A stretch of DNA of 54,482 nt from Ignavibacteria bacterium RIFOXYB12_FULL_35_14 (GTDB lineage: Bacteria; Bacteroidota; Ignavibacteria; Ignavibacteriales; Ignavibacteriaceae), in the NCBI GenBank assembly GCA_001803045.1, contig MHAR01000086.1, positions 1 through 54,482 of the forward strand, written 5' to 3'. This document shows positions 1 to 54,482 of the stretch, in pieces. Both the position numbers and the translations under genes were made by a program. A model generated the notes under the pieces. That model worked only from the letters and a program-made list of their open reading frames with translations. It was not told the origin of the DNA and did not search any database. Position 1 is the first letter of the stretch, and every line of letters begins with the position of its first letter.

Positions 1-79
1 CGAGGAATATCTCCGCTTAAAAATTCTCACTTGTATGCTCAAGAAGATATAAAATGACCCACTCGATTACGCGAAGACC

Positions 80-1957
80 CTATATTTTAAAGATGCGCGT
101 TGCATTTAATATAGCAATTAGAGCGACACCCATATCCCCAAATACTGCTTCCCACATAGAAGCAATTCCAACGGCTCCGAGTAGGATAAAAACACCTTTT
201 ACCGAAAGCGAAAATATTAAATTCTGCCAAACTATCTTTCGTGTCTTTCGTGCAATTAGAATTGCCTGAGAAACTTTAGATGGTTGATCTTCCATAATTA
301 CGATGTCGGAGGCTTCGACAGCAGCATCCGAACCCAAACCGCCCATGGCAATTCCTAAATCTGCACGCGCTATTACCGGAGCATCATTAATACCATCACC
401 AACAAAAGCTACTTTGCCAATTTTAGTTTCTAATAAAATTTCTTCAAGCTTAGTGACTTTATCTTCCGGCAGCAACTCACTGAAACTGCTGTCGATATTT
501 AATTTTCGAGCAAATTTAGATGTGGTAAAATTATTGTCTCCGCTAAGCATAACAGTTCTTTTAATTCCCAATGACTTCAAACTTTCGATAGTTTTTACCG
601 AATCATCTTTCAATTCATCCGAGATAATAATATGTCCGGCGTAAACTGAATTCACAGCAACATGAATTACTGTTCCTTCGACGTTACAAATATCATGATC
701 AATGTTCTCGGAATGCAGCAACTTATCATTACCTGCGACTATCAAATCACCGTTGACTTTCACTTTAATCCCTAATCCTGAAATTTCCTCTTGGTCTTTG
801 GTCTCAACAATCTTCAGTTCTTTTCCATATGCTTCTCTTATAGAATCTGCAACTGGATGATTTGAATTTGCTTCTGCTAAGTAGGCATAATATAAAACTT
901 CATTTCTGCTAAATCCGTTTTGCGTAATCACATTGGTCACCTTAAATATTCCTTTAGTAAGTGTTCCCGTTTTATCAAAGACAACAGTATTCAATTCCGT
1001 CAGCGTGTCAAGATAGCTTGAACCTTTAATTAAAATTCCCTTTCTTGATGCACTGCCTAATCCTCCAAAATAAGTCAGAGGAATGCTTATGACCAAGGCA
1101 CAGGGACATGAAACTACAAGAATTACGAGTGATCTATAAATCCAAACGGAAAATGTTTGACTCGTGAATAATAGTGGCGGAACGAAAGCAATTGCAACTG
1201 CGATAAGAACTACAATCGGAGTATAAATCCTCGCAAATTTTGAAATGAACTTTTCAGGTCTGGCTTTTTTATGGGAAGCGAACTCAACTAGATCCATAAT
1301 TCTTGAAATGGACGTTTCGCTAAATATTCTACTCACCCTTACTTCAATTGTCCCAGATTTATTTATCATTCCAGCTAAAACATCATTGTCTTTACCTACC
1401 GTTTTGGGAACCGACTCCCCGGTCAGAATAAATGTGTCTACATAAGACGATCCATTTATTATTTTACCGTCCAGCGGAATTTTTTCACCGGGTTTTACAA
1501 TTATTAAATCATCTACTTTAACTTCCGAAGGATTTTTTTTAATTATTTTATCATCAACTTTAAGATTTGCGTACTCAGGTCGTATTTCAAGCAATGATTT
1601 AATTGATTTTTTTGAACGGTCAACAGCAGATTTTTGGAAGAATTCGCCGACATTATATAGCAGCATCACCATTACTGCTTCAGGTAGCTCGTTTATAGCT
1701 ACTGCACCAAGCGTGGCTATGGTCATAAGGAAATTCTCATCGAAGAAATTTTTTCTGAATAAATTTTTTATCGCTTTCAAAATAACACTCCAGCCCGCTA
1801 CAAGGTAGGCAGAGAGAAGAATTAGATAGCTCAAATACTTTAATGACTCAACCTTGATATTATTCTCAAGGATAACTCCTCCAACCAGCAGTATTGTAAC
1901 TAAAAAGATAAGGAATAATTCTTTTGACAGAGTATTTTTTAACAGTTTTATTATCAT
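80..1957 (-). CDS. P1B-type heavy-metal ATPase, Zn/Cd/Pb export class
   Basis: An inner-membrane pump that uses ATP to expel divalent soft metals. The 625-residue protein shows the actuator TGES (about 179-182), the membrane metal site CPC (284-286), the phosphorylated DKTGT motif (328-332), the HP dipeptide (367-368) and GDGINDAP (520-527). An aspartate near the last helix (D608, in AVFGDMGV) together with CPC is the pattern of Zn/Cd/Pb pumps rather than Cu pumps. It begins directly with membrane helices and has no N-terminal HMA metal-binding domain, so it is about 100 residues shorter than ZntA or CadA. No metalloregulator gene lies next to it in the window. The fold and class are secure; the exact metal is inferred. 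Confidence 0.93.
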   Translation of the reverse strand: MIIKLLKNTLSKELFLIFLVTILLVGGVILENNIKVESLKYLSYLILLSAYLVAGWSVILKAIKNLFRKNFFDENFLMTIATLGAVAINELPEAVMVMLLYNVGEFFQKSAVDRSKKSIKSLLEIRPEYANLKVDDKIIKKNPSEVKVDDLIIVKPGEKIPLDGKIINGSSYVDTFILTGESVPKTVGKDNDVLAGMINKSGTIEVRVSRIFSETSISRIMDLVEFASHKKARPEKFISKFARIYTPIVVLIAVAIAFVPPLLFTSQTFSVWIYRSLVILVVSCPCALVISIPLTYFGGLGSASRKGILIKGSSYLDTLTELNTVVFDKTGTLTKGIFKVTNVITQNGFSRNEVLYYAYLAEANSNHPVADSIREAYGKELKIVETKDQEEISGLGIKVKVNGDLIVAGNDKLLHSENIDHDICNVEGTVIHVAVNSVYAGHIIISDELKDDSVKTIESLKSLGIKRTVMLSGDNNFTTSKFARKLNIDSSFSELLPEDKVTKLEEILLETKIGKVAFVGDGINDAPVIARADLGIAMGGLGSDAAVEASDIVIMEDQPSKVSQAILIARKTRKIVWQNLIFSLSVKGVFILLGAVGIASMWEAVFGDMGVALIAILNATRIFKI

Positions 1958-2083
1958 TTTTTAATCAAATTTTACTGAAGGCCAAAATAACTATAATTAA
2001 ATAAAGGATAATTCAATATCTCATACAAAATATAATATGAATGATAACAAATTTAGAAAGGCATGGAGGAAGGAAGTCAACAG

Positions 2084-2803
2084 TTAGTTTTCAGTAAAAA
2101 TCTCATTAATTCTTCTCCCCCCCATATATTTTTTTGAATAGTATTTATGATCAAGAGAAGAGACAATAACTCCTTTAGATGAGCTGGCATGTGCAAAAAG
2201 ATTATCACCAATATATATTCCAACATGCCCAGGACGAACTGCTCTCCTCGTATTGAAGAAGACCAAATCGCCAAAAGTAAGATTTTCTTTTTTTCTGATT
2301 GGGAGTCCTTGAGTAAACTGTTCGCGGGCGGATCTTAAAAGCATTACATCCAAACTAGTGCTGAATACATTTTGGGTAAATGCCGAACAGTCAATTCCGT
2401 TCTCGGAATTTCCACCAAACTTATAGGGCGTATTGATGTATTTAATAATCTCTATCAACATTCTTTCTTTCAGGGTTGTATTTGCTAAACCCGAATCGGA
2501 ATAATTCTCCGAAGACTTGATTGCTGCAAGAATAGAAGAAATATCAACTTCCGATTCATCTATCAAACTTTCTTCTTCATCTTCCCAGCTTTGAAACTCT
2601 GCAGATGTGTCTTGAACCTGAGAATAATAAAGAAGATCATCACTATCGTCTTTTATTAATCCTGCCTTTAAAGAATCATCGTAACTTGTAATGCCAACGC
2701 TATTTTTATAACGTAAAGAATAGGAAGAAGAGGTGCATCCTAAATATAGAATTGAGATAAGAATAACAAATGATATTAATGTAGCGATTTTTTTTAGCCG
2801 CAT
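2084..2803 (-). CDS. NlpC/P60-family lipoprotein, probable cell-wall peptidase
   Basis: A probable peptidoglycan endopeptidase anchored in the envelope. The N-terminus is a lipoprotein signal with lipobox LYLGC (lipidated Cys23). A charged linker runs to about residue 110, followed by an NlpC/P60 domain with candidate catalytic Cys139 (in GIDCSAF), His193 (in GHVGIYIG) and a third polar residue near His205. Size (239 residues) and order fit Spr/YafL-like enzymes. The start codon comes 3 bases after the rpoD stop, so the two are surely co-transcribed. The actual bond cut cannot be read from sequence. Confidence 0.9.
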   Translation of the reverse strand: MRLKKIATLISFVILISILYLGCTSSSYSLRYKNSVGITSYDDSLKAGLIKDDSDDLLYYSQVQDTSAEFQSWEDEEESLIDESEVDISSILAAIKSSENYSDSGLANTTLKERMLIEIIKYINTPYKFGGNSENGIDCSAFTQNVFSTSLDVMLLRSAREQFTQGLPIRKKENLTFGDLVFFNTRRAVRPGHVGIYIGDNLFAHASSSKGVIVSSLDHKYYSKKYMGGRRINEIFTEN

Positions 2804-2806
2804 AAA

Positions 2807-3661
2807 TCAACCGAGATAAGCTTTTAAATTTTTACTTCGTGATGTATGTCGAAGACGTCTAATAGCTTTCTCTTTGATCTGCCTTACTCTTTCTCTTGTA
2901 AGATTAAATCGTTCTCCAATTTCTTCTAAAGTTAGCGAGTTTTCCTTGTCTAAACCAAAATATAATTTAATGACTTCCGCTTCTCTTTCCGACAGGGTAG
3001 ATAACGCTCGCTCAATCTCCTCCCTTAACGATTCATCCATTAAGAGATGATCAGGAGAAGGTTGAAGATCACTTTGGATAACATCTAATAGACTGTTCTC
3101 TTCACCATGGGTGAAAGGCGCATCCATTGATACGTGTCGGCCGGATATCTTTAATGTGTCGGCAATTTCTGAGGCATCCATATCAAGTTCTTTAGCAAGT
3201 TCATCAGCGCTCGGTTCGCGTTCGAACTCTTGTTCAAGATTACTGTATGCTTTACCAATTTTATTGAGAGCACCAACCCGATTTAGCGGTAATCTTACTA
3301 TTCTGGATTGCTCCGCTAGCGACTGCAGAATTGATTGTCGTATCCACCAAACGGCGTAAGAAATAAATTTGAAACCTCTTGTCTCATCAAACCTCTTGGC
3401 AGCTTTAAGTAATCCAAGATTTCCTTCGTTGATAAGATCCCCAAGTGATAGTCCTTGGTTTTGATATTGCTTTGCTACACTGACTACAAATCTCAAATTC
3501 GCTTTAGCAAGATGTTCTAAAGCCGCTTGCTCGCCTTTTCTAATTCTAATAGCCAATTCAATTTCTTGTTCGGTTGTAAGCAAATTAATTTTTCCTATCT
3601 CCTGAAGATATTTATCAAGAGATTGGTTTTCGCGATTTGTAAACTGCTTTACAATTTTCAC
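2807..3661 (-). CDS. rpoD: Housekeeping RNA polymerase sigma factor
   Basis: Primary sigma-70 factor that directs RNA polymerase to vegetative promoters. The 284-residue protein lacks region 1.1. It begins with the region 1.2 motif [10 protein letters not shown], has region 2 with [12 protein letters not shown] and [10 protein letters not shown], region 3 around residues 155-205, and region 4 with [20 protein letters not shown]. This short architecture is normal for Bacteroidota and Chlorobiota. The start is GTG with only a weak AAGG upstream. It heads a two-gene unit with the NlpC/P60 lipoprotein. Promoters of the form TTGnnn-17-TATATT elsewhere in the window fit what this factor should recognise. 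Confidence 0.95.
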
Positions 3662-4049
3662 TAGCCAGCCTTTATTAATTATTTTGCTATTAGAAAAATT
3701 TTTACATTTAATTTAACGGATTACACCAGTTCCAAATTTGCACAAAAATAAATGATTAATGATTCAAATGAAAGTTGTAAATAATTTTTTACATTAGTGG
3801 AAGAGAGAAGTATAAAGAAGATTCTTTTAGGTTAATAATTTCGGAGGATTAGAAAATTATTTTTTTATCGGATAGCTTTCACTTTAAATCTAATTCATTT
3901 TGGTGATAAACCCTCAAATCAATTTTCTTTTTGATTCAATAAACTTGATGACTACTCCCTAGGATAATGATTGCATAATCTTTATCAATTTTACTTTTAT
4001 CGCAATTTCATTACTTAATTTACTCTCAACAAATTGACTCTGTTGTCTA
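3662..4049. other. Intergenic region between deoB and rpoD, nothing recognised
   Basis: This AT-rich stretch of 388 bases holds no open frame of note on either strand and no tRNA-like or strong hairpin structure. It must contain the rpoD promoter, since the next gene upstream, deoB, ends at 4050. Several TTTG and TAnnTTTG-like boxes occur, but none has convincing spacing, so no site is called. Confidence 0.5.
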
Positions 4050-5213
4050 TTATTCATTTAAGAAGCTTTCCCCTTTAAGAGAATTACTCACACCAAAAAA
4101 TTCTGCAGCAGTTTTACCAACATCGCTAAATGTGTTTCGTGTTCCCAGATTTTTTCCGGCTTTGCTTTTTCTATAATATATTAAAGGAACATATTCCCTG
4201 CTGTGATCCGTACTTGGTGTCGTTGGATCATTTCCGTGATCCGCTGTGATAACTAGAGCATCTGATTCATCAAGAACATTAATCAATTGGGGTAAAACGT
4301 GATCAAAATTCTTCAATGCATCTGCAAAACCATGCGGATCGTTACGATGGCCATAGTAAACATCAAAATCTACAAGATTAGCTAAGATAAAACTGTTTTT
4401 ACTTTTGCAAGTGTATTCTAATATTTTTTTAAATCCCTCCTCGTTGGATTTTGTTTTTTCGATTGTCTTTATTCCACGGTAATTAAACAGGTCATTAACT
4501 TTTCCAATGCCAACTGTGCTTATTGAGTTTTTAGATAAAACATCCAAAATAGTATCATCGGGTGGATTCATTGAAAAATCTTTTCGGTTTACTGTTCGAA
4601 TATAATTCCCTGAATTGCCCACGAAAGGTCTAGCAATTACTCTTCCAATCACTATTGGAAAAGTTAAAACTTCCTCTCGAGTTATTTTACAGATTTCAAA
4701 AAGATTTTCCAACGGAATGATTTCCTCATGGGCTGCAATTTGAAAAACGGAATCTGCCGATGTATAAATTATTGGAAAACCCGTTCGAACATGTTCATCA
4801 CCCAGTTCCTGAATTATCTCCGTACCAGAAGCAGCTTTATTACCAAGAAATCCTTTACATCCCGTTAGCTTCAGAAATTTATCTGTTATCTCATCTGGAA
4901 AACCATTTGGGAAATATGAAAAATCTAAATCCACAAATATCCCGCCAATTTCCCAATGGCCTGTTGTTGAATCTTTTCCATTTGAAATTTCTTTCATCTT
5001 CCCAAATGAAGCTTTGGGATTATCAACTTTATTTATTCCCCTGACATCATAAATATTTCCAAGTCCCAGAGCTTGAAGATTAGGTAAGTTTAAACCGCCA
5101 ACTGCTAGAGCCGTGTTTACGAGAGTATTACTTCCCTCATCTTGATAAAGATGAGAATCAGGAAGTTCACCAATACCAACCCCATCCAAAATAATTATGA
5201 TAAAGTTATTCAT
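4050..5213 (-). CDS. deoB: Phosphopentomutase
   Basis: Interconverts ribose/deoxyribose 1-phosphate and 5-phosphate, linking nucleoside breakdown to the pentose phosphate pathway. The 387-residue protein belongs to the alkaline phosphatase superfamily. It has an N-terminal metal site ILDGVGIGELPD, the phosphorylated Thr region DSTTGHWEI (Thr83/84) and the second metal site ADHGNDPTTPSTDHSREYVP. Length matches known DeoB. It lies 38 bases after the GAF/GGDEF-like gene and may be read from the same transcript. No other nucleoside salvage genes are nearby. Confidence 0.94.
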   Translation of the reverse strand: MNNFIIIILDGVGIGELPDSHLYQDEGSNTLVNTALAVGGLNLPNLQALGLGNIYDVRGINKVDNPKASFGKMKEISNGKDSTTGHWEIGGIFVDLDFSYFPNGFPDEITDKFLKLTGCKGFLGNKAASGTEIIQELGDEHVRTGFPIIYTSADSVFQIAAHEEIIPLENLFEICKITREEVLTFPIVIGRVIARPFVGNSGNYIRTVNRKDFSMNPPDDTILDVLSKNSISTVGIGKVNDLFNYRGIKTIEKTKSNEEGFKKILEYTCKSKNSFILANLVDFDVYYGHRNDPHGFADALKNFDHVLPQLINVLDESDALVITADHGNDPTTPSTDHSREYVPLIYYRKSKAGKNLGTRNTFSDVGKTAAEFFGVSNSLKGESFLNE

Positions 5214-5251
5214 GAATTGAATATTTAAAATGAAAATTTTTAAGATGAATT

Positions 5252-7120
5252 TCAGTTAATACTTCGGACAGTATTTCCTCCGCGTTCAAGAGCTTTTTGC
5301 AGAGCAAGGTCGGCATTATAGATAATCTCTTCCACATTTGTTTTGTTGGATGCAGAAGCAATTCCAACAGAAACCGTATAAGTTGTTTGTTTTGATACAA
5401 CAGCAATTGGTTTTCGAGCAATCTTGACTCTCAATTTTTCCGCCCAAAGAAAAATATCTTTTGTTGTCGAATTAAAGAAATAAACTCCAAATACTTTTTC
5501 GTTGATTCTTCCGAAGGTTGTAAGAGGAGTCATTTCACTTGATATAATTTCTGCTACCGTGCTGAGCACTTTAGGGAACGGATTTCCATCGAAGAGAGAT
5601 TCCTGTTCAAGAAAATCATCAATACGTACCAATGCAATGGCACCCGGCACTTTTAATTGAACTGCCTTATGTAAATCAGCACTCACCCTTTCTTTAAAGC
5701 TGAATGTGTTAAGTGTATGTGTTTCTATATCGAGAGTGATAAAACTTTTAAGAAGTGTTTGTGATGAAAATGAGTGGATAGCAAATGATAAATAATTAGC
5801 TGCGCTTTTCAAGAACTGCACGTCATCATTTGAATACGCATTCTTCTTCAAACTTTCAAAGCAAAGAACGCCAAAGTTTTGATTTTTATAAATTATTGGA
5901 ATTGCGAGGAAGGAGCCGTCAAAGGTAACATTTTCGCTTTTAGAAAATCTTTTTACTCCACCTAGCGATGTATCATCTATTTTGACAGGCATACCTGTGG
6001 TGATACATTTACCCGCTAATGTCCCGTTGATTTCAATTACTAAATTTTGCCCGACATATTTTAATGAAGTGTTGTTAATTACTTTAATCGTTTTAAACTT
6101 CTTTTCGATCGGTTCATAATAAATAAATGTAAAAGCATCCCAATGAATTAATTGAACAAATGAATTTTGAATTGATGCAGCTAAATCTTCTTCACTTTCA
6201 AGCTTAAGGTGCGATCCAACCAAATGTAGAATACCGTTTAACCTTTGCTGAGAGATTGAATCAGAGTGCTTCTCCTCAAATATCGATATAATCATCGTAA
6301 TTACTCTGACAAATCTGCCAAGTGTAAAAATTGTTTCTATTCCAAATGCATCTTCTACTTTGGAATCAAGCGCTATGATTGCAATCAGAGATTTATCATA
6401 AAAAAGCGGAACTCCAACAAAACTTCTTATGCCCTGCTTGCTTTCGTAGTAGCGGATAACATCTGCTTCAGCAACTATGGAAATATCGGTTAATAATTCA
6501 GGCTCACCTTTCTGAACAATTTTGCTAAGTATGTCATCTTCTAAGTCAAATTTTCTTTGTGATATTGAAGTTGAATTTGAAACAAATTTATCTATTGAAA
6601 ATTTTTCTTTTTTTTGATTATACCAAAAGAAAATAACAGAGTGAGCATAATATACTTCCTTAATCACGTTAAGAATTTTTTCAAGCGCAAATGAAAATTG
6701 TCCGCCATGACCCAATTCTTTCGGTAATTCTTCATTAGCAATTTCTTTAAATCTTTCTTTCAGATCAGGAGGTTTGAGCGTTGTTCTTGGAAGTCTTTCA
6801 TCAATAGGATAGCTTGAAGCTGTTATAACATCCGGATTAATTGTCTTTGAGACAATTTTAAATGAATCTCCATAACTCTTTGCATCGGACTGATAACCAT
6901 CATCAATTAAATTATCATCGAAGTCATCATTTATATATGTACTTTGAAATTTTAATGAATCGCGGAGGAAAATTATGAATGCAACATAGATTATGATTAA
7001 TGCAAGTGCAATAATTCTTACAGTAAGATCATCTGCTAACAACAAAGCTGCCGCTAAAATAGGCACTACGAGAAAGATTAGTAATCTTCTTCTTTGTCTT
7101 CGATTCATTTTAATTTGCAT
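5252..7120 (-). CDS. Membrane-anchored protein with tandem GAF domains and a degenerate GGDEF domain
   Basis: A probable signalling protein of 622 residues. Two hydrophobic segments at about 13-30 and 33-51 anchor it. A linker follows, then two GAF-like sensor domains (about 140-280 and 295-450), then a GGDEF-like fold (about 465-620). The fold is recognised by its closing VSVGIA (583-588) and the NADLALQKALERGGN helix. The catalytic GG(D/E)EF loop is replaced by GRINEKVF (537-544), so c-di-GMP synthesis is unlikely; it may act as a nucleotide sensor or scaffold. No Shine-Dalgarno precedes the first ATG, and an ATG four codons later is equally possible. Confidence 0.8.
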   Translation of the reverse strand: MQIKMNRRQRRRLLIFLVVPILAAALLLADDLTVRIIALALIIIYVAFIIFLRDSLKFQSTYINDDFDDNLIDDGYQSDAKSYGDSFKIVSKTINPDVITASSYPIDERLPRTTLKPPDLKERFKEIANEELPKELGHGGQFSFALEKILNVIKEVYYAHSVIFFWYNQKKEKFSIDKFVSNSTSISQRKFDLEDDILSKIVQKGEPELLTDISIVAEADVIRYYESKQGIRSFVGVPLFYDKSLIAIIALDSKVEDAFGIETIFTLGRFVRVITMIISIFEEKHSDSISQQRLNGILHLVGSHLKLESEEDLAASIQNSFVQLIHWDAFTFIYYEPIEKKFKTIKVINNTSLKYVGQNLVIEINGTLAGKCITTGMPVKIDDTSLGGVKRFSKSENVTFDGSFLAIPIIYKNQNFGVLCFESLKKNAYSNDDVQFLKSAANYLSFAIHSFSSQTLLKSFITLDIETHTLNTFSFKERVSADLHKAVQLKVPGAIALVRIDDFLEQESLFDGNPFPKVLSTVAEIISSEMTPLTTFGRINEKVFGVYFFNSTTKDIFLWAEKLRVKIARKPIAVVSKQTTYTVSVGIASASNKTNVEEIIYNADLALQKALERGGNTVRSIN

Positions 7121-7322
7121 AGATTGGAAAGTTTTGAAACAAATTACCTGATAATTTTACAATTTTTTAGAATAGCAAGCAAACAAGAAGCTCAAGTTCA
7201 AATTACTTAGTCACCTTACACAAGGTAATGATGAAAATTCGCAAACAAACCAACTTCCCTTGATTTTTAGAACTATGCGTTATGAACCGGGTTTATTATT
7301 CTTCACCTTTGCATAAGGCGAG

Positions 7323-7907
7323 TTAATAAAATATTTCTTCAAAAAGTTTTGCGATTTCTTTTTTACCGCGGAGTTTCACAGAGGAATAATATACCACATT
7401 AGAATTTAGATCAATCCCCGGAAAAAACTGTTTCAAGTTTTTCCTTGCTAGATTTTGTTCAGATTGTTTTAGCTTATCTACCTTCGACAATAGAATTATA
7501 TGAGGAATATTTAAGTCTTGCAAAAGTTTGTTCAAATGATGATCAAGATCAGTCGGTTTATGACGGCTATCGATAAAATGGATTGCTAACCGGACGTAAC
7601 TCGATTTTGTTATGAATTCCCCAATTAATTTGGACCAATGAGCTCGTTCAGCTTTACTGGTTTTAGCATAACCATAACCGGGTAAATCGACAATATAAAA
7701 TTTACTATCTATCTCATAAAAATTAATCGATCGAGTCTTTCCGGGCGTGGAACTGACTTTTGCAAGGTCTTTTTTATTAAAAAATGAATTAATAAACGAA
7801 GATTTGCCAACATTAGATCGACCACATAGAATTACTTCGGGCAATCGACATTTAGGAATTTCGCTTAAATTAAAAGCGGATTTTATGAATTGCTGCTTTT
7901 CAAACAT
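7323..7907 (-). CDS. engB: Ribosome biogenesis GTP-binding protein YsxC/EngB
   Basis: Small cytoplasmic GTPase needed for late assembly of the 50S subunit. The 194-residue protein shows G1 GRSNVGKSS (29-37), the G3 region VDLPGYG, and G4 as LSKVDKL. Length and motifs match YsxC/YihA. It is the first gene after the ribosomal supercluster and reads in the same direction, but it is separated from rplQ by a terminator, an insertion-like segment and a second terminator copy. It therefore probably has its own promoter just upstream. Confidence 0.95.
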   Translation of the reverse strand: MFEKQQFIKSAFNLSEIPKCRLPEVILCGRSNVGKSSFINSFFNKKDLAKVSSTPGKTRSINFYEIDSKFYIVDLPGYGYAKTSKAERAHWSKLIGEFITKSSYVRLAIHFIDSRHKPTDLDHHLNKLLQDLNIPHIILLSKVDKLKQSEQNLARKNLKQFFPGIDLNSNVVYYSSVKLRGKKEIAKLFEEIFY

Positions 7908-7951
7908 TGTAAAAATTTCGTATGCAATTTAAGTCGCTTAATTCAAACTAT

Positions 7952-8020
7952 AAAGTATAAAGAATTTAAAATAAAAAACCCCGAAAAATCGGGGCTAAAA
8001 AAATTATTCTTCATCTTTCT
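7952..8020. repeat. Direct repeat copy A: duplicated rplQ 3' end and terminator
   Basis: Positions 7960-8020 match 8511-8571 over 61 bases without a mismatch, and the match extends leftwards to 7952 across a 7-base indel. The repeat contains the rplQ terminator hairpin and the last codons of rplQ including the stop. It is the engB-side copy and has no gene attached. Confidence 0.93.
7971..7994 (-). terminator. Intrinsic terminator, duplicated copy
   Basis: On the minus strand CCCCGA-TTTT-TCGGGG is followed by a run of T. It is identical to the rplQ terminator and lies between the insertion and engB, so it should block leftover read-through toward engB. Confidence 0.8.
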
Positions 8021-8495
8021 CCTGTTTTCCGCAAGCGATTTTTAGTTAAGAGTTAAATCATTGATAATAAAGCACTTAACTAAGTGAAATTTGTCAATTT
8101 GGGTGCTGCTCAACTATTATCGAGTATGTTTTTTAAAAATTTAGCAGGGAGATTTAACAGTTTTAATTTTTAGTAATGATGTTTCTGATCCATCAGGTTA
8201 TTAGGTCGCACTCTATCAAAATCTATTGCTAATGTTTGCTACAAATCCACCTAAGGCGGACTCCTAATTGAGCAAATTAAAATTGCTATGCTGAAATAAA
8301 ATTAGTTCCAGCGGAACGACCTGTTTGTAATACAAATAAGCAAAAAGATAACTAAGCTCCATAGGAGCGACCTATGATTTTCTGTGATGGTGTTCCATTT
8401 TAAATAACCAATTATTATTAAAATGTTAAATAAAAAAAGCAAGGATGTGACTTTTCAATAATTATCACGCAGGGTGCTGCATTGCGGAAAACAGG
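8021..8495. mobile_element. Putative non-autonomous insertion with terminal inverted repeats and long direct repeats
   Basis: A 475-base gene-less segment. It begins with CCTGTTTTCCGCAA (8021-8034) and ends with the exact inverse TTGCGGAAAACAGG (8482-8495). The outer edges of these 14-base inverted repeats touch the two direct repeats (7952-8020 and 8496-8571) with no gap. This is the arrangement of a transposed element with a target duplication, although a 60-75 base duplication is far longer than transposases normally make. No open frame of useful length is present, so it would be a MITE-like or decayed element. Inside are two GACCT-tailed hairpin units and a near palindrome at 8246-8260. 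An integrase attachment scar is an alternative. Confidence 0.6.
8305..8373. repeat. Two GACCT-tailed hairpin units, 51 bp apart
   Basis: Unit one (8305-8322) is GTTCC-AGC-GGAAC-GACCT; unit two (8356-8373) is GCTCC-ATA-GGAGC-GACCT. The stem bases differ yet pairing and the GACCT tail are kept, which suggests conserved structure rather than chance. The inverse core AGGTCGC also occurs at 8203-8209. They resemble dispersed palindromic repeats, but copy number in the genome cannot be known from this window. Confidence 0.6.
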
Positions 8496-8571
8496 AAAGT
8501 ATAAAGTAAGAAGAATTTAAAATAAAAAACCCCGAAAAATCGGGGCTAAAAAAATTATTCTTCATCTTTCT
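8496..8571. repeat. Direct repeat copy B: native rplQ 3' end and terminator
   Basis: The rplQ-side copy of the duplication. It includes the last 17 bases of rplQ (8555-8571) and the terminator. It differs from copy A by a 7-base insertion, TAAGAAG, at 8507-8513. Confidence 0.93.
8524..8545 (-). terminator. Intrinsic terminator of the S10-spc-alpha cluster
   Basis: A perfect six-base-pair stem (CCCCGA/TCGGGG, loop TTTT on the minus strand) followed by a T-rich tail, starting 9 bases after the rplQ stop. It marks the end of the ribosomal cluster transcript. Confidence 0.88.
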
Positions 8572-9067
8572 TTTTCCTCTTTTTCGGCTTCGACTCTTTC
8601 TCTTCCACAGCTTCTTCGGCATCTTTCTCTTCACTCTTTGCTTTTTGTTTAGCTTCCTTTTTAGCTTCTCTCTTTTCCTTATGTTCTTCAGCTTTTTTGG
8701 TAATCACATCATTGTAATCAACCAGTTCAAGTATTGCCATTGATGCAGCATCACCCATTCTGTTGCCAAGTTTTATTACGCGGGTATATCCACCTGGGCG
8801 CTCACCGATTTTCGGTACAACTTCGCTGAACAACTCTTTCACAACATCTTTATCGTTGACAAATCTCATCACATGCCTTCGTGAGTGAAGATTATTCTTT
8901 TTAGCTTTAGTAATTAAAGCTTCAACATGTTTACGAGCTTCTTTTGCTTTGGCTAATGTTGTTTTTATTCTTTTATGCTTTAATAGAGAAGTTGCAAGCG
9001 CATTCATTAATGCTGCACGGTGACTGTGTGTTCTGCTTAACTTTCGTCCTTTTACTCCATGTCTCAT
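8555..9067 (-). CDS. rplQ: 50S ribosomal protein L17
   Basis: Large-subunit protein lining the outer end of the exit tunnel. The N-terminal 120 residues are typical (MRHGVKGRKLSRTHSHR, then GGYTRVIKLGNRMGDAASMAILELV). The 170-residue protein carries a Lys/Glu-rich C-terminal tail of about 45 residues that most L17 proteins lack and that is likely disordered or RNA-contacting. It is the last gene of the alpha operon, 20 bases after rpoA. Its final codons and terminator are duplicated downstream. Confidence 0.97.
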   Translation of the reverse strand: MRHGVKGRKLSRTHSHRAALMNALATSLLKHKRIKTTLAKAKEARKHVEALITKAKKNNLHSRRHVMRFVNDKDVVKELFSEVVPKIGERPGGYTRVIKLGNRMGDAASMAILELVDYNDVITKKAEEHKEKREAKKEAKQKAKSEEKDAEEAVEEKESKPKKRKKKDEE

Positions 9068-9087
9068 TTAGTTTCCTGCAAGAAATA

Positions 9088-10083
9088 TTAATTGGATTCT
9101 GTTTCTTCTTTCAAGTATTTATCCACATCCATACCAAAGTCGAGACCAAGCGTCTCAACTATTTCCATAAGCTCTGCTAGAGATTTTCTGCCGAAATTTC
9201 TGAATCGAAGCATTTCTGCTTCATCTCTTCTAACGAGTTCTGCAATGTTTTTTATGTTAGCAGCTTTTAAGCAATTGTGTGATCTTACACTAAGCTCAAG
9301 ATCATCGACATTTGTTAATAGAATTTTCTTTATTCTTTCTTTCTCAGTATCTTTTTGCGTTGATGTATGAACTTCCTCTTGTACAACATCAAAATTAATA
9401 AAGAGTTGAATATGATCTCGTAAAATTTTTGCCGCTTGAGTTAATGAATCCTCCGGCGTGATAGAACCATCTGTAGTGACTTCCAAGATTAATTTTTCGT
9501 AATCGTTTCTATCTGCAATTCTAACATTTTCAACCTCATATTTAACATTTCGTATAGGAGTGAAGATTGAATCGATTGGAATTACGCCAATAGTGCTTTC
9601 CGGTGAAACATTTTCAGATGCGGTGACAAATCCTTTGCCTTTACCAACAATTATTTCCACATCGAACTTTGCGCCTTTATTCAAAGTTGCAATGTGAAGT
9701 TCGGGATTTAAAATTTCGATTTCGTTGCTGTGCTTTTGAATATCGGCAGCAGTCCATTCGGTTTCACCATGAAAGGATAAATTTATTTTGTTAGGTTTTT
9801 TGCTCAAAAGCTTCATCCTAACTTGTTTCAGATTCAGAATTATTTCTGAAACATCTTCTACAACTCCTTCAATTGTAGTGAACTCGTGAAGGACACCACC
9901 AAATTTGACAGATGTAATCGCTGTGCCAGGCAAAGATGATAGAAGAATTCTTCTTAATGAATTGCCTAAAGTAACTCCATAACCTCTTTCGAGCGGTTGA
10001 AGTGTGAATCTACCAAATGTATTGGTATAATTACTTTCGTCGAGTACAACTGCGTCGGGCATCTTTATATAAGGTGCACTCAT
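9088..10083 (-). CDS. rpoA: DNA-directed RNA polymerase alpha subunit
   Basis: Alpha subunit; its dimer scaffolds assembly of beta and beta-prime and contacts promoters and activators. The 331 residues divide into the N-terminal dimerisation domain (about 1-235, with GNSLRRILLSSLPGTAITSV) and the C-terminal helix-hairpin-helix domain (about 255-320, with FGRKSLAELMEIVETLGL). Length is normal. It sits between rpsD and rplQ as in most bacterial alpha operons. Confidence 0.98.
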   Translation of the reverse strand: MSAPYIKMPDAVVLDESNYTNTFGRFTLQPLERGYGVTLGNSLRRILLSSLPGTAITSVKFGGVLHEFTTIEGVVEDVSEIILNLKQVRMKLLSKKPNKINLSFHGETEWTAADIQKHSNEIEILNPELHIATLNKGAKFDVEIIVGKGKGFVTASENVSPESTIGVIPIDSIFTPIRNVKYEVENVRIADRNDYEKLILEVTTDGSITPEDSLTQAAKILRDHIQLFINFDVVQEEVHTSTQKDTEKERIKKILLTNVDDLELSVRSHNCLKAANIKNIAELVRRDEAEMLRFRNFGRKSLAELMEIVETLGLDFGMDVDKYLKEETESN

Positions 10084-10118
10084 TTAATAACCCTCAATTA
10101 AATTATATATGAATTTCA

Positions 10119-10745
10119 TTATTTAGAATATAGTTCAACAACAAGCTGTTCATTAGCATTTAAAGGAACTTCGGTTCTTTCGGGGACTTGAACAAATGTA
10201 CCCGACAAGGTTGCTTTATCTACCGATAACCAATTATACGTATTGTCACGAACTTTTTTAAGTGAGTTGTGAACTAAATCGAGCCTTTTACTTTTATCTT
10301 TTATTTTGATTATATCACCGGCGGCTAAAAGATAAGCCGGAATATCTACTGATTTATTGTTAACAAGAATGTGACGATGTCTTATTAGCTGCCTTGCTTG
10401 TTTTCTTGATGATGCAAATCCTAAACGAAAGACGACATTATCTAATCTTCTTTCTAAAAATTTAACAAGGTTTTCGCCTGTAATACCCTTTGCTTTGATT
10501 GCCTTCTCAAAATAATTTCTGAATTGAGTTTCCAGCAAACCATAAATTCTTTTTATTTTTTGTTTTTCTCTGAGCTGAACACCGTACTCAGAAATTTTAC
10601 TTCTACGTGAAAGACCATGTTGTCCCGGCGGATAAGATCTATTTTCAATTGGACACTTTTCAGTAAAACACTTTTGTCCTTTTAAAAATAACTTTTGTCT
10701 CTCTCTTCTACATAATTTGCATACTGAATCAGTATATCTTGCCAT
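10119..10745 (-). CDS. rpsD: 30S ribosomal protein S4
   Basis: Primary 16S rRNA binder that nucleates the 5' domain of the small subunit. The 208 residues include the S4 RNA-binding domain (RLDNVVFRLGFASSRKQARQ, ILVNNKSVDIP). The N-terminus holds four cysteines (C9, C12, C26, C31), so this is the zinc-binding form of S4. In many bacteria S4 represses its own operon; no leader site was identified here. It lies between rpsK and rpoA. Confidence 0.97.
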   Translation of the reverse strand: MARYTDSVCKLCRRERQKLFLKGQKCFTEKCPIENRSYPPGQHGLSRRSKISEYGVQLREKQKIKRIYGLLETQFRNYFEKAIKAKGITGENLVKFLERRLDNVVFRLGFASSRKQARQLIRHRHILVNNKSVDIPAYLLAAGDIIKIKDKSKRLDLVHNSLKKVRDNTYNWLSVDKATLSGTFVQVPERTEVPLNANEQLVVELYSK

Positions 10746-10765
10746 TTCTTAAATTCTCCGAAAAA

Positions 10766-11152
10766 TTAAACTCTTCTTTTCTTTGGAGGTCTACAACCGT
10801 TATGAGGAATTGGCGTAACATCCTTAATTGAATTAATTTGAAGACCAGCAGTGTTCAGGGATCTGATAGCAGCTTCCCTTCCAGAACCAGGTCCTTTGAT
10901 ATAAACATCTACTCTTCTCAATCCAAGATCAAAAGCTTCTTTAGCTGCAGCTTCAGCAGTAACTTGGGCTGCAAATGGTGTATTTTTTCTTGATCCTTTA
11001 AAACCATTTCTTCCTGCAGATGACCATGAAATTGTGTTACCATAAATATCTGTAATCGTGATCTGCACATTGTTAAAGGTGGCTTTAATGTGAACATCAC
11101 CATTGGAATCAATGTGAGTTCTCTTTTTAACTTTCTTAACAGTTTTAGCCAA
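10766..11152 (-). CDS. rpsK: 30S ribosomal protein S11
   Basis: Small-subunit platform protein near the E site. It is 128 residues long with the hallmark stretches [21 protein letters not shown] and [20 protein letters not shown]. The start is TTG (TTG GCT AAA) preceded by GGAG about 9 bases upstream; no ATG fits. It follows rpsM by 27 bases. Confidence 0.97.
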
Positions 11153-11179
11153 TTATATTTCTCCTTATAATCTCAACTT

Positions 11180-11563
11180 CTATTTCTTGGTTGGTGTTTT
11201 CTTCTTACCGGCAACAGTTTTTCTCTTACCTTTACGAGTTCGGGAATTAGTTCGTGTTCGCTGACCTCTTGCAGGCAAACCTCTTCTATGCCTAATACCG
11301 CGATAAGTTCCTATATCCATTAATCTTTTAATGCTCTGCTGAACCTCGGACCTGAGTGCACCTTCAACTTTGTATTCTGAAGTAATAACAGATCTTATTT
11401 TAGCAATTTCTTCATCAGTAAGATCGGCAACCTTTTTATCAGGATTAACCTCTGCCCTGAGGAGAATTTCAGCTGAAAGGGTTCTTCCTATACCGAAGAT
11501 GTATTGAAGTCCGAAAAGGACTTTTTTGTTTTTAGGTAAATCAACACCAGAAATACGAGCCAC
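11180..11563 (-). CDS. rpsM: 30S ribosomal protein S13
   Basis: Head protein that contacts the P-site tRNA and bridges to L5. It is 127 residues with [15 protein letters not shown], the helix-two-turn-helix [13 protein letters not shown], and the basic tail [20 protein letters not shown]. The start codon is GTG. In this operon the order is infA, rpmJ, rpsM. Confidence 0.97.
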
Positions 11564-11584
11564 TTTTACTCCTTAGATAAAAAT

Positions 11585-11697
11585 TAACCTTGACGTTGTT
11601 TGTGTTTAGGATTTTTACAAATCACTTTTACAACACCTTTTCGTTTAATTATCTTACAATTTTCACAAATCTTTCTTACAGAAGATCTAACTTTCAT
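11585..11697 (-). pseudogene. rpmJ: 50S ribosomal protein L36, reading frame broken by a one-base deletion
   Basis: The minus strand from 11697 reads [20 protein letters not shown] and then VL-stop, instead of continuing as L36. Adding one A to the AAA run at about 11639-11641 restores a full 37-residue L36 ending NPKHKQRQG, with the zinc ligands C11, C14, C27 and H32 all in place. The downstream half is thus intact but one frame off. Position between infA and rpsM is the standard one. A homopolymer sequencing or assembly error is the simplest cause; a genuine recent mutation is possible because L36 is dispensable in some bacteria. Confidence 0.9.
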
Positions 11698-11707
11698 AAA
11701 TTCTCCG

Positions 11708-11926
11708 CTATTTATACCTATAGGTAATTCTACCCTTAGTTAAATCGTATGGAGATAATTCAATTGAAACTTTATCTCCTACCAAAATTTTAATAAAATG
11801 CATTCTCATTTTTCCTGAAACATGAGCAAGAATTTCATGTCCATTATCGAGCTTAACTCTAAAATGCGCATTAGGCAATGTTTCAGTAACAACTCCATCG
11901 ACTTTTATTGGTCCTTGCTTTGCCAT
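11708..11926 (-). CDS. infA: Translation initiation factor IF-1
   Basis: Binds the ribosomal A site during initiation, together with IF-2 and IF-3. It is 72 residues of S1-like OB fold: [55 protein letters not shown]. The ATG at 11926 is chosen because it overlaps the map stop codon (ATGA), a sign of coupled translation; a TTG two codons upstream is the only alternative. Confidence 0.96.
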
Positions 11927-12687
11927 CAACAAACCGTTAAAATTTCAGGTGATCCATTAGATACAAGAATTGTGTGCTCAAAATGTGCCGATGGCAAACC
12001 ATCCTGAGTCAGTACTGTCCAACCGTCTTTAGCAGTTTTAACTTTGTAAGTGCCAGTGTTAACCATTGGTTCAATTGCGATTGTCATACCTTTTTTTAAT
12101 TTTGGACCAGTACCACGAACACCATAATTTGGGACAGCCGGTTCTTCATGAAGAAATTTACCAATGCCGTGCCCGCACAAATCTTTCACTATCGCAAACC
12201 CGTTTGCTTCAACATAGTTTTGAACAGCAAACGAAATATCATGAACACGATTACCCAACCTTGCTTCCTTAATACCTTCGTAAAGGGATTTTTCAGTCAC
12301 ATCTAATAGCTTTTGCTTGTCCGAAGAAATTTTACCAACCGCAACAGATAGTGCTGCATCTCCAAAATATCCATTCTTCAAGACACCAATATCAATGGAG
12401 ACTATTTCACCCTCTTTAAGAACACGATCACCAGGAATTCCATGAACAACTTCATCATCTATTGAGACACAAATTGAAGCAGGATAATCATACGAACCTG
12501 CTTGCGAATATCCTTTGAAAGCCGCCTTTGCATTATTACTGAAAATGTATTCTTCGGCAATGCGATCCAGCTCTATTGTTTCAACTCCAGGACAAATATT
12601 ATTTGCAACTAATCTCAACGTTTCTGCAACTATTCTACAGCTATCCCGGATAAAGTCAATTTCCTTTTTAGTTTTTATGTATACCAC
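11926..12687 (-). CDS. map: Methionine aminopeptidase, type I
   Basis: Removes the initiator methionine from nascent proteins. The 253 residues show the pita-bread fold with metal ligands D99, D110, H173, E206 and E237 and catalytic H82. There is no N-terminal SH3-binding extension. The gene follows secY by 10 bases and overlaps infA. Adenylate kinase (adk), which often sits between secY and map, is absent here. Confidence 0.96.
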
Positions 12688-12697
12688 TGAAAAAATA

Positions 12698-14032
12698 TTA
12701 TCTTCTGCCCCTGAGTTTTCCCGATTTCATAAAACCATCATAATGTCTCATCAGTAAATGTGACTCAATCTGCTGAAGTGTATCCAATGCAACTCCCACA
12801 ATAATAAGCAAACTGGTTCCTCCAAAAAATTGTGCGAACTGACCCGAAACTCCCCACGCAGAAACAAACGCGGGAAGTATTGCGACGATTGCAAGAAAAA
12901 AGGATCCGGGTAAAGTTATTTTGGTTAATATATTATCAATAAACTCGGATGTTTGTTTACCGGGTCTAATTCCCGGAATAAATCCACCTTGCTTCTTCAT
13001 ATTATCGGCAACATCCTTAGGATTAAATGCAATTGCCGTATAAAAATAAGTGAAGAAGATAATCATAATTGCATAGATGATTGAGTAAACAGCCGATTGA
13101 TAATGAAAATAAGAATTTATCGTTTGAAGAAAATCATTGTTCGGAAAAAAAGATAAAACAGTATTTGGAATAAACATAATTGACTGAGCAAAAATTATCG
13201 GCATAACTCCGGCCGTATTTACCCGTAAAGGAATATACTGAGTGACTCCACCATAAACTTTTCTACCGACAACTCTTTTCGCATATTGAACCGGGATCCT
13301 CCTGGTTCCTTGAGTAACTAAAACTACTCCGGCAATAATGAGAACCATGAGAATTAGAATAACAATTTCAATAATTATGCTTCTTGTTCCGGCAGAAATC
13401 AATCTGTATTCATCAAGTAAAGCGAAAGGAAATCTGTTTATTATTCCGATAAAGATTATTAACGAAATACCATTTCCAATCCCTCTTTCGGTTATCTGCT
13501 CACCAAGCCACATCATAAAAACCGTACCGGCAGTTAAAATAATAATCGTAGAAATCGTCCAAGCCATTCCTTGAATTGGTTCAGGAATTATCGGCATTCC
13601 ACGAAGATCAAGATTGTACAGTCGTATTGTTACACCCCAAGCCTGCATTGCAGAAATTAAAACAGTACCGTATCGTGTTAACTGAGTAATTTTCTTTCTG
13701 CCTTCTTCACCTTCTTGCTGAAGTTTTTGGAAATATGGAACTACAGCACCTAACAATTGAATAATGATTGATGCTGAAATGTAGGGCATAATTCCAAGTG
13801 CAAATATTGCTGCATTAGAAAAGGCTCCTCCGACAAATAAATCATATAATCCGAATAAATTATCTGATGTTTGATTTTTCATTGCTTCAGAAAGCAATAT
13901 TGAATCAATTCCCGGAAGAGTAAGATGAGAACCAACACGAACAATTATAAGCAGACCTAATGTATAAATAATTCGCTGGCGGAGTTCATGTATCTTGAAA
14001 ATATTTCTGAATGTATCTGTAAATCTGGACAT
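12698..14032 (-). CDS. secY: Preprotein translocase subunit SecY
   Basis: Channel-forming subunit of the Sec translocon in the inner membrane. It is 444 residues with about ten transmembrane helices, including the plug-region sequence GGAFSNAAIFALGIMPYIS and the cytoplasmic loop QGTRRIPVQYAKRVVG that contacts SecA and the ribosome. Length and position after rplO are standard. Its partner secE is encoded at 38.8 kb of the same supercluster. Confidence 0.97.
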   Translation of the reverse strand: MSRFTDTFRNIFKIHELRQRIIYTLGLLIIVRVGSHLTLPGIDSILLSEAMKNQTSDNLFGLYDLFVGGAFSNAAIFALGIMPYISASIIIQLLGAVVPYFQKLQQEGEEGRKKITQLTRYGTVLISAMQAWGVTIRLYNLDLRGMPIIPEPIQGMAWTISTIIILTAGTVFMMWLGEQITERGIGNGISLIIFIGIINRFPFALLDEYRLISAGTRSIIIEIVILILMVLIIAGVVLVTQGTRRIPVQYAKRVVGRKVYGGVTQYIPLRVNTAGVMPIIFAQSIMFIPNTVLSFFPNNDFLQTINSYFHYQSAVYSIIYAIMIIFFTYFYTAIAFNPKDVADNMKKQGGFIPGIRPGKQTSEFIDNILTKITLPGSFFLAIVAILPAFVSAWGVSGQFAQFFGGTSLLIIVGVALDTLQQIESHLLMRHYDGFMKSGKLRGRR

Positions 14033-14042
14033 TAAGGATTAC

Positions 14043-14501
14043 TCAAATCTTTTTAATTGTTCCGCCGGCAGTTTCAATTTTTTCTTTTGCCGCTTTGCTA
14101 AAACCATTCACTTCTAAGTTAAGCTTTACTTTAACCTCACCATTCCCCAAAACCTTTACCGGCTGGTTCAATGTAGATATCAAACCTAATTTCTTAAGCA
14201 TTTCAGGATTAATTACTTCTGAAGTTAATTTCTTTTCGTCAGCTAATTTTTGAAGATCTTCTAAGTTCACCACCTGATACTTAACCCTTGCGTAATTGGT
14301 AAAACCATATTTGGGAATTCTTCTTTGCAAAGGCATTTGACCACCTTCAAACCAAAATCTTTTATTAGCACCTGATCTTGACAACTGACCATTCATTCCT
14401 TTTGTAGAAGTTCCACCATGCCCCGAACCTTCACCTCGTCCAATTCGTTTTCGGTTCTTTCTAGAACCCTTGGCATATTTTAAATTACTTAGAATATCCA
14501 T
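14043..14501 (-). CDS. rplO: 50S ribosomal protein L15
   Basis: Late-assembly large-subunit protein. It is 152 residues with the glycine-rich basic N-terminus IGRGEGSGHGGTSTKGMNGQ, the FEGGQMPLQRRIPKYGF motif, and a C-terminal domain ending KEKIETAGG. It lies 16 bases after rpmD and 10 bases before secY. Confidence 0.97.
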   Translation of the reverse strand: MDILSNLKYAKGSRKNRKRIGRGEGSGHGGTSTKGMNGQLSRSGANKRFWFEGGQMPLQRRIPKYGFTNYARVKYQVVNLEDLQKLADEKKLTSEVINPEMLKKLGLISTLNQPVKVLGNGEVKVKLNLEVNGFSKAAKEKIETAGGTIKKI

Positions 14502-14517
14502 AATCTCAACTAATTTT

Positions 14518-14703
14518 TTATTCTTTAATTTCTTCTACTTTAAGAAGATGTTTAACTTTTTCTATCATACCTCTAATCTGGGGAGTATCGGTATGAATTT
14601 TTTCCCAATTAGGTCTTCCTAAACCGAGCGCTTTAACTGTTAATTTTTGGTTATTGGGCTGATCAATTATACTGCGAACTTGTGTTATTTTTAATTTTGC
14701 CAT
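14518..14703 (-). CDS. rpmD: 50S ribosomal protein L30
   Basis: Small large-subunit protein of 61 residues with the family pattern KITQVRSIIDQPNNQKLTVKALGL followed by DTPQIRGMIEKVKHLL. Normal bacterial length. It sits between rpsE and rplO as in the standard spc order. Confidence 0.96.
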   Translation of the reverse strand: MAKLKITQVRSIIDQPNNQKLTVKALGLGRPNWEKIHTDTPQIRGMIEKVKHLLKVEEIKE

Positions 14704-14713
14704 AACTTTTCAA

Positions 14714-15226
14714 TTAGACGGTAAATAATTCCTTAACTTCCATTTTTCTTTTAGTTGCCATTCTTCTTGCATCAACTAATGAAAGCAAAGCATTTAAAGT
14801 TGCTTTAACTTGATTGTGAGGATTGCTTGAACCAAGTGATTTTGTTAGAACATCTTGAACACCAGCAGCTTCTAAAACTGCACGAACTCCACCACCAGCA
14901 ATCAGACCTGTTCCGGGCGATGCCGGTTTAATTAACACTTTGCCAGCACCATATTTGCCAATAACTTTGTGCGGAATTGTTCCTTTATAAACAGAAACTT
15001 TAAGCAAACTTTTTTTAGCATCATCCACACCTTTGGATATGGCATCGGTTACTTCATTTGCTTTACCTAATCCAACCCCAACGGTGCCGTTTCCGTTACC
15101 GACAACAACAATTGCATTAAAGCTGAATCTTCGTCCACCTTTTACAACTTTGGCAACACGATTAATGTGTACTACTTTTTCTTTTAAACCTTCTGAGTCG
15201 GGTTGTTTACTTGTTTTATGTTCCAT
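14714..15226 (-). CDS. rpsE: 30S ribosomal protein S5
   Basis: Small-subunit protein that helps decoding fidelity and mRNA unwinding at the entry site. It is 170 residues with the double-stranded RNA-binding stretch [20 protein letters not shown] and the C-terminal [16 protein letters not shown]. Immediately upstream is tRNA-Gln rather than rplR, and no clear Shine-Dalgarno precedes the ATG, so translation of S5 from a processed transcript may be unusual. Confidence 0.97.
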
Positions 15227-15284
15227 TCGAACTACGCTGCCTATTTAAAAAAAATTGAAAAATAATTATCCGGTTATTAACATG

Positions 15285-15355
15285 CTGCCGGGAGAGGATT
15301 CGAACCTCTACAGACGCCTCCAAAGGGCGTAGTCCTACCATTAGACGACCCGGCA
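15285..15355 (-). tRNA. tRNA-Gln (anticodon TTG)
   Basis: A full cloverleaf on the minus strand: acceptor TGCCGGG/CCCGGCA, D stem GTC/GAC, anticodon stem ACGCC/GGCGT around loop CTTTGGA (anticodon TTG), T arm AGAGG-TTCGAAT-CCTCT, discriminator G as expected for glutamine. CCA is not encoded. It lies inside the spc operon between rplR and rpsE, co-directional with both. Confidence 0.96.
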
Positions 15356-15374
15356 ATCCTAAGTTCAGTTGAGG

Positions 15375-15740
15375 TTAAAATTTTAAACCTCCCTCTCGAG
15401 CACCGTCTGCAATGGCTTTTACTCTGCCATGATATCTATATCCATTCCGATCAAAAACAACTTGAGAAATATTCTTCTCCAAAGCTTTTTTTGCTACCAG
15501 TTTACCGACCATTTTGCTTTTACTGATTTTTCCTTTAGTGTTCTTTATTTCTTCAGCCAATTCTTTTGATAGTGAAGAAGCAGAAACTAAAGTGTTGCCC
15601 TCTGAATCGTCTATCAATTGTGCAAAAATGTTATTCAAACTCCGGTAAATAGTTAATCTGGGTTTTTCTTTAATCCCTGATATTTTACTTCTAATTTTAA
15701 TCTTTGAACGAAGTCTGATATTTTTATTCTTTTTTATCAT
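15375..15740 (-). CDS. rplR: 50S ribosomal protein L18
   Basis: 5S rRNA-binding protein of the central protuberance. It is 121 residues with [20 protein letters not shown] and the family-ending [20 protein letters not shown]. Length is normal. It lies 22 bases after rplF; its downstream neighbour is tRNA-Gln instead of rpsE. Confidence 0.97.
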
Positions 15741-15762
15741 TTTATTATTCCAAAACTCTTAA

Positions 15763-16302
15763 TTACTTACCAGCTGTTTTACCGGCTTTTCTAACAATTT
15801 GTTCATCAGAGTATTTAATTCCTTTACCTTTGTAAGGTTCAGGTTTTCTGAAAGATCTGATTTTTGCAGAAATCATTCCAACTAACTGTTTATCAATTCC
15901 ACTTATAACAATTTGATTTGGTGTAGAAACTTGCAAAGTGATACCTGAAGGCGGCATAAAAAATATTGGGTGTGAGTAACCAATATTTATTAAGATGTTC
16001 TCACCTTTTTGTTCTGCTTTATATCCAACTCCAACAATATCTAAAGTTTTTTGATATTGTTCAGTAACACCTTTAATCATGTTTTGGATTAAAGCTCGCG
16101 TTAAACCGTGCAATGATTTATTTAACTTTAAATCGTCAGGTCTTTGGACAGTCAGTTCTTCGCCTTTTATTTCGATTTTCATGTTATTATGAACCTCAGT
16201 CCGTAACTCACCCATAGGCCCTTTTACCTTAATAACATTTTCATTTTTAGTAACCGAAACACCTTTAGGAATTGTTATCGGTTTTTTGCCAACTCTTGAC
16301 AC
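15763..16302 (-). CDS. rplF: 50S ribosomal protein L6
   Basis: Large-subunit protein near the factor-binding site. It is 179 residues with two repeated alpha/beta domains, the start MSRVGKKPITIPKGV and the signature KPEPYKGKGIKYSDE near the C-terminus. It follows rpsH by 25 bases. Confidence 0.97.
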   Translation of the reverse strand: MSRVGKKPITIPKGVSVTKNENVIKVKGPMGELRTEVHNNMKIEIKGEELTVQRPDDLKLNKSLHGLTRALIQNMIKGVTEQYQKTLDIVGVGYKAEQKGENILINIGYSHPIFFMPPSGITLQVSTPNQIVISGIDKQLVGMISAKIRSFRKPEPYKGKGIKYSDEQIVRKAGKTAGK

Positions 16303-16327
16303 TTATTGAACTCCAATTTTTAAGAAA

Positions 16328-16723
16328 TTACCAAATGAAACAAACAACTTCACCACCAAGAGATTTGCTTCGTGCTTCTTTATCGGTAAGCAATCCCTTA
16401 GGGGTAGAAATTATCGCAATACCTAATCCATTGAGAACCCGAGGAAGCTCACTGTTTTTCTTGTAAACCTTCAATCCGGGAGAGCTTATCCTTTGCAAAC
16501 CGCTTATAGCCGGACTTCCCTTTTGATAACGAAGATGAATCCTCAAAACATTTTGCTTACTGTCTTCAGTAACCGAAAAGTCATCAATAAAATTATTTTT
16601 CTTCAGAATTTCTGCCAAGCCAAGTTTCATTTTTGATGAAGGAATTTCAACAACAACTTTTCTTGCTTTAACAGCATTTCTAATTCTGGTTAAGAAATCC
16701 GAAATCGGATCGGTAACACGCAT
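16328..16723 (-). CDS. rpsH: 30S ribosomal protein S8
   Basis: Binds the central domain of 16S rRNA and in some bacteria represses the spc operon. It is 131 residues with [18 protein letters not shown] at the N-terminus and the signature [12 protein letters not shown] and GGEVVCFIW at the end. It follows rpsN by 13 bases. Confidence 0.97.
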
Positions 16724-16736
16724 TCTTTTCCTCCGT

Positions 16737-17006
16737 TTACCAGCTTGATTTTTTTAATCCGGGAATTTCACCTTTAAGAGCCATTTCTCTTAAAACTAAG
16801 CGTGAAACTCCAAATTTTCTATGAAACCCTCTTGCTCTTCCGGTGAACATACAACGATTATGTAACCTTACCGGAGAAGAATTTTTAGGAAGCTTTTGCA
16901 AAGCATCGTAATCACCTTTTTCTTTTAGCTCTTTCCGCAGCTTTGCATACTTTTCGCAAAGCTTTCTTCTTCGTGCTTCCTTTGCAACTGAACTTGTTTT
17001 AGCCAC
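16737..17006 (-). CDS. rpsN: 30S ribosomal protein S14, zinc-independent form
   Basis: Head protein of the 30S subunit. It is 89 residues long, the longer form without CxxC pairs, with [14 protein letters not shown] and [15 protein letters not shown]. The cytosine-rich zinc ribbon of the short form is absent, in contrast to S4 in the same cluster, which keeps its cysteines. It follows rplE by 12 bases. Confidence 0.96.
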
Positions 17007-17018
17007 TAAAACTCCTTA

Positions 17019-17699
17019 CTAAGCTGATTTAATTTCTTTTTTTCTAAATGGGACACCAAAAGCTTGAAGCAATTCATATGCTTCGTTATCAGTTAATGCG
17101 CTTGTAACAAAAGTTATATCCATTCCCAAAACTCTTGTTACCTTATCAAAATTAATTTCCGGAAATATTATCTGTTCTTTGATACCAATTGAATAATTAC
17201 CATGACCATCAAAAGACTTATCAGATAGTCCTCTGAAATCTCGAACACGCGGAAGAGCAATATTGATTAGTCTATCAAGAAACTCATACATTTTTCCTTT
17301 TCTGAGAGTAACCATTGCACCAATATTTACACCTTCACGCAATTTAAAGTTCGAAATAGCTTTCTTCGATTTTCTGATGCGTGCTTTTTGTCCGGTAATT
17401 GTTTCCAAATCCTTAATTGCTTCTTCAAGAATTTTCTGATCGGTAACCGCTTCTCCGACACCCATGTTTACAACAATCTTGTGGAGTTTCGGTACTTGCA
17501 TGATACTTTTATATGAAAATTTTTTCATTAAGCTAGGAACAACTTCGGCTCTGTAATAATCTTCAAGCCGGGTTTTAATTCGAATTTCTTTTTCTTTAGA
17601 AGCCGGTGATTTCTTAGGTTCCTTTTTAGAATCCTTAGATTCTTTTACTTTCTTGACCGGCTTTTCCGTATTTTCTTTTTTAATCTTTTTATCAGCCAT
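17019..17699 (-). CDS. rplE: 50S ribosomal protein L5 with charged N-terminal extension
   Basis: 5S rRNA-binding protein that contacts S13 and the P-site tRNA. Residues 45-226 form a normal L5 ([34 protein letters not shown], ending [19 protein letters not shown]). Ahead of it is a Lys/Glu/Ser-rich extension of about 43 residues, unusual for bacterial L5 and probably disordered. The first ATG at 17699 is kept because the tail is in frame and no closer Met precedes the conserved part. Confidence 0.95.
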
Positions 17700-17726
17700 T
17701 GTAGTAATAAATTAGTTTTGTTTTAA

Positions 17727-18053
17727 TTACTGTAACATTTCGCCGCTAACTCTGCTAACCCTAATCCTTTTTTGCTTCTTTGTTTTCTCATCCAATATAA
17801 TTTGCGATCCTAGTCTTGTCGGTTTATTACTTTTGGGATCGATAAGCATAACATTAGAAACATGAATCGGAGCTTCTTTTTCTAAAATTCCGCCCTGAGG
17901 ATTTTTTTGACTCGGTTTAGTGTGCCTTTTTCTAATGTTAATTCCTTCAACAATTACTTTTGAATCTGATGGAAAAACTTTAAGAACTTTACCGGATTTC
18001 CCCCTGTCATTACCGGAAATTATCATCACGTTATCATTTTTATGAATTTTCAT
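17727..18053 (-). CDS. rplX: 50S ribosomal protein L24
   Basis: Assembly initiator at the exit of the peptide tunnel. It is 108 residues with an N-terminal KOW motif (NDNVMIISGNDRGKSGKVLK) and the conserved NIRKRHTKPSQ and GGILEKEAPIHVSNVMLIDP. It lies between rplN and rplE with short spacers. Confidence 0.97.
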   Translation of the reverse strand: MKIHKNDNVMIISGNDRGKSGKVLKVFPSDSKVIVEGINIRKRHTKPSQKNPQGGILEKEAPIHVSNVMLIDPKSNKPTRLGSQIILDEKTKKQKRIRVSRVSGEMLQ

Positions 18054-18065
18054 TAAAATTTTTCC

Positions 18066-18434
18066 TTATAAAACTTCAGGAGCAAGTGAAACTATTTTCA
18101 TAAACTGTTTTTCCCGTAACTCTCGTGCAACAGGGCCAAAAATTCTTGTGCCCCTAGGTTCGTTCTGAGGATTTAAAAGCACTGCAGCATTTTCATCAAA
18201 CCTAATGTAAGATCCATCTTTTCTTCGAACTTCTTTTTTGGTTCTTACAATAACTGCTCGCGATACTTCTCCTTTTTTGACGGTGCCGTTTGGTATTGCC
18301 GTTTTAACTGATACAACAATGAGATCACCAACGCTGGCATATTGTCTACCGCTTCCGCCAAGAACTCTAATACATCGCACTTTTTTGGCGCCGGAGTTGT
18401 CTGCCACTACTAAATTTGTTTCTTCTTGAATCAT
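18066..18434 (-). CDS. rplN: 50S ribosomal protein L14
   Basis: Large-subunit protein that bridges to the small subunit. It is 122 residues with [20 protein letters not shown] near the start and [15 protein letters not shown] toward the end. Length is exactly typical. It follows rpsQ by 24 bases. Confidence 0.98.
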
Positions 18435-18458
18435 GCTTTCCTCGGCAAATCGGGTTAA

Positions 18459-18716
18459 CTACTTAGCTTTTTCTACCACTTCAACTAATCGCCATCTTTT
18501 CAATTTACTCAATGGACGCGTTTCCATTATCTTAACTCTATCACCGATACCGCATTGTTTCTTTTCATCATGAGCTAAAAGCTTAGTGGTTTTCTTAAAA
18601 TATTTTTTATAAATGGGGTGTTGAACTTTTCTTTCAATTGCAACAGTAATGGTTTTTTTCATTTTGTTACTTACAACAATACCAACTCTAGTTTTTCTTA
18701 AAGCTCGCTGTTCCAT
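18459..18716 (-). CDS. rpsQ: 30S ribosomal protein S17
   Basis: Primary 16S rRNA binder with an OB fold. It is 85 residues with [20 protein letters not shown] and the closing [20 protein letters not shown]. It starts 2 bases after the rpmC stop, indicating coupled translation. Confidence 0.97.
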
Positions 18717-18718
18717 AC

Positions 18719-18955
18719 TTACGATTTAACTCCTTCCTTGGAGTTAGTTGCAACGGATTTTTTCTCAGCTAATGATCTCTCTTTTAACACAGTTAGCATT
18801 TTTGCAATATCCTTCTTTAACATTGTTAGCTTTGACGTGTTCGTCAGTTGTTTTAGCTGATGTGCGAACTTCAAGTCCGTCATATTTTTTTTTTCTTCTT
18901 CAATCTGTTTGATTAATTCCGGAGTTTTAATTTCTCTTATATCTTGAATTTTCAT
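18719..18955 (-). CDS. rpmC: 50S ribosomal protein L29
   Basis: Small protein at the tunnel exit that contributes to the signal recognition particle docking site. The 78 residues form the expected two-helix hairpin ([36 protein letters not shown]). It is some ten residues longer than usual owing to a short polar C-terminal tail. Confidence 0.94.
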
Positions 18956-18969
18956 TTTAACCTTGAATC

Positions 18970-19386
18970 TTATTCGTAATCTGGACGAGCAACAATTTTA
19001 GTTTTAATTGGAAGTTTATAACCGCAAATCTGAAGAGCATCATTTGCAACTTCTCTTGAAACACCGCCAACCTCAAATAGAATTCTTCCGGGTTTAATAA
19101 CTGCAACCCAAAATTCAGGTGCTCCTTTACCTTTACCCATACGAGTTTCAAGCGGTTTCTTTGAAACAGGTTTATCAGGAAATATTCTTATCCAAACTTT
19201 TCCATCTCTTTTCATTTTCCTTGAAAGAGCCACTCTGCAAGCTTCGATTTGCCGGCTTGTAATCCAATGAGGTTCCAACGCTTTTAAGCCGAAATCACCA
19301 AAATCAACCGAGCTGCCTCTATATGCTTTACCTGTCATACGTCCGCGTTGCGATTTTCTATACTTAACTCTTTTAGGCATTAACAT
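18970..19386 (-). CDS. rplP: 50S ribosomal protein L16
   Basis: Large-subunit protein near the A-site tRNA elbow. It is 138 residues: [17 protein letters not shown] at the start, [20 protein letters not shown] in the middle and [20 protein letters not shown]. It follows rpsC by 19 bases. Confidence 0.98.
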
Positions 19387-19405
19387 TGTAAGTTATCTCC
19401 AAAAA

Positions 19406-20047
19406 TTAATCTGTAACTCGTTTACCTAATATTTCGCCCTTGCAAATCCAAACTTTAATCCCGAGCGACCCGTAAATTGTTTCTGCTCTGCCTGCAGCAT
19501 AATCAATGTCTGCTCTCAGAGTATGCAAAGGAATTCTACCGTCCTTATACTGTTCTGTTCTTGCCATCTCAGCGCCGCCTAAACGACCGGCACATTTTAT
19601 TCTTATCCCTTCAGCTCCCATTCTCATCGCAGCAGTTATTGCCATTTTCATTGCTCTTCTAAAAGACACTCTTCCTTCAAGTTGATTAGCAATGTTTTCT
19701 GCAACTAAATAAGCATCTAATTCGGGTCTTTTAATCTCGGATATCTGAACCTTTACATCTTTATCGGTTACTTGTTTAAGCTCTTGTTCAAGCTGAGTAA
19801 TTTCTTTACCGCTTTTTCCAATTACAACTCCGGGTCTTGATGTATGAATTGTAATAATTATATTCTTTGAAGTTCGATCAATAACTATTCTAGATATTCC
19901 GGCTTTCTTTAAACGATTCCTAACATAATCTCTTAATTTTTTATCTTCCTTCAGTTTGAGCGCATAAGATTTATTCTCGTACCAATTAGAGTCCCAACCT
20001 CTAATGACACCAACTCTCAAACCAATAGGATTAGCCTTTTGTCCCAA
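19406..20047 (-). CDS. rpsC: 30S ribosomal protein S3
   Basis: Head protein at the mRNA entry tunnel with helicase activity. It has 213 residues from the chosen start, with a KH domain ([20 protein letters not shown]) and the C-terminal [20 protein letters not shown]. The frame is open further upstream into rplV, but the conserved MGQKANPIG start corresponds to a TTG at 20047 that has GGAGGA four bases upstream, so that codon is taken as the start. Confidence 0.96.
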
Positions 20048-20060
20048 AAATCCTCCTAAA

Positions 20061-20405
20061 TTATTCCTTTGTGGAAACCACAATAGTTAAATGACAAGAT
20101 CGTTTTCTTATTTTGTAAGCACGTCCCATTGGAGCAGGACTAATTCTTTTAATTGTCGGGCCTTGATTAACGTATGCTTCTTTAACAAATAGATGAGATG
20201 GCTCGACTTTGGCAGAATCTTCCTTATTGATCAAATTAGAAACTGCCGATCTTAAAACTTTCTCAGCATTTTTTGATGCGTGCTTGGGATGAAAATGTAA
20301 AACATCAAGCGCTTTATCTACCGACATACCTCTGATAAGGTCAATAAGCAGACGCATTTTTCGCGGTGATGAACTTATATATCTGTAAACTGCTCGTGCT
20401 TCCAT
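20061..20405 (-). CDS. rplV: 50S ribosomal protein L22
   Basis: Its beta-hairpin lines the narrow part of the peptide exit tunnel. It is 114 residues with [36 protein letters not shown] and the hairpin motif [16 protein letters not shown]. No hairpin change suggestive of macrolide resistance is evident. Confidence 0.97.
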
Positions 20406-20431
20406 GATTTAAAATTTCTTTTTTGCTTAAT

Positions 20432-20719
20432 TTATTTTACCTGAGTAGACTTTTCAGCTTTAGTCCCAGGATGTCCTCTAAAAATTCTTGTTGGAGAAAA
20501 TTCACCAAGCTTATGACCAACCATGTTTTCAGTTATGTAAACAGGAATCATTTTGTTTCCATTGTGAACAGCAATTGTATGACCAACAAAATCCGGGATG
20601 ATTGTAGATGCACGCGACCAAGTCTTAATAATTTTTTTTTGATTTGACTTGTTCAATTGGTCAATCTTTTTCAACAATTTGACTTCGATATATGGACCTT
20701 TTTTAACCGACCTTGGCAT
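20432..20719 (-). CDS. rpsS: 30S ribosomal protein S19
   Basis: Head protein that pairs with S13 near the A site. It is 95 residues with [36 protein letters not shown] and [17 protein letters not shown]. It lies 8 bases after rplB. Confidence 0.98.
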
Positions 20720-20727
20720 ATTCTACT

Positions 20728-21555
20728 CTATTTGTTACGTCTTTTAATAATGAATTTGTTAGATTCTTTTTTATTCTTTCTTGTCTTAAGGCCTTTTGCT
20801 TTTTGACCCCAAGGAGAAACTGGATGGCCACCACCTGAAGTTTTTCCTTCACCACCACCCATTGGATGATCAACAGGATTCATTGCCACACCTCTAACGT
20901 GCGGTCTTATTCCTAACCATCTTGATCTTCCGGCTTTACCTAAACTTATATTTTCTTGCTCTGCATTTCCAACAATTCCATACGTTGCCATACATTCTAA
21001 ATTTACCTTCCGAATTTCACCCGATGGCATTTTTAGTTGAGCAAAATTTCCTTCTTTTGCAAGAAGCTGAAGTGAAGATCCTGCGCTTCTTCCTAATTGA
21101 CCTCCCTTACCTGGTTTTAATTCTACATTGTGAACAAAACTTCCCAATGGCATTTCTTTTAATAGCAATGCATTACCAACAATAATTTCACTTCCAGTAC
21201 CAGCAGTAATTGTTGCTCCAACTTTTAATCCTTCAGGAGCTAAAATGTATCTCTTCTCACCATCAGCATAGTGAAGTAATGCTATTCTTGATGTTCTGTT
21301 CGGATCATATTCAATAGAAAAAACTTTAGCGGGAATTCCAATTTTATTACGTTTAAAATCAATTACACGATATCTTCTTTTATGTCCACCGCCACGATGA
21401 CGCGATGTAACCCGCCCAAGATTATTTCTTCCTCCGGATTTTTTTATCGCAACCGTTAGTGATTTTTCCGGACTATCTTTTGTAATCTCTTCAAAAGAAG
21501 AATTTGATCTGAATCTTGTACCTGGTGTAACGGGTCTTAATTTTATGATGGCCAT
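20728..21555 (-). CDS. rplB: 50S ribosomal protein L2
   Basis: Highly conserved protein near the peptidyl transferase centre, required for subunit joining. It is 275 residues with [13 protein letters not shown] and the C-terminal [18 protein letters not shown] that carries the conserved histidine (H230). Length is normal. It lies between rplW and rpsS. Confidence 0.98.
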
Positions 21556-21576
21556 TAAATTACCTTAGAATAAATC

Positions 21577-21870
21577 CTATACCTGTTCAAATAATTCTAT
21601 AGTTTCACCTTTTTTCAAAGTAACTACAGCTTTTTTATAACTTGCAGTTCTTCCGACAAACCGTCCGCTTTTTCTAAACTGTGTTTTTAATTTTCCCGGA
21701 TAGTTAATCGTCCTAACTGTTAAAACGTGAACATTAAATTTTTTTTCAATTGCTTTGGCAATTTCAATTTTATTACTTTGATTATTCACTAGAAAACCGT
21801 ATTTGCCCTTATCAGCGGTTATGTTCGTCATTTTCTCAGTGATTAGGGGCTTAATTAAAATTTCTTTCAT
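21577..21870 (-). CDS. rplW: 50S ribosomal protein L23
   Basis: Tunnel-exit protein that docks trigger factor and SRP. It is 97 residues from the ATG at 21870 (MKEILIKPLITEKMTN), with the loop LVNNQSNKIEIAKAIEKKF. A TTG three codons upstream overlaps rplD, but the ATG is better placed, 9 bases from an AGGGGG site lying in the end of rplD. Confidence 0.96.
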   Translation of the reverse strand: MKEILIKPLITEKMTNITADKGKYGFLVNNQSNKIEIAKAIEKKFNVHVLTVRTINYPGKLKTQFRKSGRFVGRTASYKKAVVTLKKGETIELFEQV

Positions 21871-21871
21871 T

Positions 21872-22516
21872 TTAGTCAACCCCCTCTTTCATACCAAAAG
21901 ATTTATTTATCAATTCCACTCCGCCTTTTTGAAGAAGAAGAACCTGATTATTCACTATATCGTAAGTAGATGCTTTATCAGCTTCTAAAATTTTTACTTT
22001 AGGAATATTCCTTCCGGATTTATAAACCGCAGTAAGATTTCCATTTGTTAAAAGCAAAGTTTTTTTACCGGATAATTTTAGGTTCGTAAGAATTTTTGTG
22101 AACTCTTTTGTTTTAGGTGAATCGAAATTAAAATCTTCAACAACCACAAGCTGGTTAGCTTTTACCTTATGACTAAGGGCGGATTTTCTCGCAAGCTTAA
22201 TTTCCTTTTTAGGAAGATTCTGCCGATAATCTCTTGGTTTGGGTCCGAAAATCGTTCCGCCTCCAACCCACAAAGGAGATCTAGACGTACCTGCCCGGGC
22301 ACCTCCGCCTCCCTTTTGTTTCCTTGGCTTCTTTCCGCCGCCTCTAACTTCGCCTCTTTCTTTTGATTTACTTGTACCTTGCCTTTGATTGGCTAAATAG
22401 GATTTTACACTCAAATACAATACATGATCATTCGGTTCAATGCCAAATATATCATCTCTAAGCTCGCATTTTTTCCCGGATGAGCTGCCATCTATTTTTA
22501 AAATTTCAACTTTCAT
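21872..22516 (-). CDS. rplD: 50S ribosomal protein L4
   Basis: Large-subunit protein whose extended loop reaches into the exit tunnel; in enterobacteria it also represses the S10 operon. It is 214 residues with the loop sequence KQKGGGGARAGTSRSPLWVG and GPKPRDYRQNLPKKEIKLA. It ends one base before the rplW start, so the two are translationally coupled. Confidence 0.97.
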   Translation of the reverse strand: MKVEILKIDGSSSGKKCELRDDIFGIEPNDHVLYLSVKSYLANQRQGTSKSKERGEVRGGGKKPRKQKGGGGARAGTSRSPLWVGGGTIFGPKPRDYRQNLPKKEIKLARKSALSHKVKANQLVVVEDFNFDSPKTKEFTKILTNLKLSGKKTLLLTNGNLTAVYKSGRNIPKVKILEADKASTYDIVNNQVLLLQKGGVELINKSFGMKEGVD

Positions 22517-22529
22517 TTTATATCCAGCA

Positions 22530-23153
22530 TTATCTCTTTAACAATTCAACAATTGTATTTATTGCACCAGGAACGGCTCCACGAACCAGAATCAAATTTT
22601 GTTCATGAATAACTTTGAAAATTTTTAAATTTGAAATGGTGACGTTTTTGTGTCCCATTCTTCCAGCCATTCTTTGACCTTTAAAAACTCTTGAAGGATA
22701 CGAACTCGCACCAATAGAGCCGGGAGCGCGCAATCTATCACTCTGTCCATGAGTTGTACCGCCAACTCCACCAAAACCATGGCGCCTCATAACACCTTGA
22801 AATCCTTTGCCTTTGCTTTTTGCTCTGACTTTTATTTTTTCGCCTTCAGCGAAAATGCTAACGTTTATTTCATCGCCAATTTTAAATTCTTGCTCAGAGG
22901 AAAATTTAAATTCCCTTAAAACTTTTAACGGCGCTAATTCGTTCTTTTTAAATTGCCCTAAAACCGGTTTCGAAACTCTTTTCTCTTTCTTCTCACCAAA
23001 ACCAAGCTGAAGAGCATGATAGCCATCTTTTTCTTTTGTTCTGATGGAAACAATTTTACAAGGACCGGCCTTGATTACACTGACTGGGACAAGATCACCC
23101 TTTTCATTGTAAACGCTCGTCATTCCTATTTTTTGACCTAATAAACCGGACAT
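22530..23153 (-). CDS. rplC: 50S ribosomal protein L3
   Basis: Early-assembly protein near the peptidyl transferase centre. It is 207 residues with MSGLLGQKIGMTSVYNEKGD and the signature GVMRRHGFGGVGGTTHGQSD followed by GQRMAGRMGHKNVT. The glutamine of THGQ is the methylation site in E. coli. It follows rpsJ by 17 bases. Confidence 0.97.
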   Translation of the reverse strand: MSGLLGQKIGMTSVYNEKGDLVPVSVIKAGPCKIVSIRTKEKDGYHALQLGFGEKKEKRVSKPVLGQFKKNELAPLKVLREFKFSSEQEFKIGDEINVSIFAEGEKIKVRAKSKGKGFQGVMRRHGFGGVGGTTHGQSDRLRAPGSIGASSYPSRVFKGQRMAGRMGHKNVTISNLKIFKVIHEQNLILVRGAVPGAINTIVELLKR

Positions 23154-23170
23154 TTCAGCACCATATTTCC

Positions 23171-23479
23171 TTAAAGCTTAATTTCAATATCAACACCCGC
23201 CGGAATATCTAACTTACTTAACGAATCGACGGTTTTGTTGTTTGAGTTGTGAATATCAATGACTCTTTTGTGCGCCCTAATTTCAAATTGCTCACGTGAT
23301 TTTTTATCAACGTGAGGAGATCGCAAAACAGTATAAATTGTTTTTCTTGTTGGTAACGGAATAGGGCCTGATACAACCGCACCAGTGCTTCTAACAGTTT
23401 TAATAATTTTCTCTGTCGACTTATCAATTAAAATATGATCATACGATTTTAATTTAATCCTGATTTTCTGTCCGGCCAC
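23171..23479 (-). CDS. rpsJ: 30S ribosomal protein S10
   Basis: First gene of the S10 block and, as NusE, partner of NusB in antitermination. It is 102 residues with [20 protein letters not shown] and [20 protein letters not shown]. The start is GTG with AAGGAG 8 bases upstream. A terminator separates it from tuf. Confidence 0.97.
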
Positions 23480-23504
23480 TTAAAGATCTCCTTATGAAAT
23501 TACA

Positions 23505-23530
23505 AACAAAAAAGGAGCATAACTCCTTTT
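23505..23530 (-). terminator. Intrinsic terminator between tuf and rpsJ
   Basis: On the minus strand AAAAGGAG-TTATG-CTCCTTTT followed by further T. It should partly close the str operon. No promoter for S10 is obvious after it, so read-through or an uncalled promoter must feed rpsJ. Confidence 0.75.
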
Positions 23531-23549
23531 CTGTTTGATAACCAATAAA

Positions 23550-24755
23550 TTACTCAATGATTTTTGTTACAACGCCAGCACCAACAGTTCTACCACCTTC
23601 ACGAATAGCGAATCTTAGTCCTTCTTCCATAGCTATTTCGCCAATAAGTTCTACTGAAAGTTTAACATTATCGCCAGGCATCACCATTTCGGTTCCAGCA
23701 GGAAGATGAGCTACACCGGTAACGTCAGTAGTTCTGAAATAAAATTGCGGCCTGTATCCGTTAAAGAATGGAGTATGTCGTCCACCCTCTTCTTTTGATA
23801 GAATATAAACTTCACCTTCAAATTTCTTATGTGGAGTGATACTTCCGGTTTTAGCCAGAACCATTCCTCTTTCAATTTCATTTTTATCAACACCTCTCAA
23901 CAATATACCGGCATTATCTCCAGCCATTGCTGAGTCGAGCTCTTTTCTAAACATTTCGATACCGGTAACAACTGTTTTCTTGTGAACACCGAGACCGATT
24001 AATTCAACTTCTTCAGCAATCTTAACTTGTCCTCTTTCAACTCTTCCGGTTGCAACTGTACCGCGACCGGTGATAGAAAATACGTCCTCAACAGGCATCA
24101 AGAAGGGTTTGTCAGTATCACGTTGAGGGATTGGAATATAATTATCAACAGCATCCATAAGCTCCCATACACACTTGTATTTCGGATCATCTGGATTAGC
24201 ATTGCTAACACCAGCTTCCAAGGCTTGCAGAGCTGAACCTCTGATGATTGGAATTTCTTTACCAGGAAATTCATAATAAGTTAAAAGATCTCTCAGCTCT
24301 TCTTCAACCAAGTCGATCAATTCAGGATCATCAACCATATCAATTTTATTCAGGAATACAACCATTTTGGGTACACCAACCTGACGAGCGAGAAGAATAT
24401 GCTCTCTCGTTTGAGGCATAGGACCATCAGTTGCTGCTACAACTAATATCGCACCATCCATTTGAGCCGCACCGGTGATCATGTTTTTAACATAATCTGC
24501 GTGACCGGGGCAGTCTACGTGCGCATAATGTCTTTTTGCCGTTGAGTACTCAACGTGAGCAGTAGCAATTGTAATACCTCTTTCTCTTTCTTCAGGGGCA
24601 TTATCAATACTGTCAAATGTTCTGATTTGCGATAAGCCTTTCTTCGCAAGAGCCATGGTGATGGCAGCGGTTAATGTGGTTTTGCCATGATCTACATGTC
24701 CAATGGTACCTACGTTAACGTGCGGCTTACTCCTGTCAAATTTTTCTTTTGCCAT
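23550..24755 (-). CDS. tuf: Translation elongation factor Tu
   Basis: GTPase that brings aminoacyl-tRNA to the ribosome. It is 401 residues with G1 [15 protein letters not shown]3 [13 protein letters not shown]4 NKIDMVDD and domain III ending [11 protein letters not shown]. Only one copy is in the window. The spot between tRNA-Thr and tRNA-Trp, where a second tuf often lies, is taken by rpmG. Confidence 0.98.
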
Positions 24756-24799
24756 CTAATTCTCCTTTTTATTTTGTTTTCTTTGATGAATTCAATTGC

Positions 24800-26899
24800 T
24801 TAAGCAACAGTTCTTGCTTTTTTCCCAAGGGATTTCTCGGCAATCTCATCAGCTATATTCCTTGGAACTTCCGAGTAGCGTGAAAACTGCATTGTAAAAA
24901 TAGCTCTACCCTGGGTCATAGATCTTAAAATGGTTGCATAACCAAACATTTCAGAAAGCGGCACTGTAGCTGTAATTACTTGTGCATCCTTTCTTGCAGA
25001 AAAACCCTCAATCTTGCCACGACGAGAATTAAGATCGCCCATTACATCTCCGAGATATTCTTCGGGAGTAACGACTTCTACGTCCATAATCGGTTCGAGA
25101 AGTATGGGCTTTGCTTTTTTAGCACCTTCTTTAAATGCAATAGAACCTGCAACTTTAAAGGATATTTCGTCGGAATCTACATCGTGAAAAGAACCATCAT
25201 AAATCCTTGCTTTGATATCTACCACAGGGAATCCGGCAATAACTCCATTACGCATCGCTTCTTGAATTCCTGCTGATACAGATGGAATATATTCTTTGGG
25301 AACAACACCACCAATAATTCCATTAATAAACTCATAACCTTTTCCAGGTTCATTGGGCATCAGCTCAATCCATACATGACCATATTTTCCTCTGCCACCT
25401 GACTGCTTAATAAATTTCCCTTCCGAATCCACTTTTTGAGTTATTGATTCTCGGTAAGCGACCTGAGGTTTACCAACGTTTGCTTCAACCTTAAATTCTC
25501 TTTTCATGCGGTCAACTAAAATTTCAAGATGCAATTCACCCATTCCGCTGATAAGAGTCTGACCAGTCTCTTCATCAACTTTTACTCTAAAAGTCGGATC
25601 TTCATCAGACAATTTAGAAAGTGATTCAGACAATTTATCTTGATCAGCTTTTGTTTTTGGTTCGATTGCAATCTGAATAACCGGTTCAGGAAACACGATC
25701 TTTTCTAAAACAACAGGGTCATCTTCTGAACAAAGCGTGTCACCTGTTTTAGTAAATTTCAGTCCAACTGCAGCACCAATATCACCGGCAATAACTTCAT
25801 CAATTTCTTCTCGATGATTTGCATGCATCTGCAGTAATCGGCTAATTCTTTCCTTCCTTCCACTTACAGAATTAAAAATATATGAACCAGATTTGAGAGT
25901 TCCTGTGTAAACTCTAAAAAAGGTTAACTTACCAACATAAGCATCGTTCATGGTCTTAAATGCAAGCGCTGTAAATTTTTCTTTTGCATCAATCTTTCTT
26001 GAGACTAAATCATTAATCCCAATATGGTGTGCTTCGATCTCCTTAAAATCAATTGGAGATGGAAGAAAATCCACAACACAATCTAATAACTGCTGAACAC
26101 CTTTATTCTTGAATGCAGAGCCACACAGCACCGGAATAATTTTAAGGTTAATAGTAGCTTTTCTTAAAACAGATTTAATTTCAGCTTCACTGATTTCTTT
26201 CCCGCCGAGATATTTTTCTAACAAGGTATCATCGATATCCGAAACTGCTTCAAGCATTTGAGTACGGTATTTATTAGCATTCTCCATTAAATCATGAGGA
26301 ATTTCCATATCATCATAAGTTACTCCGAGAGTGTCTCCATGGTACATTCTTGCTTTAAACGAAATAAGATCAATTACACCGGTAAATAAATCGCCTTCCC
26401 CAATCGGAAGATTTATTGGGATGGCATTTGCACCAAGTCTTTCTCTCATCATTTGAATAGCATGATAAAAATCGGCGCCTGTCCTATCCATCTTGTTGAT
26501 AAATGCAACTCTCGGAACTTTGTACTTATCTGCTTGTCTCCAGACGGTTTCAGATTGCGGTTCAACACCACCAACAGCGCAGAATAATGCAACTGCTCCG
26601 TCTAAAACTCTAAGTGAACGTTCAACCTCAGCAGTAAAGTCAACGTGTCCAGGTGTATCAATAATATTTATTTGATGATCTGCCCAGTAACAAGTAGTAG
26701 CAGCACTGGTAATTGTGATTCCACGTTCCTTTTCTTGTTCCATCCAATCCATAGTTGCGGCACCATCATGCACCTCACCCAATCGATGTGTTTTACCGGT
26801 ATAGAACAATATTCTTTCGGTAGTAGTAGTTTTACCGGCATCGATATGCGCCATAATTCCGATATTTCTGACTTTATCTATTTTAATCCTAGCTGACAT
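24800..26899 (-). CDS. fusA: Translation elongation factor G
   Basis: Translocase GTPase that also helps recycle ribosomes. It is 699 residues with G1 [20 protein letters not shown]3 [10 protein letters not shown]4 NKMDRTGAD and domain IV with [14 protein letters not shown]. Length and motifs are those of canonical EF-G1. It lies between rpsG and tuf. Confidence 0.98.
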
Positions 26900-26926
26900 T
26901 TCTTATTCTTTATTCTTTCGTATCCA

Positions 26927-27394
26927 TTACCATTTAAAGTGTGCGAAAGCCTTGTTAGCTTCGGCCATTTTGTGTGTGTCTTCTTTTTTCTTAACTGCGG
27001 ATCCTTCACCATTTGAGGCAGAAATCAATTCGGAAGCTAATCTAAGCGACATTGATTTTTCATTTCTCTGTCTTGCATAAGTTTTGATCCATCTCATTGC
27101 TAAAGCAATTCGTCTTTCCGGTCTTACTTCAGTTGGAACCTGATAAGTTGCTCCTCCGACTCTTCTGCTTCTTACTTCAATAATTGGCGCAGTATTATCA
27201 ATTGCTCTTCTGAATACTTCGACACCTGGTTTTTTCGTTCTTTCTTCAATGATGTCGAATGCGCCATAAATCATTCTTCTTACGGTCGACTTTTTTCCAT
27301 CATACATCAAACTATTAACGAACTTTGCTACAAGAACTTCGTTGTACTTTGGATCTGGTTTAACGAACCTTTTTTCTGCTCTTTTTTTTCTCAT
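26927..27394 (-). CDS. rpsG: 30S ribosomal protein S7
   Basis: Primary binder of the 3' domain of 16S rRNA and part of the E site. It is 155 residues with [37 protein letters not shown] and the C-terminal [21 protein letters not shown]. It starts 6 bases after rpsL. Confidence 0.98.
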
Positions 27395-27400
27395 AATAAA

Positions 27401-27778
27401 TTATTTTGCTTTAGGTTTCTTGGCTCCATATTTCGATCTTCCTTTTTTTCTATCCTCAACACCGCTAGTATCCAGTGTACCACGAATAATGTGATATCGA
27501 ACACCTGGAAGATCTTTTACTCTGCCGCCTCTTATTAGAACGATTGAGTGCTCTTGCAGATTATGTCCCTCTCCTGGAATATAGGATGTTACTTCCATTC
27601 CGTTTGTGAGCCTTACTCTGGCAACTTTTCTTAGAGCGGAATTAGGTTTTTTAGGCGTGGTAGTGTAAACCCTTGTGCATACACCCCTTTTTTGAGGACA
27701 TGCATCCAGTGCCGGAGCCTTATTTTTAGCTAAAATTCTAACTCTGCCTTTACGTACTAATTGATTGATCGTGGGCAC
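27401..27778 (-). CDS. rpsL: 30S ribosomal protein S12
   Basis: Decoding-centre protein. It is 125 residues with [19 protein letters not shown] and [13 protein letters not shown]. Lys43, Lys88 and Asp89 are all wild type, so no streptomycin-resistance change is seen. The start is GTG. It opens the str operon behind the promoter at 27821-27849. Confidence 0.98.
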
Positions 27779-27820
27779 AATTCACCTAGTTTTTTGGAAT
27801 CTGAAATAATTTAGTCAGGA

Positions 27821-27849
27821 AATATACTTTTTATTCAAAAATTAGTCAA
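27821..27849 (-). promoter_or_regulatory. Promoter of the str operon (rpsL)
   Basis: On the minus strand TTGACT (27844-27849), a 17-base spacer and TATATT (27821-27826), about 45 bases before the rpsL start. Both boxes are near the sigma-70 consensus. It lets rpsL-rpsG-fusA-tuf be transcribed independently of rpoBC. Confidence 0.8.
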
Positions 27850-27886
27850 GAAAATAACGATTATAAAAATTAATTATTTACGGCTG

Positions 27887-30800
27887 TTATTTGCTTTGAA
27901 CCTTTTCTTCTTCCGTCATTTCTTCAATCGGTTCCTCGGATTTCAGCATAATATTATGATATTTTTTCAATCCGGTACCTGCTGGAATCAAATGCCCCAT
28001 AACAACATTCTCTTTAAGCCCAAGTAAATAATCAACTTTTGCTTCAGTGGCTGCATTTGCAAGCACTTTGGTTGTTTCCTGAAATGATGCGGCTGAAATG
28101 AAGCTTTCTGTCGATAAAGCCGCCTGGGTTATGCCCAATAGTACATGCTCGAAGGTTGCCGGATACCCATCTCTAAACTCAGCTGGTTCTTTAGATTTCT
28201 TTTTTAATTCAGCATTTAATTCTCTAATTTTATTTCGAGGTACAAGTTGACCTTCTTTTAATTTCAAATCACCTTTGTCTGTTATGTATACCATAGACAT
28301 CGTTTTATTATTTTCTTCAATAAATTCTATTCTATCAACAATATCTTCCTCAAGAAATTTAGTATCGCCGGGAGAAACTATTTTAATTTTCTGCAACATC
28401 TGCCGAACAATTACTTCGATGTGCTTATCATTTATTTTTACACCTTGTAAACGATATACATCCTGAATTTCATTTACGAGATATTCTTGAACCGCACTTG
28501 TTCCTTTAATTTTCAAAATGTCATGAGGATTAATTGGCCCATCAGTAATTTTTTCACCGGCAGGTATCTCATCATTTTCTTGAACCAAAATATGTTTACC
28601 CAAAGGAACGTTATATCTTTTTTCATCAGATCCATCCGGAGCAAGAACAATTATCTCACGTGTACCTTTCTTACGTGCACCAAATTTAACCGTTCCTTCA
28701 ATTTCAGAAACAATCGCAGGATCTTGTGGACTTCTTGCTTCAAACAGTTCGGTTACTCTGGGAAGACCACCTGTGATGTCTCTACTCTTTGTAGTTTGCT
28801 TTGAAATTTTAGCTAAGATTGTTCCCGCATCAACAGATTCACCTTCATCAACAGAGAGATAAGCACGTGTTGGAATGTGGAATGTTTTCTTTTCACCATT
28901 TTCGCTTTCAATTAAAATGGATGGCGTGCGATTTTTATCTTTTGAATCTATTACAACTTTTTGTACGTGACCGGTTTGTTCATCAGTAACTTGTTGTAAG
29001 GTTACTCCATCAACAAGATCAACGAACTTTACTTTACCACCCAAATCTGAAAGTATAACGGTATTGTAAGGATCGTGATTATACAATGGAACACGTTTCT
29101 TAACATAGCTTCCATCGCTTACCACTAATTCTGCACCATAGGGAACATCATATTTTTTAATTTGTCGATTGTTCTCGTCAAAAATTCCGATGATGCCACG
29201 TCGTCCTGTAACTACCTTGACTTTACCCATGAAATCTGATTTTTCTACATAAGAGATTTTCTCGAACCTAACAGTTCCCTCAACATTAGTTTCTACTTGC
29301 GACTGACTTGCAATTCGTGAAGATGTACCGCCAAGGTGGAAGGTTCTTAATGTTAGCTGAGTTCCGGGTTCACCGATTGACTGAGCAGCAATGATTCCTA
29401 CTGCCTCACCAATTTCAACAATTTTTCCATTAGTTAGATTTCTACCGTAGCACTTTGCACAAACACCTCTTTTGGATTCACATGTAAGCACTGTTCTGAT
29501 ATATACAGAATCAATATTTGCATCTTCGATTCTCTCTGCGATATCTTCTGTTATCATTTCTCCAGCTTCAATGATTACTTCATCAGTTCTCGGATCAAAC
29601 ACATCTTCTTGAGCAGTTCGGCCGGTAATTCTTTCTGCTAATGGTTCTCTTTCCTGCTCAACATCTTTTAAGGCAGTTACCGGAATACCTAATATTGTTC
29701 CGCAATCAATCTCACTTATGATCACGTCTTGAGAGACGTCAACAAGTCTTCTTGTAAGGTAACCAGCGTCAGCAGTTTTTAAAGCTGTATCGGCAAGGCC
29801 TTTTCGAGCACCGTGGGTGGAAATAAAATACTCAAGTACTGACAAACCTTCTTTGAAGTTAGCTACGATCGGATTTTCGATGATTTCACCTGCTTGCCCC
29901 GAAAGTGTTTTTTGAGGTTTCATCATAAGTCCGCGCATACCAGCAAGCTGACGAACTTGTTCTTGAGAACCTCGAGCACCGGAATCAACCATCATGTGAA
30001 GCGAATTAAAACCATGATTATGTTCTTTAATTTTATCCATTAAAACACGAGCCACATCATTTGTAGTGTGAGTCCAAACATCAATAATTTTATTATATCT
30101 TTCAGCATCAGTAATAACACCTTGCTCATGCTCGTTTAAAATCGATTCAACTTTTTTATTAGCTTTTCCGATAAGATTTTCTTTCTCTTCTGGAATGACC
30201 ATATCTGCATAACTAACTGATAAACCACCGGCTGTTGCATATCTGAATCCTATATCTTTCAAATCATCAAGGAATTTTGCCGTTACTTTATTACCCAGCT
30301 TCATAAACATCTGACCGATGAATCCGCCAAATGTCTTCTTGATGAGAAGCTGGTTGAAATATCCCATTTCTTTAGGTACAATTTGATTAAAAATAATTCT
30401 TCCTACTGTGGTCTCAATCATTTGTGAATCAACACGAACTTTTACTCTTGCATGTAAGCCAACAGCTCTTGAGTTATAAGCAATGATGGCTTCCTCAGTT
30501 GAGCCAAAAACAGTTCCTTCTCCTTTATCACCTTCTCTATATTTAGTAAGATAATAGCATCCTAAGACGATATCTTGGGTCGGAACAACAACCGGGCTTC
30601 CATTTTGAGGTGACAAAATGTTATGGCTGCTTAACATTAGTAATGAAGCTTCTAATTGAGCTTCGTAAGATAATGGTATATGAACAGCCATCTGATCACC
30701 GTCAAAGTCAGCATTGAAAGCCGTACAAACCATTGGGTGTAACTGAATGGCTCTTCCATCAATAAGTACAGGTTGGAATGCCTGAATTCCCAATCTATGA

Positions 30801-32119
30801 AGAGTTGGGGCTCGGTTTAAAAGAACCGGATGTCCGCTAATAATTTTTTCAAGAATATCCCAAATGATTGGATCTTTTCTGTCAACAACTTTTCTTGCAC
30901 TTTTAACAGTTTTATTATGACCTCTATCAAGCAGCTTTCTGATTATAAATGGCTTGAATAATTCAACAGCCATATCCTTTGGCAAACCACATTGATGAAG
31001 CTTTAGCTCAGGTCCAACTACAATTACTGATCTACCAGAATAGTCAACTCTTTTCCCAAGCAAGTTTTGTCTGAATCGACCTTGCTTACCTTTAAGCATA
31101 TCACTTAAAGATTTTAGCGGACGATTGCTATCGCTTCTTACTGCACTGCCTCTTCTTGAGTTATCAAATAAAGCATCAACCGCTTCCTGAAGCATTCTTT
31201 TTTCGTTACGAAGAATTACTTCCGGAGCTTTTATATCAATTAATCTTTTTAAACGATTATTACGAATTATAACTCTTCTATATAAATCATTAAGATCTGA
31301 TGTAGCAAACCGACCTCCTTCGAGCGGAACTAATGGTCTAAGTTCAGGTGGAATTACTGGAATGTAACTAAGAACCATCCATTCAGGACGGTTAGGGACT
31401 TTTCCATCAGTTTCTTTAAATGCTTCGAGAACCCTTAATCGTTTTAAAATATCAGCTTTTTTCTGTTGAGAAGTTTCTTCAGTGAGCTGATCTCTAAGTT
31501 CCTTTGAAACTTTTTCAACATCAATTTTCTTTAAGATTTCCTTAACCGCATCACCGCCAATTCGTGCAACAAATTTTTTCGGATCTTCATTATCAAGCTT
31601 TTCATTTCCGGCAGGCAACGAATTGATTACTTCATAAAATTGATCTTCAGAAATCAAATCATTTTTATTTAAACCTGTTGGACCGGGATTTAACACAATG
31701 TAAGATTCATAATAAATAACCTTTTCAAGCTCTTTTAAGCTTAGTCCAATAATATTACCAATCTTAGATGGCTGTGCGCGGAAAAACCAAATATGCACAA
31801 CCGGAACTGCTAAACCAATGTGGCCCATTCGTTCGCGGCGAACACTTTTCTGTGTAACTTCCACACCGCATCTATCGCAAATGATTCCCTTATAACGAAT
31901 TCGTTTGTACTTACCGCAAAAACATTCCCAATCTCTTGTCGGTCCAAATATTTTCTCGCAGAATAAACCATCCTTTTCGGGTCGATATGATCTGTAATTG
32001 ATGGTTTCAGGTTTTGTTACTTCACCATAAGATCGAGTAAGAATATTATCAGGACTAGCTAAACTAATCGTTAAACTATCGATATCCCGCATTGCATTTT
32101 CTTGAATTCTAAAGGACAT
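27887..32119 (-). CDS. rpoC: DNA-directed RNA polymerase beta-prime subunit
   Basis: Catalytic subunit of RNA polymerase. It is 1410 residues. The N-terminal zinc ligands are C66, C68, C81 and C84; the active-site magnesium loop NADFDGDQ has D471, D473 and D475. The second zinc site is [11 protein letters not shown], and the trigger-loop region [19 protein letters not shown] is present. It follows rpoB by 42 bases with no promoter between. Confidence 0.98.
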
Positions 32120-32161
32120 TTTATTGTCTCCTAATTTCTAATTATAATTATTCTTATTGTT

Positions 32162-35100
32162 TTAATTTATTTTAACCTCAAGGCCTAATCCTTGAAGCTC
32201 TTTTATTAAAACATTGAACGATTCCGGAATATTTGGTTCCATTAAATTTTCACCTTTTACGATTGCCTCATAAACTTTTGCACGCCCGGCAACGTCATCG
32301 CTTTTTACCGTTAAAATTTCCTGAAGTATATGAGCCGCTCCGTAACCTTCTAGCGCCCAAACTTCCATTTCACCAAATCTTTGACCACCGAATTGTGCTT
32401 TACCGCCGAGTGGCTGCTGGGTGATTAACGAGTAGGGTCCAATTGAACGTGCGTGAATTTTATCATCAACAAGGTGGCTAAGCTTTAACATGTAAATGTA
32501 CCCGCATGTTACTTTTTGATGGAATTTATCACCGCTGCGTCCATCGTAAAGTTCAGTTTTACTGCCGTGTTCTAAGCCGGCTTTATCCAGCCACTCATCT
32601 ACATCTTCGATTTTTGCTCCGTCGAAAATTGCAGTGGAAAAACGCAAGCCTAATTTTTTACCAACCCAGCCAAGTGCAGTTTCATACAACTGACCGAGGT
32701 TCATTCTTGATGGTACTCCAAGAGGATTAAGCACAATATCAACAGGAGTTCCATCCGGTAAGAACGGCATTTCCTCAACAGGAACAATTTTGGCAACGAC
32801 ACCTTTGTTACCATGTCTACCAGCCATTTTATCACCGACGGACACTTTCCTCTTTTTGGCAACATAAACTTTTGCTAATTGAACTATACCGGGAGGCAGT
32901 TCATCACCACTAGTGATTTTAACTTTCTCACGTTTGAATTCCTCTTCAAGATCAGCAAGTACATCAAAATAATTCTTGTAAAGAGTATTAATATGATGGT
33001 TTGTTCTTTTCGAATCTACCCATTCTAAGGTGTAATCGAGCTTCGTAACATCTTCCATAGAAGAGAATGTAGTATCCTTCAACATCGTACCACTTCTAAG
33101 AACAACACTGCCATCCAAATCTCTAATTCCTGCTGAAGTCATTCCTTCAGTAAGCTTGGTTAGCTTTTCAATTAATTTTTCATAATGATTTTTCAAAGCA
33201 AGCTTATGTTCATGTTCAAGATGATCAAGCTGCTTTTTCTCGATCTTCTTGGATTCGTTATCCTTCTTTTTTCTACTAAACAATCTTGTTTTAATTACGA
33301 CACCTTTTAATCCTGGAGGAGCTTTCAAGGAAGCATCTTTAACATCACCGGCTTTATCTCCGAAGATGGCACGTAAAAGTTTTTCTTCAGGAGTAGGATC
33401 GGTTTCGCCTTTAGGGGTAATCTTACCAATTAAGATATCACCTTCTTTTACTTCAGCACCTTCGCGAATAATACCATATTCATCAAGATTTTTTACGGAC
33501 TCTTCACTTACATTGGGAATTTCACGAGTTAATTCCTCTTCACCGCGTTTTGTTTCGCGCACTTGAAGCTCAAATTCTTCAATGTGAATTGATGTATATG
33601 CATCATCACTAACAAGTTTTTCGCTAAGAATAATAGCATCTTCAAAATTGTAACCTCGCCATGGCATGAATGCAACTAACACGTTGCGACCTAATGCAAG
33701 TTCACCGCCATCTGTTGCACTACCATCAGCAAGAGCATCTCCTTTAACAATTTTTTGTTTCTCTTTAACTAACGGAATTTGATTAACACATGTTTCCTGG
33801 TTAGTTCCATGGAATTTATTGAGCTTGTAAACAACTCTTTTTACATCGTTAAATGTTGTAATAGCTTCTATACTATTTGGATTAATATCATATTTAACCA
33901 CAATTTGATTTGCGTCCACATAATCAATAACTCCATCACCCTCAGCAACAAGTACGGCACGCGAATCATAAGCAACCTTTCTCTCTAATCCGGTTCCTAC
34001 GATAGGAGCTTCGGGACGAAGCAATGGCACTGCTTGCCGCTGCATGTTTGAACCCATCAATGCGCGGTTAGCATCATCATGCTCGAGAAATGGAATTAAA
34101 GCGGCTGCCGCACTTACAATTTGCGCGGGAGCAACATCCATGTACTGAATATTTTCTGGTGTAGAGATAGGAAATTCACCTTTAAATCTGCATTTAACTC
34201 GCTCATTTAGAAATTTTGATTGCTCTGTAAGAGGAGCATTTGCTTGAGCGATTGTATGATAATCTTCCTGTTCAGCAGTTAGATATTCAACTTCATTGGT
34301 TACTTTACCCTTTAATACTTTGCGATATGGTGTTTCGATAAATCCATAACGGTTTACTCTGCCATAAATTGTAAGTGATGAAATCAACCCGATGTTTGGT
34401 CCTTCGGGAGTTTCAATTGGGCAAAGTCTTCCATAGTGAGTATAATGAACGTCACGTACTTCAAAGCCAGCACGTTCTCTTGTCAATCCACCAGGTCCTA
34501 ATGCGGACATTCTTCTTTTATGAGTAAGTTCTGCAAGAGGATTGGTTTGATCCATAAATTGTGATAGCTGATTTGTTCCGAAGAAAGCATTAACAACACT
34601 GCTGATTGTTCTTGCATTCACAAGATCTTGTGGTGTAAAACTTTCGGTATCACGCATGTTCATACGTTCTTTTATGGTTCTAGCCATTCTTGCCATGCCA
34701 ATATTAAACTGCTGAGCAAGCTGTTCGCCAACTGTTCGTATTCTTCTATTTCCCAGATGATCGATATCATCCATCGACTCATCACCGGCTTTTAATTTTA
34801 TGATGTGTCTCATTATTTCGATAATATCCTGCGGTGTTAGAACAGTGATGTTCTCTGGAATTTGCAATTTCAATTTATCATTCATTCTATGACGACCAAC
34901 TTCACCTAAATCGTATCGTTTATCATTAAAGAATAATTTTTCAATTAAAAGTCTAGCTGTTTCTGTATCTGGCGCTTCGCCCGATCTTAATTGTCTATAT
35001 ATCGAAAGAAGGGCTTCCTCTTTGGTTCTTGCTGTATCTTTTCTTAAAGTGTTTAAGATTAAATCTTGTTCAACAAGTCCATCTGTTTTCACTAATTTAA

Positions 35101-35926
35101 TTTTATCAACTTCCGTTTCTTTAATTCGCTCAAGATCTTTTTCACTTAGAACACTGTCTTTGGTTAGAAAAATTTCACCGGTCGAAGTATCAAACACATC
35201 GCTGGCAATAGTTCTTCCAAGATATTTATCGAGCTTAACTCTATTAACATCTATGTCTTCTACTAAATCGAATAATCCTAAAATTTGTTCATCAGAAGCA
35301 TAATCTAAGGCACGCAGCAATGTGGTTGCAGGGAATTTCTTCCTGCGATCAATATAAACAAACATCACATGGTTGATATCGGTAGCAAATTCAACCCACG
35401 AACCTCTTAATGGAATAATTCTGGCAGAGTAAATTGGTGTACCATTTGGGTGAACAGTCTGTGAGAATGCAACACCAGGTGAACGATGCAATTGAGAAAC
35501 TACTACTCTCTCCGCCCCATTTATAATAAATGTAGCTTGATCGGTCATGTAGGGAAGATTTCCCAAATAAACTTCCTGCTCCACAGTATTTACAAATTCT
35601 TCTGTCTCAGGGTCTTTAGTTGAAAGTCTTAATTTTGCTTTCAATGGAGTGGCAAAAGTTAATCCTCTTTCAAGACACTCCACTATGGAATAACGTGGTT
35701 TCTCAACATAATATTCTAAAAAATCTAATCTGTAATTTTCCTTATTATCAAAAATTGGAAAATTACCAATAAAGACTTGCTGCAAACCTTTGTTTTCTCT
35801 TTTTGAAGGAGGAGTTTGTAACTGAACGAAATCTTCAAAAGAATCTGTTTGAATGCCAAGCAAATCGGGCGCTTCCAAGACGCTCTTGATTTTGCTAAAT
35901 GAAATTCTATTATTGTTGTTGTTCAA
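32162..35926 (-). CDS. rpoB: DNA-directed RNA polymerase beta subunit
   Basis: Beta subunit of RNA polymerase. The rifampicin-binding segment reads FFGTNQLSQFMDQTNPLAEL with HKRRMSALGPGG, all in the sensitive form. The C-terminus has KMAGRHGNKGVVAKI and GGKAQFGGQRFGEMEVWALE. The frame is open to 35950, but a TTG at 35926 with GGAGG six bases upstream is the better start, giving 1254 residues beginning with a run of asparagines. Confidence 0.97.
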   Translation of the reverse strand: MNNNNNRISFSKIKSVLEAPDLLGIQTDSFEDFVQLQTPPSKRENKGLQQVFIGNFPIFDNKENYRLDFLEYYVEKPRYSIVECLERGLTFATPLKAKLRLSTKDPETEEFVNTVEQEVYLGNLPYMTDQATFIINGAERVVVSQLHRSPGVAFSQTVHPNGTPIYSARIIPLRGSWVEFATDINHVMFVYIDRRKKFPATTLLRALDYASDEQILGLFDLVEDIDVNRVKLDKYLGRTIASDVFDTSTGEIFLTKDSVLSEKDLERIKETEVDKIKLVKTDGLVEQDLILNTLRKDTARTKEEALLSIYRQLRSGEAPDTETARLLIEKLFFNDKRYDLGEVGRHRMNDKLKLQIPENITVLTPQDIIEIMRHIIKLKAGDESMDDIDHLGNRRIRTVGEQLAQQFNIGMARMARTIKERMNMRDTESFTPQDLVNARTISSVVNAFFGTNQLSQFMDQTNPLAELTHKRRMSALGPGGLTRERAGFEVRDVHYTHYGRLCPIETPEGPNIGLISSLTIYGRVNRYGFIETPYRKVLKGKVTNEVEYLTAEQEDYHTIAQANAPLTEQSKFLNERVKCRFKGEFPISTPENIQYMDVAPAQIVSAAAALIPFLEHDDANRALMGSNMQRQAVPLLRPEAPIVGTGLERKVAYDSRAVLVAEGDGVIDYVDANQIVVKYDINPNSIEAITTFNDVKRVVYKLNKFHGTNQETCVNQIPLVKEKQKIVKGDALADGSATDGGELALGRNVLVAFMPWRGYNFEDAIILSEKLVSDDAYTSIHIEEFELQVRETKRGEEELTREIPNVSEESVKNLDEYGIIREGAEVKEGDILIGKITPKGETDPTPEEKLLRAIFGDKAGDVKDASLKAPPGLKGVVIKTRLFSRKKKDNESKKIEKKQLDHLEHEHKLALKNHYEKLIEKLTKLTEGMTSAGIRDLDGSVVLRSGTMLKDTTFSSMEDVTKLDYTLEWVDSKRTNHHINTLYKNYFDVLADLEEEFKREKVKITSGDELPPGIVQLAKVYVAKKRKVSVGDKMAGRHGNKGVVAKIVPVEEMPFLPDGTPVDIVLNPLGVPSRMNLGQLYETALGWVGKKLGLRFSTAIFDGAKIEDVDEWLDKAGLEHGSKTELYDGRSGDKFHQKVTCGYIYMLKLSHLVDDKIHARSIGPYSLITQQPLGGKAQFGGQRFGEMEVWALEGYGAAHILQEILTVKSDDVAGRAKVYEAIVKGENLMEPNIPESFNVLIKELQGLGLEVKIN

Positions 35927-36000
35927 CTTGTTCCTCCGGTTAAAATTCAATTTTTTTATTCGATTTCAAGCGATAATTCACAATATTCTAAAATGCAAAA

Positions 36001-36030
36001 GCGATAAGACGGAAAAATCCGCCTTATCAC
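36001..36030 (-). terminator. Hairpin between rplL and rpoB, probable attenuator
   Basis: The minus strand forms GTGATAAGGCGGA / TCCGTCTTATCGC, a stem of about 12-13 pairs with G-T wobbles, followed by CTTTTGC. It lies in the 134 bases before rpoB, where E. coli has its partial rplL-rpoB terminator. It likely lets part of the transcripts end after rplL, tuning polymerase subunits against ribosomal proteins. Confidence 0.7.
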
Positions 36031-36060
36031 TTTAAAAAGAAATCTTTTATAATTCTTTAA

Positions 36061-36438
36061 TTATTTTACAGTTACGGTAGCACCGGCGTCTTCAAATTCT
36101 TTTTTAAGCTTTTCAGCTTCGTCCTTTGAGATGCCTTCTTTAACAGTTTTTGGTGCTGCATCAACTAAATCTTTAGCTTCCTTAAGCCCTAATCCTGTAT
36201 GAGCTCTAACGACTTTAATTACGTTAATTTTCTTCTCACCAGATGATTGAAGAATAACATCAAATTCGGTTTTTTCTTCAACTGGCGCAGCTGTTGCAGG
36301 TGCGCCTCCACCAGCCATCATAACGGGTGCGGCTGCAGTAACACCAAATTCCTTCTCGAGAGCAGTTTTCAATTCGGCAGCTTCGAGCAATGTAAGTTCT
36401 TTGATTTTTTCAACAAGTGCAGAAACTTTATCGGACAT
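36061..36438 (-). CDS. rplL: 50S ribosomal protein L7/L12
   Basis: Stalk protein that recruits translation GTPases. It is 125 residues: N-terminal dimer helices, a Gly/Ala/Pro hinge ([17 protein letters not shown]) and the C-terminal domain with [20 protein letters not shown]. It follows rplJ by 38 bases. Confidence 0.98.
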
Positions 36439-36476
36439 TTTTAGTTCTCCTAATTATTTTTTTTCTAAACAAATTT

Positions 36477-36998
36477 TTAAGCTGCTTCTCTTTGGGAAAT
36501 CTGATCAACGACGTTAACCAAATCTCTAAATACAGCATTGATAGTCCCAACAATTCCTGAAGCGGGAGAATTGAGACTTCCTAAAATACCTGCTATTATT
36601 TCTTCTTTTGATGAAAGAGTCGCCAATTCCGATAATCTTGAACCATCGTAGAATTGACTTTCTATATAACAAGCTTTCAGTTCAAACTTCTTGGAAGCTT
36701 CAAAATATTTTTTGATGATTTTTGCCGGAGCAACGGGATTACCTGAAGCAAAGGCATATCCTGTCATTCCAGTAAGATAATCTCCAAGCTTTTCGTACTT
36801 ACCTGATTCCTTAAGAGCGCTTTCAAACAAAGTATTTTTAATTACTTTATAAGTAACACCTTCTTTTCGCAATTCGTTTCTGAGAGTTGTAATTTCAGAA
36901 ACTGGAATTCCGCTGTAATTAGTTAAATAGAGAGCAGAAGAACCATCAATCAATTCACGAACTTCCGAGATTATTTCGGACTTTTCGTTTTTATTCAT
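36477..36998 (-). CDS. rplJ: 50S ribosomal protein L10
   Basis: Base of the ribosomal stalk; holds L7/L12 dimers through its C-terminal helix. It is 173 residues with LYLTNYSGIPVSEITTLRNE and VIKNTLFESALKESG. A short hairpin stands before it and could belong to an autoregulatory leader. Confidence 0.97.
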   Translation of the reverse strand: MNKNEKSEIISEVRELIDGSSALYLTNYSGIPVSEITTLRNELRKEGVTYKVIKNTLFESALKESGKYEKLGDYLTGMTGYAFASGNPVAPAKIIKKYFEASKKFELKACYIESQFYDGSRLSELATLSSKEEIIAGILGSLNSPASGIVGTINAVFRDLVNVVDQISQREAA

Positions 36999-37021
36999 TT
37001 TACTCCTATACCTTTTAATTT

Positions 37022-37036
37022 AATCCCAGTGGGATT
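37022..37036 (-). promoter_or_regulatory. Small hairpin in the rplA-rplJ spacer
   Basis: AATCCC-ACT-GGGATT on the minus strand, 24 bases before the rplJ start. L10 proteins commonly bind a leader RNA in this spacer to control their own synthesis. The known L10-leader shape was not recognised in full, so the role is a guess. Confidence 0.3.
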
Positions 37037-37071
37037 AGAAGCATTGTTACAGAGTGCGTAAACTTTTTAAT

Positions 37072-37767
37072 TTAATGAAGTGCAATTTCATCTTTGGTGA
37101 TCTTAAGTCCCGGTCCCATTGTACTTGTAAGGAAAAGGCTCTTTACATATTGCCCTTTGGCCGAAGATGGTTTTAATTTGACAATAGTGTTTAAGAAAGC
37201 TCGAACATTTTCAGCTAATTTTTCATTTTCAAAATTTAATTTACCGAGCGATGCATGAACAATACCAGCTTTCTCAACTCGGAATTCTATCTTACCGGCT
37301 TTTACTTCTTTAACCGCATTAGCAACATCCATTGTTACTGTTCCGCTTTTAGGATTTGGCATGAGACCCTTCGGCCCAAGAACTTTACCTAATTTTCCTA
37401 ACTCACCCATTGAATCCGGAGTGGCAACAATAACATCAACATCTGCCCAGCCGGTTTTTATTTTCTCAAGATAATCCTCAAACCCTGCGTGATCTGCACC
37501 GGCATCTAAAGCTTCTTGAGCTTTTGATCCCTTTGCAATAACTAAAACTCTGACCTGCTTACCGGTACCGTTCGGCAATGATACTGTTCCTCTTATCATT
37601 TGATCGGCATGACGAGGATCAACTCCTAGTCGAATTGCAACATCAAGTGATTCTGCAAACTTAACTTTGGAATTATCTTTAATAATTTTAATGGCCTCAG
37701 AAATAGAATACTCTTTATTCTTATCGAAGCTTTTTTCAATTTCTTTGTTTCTTTTTGTAGTAATCAT
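37072..37767 (-). CDS. rplA: 50S ribosomal protein L1
   Basis: Mobile stalk protein at the E site and, in many bacteria, a repressor of rplK-rplA. It is 231 residues with [36 protein letters not shown] and a C-terminal [20 protein letters not shown]. It follows rplK by 27 bases. Confidence 0.98.
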
Positions 37768-37794
37768 TATTCCCTCTAATCTTTTTTATCGCAA

Positions 37795-38220
37795 TTATTC
37801 TTCTACGGTAATTCCCATACTTCTTGCAGTTCCAGAGACCATACTCATCGCATGATCAATATCGTTTGCATTAAGATCAGGCATTTTTAATTGTGCGATT
37901 TCCTTCACTTGTGTTTTAGAAACTTTACCGACTTTTGTTCGATGCGATTCTGCCGAGCCTTTTTCAAGCTTTGCTGCTTTTAACAATAATACCGCTGCAG
38001 GAGGAGTTTTTGTTATAAAAGTAAATGATTTATCAGAAAACACAGTAATTACAACAGGAATTATCAAACCTTCTTTGTCATTAGTTCGGGCATTAAATTG
38101 CTTACAGAACTCCATAATGTTCACACCTTTTTGACCAAGTGCGGGGCCAACTGGTGGTGATGGATTTGCTTTACCCGCGGGGATTTGTAATTTGATGAAG
38201 CCAGTTATTTTTTTTGCCAT
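37795..38220 (-). CDS. rplK: 50S ribosomal protein L11
   Basis: Factor-binding-centre protein and the site of thiostrepton action. It is 141 residues with [20 protein letters not shown] and the C-terminal [10 protein letters not shown]. Length is exactly typical. It follows nusG by 19 bases. Confidence 0.98.
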
Positions 38221-38239
38221 TTGTTTACCTATTAAATTT

Positions 38240-38785
38240 TTACTTCTCTAGCTCTGCTTGAACAAAGTCGATTTCAACAGGAGTTTTTCTTCCAAAAATT
38301 GAAACCATTACCTTAATTTTCATTTTCTCTTCATTTACTTCTTGAACAGTTCCACTGAAGTTGTTGAATGGACCATCGATTATCTTAACCAGATCACCGG
38401 TTCTGAAGATGGTTTCCATTCTTTCGTCGCCCTCTTCTTGAGTAATTCTGCCCACGATGCGTTTAACTTCATCTGGCTGCAGCGGATTTGGATTATTCTT
38501 ATTTCCCAAAAAACCCATGACAGAAGGAGTGTTAAGAATAAATTCCTTTACTTGATTATTTAATTCGGCATGAACCAAAATATATCCTGGAAAGAAATTT
38601 TTAGTCTTGCTTTTTTTCTTTCCATCTTTTACTTCAAAAACTTTTTCAGTTGGTACAAGAATATCTTGAATTTTAACTCTAATTTTTTCGTTATCAATTA
38701 ATTCAGATTCAAGAAAACTTTTAACTTTGATTTCATGACCGGAATAAGTTCTAACAACATACCATCTAAATTCGAGCTGGCTCAT
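38240..38785 (-). CDS. nusG: Transcription termination/antitermination factor NusG
   Basis: Elongation factor that binds RNA polymerase and, in many bacteria, Rho or S10. It is 181 residues with an NGN domain ([32 protein letters not shown]) and a C-terminal KOW domain ([20 protein letters not shown]). It starts 3 bases after secE. Confidence 0.97.
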
Positions 38786-38788
38786 GAG

Positions 38789-38971
38789 CTAGAAAATTCC
38801 TCTGAAAATTGCAGTAACACCCATATCTATTATATACGTAAATGCAGCTAGAATCAAACAAACAATTATTACAATTGCAGTAGATTCTTTAAGCTCTTCT
38901 TTTGTTGGCCAGGTAACTTTTTTCATTTCCTTGACCACATCATTAACAAAATTGATTATCTTTTCTTTCAT
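38789..38971 (-). CDS. secE: Preprotein translocase subunit SecE
   Basis: Small clamp subunit of the SecYEG channel. It is 60 residues from the ATG at 38971: an amphipathic helix with VVKEMKKVTWPTKEEL, then one transmembrane helix TAIVIIVCLILAAFTYII. The frame is open further upstream, but that part overlaps tRNA-Trp and is not coding. Confidence 0.95.
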   Translation of the reverse strand: MKEKIINFVNDVVKEMKKVTWPTKEELKESTAIVIIVCLILAAFTYIIDMGVTAIFRGIF

Positions 38972-39004
38972 TTCAATCAAATAGTATTTAGTTCTAAAAT
39001 CGAG

Positions 39005-39078
39005 CACGTCAGGAGGGACTCGAACCCCCAACCTGCGGTTTTGGAGACCGCTGCTCTAGCCAATTGAGCTACTGACGT
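39005..39078 (-). tRNA. tRNA-Trp (anticodon CCA)
   Basis: Minus-strand cloverleaf with acceptor ACGTCAG/CTGACGT, anticodon stem GCGGT/ACCGC around loop CTCCAAA, and discriminator G. It lies directly before secE, a very common bacterial arrangement. CCA is not encoded. Confidence 0.97.
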
Positions 39079-39085
39079 AGCTGAA

Positions 39086-39235
39086 TTATTTGGTTTCCTT
39101 ATGTATTGTATGCTTTTTATCCCAGCGGCAATATTTTTTAAATTCAACTCGACCAGCGTGAAGTCTTTTATTCTTTGTTGTTGAATAATTTCTTCTTTTG
39201 CATTCCGTACATTCTAGTGTGATAATATCTCTCAT
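39086..39235 (-). CDS. rpmG: 50S ribosomal protein L33
   Basis: Small large-subunit protein of 49 residues, beginning [17 protein letters not shown] and ending [17 protein letters not shown]. The first CxxC pair of the zinc ribbon is intact, but the second keeps only one cysteine (CRWD where CxxC is usual), so zinc binding may be lost or completed by another residue. It sits between tRNA-Thr and tRNA-Trp, 7 bases from the latter. Confidence 0.93.
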
Positions 39236-39254
39236 AATTTTTTTCCTAAGTTTG

Positions 39255-39327
39255 AGCTGACGACCGGGATTGAACCGGTGACCTCATCCTTACCAAGGAT
39301 GTGCTCTACCAACTGAGCTACGTCAGC
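39255..39327 (-). tRNA. tRNA-Thr (anticodon GGT)
   Basis: Minus-strand cloverleaf: acceptor GCTGACG/CGTCAGC, anticodon stem CATCC/GGATG with loop TTGGTAA, T arm around TTCAATC. Third tRNA of the Tyr-Gly-Thr run; CCA is not encoded. Confidence 0.96.
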
Positions 39328-39409
39328 TTTCAGTAATAGTTGTATCTTGGTTAGAAATAGGTTGTCTTTAGTTATTATTAATGATGAAAAATTGGCTTCT
39401 CGCTTTCTG

Positions 39410-39483
39410 AGCGGGAGACGGGACTCGAACCCGCGACCAACAGCTTGGAAGGCTGTGACTCTAGCCAACTGAGTTACTCCCGC
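39410..39483 (-). tRNA. tRNA-Gly (anticodon TCC)
   Basis: Minus-strand cloverleaf: acceptor GCGGGAG/CTCCCGC, anticodon stem ACAGC/GCTGT with loop CTTCCAA, T arm around TTCGAGT. CCA is not encoded. Confidence 0.96.
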
Positions 39484-39580
39484 AACAATACCTTATATCA
39501 AAAAACTAATTACAAAAAGGCAAAAAAAATTAAGGATAGATTTTCTGAAACTTTATACCTTAATATTTTATACGTTTCCG

Positions 39581-39664
39581 TGGGCGGCGAGGGATTCGAA
39601 CCCCCAAAGGCGTCAGCCAACGGATTTACAGTCCGCCCCGGCTCTCCAACTCCGGCGTCCGCCC
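39581..39664 (-). tRNA. tRNA-Tyr (anticodon GTA)
   Basis: Minus-strand class II tRNA of about 84 bases with a long variable arm, anticodon loop CTGTAAA and discriminator A. The seventh acceptor pair is an A-G mismatch. First gene of the tRNA-rpmG-secE-nusG transcript. Confidence 0.95.
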
Positions 39665-39687
39665 TTAAATATAAAAAACGAGCAATA

Positions 39688-39716
39688 AATATATTGCTTA
39701 TCAACAAAATATGCAA
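39688..39716 (-). promoter_or_regulatory. Promoter of the tRNA-Tyr to nusG transcript
   Basis: On the minus strand TTGCAT (39711-39716), a 17-base spacer and TATATT (39688-39693), ending 23 bases before tRNA-Tyr. The -10 box lies in a GCAATA/TATTGC palindrome (39682-39697). Confidence 0.7.
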
Positions 39717-39781
39717 ATATATTGAGACAAGACTTTTAGGAAAAAAATGTGAGGTTATTAAAATTTTTGAATATGACCTTT

Positions 39782-41320
39782 TTAATGGTTCCAAAGCTCC
39801 CTATCAAGGCTTCTATACTGAATTGCTTCACTAATATGCTGTGGCTTAATTTCTTTTGATTCATCCAAATCAGCAATTGTTCTACTGACTTTGAGTATTC
39901 TATCATAAGCTCGTGCTGAAAGACCGAGTTTTGTCATAGCCATCTTTATTAATTCTGCACAGGTATCGTCAAGTTTACAAAATTGCCGAACTTCCTTTGA
40001 ACCCATATCTCCATTATTAAAAATATGCTTAATCCCAGCAAATCTATTTAGCTGAATCTTTCTTGCTCTAATAACCCTTTCTCTAACATCTTTTGAAGAT
40101 TCACTTTTTGACTCAGAGGATAGTTCTTTGTACTTAACAGCCGGAACTTCAATATGAATATCAATTCTATCGAGAAGTGGTCCGGATATTTTTGCCATGT
40201 ATTTTTGAATTTGTGGAGGTGAACAAGTACACTCTTTATTAGGGTCTGTGAAGTAACCGCAAGGACAAGGATTCATTGCAGATGCAAGCATAAAATTAGC
40301 GGGAAATTCGAGCGAGAGTTTCGATCTGCTTACTGTGACTTTTGCATCTTCCAATGGCTGCCGCAAAACTTCTAAAACATTTTTTTTGAACTCAGGTAAT
40401 TCATCTAAAAAAAGAACTCCATAATGAGCAAATGAAACTTCTCCCGGTCTTGGAAATGATCCGCCGCCCACTAATGCGGCATCGGAAACTGTGTGATGCG
40501 GACTTCGGAAGGGCCGCTCGGTTATCAATGCTTTATCTCTGGGAATGATTCCGGCAACCGAATGGATCTTGGTTGTTTCTAATGCTTCTTCGAATGACAT
40601 CGGAGGAAGAATAGTCGGAATTCTTTTTGCCAACATAGTTTTTCCTGAGCCTGGAGGACCAATCATAATTATATTGTGAGCACCGGCTGCTGCAACTTCC
40701 AATGCTCGTTTGACATTTTCTTGTCCCTTTACGTCGGAAAAATCCAGATGATAAACATTCACTTGAGAAAATAATTCTTCTTTATCTACAACAACTCGTT
40801 CAAGCTGTTTATCTTCATTGATGAATTGAACGACTTCTTCAAGACTTTCAACACCATAAACTTCGACACCATCAACTATTGCTGCCTCTTCAGCAGATTC
40901 GTTTGGAACAATTAATTTTTTTATTCCCCGTTTTTTCACTTCAACAGATATTGGTAATGCACCTTTTATTGGTCTTAGTTTTCCATCAAGCGAAAGCTCG
41001 CCAAGAAAAACAATATCATTGATGGAATCCAGATCAATTATTTCTGTGGCTGCTAAAATCCCGATTGCAATGGGAAGGTCAAATGAGCTTCCTTCTTTTT
41101 TAATATCGGCAGGTGCAAGATTTACTGTAATTTTTTTATGTGGAAATTCGAACCCTGTATTTTTAATTGCCGCCATTACTCTCTCACGGCTTTCTTTAAC
41201 CGCATTGTCTGGCAATCCTACAATAGTAAAAGATGGAATTTGTTTTTCAACATGAGTTTCAACTTCTACGATGTAGGCATTAATTCCGTAGGTTGCACTT
41301 GAAAATAATTTTGAAAGCAT
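39782..41320 (-). CDS. YifB/ComM-family AAA+ ATPase (Mg chelatase-like)
   Basis: Hexameric AAA+ helicase family; ComM promotes branch migration during natural transformation in some bacteria. It is 512 residues: an N-terminal Lon-like fold (1-170, with GLPDNAVKESRERVMAAI), then Walker A GPPGSGKTM (221-229), Walker B VLFLDELPE, a cysteine cluster NPCPCGYFTDPNKECTCSP and the C-terminal Mg-chelatase domain with LSARAYDRILKVSRTIADL. It stands alone between nuoI and the tRNA cluster; no other competence genes are present. Confidence 0.93.
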   Translation of the reverse strand: MLSKLFSSATYGINAYIVEVETHVEKQIPSFTIVGLPDNAVKESRERVMAAIKNTGFEFPHKKITVNLAPADIKKEGSSFDLPIAIGILAATEIIDLDSINDIVFLGELSLDGKLRPIKGALPISVEVKKRGIKKLIVPNESAEEAAIVDGVEVYGVESLEEVVQFINEDKQLERVVVDKEELFSQVNVYHLDFSDVKGQENVKRALEVAAAGAHNIIMIGPPGSGKTMLAKRIPTILPPMSFEEALETTKIHSVAGIIPRDKALITERPFRSPHHTVSDAALVGGGSFPRPGEVSFAHYGVLFLDELPEFKKNVLEVLRQPLEDAKVTVSRSKLSLEFPANFMLASAMNPCPCGYFTDPNKECTCSPPQIQKYMAKISGPLLDRIDIHIEVPAVKYKELSSESKSESSKDVRERVIRARKIQLNRFAGIKHIFNNGDMGSKEVRQFCKLDDTCAELIKMAMTKLGLSARAYDRILKVSRTIADLDESKEIKPQHISEAIQYRSLDRELWNH

Positions 41321-41403
41321 TTGATCTTTTCTTGTGAGATCAGGTGAAGTGATTTAAAGTTATATTAATTGATCGATTAAACGAGTAACCTCAGTTATTA
41401 TCT

Positions 41404-41898
41404 CTATTTGTACTGTCTTAAAAACTCAATTCTATCATACAATTGGTTAACCGGTACTAACAATTTATCTTTTCCATAAATAGCATCTGCGCGGTTAGTG
41501 AATGCCAGATCATAGTCTTTACTCATTACAATTGCTTCTTCCGGGCAAACCTCTTCGCAAAATCCACAAAAGATGCAGCGAAGCATATTGATCTCAAATT
41601 TTTCAGGATATCTTTCTTTTTCTCTTTCTGTTTCCGATGCTTGAACTTCTATTGCTAAGGGAGGACAGACCCTCGAACACAGACCACATGCAACACAACG
41701 TTCTTCTCCATTATTTTCCATTACAAGAACCGGTCTTCCGCGATAGGAAGCGGAAGGAATAAATTTTTCCTCAGGATACTTCATTGTAAACTTTGGCTTG
41801 AACATACTTTTTAGTGTAAGCGACAGACCCTTTACGATTTCGGGAATATATATTCTTTCCCAAACAGTAAAATCTTTTTCTCGTTTTTTAACACCCAT
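41404..41898 (-). CDS. nuoI: NADH-quinone oxidoreductase subunit I
   Basis: Peripheral-arm subunit of complex I carrying clusters N6a and N6b. It is 164 residues from the ATG at 41898 (a TTG one codon earlier is the alternative), with two ferredoxin motifs: C68, C71, C74, C78 and C108, C111, C114, C118. It lies 36 bases after nuoH. The next gene downstream is the YifB/ComM ATPase, not nuoJ. Confidence 0.95.
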
Positions 41899-41934
41899 CA
41901 AATTTCCAACTAACTATATTAAAATAAAACCTAT

Positions 41935-42972
41935 TTAAAGATTGAAAACCATGATAAGAACAGCAACCCAAATTAAATTGATCAGCGACAAAGGAAACAT
42001 TACTTTCCAGCCTATGCTCATTAACTGATCATAGCGAAATCGCGGCAAACTCCATCTAATCCAAAGGAAGAAAAATAACAGTACTCCCATCTTTATAAAG
42101 AATGAACCAATTTGAATTATTACAGTAAGCCAGTTTGCTAATCCTAAACTTTCAATATTAAAGAACGGAAGATTATAACCTCCAAGGTAAAGTGTTACAA
42201 TCATCCCGGCGGCAATTATCATGTTTGCATACTCTGCTAAAAAGAATGCGGCAAATTTCATGCTGCTGTATTCGGTATGATAACCACCCACGAGTTCCGG
42301 TTCTGCTTCAGGTAGATCGAATGGAAGTCGATTTGTTTCTGCAAAAGCCGACACAACAAATGTAATAAATCCGATTGGCTGAATCCATGCATTCCACATC
42401 CAGCTTCCTTGAGATTGGACAATTGCTATTGGTCTGAGTGATTCAGCAAAAAGTAAAACACCCGCGACGGAAAATCCCATCGATATTTCATAAGAAATCA
42501 TTTGAGCTGAAGAACGAATTCCTCCAAATAAAGAATACTTGCTTCCGGAAGACCAGCCGGCAAGAGTAATTGCATATACTCCAACTGAAGTAAGAGCTAG
42601 CACATAAAGAACTCCAATATTCACATCTGCAACAACAAGCGGAATTTCATATCCAAATATTTTTAATGGGGATGCAATCGGGATAACGGCATAAGTAGCA
42701 AATGCTACAAAAAGTGCAATCACCGGGGCAAGGGTATGAATAAATTGATTTGCCTTTACGGGAACAATATCCTCCTTCAGTAATAATTTAAACACATCAG
42801 CAAATGGCTGAAGAACTCCTTCCCAACCAACACGATTTGGGCCTAAACGATTTTGAACCCATGCGCTAACTCTTCTTTCAAAGTAAACTAAATACGATAC
42901 CATGAGAAGCATTACAGTTAGTATGAGAACGATTTTAACAACTGTGAATACGATTATTTCTAATACTGACAT
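41935..42972 (-). CDS. nuoH: NADH-quinone oxidoreductase subunit H
   Basis: Membrane subunit that forms the quinone-binding chamber with NuoB and NuoD. It is 345 residues with about eight helices, RRVSAWVQNRLGPNRVGWEG near the start, the loop AFAETNRLPFDLPEAEPELV and a closing RWSLPRFRYDQLMSIGWK. It lies 14 bases after nuoG. Confidence 0.96.
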   Translation of the reverse strand: MSVLEIIVFTVVKIVLILTVMLLMVSYLVYFERRVSAWVQNRLGPNRVGWEGVLQPFADVFKLLLKEDIVPVKANQFIHTLAPVIALFVAFATYAVIPIASPLKIFGYEIPLVVADVNIGVLYVLALTSVGVYAITLAGWSSGSKYSLFGGIRSSAQMISYEISMGFSVAGVLLFAESLRPIAIVQSQGSWMWNAWIQPIGFITFVVSAFAETNRLPFDLPEAEPELVGGYHTEYSSMKFAAFFLAEYANMIIAAGMIVTLYLGGYNLPFFNIESLGLANWLTVIIQIGSFFIKMGVLLFFFLWIRWSLPRFRYDQLMSIGWKVMFPLSLINLIWVAVLIMVFNL

Positions 42973-42986
42973 TTATTTTATTGCCC

Positions 42987-44672
42987 CTAAACTTTAATGG
43001 ATTGTTCTTTATTAATGTTCTCCAACAAAATTCCTTTTTCACCAATTACATCGTAATCCAATTTATTAAATGCTTTTATGTTCTTTGAAATCTCATCAAA
43101 TACATCTTCAGTAAGATTAAACTTAAACTTATTATTAAAGAAAGCAGAAAGTGAAGTTAAAATTTTCCATGAAGATTTTGCATCTCGTTTATTTTTTTCT
43201 GCCCAACTATCATACTTTGTTCCGAATTTATCTAACCGGCTGAGTGAAAGTCCATCGACTGCTCTGTCAACATCAATTGATGCAACAGCCGGTCTTATCC
43301 TTTGAACTCTTCCCTGGAAATTTACGAATGTGCCATTTTTTTCCGCATAAGTTGCAGATGGAAATACAACATCTGCAATTGAAGTTGTACGATTAAAATT
43401 AGTAGAGTGAACTATTAATAAATCAAGCTCAGTAAAAATGTTTTCAAGTTCGGGGTTTACTGTAATTAAATCATCCTCAATTATATAAGCTGCTTTTATT
43501 TTCTTTTGTTTTATGCCATTAAAAATTCCCTCAAGATTCAATCCGGACTTATTTGGAGAAATTCCTAAGAGTTCACAACCAAGGGTGTTTGGAGTAGTAT
43601 CATTTTTCCTTAGTATATCATCACCAAAATTCGGATCAACATGACGCATAAAATCTAAATGTTTTGACCCAATGATTGACTGCGCAAATTTTTTAAAGAC
43701 ATAGTTATCTTCACATGTTGCAAATGGTGAAGCTATAAAAGCTATTTCATCTTTATTAAAAGATTTTAATTTTGATGCGGTTTGACTATATGCTTCTTCC
43801 CAACTAACTTGAATTAAATTTCCTTCCTTACGAATGAAAGGTCCTTTTACTCGATCCTCTGCATTTATAAATTTGTAAGTGTTTACTCTTCCATGATCAC
43901 ACATCCAGTAACTGTTAACATCTTCATTGTAACGAGGAGTCAAGCGAAGCACTTCATTATTTCTTACCCAGATCTCTGAATTACAGCCACGAGAGCAGCC
44001 AATGCAAATTGATTTTGTATCCGACATGTCCCAAACTCGAGCTTGAAATCTAAAATCTCTATTTGTTAATGCACCAACTGGACAAATATCAGTTGTGTTG
44101 AGAGAATACGGATTATCCAATTCTTCGCCCGGATAAGTTACAATCGTAACCCGATCACCTCTTTTAATAAAAGTAAGTTCAGGATCTTTGGCAATTTCAT
44201 CACAGAAACGAATGCAGCGTGAACATGAGATACATCTTTCAGCATCAAACATTACCAAAGGGCCAAGCGGCACACGTTTATCCTTGTGTACTTTTTCTTC
44301 TACAAATCTGCTTTCACCAACGCTGTGCTGATAGGCATAATCTTGAAGCTTACATTCTCCGGCTTCATCGCAAATAGGACAATCAAGAGGGTGATTGATA
44401 AGGAAAAATTCCATCACAGCATTTCTTGCTTCGATTGTCTTTTGCGATTGCGAGTGCACCACCATTCCTTCAGCAGCAATCGTTGAACATGCAATTACAA
44501 GTTTGGGCATCTTTTCAACCTCAACAAGGCACATTCTGCAATTACCTGAAACAGATAAGCTCGGATGCCAACAAAAATACGGAATGTCAATTCCATGCTG
44601 TTTTGCTGCTTCAATTATGGTTTGACCTTGAGTAAACTCAATTTCTTTGTCATCTAAAATAAATTTCGGCAT
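42987..44672 (-). CDS. nuoG: NADH-quinone oxidoreductase subunit G, short form with N7 site
   Basis: Iron-sulfur subunit of the complex I electron input arm. It holds a 2Fe-2S domain (C34, C45, C48, C62), the His-Cys3 site (H94, C98, C101, C107), an N4 site (C147, C150, C153, with C197) and a further CxxCxxxCx27C set (C223, C226, C230, C258), the signature of the optional N7 cluster. The molybdopterin-oxidoreductase part is shortened: 561 residues against about 780-910 in E. coli and Thermus. It heads nuoG-H-I; nuoE and nuoF are not adjacent. Confidence 0.95.
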   Translation of the reverse strand: MPKFILDDKEIEFTQGQTIIEAAKQHGIDIPYFCWHPSLSVSGNCRMCLVEVEKMPKLVIACSTIAAEGMVVHSQSQKTIEARNAVMEFFLINHPLDCPICDEAGECKLQDYAYQHSVGESRFVEEKVHKDKRVPLGPLVMFDAERCISCSRCIRFCDEIAKDPELTFIKRGDRVTIVTYPGEELDNPYSLNTTDICPVGALTNRDFRFQARVWDMSDTKSICIGCSRGCNSEIWVRNNEVLRLTPRYNEDVNSYWMCDHGRVNTYKFINAEDRVKGPFIRKEGNLIQVSWEEAYSQTASKLKSFNKDEIAFIASPFATCEDNYVFKKFAQSIIGSKHLDFMRHVDPNFGDDILRKNDTTPNTLGCELLGISPNKSGLNLEGIFNGIKQKKIKAAYIIEDDLITVNPELENIFTELDLLIVHSTNFNRTTSIADVVFPSATYAEKNGTFVNFQGRVQRIRPAVASIDVDRAVDGLSLSRLDKFGTKYDSWAEKNKRDAKSSWKILTSLSAFFNNKFKFNLTEDVFDEISKNIKAFNKLDYDVIGEKGILLENINKEQSIKV

Positions 44673-44766
44673 TCGTTCCCTTTTCGAACTAGTAGTTTAT
44701 TAATATTAATTCAAAACGATTTTGATATACAAATAATTCCAAAAAATTTAGGCAGGAATTAATTTA

Positions 44767-45993
44767 CTATTTGTTCTCGTGAACAACTTCATATTTTTCA
44801 AAATACTTTTCAGTGAAATCTCTAATTTTATTATATGCTTTTTCCAGAATATTTTCCGGCGGCAGAAAAACAACTCGAAAATGTTGTGTGCTTGGTTTTT
44901 GTCCGAATCCAGTACCAGGTACAACGACGACTCCGGTTTCATTAATCAAGTCTGCTACAAAATGATTATCCGGTTGATTCATATGAAGCTGCGGAAAAGC
45001 ATAAAATGCGCCTTCGGGTTTTACGCATGAAATTCCAGGAATTGCATTTAGCATTTCAACTGTTATATCACGACGCTTTGTGAGTTTCTTATTTGCCTGA
45101 ATTAGATGTGTTTGGTCACCATCTAAAGCTGCCGGAATGGCATATTGTTCGGGATGATTTGCAGATAACCTTGCTCGCAAAAGTTTGTTGATAGCCTCGA
45201 TATAATCCGAAAGGAGATTTTCGTTACCACTTACCATTCCCCAGCCAATTCTGAATCCGGGTACAATATAATTTTTCGATAATCCGCCAAAAGTAATTAC
45301 AGGAACATCTTTGTTAAGTGATGCAATAGAAATGTGCTTCTGCCCTTCGAACAAAAGCTTATCATAAATTTCATCGGAGAAGATCACAAGATTATGTTTG
45401 AGCGCTAAATCAATTATTTGTTTGAGAGTGCTTTCGCTCCAATTGGTTCCCGTTGGATTATTTGGATTAATTAATATTATCGCGCGTGTCTTCTCGTTTA
45501 TTTTTCTTTTGATGTCTTCGATATCAGGCTGCCAGCCGTTGCTTTCATCTAAATAATAAGGATTCTCAATGTTTTGCAATTTACTTGCAATTGCTGTGTA
45601 TAAAGGATAACCCGGACTAGGAGTTAAAACATTTTCACCACTATTTACAAGAGCAGTTAAGCAAATATCTATTGCCTCGCTTGCACCGGTTGTAACAAAA
45701 ATATCTTGAATGTTAGATATTTTTTTTCTTTCTGCTTCCTTCGCAATTGATTCTCGTGCAACTTTAATTCCGGATGAGGGGGAATAACCATTATAGTTCT
45801 TTAGCATTGCATGGTAAGTTGCTTCGACCATGTGTCTCGGCGGCGCAAAATCGAACAAGTTGGGATCTCCAATATTAAGGAATAACATTTCCTTACCGGT
45901 TTTAGCCACTTTATCTGCTAAGATAACAATATCCCGAACGGCATAAGTTATATTATTCGTTCTTATTGCAGGAATTATTTTTTCATTTTTCAT
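44767..45993 (-). CDS. PLP-dependent aminotransferase, AlaA-like
   Basis: Class I/II fold-type I aminotransferase, likely acting on alanine, glutamate and related substrates. It is 408 residues from the ATG at 45993, which has GGAG 7 bases upstream. Motifs include YSPSSGIKVARESIA, NPNNPTGTNWS, SDEIYDKLL, the PLP lysine in GGLSKNY (Lys240) and FRIGWG. The closest remembered match is glutamate-pyruvate transaminase AlaA; substrate is not fixed by sequence. Confidence 0.88.
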   Translation of the reverse strand: MKNEKIIPAIRTNNITYAVRDIVILADKVAKTGKEMLFLNIGDPNLFDFAPPRHMVEATYHAMLKNYNGYSPSSGIKVARESIAKEAERKKISNIQDIFVTTGASEAIDICLTALVNSGENVLTPSPGYPLYTAIASKLQNIENPYYLDESNGWQPDIEDIKRKINEKTRAIILINPNNPTGTNWSESTLKQIIDLALKHNLVIFSDEIYDKLLFEGQKHISIASLNKDVPVITFGGLSKNYIVPGFRIGWGMVSGNENLLSDYIEAINKLLRARLSANHPEQYAIPAALDGDQTHLIQANKKLTKRRDITVEMLNAIPGISCVKPEGAFYAFPQLHMNQPDNHFVADLINETGVVVVPGTGFGQKPSTQHFRVVFLPPENILEKAYNKIRDFTEKYFEKYEVVHENK

Positions 45994-46007
45994 GATTTTC
46001 TCCAAAC

Positions 46008-46030
46008 AAAAAAGAGGATTGTCTCCTCAA
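46008..46030 (-). terminator. Intrinsic terminator after the M16 peptidase gene
   Basis: On the minus strand GAGGA-GACAA-TCCTC followed by six T, 48 bases past the M16 stop and directly before the AlaA-like start. It could end the M16 transcript or act in the leader of the aminotransferase. Confidence 0.65.
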
Positions 46031-46075
46031 AAAATACCGCTTTTGATAACTATTATCAATTTGAATGAGATAAAT

Positions 46076-47323
46076 TCAATTAATCAAAAGTTTTTTGGAT
46101 TTCACAAATAATTTATTTAAAGTTTTGGGATTCAGGAGTTCATCAGTTATATCTGAAATATTTTTCACTGAAACTGAATTTATTTCGCTTATAGTCTCTT
46201 CGAGAGTTTTATACTTATTATAATATAGTTCTGACTGAGCCATGCGTATCATTCTATTAGAAGTACTTTCCATACTTAAAATTATATTTCCTTTAAGAGA
46301 TTCCTTCGCTTTGTTTAATTCCTTTTCAGAAATTTTATTCGCCCGCAGCTTTTTCAATTCCATTTCAACTAATCTTAAAGCTTTGCTGATCATCTTTTCA
46401 TTTGTAGAAAAATAAATTCCAAAAACAGATGTGTCCAAAAAGGAATTCAAGAAAGAGTGAACTTGATAAGCAATTCCATTTCGTTCGCGAAGTGATTGGA
46501 ATAATCTTGAACTGCTTCCTTCACCAAGAATTTGACTTAGCAATGAAACATGAACTCTTTTTTTACTCTGATAACCATAAGTAGATGAACCGATTATAGC
46601 GTGAACCTGCTGAATTTCTTTATCGATATTTGCCGTATTAGTTTTTACTTTGTGATTGCTGATTAGCTTTCTATTTATTCGAGACTTAATAAAATTTTTA
46701 TTAAAGTATTTTTCTGCCAATCTAACGACTTCCTCATGTTTAATTCCCCCGGATGAAGCTATCAACATTCTATCGTAAGCATATTTTTGATTGATGTAGC
46801 TGACAAAATCGTTATGAGTAAATTTCCTAATATTTTTTTCTGTACCTAATATGGGATAGCTTAAACTGTTTCCCGAAAATAAAATCTCTTCAAATTTGTC
46901 AAAGATTAATTCTTCGGGATTGTCATCAACATCTCTGAGCTCATCAACAATCACTCCGGCTTCTTTTTTTATTTCGCTTTGTTTGAAAATAGAATTTTGA
47001 ATCATGTCTGAGATTACATCGAAGGTTACGCTAAAATGGTCGACTAATCCTCTTCCATAATAACATGTATGTTCCTTAGATGTGAAAGCATTCAAGTAAC
47101 CACCGCAAGATTCTATTTCAGTCACGATTTTCTTTGCAGAACGTTTCTTTGTTCCTTTAAAGAACATATGCTCGATAAAATGAGTTACGCCATTATGCTT
47201 TAAATCTTCATCGCGAGATCCAACTTCGAACCAAAATCCTAAAGAAAATGATTTGCTTTCAGGAAGAGTTTCGGTGAGAATTTTTATGCCGTTAGGAAGA
47301 ATTGTTTTTTTGAAATGATCCAA
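46076..47323 (-). CDS. M16-family zinc peptidase
   Basis: Inverzincin metallopeptidase related to mitochondrial processing peptidase and B. subtilis YmxG/MlpA. It is 415 residues. The zinc site HFIEH spans residues 48-52, with a probable third ligand Glu128 in VIVDELRDVDDNPEE. The C-terminal half has the usual GEGSSSRLFQSLRERNGIAY. There is no signal peptide, so it is likely cytoplasmic. A promoter and the preceding terminator suggest it is its own unit. Confidence 0.92.
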   Translation of the reverse strand: MDHFKKTILPNGIKILTETLPESKSFSLGFWFEVGSRDEDLKHNGVTHFIEHMFFKGTKKRSAKKIVTEIESCGGYLNAFTSKEHTCYYGRGLVDHFSVTFDVISDMIQNSIFKQSEIKKEAGVIVDELRDVDDNPEELIFDKFEEILFSGNSLSYPILGTEKNIRKFTHNDFVSYINQKYAYDRMLIASSGGIKHEEVVRLAEKYFNKNFIKSRINRKLISNHKVKTNTANIDKEIQQVHAIIGSSTYGYQSKKRVHVSLLSQILGEGSSSRLFQSLRERNGIAYQVHSFLNSFLDTSVFGIYFSTNEKMISKALRLVEMELKKLRANKISEKELNKAKESLKGNIILSMESTSNRMIRMAQSELYYNKYKTLEETISEINSVSVKNISDITDELLNPKTLNKLFVKSKKLLIN

Positions 47324-47358
47324 TATTTAGACTTAATTGATTGATAAAATGTGGCAGC

Positions 47359-47387
47359 AAATATATTGATAAGGAATAGGGCAAGCA
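47359..47387 (-). promoter_or_regulatory. Promoter of the M16 peptidase gene
   Basis: On the minus strand TTGCTT (47382-47387), a 17-base spacer and TATATT (47359-47364), about 36 bases before the M16 ATG. Confidence 0.65.
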
Positions 47388-47427
47388 AGGAATTGATAAA
47401 TCTAAAGGGCAAAGGTTTAAAATAATA

Positions 47428-47449
47428 ATGGCTCGATTTCTCAAGCCAT
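47428..47449 (-). terminator. Intrinsic terminator after the 1619-residue gene
   Basis: On the minus strand ATGGCTTGA-GAAA-TCGAGCCAT forms nine base pairs with a GAAA loop, followed by TATTATTTT, 23 bases past the stop codon. Confidence 0.8.
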
Positions 47450-47471
47450 ATAAAATAGCGAATAAGAATGT

Positions 47472-50400
47472 TCAACGAAGCAGAATCATCTTCTTTGTCT
47501 CAATAAAACTTTCTACTTGCAAACGATAGAAATATATACCGCTTGCAAAGTTATGGGCGTTCCATTCAATCTCATATCTACCTGGTTGTTCATGTTTATT
47601 TAATAAAGTAGTTATTTCTCGACCAAGAATATCAAAAACTTTTATCGATATGTTTCCTTCTTTAGGAATTTCATAACGAATTTTTGTTAATGGATTAAAA
47701 GGATTCGGATAATTTTGAGAAAGTGAATATGTTTTTGGCACTAAGTTATCCAAATCGCTTACACCTGTTATTATTTTTATCACACCATCAATTAGGGTAT
47801 ATATTTTCCTTTGATATGTAGCTTCATCCCTTATAAATGCGTCATCAAAATGTAAAAATGTACTTGAGGCTTGTGCGGAGTTGCACGCAAATTCAAGTCG
47901 AATTAATTCTCCATTGTCCTCATTTATTCCTTTATAACCTTTTATTGAAAGGTTGATAGAACCTATACTTAAGTTGGTAGTTTCTAACGAAAATGCTTTA
48001 GTCAATCCTCCTGAGTTAACATTAACCATACTTAATACTGCAGGGTCAAACGAAAGAGAAAAATTTAATTCGGATGCTCCTTTAATTTTATCTCCCATAA
48101 TTGAAATTTGAATTGTATCTGAGATTGTCAATTGATCAACTGCCAATGAACTTCCATCAAAGAATATTGAATTAGAATCTGAATTGGGTCCACCATAAGC
48201 GCCAATATCATTTCTTGAACCATCTATATCATCATATTTTGTATCAGGGTTGCCGGTATTGATACAAGGTGAATTTTCAGTTAAATGGTAATTTCCTTTT
48301 GCTGTATCAACAAATTGCGGATCCAAGGATATATCATTATTTCCAGGCTCCATTCCTTGATAATTAACATAATTGTTCCATACGTCATTATAATCATAGT
48401 TAGAAAGAGGTGATAATTGAACGCCATAATTATTATTGTCTATAATTATATTATTCATAATAATTGATTGCGAACTTTGTTCTTCAATCCCTTTACCGTG
48501 AGTTATAATTGAATTATTAATTATTTCATTGTCTGAAGAGTTTTGAATCCAAATTCCAACACCTGTTTTACTTTTGTCTTTAACAATATTATTTAAAACT
48601 TTAGTGCCCTGAGAATTCATAAGAAATATTCCCCAGCCTCCATCGTTACAGTAAATCATATTATTTTTAAGAACTGGTGATGAGCCCATAATATCTATTG
48701 CAGAGCCTCCAAAAGGCCCTTCTATAAGATTATTGTAAATTATTGCAGATGATCCGCCACCTAAGGAAATTCTTCCGATTTCATTCTGTTCAATAATATT
48801 ATTTTTAATTATCGGGTTCGATGCGGTAATGTATATAAAAATATTTGTTATATAATTATTTTCAATAGTTGCATTTGAATTATTATCAAGTGTTATCCCC
48901 GGATCAGGATATATTGATCCTTCAATTTTATTTTTCTTAATAACCGGAGAGGAAGATTCACATGATATCATTGCACCAAATGGAACGCGGTTTTCATCCG
49001 GTTTAATTGTGAATCCACTCAATATTGCATTTTTGATATTATTGAATGTAATACCATTGTTTTCACCTGTTAAAATTATATTAGTTACTGAGGCTCCACT
49101 TCCTATTACAGATACTCCCTCTTTCATTGTAATAGCTTCGTTATAATTTCCGGCTGCGACTAAAATACTATCATCTTCCACAGCTTGCTGCATGGCTTCC
49201 ATAATTGTATTGTATGGATTATTTCTACTTCCATCTTCGCCTCCGCTATTCTTTGAATCTACATAAATATAATTATCGTTCTCATTCGTAAAATTCACAA
49301 CAAATGCTCCATTTGTTATGCTTCGAATAGTTATTTCGTTTAAAAATTCATCCCAAAGAAATACATCCTTTAAATTTAACGGAGACGCATCATCTGTTTT
49401 AGCATTTATATTAACAATAAATTTTATCTTTAAAATTTCATTTGAACCAGATTGAAGTGCATTTGGAGAATTAATTACAAATCCAATTTCCTTTACCGAT
49501 ACAATATTTTGTTTTAGAGTAGAATTATTTGTTGCTTCAGTAAGTTCTGCATTTAAAAAATTTAGAGTAGAATTATCATAATTAAAAACGAAGTTTGCTT
49601 TAGCTAAACCAATGATTTTATCCAAACCGATATCAACGGAGACTGTATCACCGGGATAACCTGATAAGCTCGAAACATAAATTGATTTTGTTAAGAATTG
49701 TGAAGTAATTTCTTTCATCGGGTCTGGTCCGCCATAAGCGCCAATGTCATTTCGTGTCCCATCGATATCATTATATTCAACCTTTGGATTTCCTGCATTT
49801 ATACATGGTGAAGAAGATTTGAGATGAAAATCATTTAAATCTGCATTAATAAATTCGGGATCTAAAAATAAATTTGTGTTCGGGAGCTGCGGGTTGTGAT
49901 AGAGTGATTCCCAGACGTCATTATAATTAATGCCTGTGGTATAGCTGGGAGAACTAATATTTATCCCCCCAGATAAAATATTATTCTCAATAATGACATT
50001 CTGAAACGACAATAAATTTATTGCGCATACTTCAGATGCAACAATAGTATTATTTATTATTTTAGGCTGATCATCCCAAAGTACATTTATACCCACTTCA
50101 TCAGCAACAATGATATTATTTTTAATGATTGGATTGCATTCCGAATTCATTTGAATGGCATGTCCGCATTCCGTAATAAAATTTTTAGTAATAGTAGGCG
50201 AAGACTGATATGTTAATGAAATTGCAGGCGAATAAGAACCAGAAGAACCTACAAATATGTTTTCGGTTACTAATTGAGAACCTGAATTACACACTAAAGA
50301 TTTCATAATGCCTAATCTTTTTATAACACAATTTCCTAAAGCATTAATTGTAGTGTTTATCTTACATTGTCCGGCATCAAAACCAATTAGGGAAACACCA

Positions 50401-52331
50401 TTCTTCATATTAATTGAATTTGAATAATTTCCCGGAAAAATCTTCACCGTATCACCATAAAATGCTACATCAATTCCTTCCTGGATTGTTTTAAATGGAT
50501 ATTGAATAGAACCGTCACTACTGCTCCCGGCATTCTCATTAACATAAATATCAATTCCGTAAGCTTTTGAGGTTATTTCTTCGGAAATTTTACTTTCATT
50601 ATGGCTGGAATCCATTGCTGTTATGGCATAAAAATAATTTTGTCCGGAAATAACCGAACTATCTTTAAAGCTATTATTATTTATAGGCACAAATATTTTT
50701 AAGCTGTCTAAATATTTATGACTAGCTAATCCTTTGTAAATTTCGTATCCGTATAGATCATTTTCTTTATTCGATTCCCAATTTAACATTATGCTTGAAT
50801 GAGAAGCATGTGCCGAAAAGCTTTTAGGAGTAAAAGGCGGTATTGTATCTAAAGAAACATATTCGATGCTAATTGATTTTAAAATAGATGTGCTTCCATC
50901 CTGTGAATCAAAAAATGCTTTATATTGAACATATCTATCGCCATTGTGAATAGAATTTATTTTAAAAGTGTCTGTATAATAATCAGATGTATCTTCGGGT
51001 CCATACCAGTAAGAACTATTTAATTCTGAAATTGATTTTGCAGTTCTGATTTTAAATTTTATATCACATTTGGGGTTATTTACTTTTTCCCAATAAATAT
51101 TTTGAAAACTACAACCATATGGACTTGTATAAAAAATTGATGAAGTCATTTCACCGGAGTATTTCGGATCAAATTTCCATTTGTTTGTATAAAGCAAATA
51201 CCGCCGGTTCGCTTCATCCCAATAATTCCATGATAATTGAAAATCCTCTGTTAAGAATTCTATGCTAGGCGAATAATTACCACCATTAAATCCAAGATCA
51301 TTTAATCTTAAATTTAGACCTATTGGAGTTTTAGTCGAATTATAAATCTGACCATAAATATTGCTTTGTATCGAAGTAACGGGTTCAATCTCATCCCTAC
51401 AATCACCCCAAACAATAAAAAGATTATTATTGTTGTCTAAACATAAATCAACTCCAAATTGCGCATGATCAACTTTATCATCATTGACTTTAACTATTAA
51501 ATTATATGGCACTCCTTGATTAGAATACATTTGCGTGTAGATGTCTGCATAAGTACTAATGTTACTATCTGAACCATTCCAAGCAACAAAGAAATTTTGA
51601 TCATTACCACTAACGGCTGGTTGTAATTCATGTTTTGTTACACCTGGCTGGTTCAAAAAAAAAGTAATTCCAATTTTGTTACCAATTTTATCTCTTTTTT
51701 GTACATTAATTTTGTACCCTTCAGAGGTGTTTACAGAAAAGAATATCCAGAAATTTTGATCCGTCTCATTTGCAAAAACAACAGGAAATTGTCCGCTTGT
51801 ATTCTTAATTTCATTTATTTTAAAATTATTTCCAACCTTTACTGAATCATCTTTAAATAGTTGAGCATACATTGTTTCTTGATCGTCCAAAGGATTATAT
51901 CCAAGATCAGCCCATACAACCATATATGTTCCATCATCAAACATATCTACGCGACTGACACCGTCCTGACCGGCAATTCCACTAACTTCATTTACTAAAA
52001 TAGAACTAGTAATTTCATTTCCATCGGAAGCGTATTTTTTTATAAAAACATTTCCTCCTTGAACCCAGGTTCTGACAAAATCACCCGAACTATTCTTAGC
52101 AATAAATCTTAAAACTGAATTATCTGTGAAGTCAGTAACAGTTTTTACTAGTGGATGCGGTAGTTGAACTTCACCCCCGTTATTATTTTTAACTATTAAA
52201 CTGTTTAATTGGTTATCTGAAAAATCTTGGACTGTAGTTTCTGACCAGGTTTTAATATTGGATTGCGGATTAATCGATTTTAATAGAATGAGAATCAGAA
52301 TTAAAATCCATTTATAACTCGACTTAATCAT
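47472..52331 (-). CDS. Large secreted protein with duplicated beta-helix and cohesin-like modules and a type IX sorting domain
   Basis: A 1619-residue extracellular protein of unknown role. In order: signal peptide (1-24); a region with propeller-like repeats (about 60-400); a fibronectin type III-like domain (500-590); a DUF1565/parallel beta-helix domain (594-870); a cohesin-like beta domain (880-1015); a second beta-helix (1020-1385); a second cohesin-like domain (1395-1520); and the T9SS type A sorting domain with LSQNYPNPFNPLTKIRYEIP (1535-1619). Each beta-helix ends with the same DIDG(T/S)RNDIGAYGGP motif, so the pair arose by internal duplication. RBS AAGGAG precedes the ATG. Beta-helices suggest polysaccharide binding or cleavage. 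Confidence 0.85.
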   Translation of the reverse strand: MIKSSYKWILILILILLKSINPQSNIKTWSETTVQDFSDNQLNSLIVKNNNGGEVQLPHPLVKTVTDFTDNSVLRFIAKNSSGDFVRTWVQGGNVFIKKYASDGNEITSSILVNEVSGIAGQDGVSRVDMFDDGTYMVVWADLGYNPLDDQETMYAQLFKDDSVKVGNNFKINEIKNTSGQFPVVFANETDQNFWIFFSVNTSEGYKINVQKRDKIGNKIGITFFLNQPGVTKHELQPAVSGNDQNFFVAWNGSDSNISTYADIYTQMYSNQGVPYNLIVKVNDDKVDHAQFGVDLCLDNNNNLFIVWGDCRDEIEPVTSIQSNIYGQIYNSTKTPIGLNLRLNDLGFNGGNYSPSIEFLTEDFQLSWNYWDEANRRYLLYTNKWKFDPKYSGEMTSSIFYTSPYGCSFQNIYWEKVNNPKCDIKFKIRTAKSISELNSSYWYGPEDTSDYYTDTFKINSIHNGDRYVQYKAFFDSQDGSTSILKSISIEYVSLDTIPPFTPKSFSAHASHSSIMLNWESNKENDLYGYEIYKGLASHKYLDSLKIFVPINNNSFKDSSVISGQNYFYAITAMDSSHNESKISEEITSKAYGIDIYVNENAGSSSDGSIQYPFKTIQEGIDVAFYGDTVKIFPGNYSNSINMKNGVSLIGFDAGQCKINTTINALGNCVIKRLGIMKSLVCNSGSQLVTENIFVGSSGSYSPAISLTYQSSPTITKNFITECGHAIQMNSECNPIIKNNIIVADEVGINVLWDDQPKIINNTIVASEVCAINLLSFQNVIIENNILSGGINISSPSYTTGINYNDVWESLYHNPQLPNTNLFLDPEFINADLNDFHLKSSSPCINAGNPKVEYNDIDGTRNDIGAYGGPDPMKEITSQFLTKSIYVSSLSGYPGDTVSVDIGLDKIIGLAKANFVFNYDNSTLNFLNAELTEATNNSTLKQNIVSVKEIGFVINSPNALQSGSNEILKIKFIVNINAKTDDASPLNLKDVFLWDEFLNEITIRSITNGAFVVNFTNENDNYIYVDSKNSGGEDGSRNNPYNTIMEAMQQAVEDDSILVAAGNYNEAITMKEGVSVIGSGASVTNIILTGENNGITFNNIKNAILSGFTIKPDENRVPFGAMISCESSSPVIKKNKIEGSIYPDPGITLDNNSNATIENNYITNIFIYITASNPIIKNNIIEQNEIGRISLGGGSSAIIYNNLIEGPFGGSAIDIMGSSPVLKNNMIYCNDGGWGIFLMNSQGTKVLNNIVKDKSKTGVGIWIQNSSDNEIINNSIITHGKGIEEQSSQSIIMNNIIIDNNNYGVQLSPLSNYDYNDVWNNYVNYQGMEPGNNDISLDPQFVDTAKGNYHLTENSPCINTGNPDTKYDDIDGSRNDIGAYGGPNSDSNSIFFDGSSLAVDQLTISDTIQISIMGDKIKGASELNFSLSFDPAVLSMVNVNSGGLTKAFSLETTNLSIGSINLSIKGYKGINEDNGELIRLEFACNSAQASSTFLHFDDAFIRDEATYQRKIYTLIDGVIKIITGVSDLDNLVPKTYSLSQNYPNPFNPLTKIRYEIPKEGNISIKVFDILGREITTLLNKHEQPGRYEIEWNAHNFASGIYFYRLQVESFIETKKMILLR

Positions 52332-52388
52332 TTTAAGTCTCCTTTTTAAATAAAAAATATTTACTTGATTTCTAAAATTTTTTTTATG

Positions 52389-54482
52389 TCACTTCATTAA
52401 AATTAATTTCTTATTTTGGACAAAACTTCCAGCTTTCAATTGATAAAAATAAAATCCGCTTGCCAATCCGCCTTTGGCGGAAAACTCAACTTCATAACTT
52501 CCTGCTGATTTGAATTCATCAACTAAAGTTGCAACTTCGTTTCCGAGTACATCATAAACCTTCAACGTTTGCCAACTGCTTACTGGTGACTGCCAACTGA
52601 TCTTCGTACTTGGGTTAAATGGGTTGGGATAATTCTGTTGTAAAATGAATGTGCTTAAAACAAAATTTTTATTATCAAAAACAGAAGTTATTGAATTGAA
52701 ACTTCTTAAAATCATTCCATTTTTTGTCACGGCAAAGATATAATCGTTATCATTTATTCCAAGGAAGATTACTTTATCATCTGAATATGTACTATCAATT
52801 ATGCTCCAAGATTCGCCATAATCTGTTGACAAGTAAATCTTTTTGATGTATGATCCACTAATCGTAACATATGCGTATATATTCCCCTTAGAATCAACCG
52901 ACAAATTTTCAACTGTTACATCCCTTAAACCAACCAGATGCCAATTTATTTCATCTTCTGTTGTGCGGTACACTCCCCAATTTGCTGCAAACAAATAATC
53001 CCCACTATTTACAATATTGCATACGAACTTTTCAGGTATCCCATTACTCGCTTCAGACCAATTAACACCACCGTCAGTTGATCGAAAAATTCCAACACTA
53101 TCAATTACAGCATATATATTTTGAATCTTGCTGATTGAAATACCACTAACTGATAAAAATGAATAATTAAAAACTTTATCCCAGCTTTCTCCATCATCAG
53201 TTGATTTATAAATTGTATTCCAAATGGCATAAAATATATTTCCACTTGAATCAATTGAAATTATACCAGGGCTTGATACTATAGTGCCTAAACCAGCTTT
53301 ACTCCAGCTTTTGGCAGTATCATTTGATCTGTATAAACCGGAATCGCTGGTAACTGAGAATACATATCCTTTGGGACTTCTGCTTAAACTAATAACAGTT
53401 CTTCCCTGCAAACCAGAAATGAACCAGGAATCCCCATTGTCAGTGGAACGGTAAACTCCGTTTTCAGTCCCGATAATAGGGTTTCCATTCCAGTCGAACG
53501 TAATACATAAAGCAGGAATGGTAATATTCACATTTAAAATTTGTTCCCATGTCTGCCCATCATCGGCTGACAATAATAAGCCATTCGATGTACCAATGTA
53601 TATTTCTCCTGAATCATTAATACCTATGCAGCTTACATCTATACCAGAAGTGTCGTAGAGAATATCCCAATTATATCCATAATCAATACTCCTCCATAAT
53701 TTTCCCCAAAGAGAAATAGCAAATATTTTGTTATTATTTAAAATCATTCTCCAGCATCCTTCACTTGGGAAACCAGTTGTATTCCATGTTTTACCATCAT
53801 CTTCAGATTTATAAATACCGGTTATAGAGCCAACAAAAATTTTATTGTCATCAGTTATAAAAATGTTAGAAGTAGAGATAGTACGTACTGAATCAGGGAT
53901 AGATAATTTTTGCCAGGTATCTCCATAATCTTCAGAGCGGTAAAGACGTGCTGAATACGGTAAGGAAGATTCCGGAGATGGTCTGAGAAATCCTCCTGCA
54001 TATATCCTTCCTGCAGCGTCAACATAAACTGCATTGACTCCAACAGAGTCTAAACCCATGCTTTTAATCTGAGTCCAATTTTCACCATCTGAAGAATAAT
54101 GCAAGCCATCACCCGAACCAATAAAAATTTTACTATCATTACTAAATGCCATTGATCTTGGGGATATTTCTGTCAGTTTCACCCAATCAGAATTAAAAGA
54201 TTTTTGTAGGAATAATCCCTCTGAAGTAGAGATATAAATATAATTATAAGGTCCTATAAAGATTCTTTTAACTAATTTATCAAGATAAATATCACCTGTT
54301 TTTCCACTATCCTCAGATACATACATTTTATCGGCACAGATAAACATATGTCCTGCTGAATCAAACGCAACATCTCTAACAGCACCTTTATATAGTCTAT
54401 TTAAGGGCGTCCAGATTGGTTTGAAAAAATCTTGTGCACTTGACTTAGCGAAAGTAATAATCAGTAAGAAGAAAAAAATAAA
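52389..54482 (-). CDS. Secreted Asp-box (BNR) repeat protein with type IX sorting domain, 5' end outside window
   Basis: The frame stays open to the right edge, adding 45 codons before the ATG at 54347. These read FIFFFLLIITFAKSSAQ, the hydrophobic core and cleavage region of a signal peptide, then mature sequence, so the true start lies just beyond the window. The mature part has about ten Asp-box motifs of the form SxDxGxxW (for example YRSEDYGDTW, YKSTDDGESW), typical of multi-bladed beta-propellers. It ends in a T9SS domain with LQQNYPNPFNPSTKISW. Function is unknown; such propellers occur in sialidases, binding proteins and assembly factors, but no sialidase active-site arginines were seen. 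Confidence 0.85.
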   Translation of the reverse strand, partial: FIFFFLLIITFAKSSAQDFFKPIWTPLNRLYKGAVRDVAFDSAGHMFICADKMYVSEDSGKTGDIYLDKLVKRIFIGPYNYIYISTSEGLFLQKSFNSDWVKLTEISPRSMAFSNDSKIFIGSGDGLHYSSDGENWTQIKSMGLDSVGVNAVYVDAAGRIYAGGFLRPSPESSLPYSARLYRSEDYGDTWQKLSIPDSVRTISTSNIFITDDNKIFVGSITGIYKSEDDGKTWNTTGFPSEGCWRMILNNNKIFAISLWGKLWRSIDYGYNWDILYDTSGIDVSCIGINDSGEIYIGTSNGLLLSADDGQTWEQILNVNITIPALCITFDWNGNPIIGTENGVYRSTDNGDSWFISGLQGRTVISLSRSPKGYVFSVTSDSGLYRSNDTAKSWSKAGLGTIVSSPGIISIDSSGNIFYAIWNTIYKSTDDGESWDKVFNYSFLSVSGISISKIQNIYAVIDSVGIFRSTDGGVNWSEASNGIPEKFVCNIVNSGDYLFAANWGVYRTTEDEINWHLVGLRDVTVENLSVDSKGNIYAYVTISGSYIKKIYLSTDYGESWSIIDSTYSDDKVIFLGINDNDYIFAVTKNGMILRSFNSITSVFDNKNFVLSTFILQQNYPNPFNPSTKISWQSPVSSWQTLKVYDVLGNEVATLVDEFKSAGSYEVEFSAKGGLASGFYFYQLKAGSFVQNKKLILMK
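52467..52481. repeat. Palindrome within a sorting-domain coding sequence
   Basis: TCCGCCTTTGGCGGA is a 15-base palindrome that encodes FSAKGG in the frame of the Asp-box gene. A one-mismatch relative, TCCACCTAAGGCGGA, is at 8246-8260 inside the insertion downstream of rplQ. Confidence 0.7.

Follow-up and report, generated by a model that had tools for sequence, protein, structure and literature searches.

The insertion between rplQ and engB

The stretch of DNA analysed here (54,482 nucleotides, contig MHAR01000086.1 of Ignavibacteria bacterium RIFOXYB12_FULL_35_14; hereafter the window) raises the question of how a gene-less segment with perfect inverted ends came to lie inside a puzzlingly long duplication of the tail of rplQ. 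The segment spans 475 bp (8021-8495), between an engB-type gene and rplQ. The gene names derive from a preliminary description of the sequence and from general family features; we thus take the gene at 7323-7907 (minus strand) to be an engB/ysxC-type GTPase gene, and that at 8555-9067 (minus strand), which is intact, to be rplQ. The left terminal inverted repeat, CCTGTTTTCCGCAA (8021-8034, plus strand), is perfectly complementary to the right one (8482-8495, minus strand) over the 14 nt originally described, and over 15 nt if the flanking T/A pair is included (8020-8034 and 8482-8496, 100% complementary). The element contains no ORF of at least 60 aa, the longest one fully within it being 46 aa. 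A small RNA was also sought in the element using Rfam, and this candidate was rejected, as all eight matches fell below their gathering scores.

The inverted ends adjoin, with zero gap, the two copies of a direct repeat (7945-8020 and 8496-8571). The preliminary description had reported 61 identical bases in a repeat that includes the rplQ stop, last codons and terminator. These 61 bases are indeed exact, but they are only the last part of a repeat of 76 nt, of which 73 are identical (96%), with mismatches at repeat positions 4, 14 and 15; the next-best direct repeat within 7500-9000 is 28 nt long, at 79% identity. From the direct-repeat comparison and the hairpins, each copy includes the last 14 coding bases of rplQ, its stop, and a terminator-like hairpin on the minus strand. 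In the copy joined to rplQ (8496-8571), the hairpin is at 8528-8547; the outer copy (7945-8020) is a detached rplQ tail with a second terminator, at 7977-7996.

We then compared the rplQ-engB gap with that in ten relatives (one from the same genus, the other nine from the same family) picked from 60 such genomes. The two genes are adjacent in all ten. (In one of these loci, L155, the alignment of engB began at residue 4, and its start was moved back 9 nt by hand.) The gap is 647 nt in the window, versus 54-93 nt in all ten relatives, none of which has the element there; in the same-genus genome, it includes a single terminator. Subtraction of the element and of one repeat copy from the 647 nt leaves 96 nt, compared with 93 nt in the same-genus genome. 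Because the gap is so much longer here than in the relatives, we conclude, as the preliminary description had proposed, that the segment is an insertion with target duplication. That rplQ is intact, even though one end was apparently joined within its last codons, is explained by the fact that the end of the gene lies in the repeat.

Relatives of the element, with and without a transposase

The right end of the element, GGGTGCTGCATTGCGGAAAACAGG (8472-8495, plus strand), is the same over 24-25 nt as the right ends of the elements at loci L125, L111, L140, L134 and L086, and a scan with the pattern GGGTGYTGCANNGCGGAAAACAGG identified 63 stretches in other genomes, mostly of Bacteroidota, with some from Ignavibacteria/Melioribacter and two Peregrinibacteria records. 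Five of these stretches are full-length elements with the same inverted ends as the window element, namely L114 (1637 bp), L142 (1639), L088 (1636), L095 (1637) and L125 (1720). The right 24-25 nt of the window element are 88-100% identical to those of L114, L142 and L125, and the left-end 11-13 nt are identical to theirs. An inner motif of the left end, GGGTGCTGC (8101-8109, plus strand; element position 81), recurs in direct orientation at the right end; similarly, the sequence GGGTGYTGC is found at position 69-70 and at the right end in all five full-length elements, with an extra copy at 153 in L125.

Between the ends of each full-length element there is a transposase frame of 507-519 aa, which ends at the right motif. 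It begins at position 90-91 in L088, L114 and L142, at 174 in L125, and at 55, as called, in L095. The protein of L142 matches the model NF033559 with 356.2 bits (cut-off 100), while the next family, IS4_1, scores 38.7 bits, under its cut-off. Among the 12 of its 45 plasmid relatives that were listed, nine are annotated as 'IS1634 family transposase', and three are without annotation there. Because its ends are common to full-length IS1634-family insertion sequences (ISs), we assign the segment to this family, as a non-autonomous derivative, or MITE (8021-8495, plus strand, with the left end being that nearest the missing transposase start). We consider it very probable that the segment is such a MITE-like derivative, with a long target duplication, and that its past movement was due to the transposase of a full-length relative. 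This reading draws on direct observations, i.e., the shared ends, the transposase family, the element-free short gap in relatives, the long repeats in the family and the intact rplQ.

A second copy exists in the same genome (contig C20, locus L016); it is 104 bp long and has the same ends, with the left 88 nt being 73% alike. These two are the only copies found in this genome, and the same-genus genome yielded none. This scarcity, and the modest likeness of the left parts, could be taken to mean that the segment is not mobile at all, and that an inverted repeat came to lie within a tandem duplication by chance or through a local rearrangement. The short, element-free gap in all ten relatives examined speaks against this notion, as do the occurrence of the same right end in 63 stretches of other genomes and the existence of full-length ISs with the same ends; we thus assign it a negligible probability.

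Signs of the origin of the short elements

A search for the left-end pattern in 294 genomes of the class yielded 23 sites in 21 genomes, versus 5 control sites. When these 23 sites were tested for an opposite end, a close one was found, besides those of the two copies described above, at L074 only, with borderline cases at L068, L079 and L065. L074 is also the only one of these sites with a nearby match to the L142 transposase. The element at L074, in a class-level relative, is 513 bp long and has the same ends; the first 95 residues of its frame are 54% identical to the L142 transposase, and its final residues, on visual comparison, are similar to the end of that protein too. The frame has no match among the NCBIfam models, and is 100% identical over 128 aa to a frame in another Ignavibacteria bacterium (L132). 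L074 thus looks like an intermediate between a full-length IS and a short element, and the resemblance at both ends of its frame, as judged by eye, is what an internal deletion would leave.

The elements of 92-104 bp suggest a related origin. By eye, in a comparison of L085 with L142, they appear to be made up of the full-length left end, as far as GGGTGYTGCA, and of the right end, beginning with this motif; a deletion between the two short direct repeats of the motif would make such products. An internal deletion is therefore suggested as the origin of L074 and of the 92-bp elements; for the window element, it is the ends that point to such a descent. Its interior (8110-8471) gave no match to the L142 transposase in a tblastn search of the window with E-values up to 10. 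On one contig (PUKZ01000104.1), two 92-bp MITEs (L131 and L135) have a common right flank and different left flanks.

Other sources for the interior were also considered. The elements at L126, L103 and L110 (449-587 bp) each consist of two MITE units of about 100 bp, in direct orientation and with a spacer, as detected by a two-unit composite test with z-scores of 16.3, 13.5 and 8.4, respectively; L111 gave a weak signal (z 4.4, 30 nt). The window element scored 2.3 in the same test, which does not show it to be a composite of two such MITEs. Two short hairpin units within the element (8304-8379, plus strand) have matches of 74-82% in three related genomes (G054, G023 and G039). The pattern of these units occurs at nine sites in the genome itself, versus seven in the control; with no clear enrichment, a repeat family of this genome was rejected as the source of the interior. 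In addition, positions 8123-8152 match, at 93% over 30 nt, a stretch upstream of a pair of small ORFs in another genome (L043 in G059); this pair may be an antitoxin-toxin operon.

A cognate transposase with these ends was not found in the genome of the window element, which has two NF033559 matches, of 306 and 27 bits. The former is the only strong IS1634-type transposase gene found there (contig C25, 64-1470). However, it lies at a contig start, its match stops before the end of the profile, and no element end of this kind is visible there or follows the match. This gene, which is probably truncated and of another subgroup, was therefore rejected as the partner transposase.

Long direct repeats across the family

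The direct repeat at the element ends was measured wherever both ends and usable flanks were available, in 21 elements. L074, L088 and L095 were dropped, their flanks being too short; also set aside before counting were those loci among the 63 in which no left end could be recognised, two weak left-end candidates (L087 and L116), and secondary end pairings within one locus. The right part of L126 did not enter the count as an element of its own. A repeat touching both ends is long in 8 of the 21 elements, and none was detected in the other 13, including the C20 copy and the full-length L125. Besides the window (73/76), long repeats are found in L085 (25/27), L111 (95/116), L113 (57/69), L114 (66/66), L115 (39/46) and L142 (54/54); that of L103 (235/305, 77%) is doubtful. 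Only three full-length ISs had usable flanks, and in two of these, L114 and L142, the long repeat is perfect. When the flanks of the 21 elements were paired crosswise, 419 of 420 pairs scored 6 or less, compared with 67 for the window's own pair. The single exception, also scoring 67, combines flanks from two loci of one metagenome bin, L126 (left flank) and L110 (right flank), which share 69 of 70 positions of a 70-bp repeat; this suggests that two copies recombined, or that the assembly joined them.

Loci with related ends were examined as well. A search for the IS1634 family in 391 genomes of the class gave a match in 94, of which 34 were over the cut-off, and 29 new loci. Four of the latter have both long repeats and inverted ends of a related type, beginning CCTG or CCCG, namely L165 (45/46), L167 (150/151), L175 (73/73) and L176 (119/119); another three (L164, L178 and L185) have direct repeats without matching inverted ends. 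Among plasmid records, of which the best 3 of 45 were inspected, repeats of 406/406 and 33/33 were found on Persicobacter plasmids pPP1 (L188) and pPP7 (L189), and one of 679/680 on Aliarcobacter cryaerophilus plasmid pCNAC48 (L190; element 2386-4122); these IS1634-family insertions, too, have ends of the related CCTG or CCCG type. This last repeat, of about 680 bp, spans about four fifths of a crp/fnr-type gene that is annotated on both sides, and is longer than the 8-514 bp cited for IS1634 and IS1549 (PMC2266710).

A stricter scan, for repeats of at least 25 nt joined to inverted ends, detected such structures at 9 of 95 loci. It found none at 78 control loci, which are mostly about 3 kb long and thus shorter than many element loci; the 79th control locus was the window's own, L074 and L082 were left out of the control set, and L016, which holds the C20 copy, was kept in it. 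The scan did not pick up L111, L113, L115 and L103, whose repeats are 77-85% identical, nor L165. Long repeats of variable length, with their edges at the element ends, thus occur in this family, albeit not at every element.

These data bear on two other explanations of the window. The first is that the segment is the scar of an integrative element, whereby a tyrosine recombinase acted at the 3′ end of rplQ, the 76-bp repeats are attL and attR, and the cargo has been lost; the preliminary description had raised this as an integrase scar with a long attachment core. Gene 3′ ends and terminators are a usual place of att sites, and the repeat does contain a gene 3′ end and a terminator and leaves the host gene intact. 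Att sites, however, need no perfect inverted ends such as those that adjoin the repeats here; there is no integrase gene between the repeats, where no ORF exceeds 46 aa; and the same or related ends occur at other sites together with an IS1634-family transposase and with unrelated repeats that range from 27 to about 680 bp. No att core is common to these insertions, whose repeats differ from site to site in both length and sequence. This explanation is therefore highly improbable.

The second alternative is that a MITE was inserted with an ordinary short stagger, and that the tail of rplQ was later copied to its other side by an unrelated local duplication. The repeats of 5-6 bp that the family table of PMC2266710 gives for IS1634-family members would be in line with this scenario. 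Yet the edges of the repeat coincide with both element ends, not only in the window but also at the perfect repeats of L114, L142, L175, L176 and L189, and one would not expect separate, later duplications to end at the element boundaries in every case. We regard this second scenario as very unlikely, and retain the view that the repeat was generated by the insertion of an IS1634-family derivative.

Joining sites and a possible mechanism of duplication

Inspection of the bases next to the elements revealed a preference in the target. Among 58 distinct right flanks (from the 63 stretches, three being too short and two duplicates), 41 begin with A, against a background of 30% A, and the second base is a purine in 48. 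Reading outward from the two ends of 15 elements, we found A as the first base in 27 of 30 cases and a purine as the second base in 27 of 30; the three ends without A in first place are all left ends. This A belongs to the target rather than to the element, since it is part of the perfectly matching repeats in L114, L142, L175, L176, L188 and L189. Because both ends show the same A-purine preference at spacings that range from tens to hundreds of bases, separate selection of the two joining sites is a better fit than a fixed stagger; that is, the data suggest that each end finds its site independently of the other.

The preliminary description had envisaged that terminators or gene 3′ ends are targeted, but the reading frames at the other sites give no support for this. 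At nine sites tested, the frame overlapping the repeat is whole in two (rplQ, and 560 aa in L188). It is broken in L114 (415 aa), L175 (60 aa) and L189 (68 aa), of which the last two may not be genes; at the remaining four, no frame of 60 aa overlaps the repeat. Thus, a long duplication can spare a gene, though not always, and the feature common to the sites is the A-purine beside the ends.

We propose the following course of events for the window. The transposase of a full-length relative would have acted in trans on the element, recognising its ends, CCTGTTTTCCGCA...GGGTGYTGCAnnGCGGAAAACAGG. One end would have been joined within the final codons of rplQ, and the second end beyond the terminator, 76 bp further downstream; fill-in of this 76-nt stagger would then have produced the long direct repeat, with rplQ keeping its own stop and terminator in the process. 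A more general model can be put forward tentatively, as a possibility that we would not yet call probable: in IS1634-family transposition, the two ends would be joined at independently chosen A-purine sites, 27 to about 680 bases apart, so that each insertion amounts to a small segmental duplication. A gene would survive if its end lies in the duplicated stretch, and the elements could thus enter gene ends such as that of rplQ; as MITEs with little beyond their ends would do the same, the property would reside in the ends and the transposase, not in the cargo.

Relation to known systems

The puzzling long target duplication can be explained as a known, little-studied behaviour of the IS1634 family, now seen in a MITE whose host belongs to the class Ignavibacteria. 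There is thus little here that is new in kind, the segment being neither a new class of small element, as had been suggested, nor an integrase scar: its ends are those of IS1634-family ISs, some of which are reported to make long, variable repeats (PMC2266710). What the analysis adds is a set of insertions with perfect repeats, which bear on the way in which duplications of variable length are produced by these transposases, and, in the A-purine preference at the ends, whatever their spacing, a concrete clue to the mechanism.

IS1634 of Mycoplasma mycoides and IS1549 of Mycobacterium smegmatis are the closest parallels. Like the full-length relatives described here, whose transposases belong to the family NF033559, they generate long and variable direct repeats, of 8-514 bp according to PMC2266710, where it is also stated that no mechanistic model for such duplications had been proposed as of 2008. 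The end CCTGTTTT of the window element fits the IS1634-family consensus C-----YT given in the same source. Unlike IS1634 and IS1549, which are full-length ISs, the window element is without a transposase. Long repeats are not universal in the family, since the other members in PMC2266710 have repeats of 5-6 bp, and ISPfe2 has repeats of 6 bp (PMC3281130).

As for MITEs, none with long repeats was seen in the literature searched, in which subscription journals are little covered, making this weak evidence of absence. MITECca01 of Cardinium is likewise explained as a derivative of a parental IS without the transposase gene, but it belongs to the IS982 family, and the sections of PMC9769881 consulted describe no long direct repeats. 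The Methanosarcina MITEs related to ISMba11 and ISMac10 (247 and 249 bp; PMC3852290) differ from the window element in that their hosts are archaea and in that their direct repeats, as given there, are 6 and 0 bp rather than 76 bp; they resemble it in being short, in having inverted ends, and in having an IS1634-family IS as partner.
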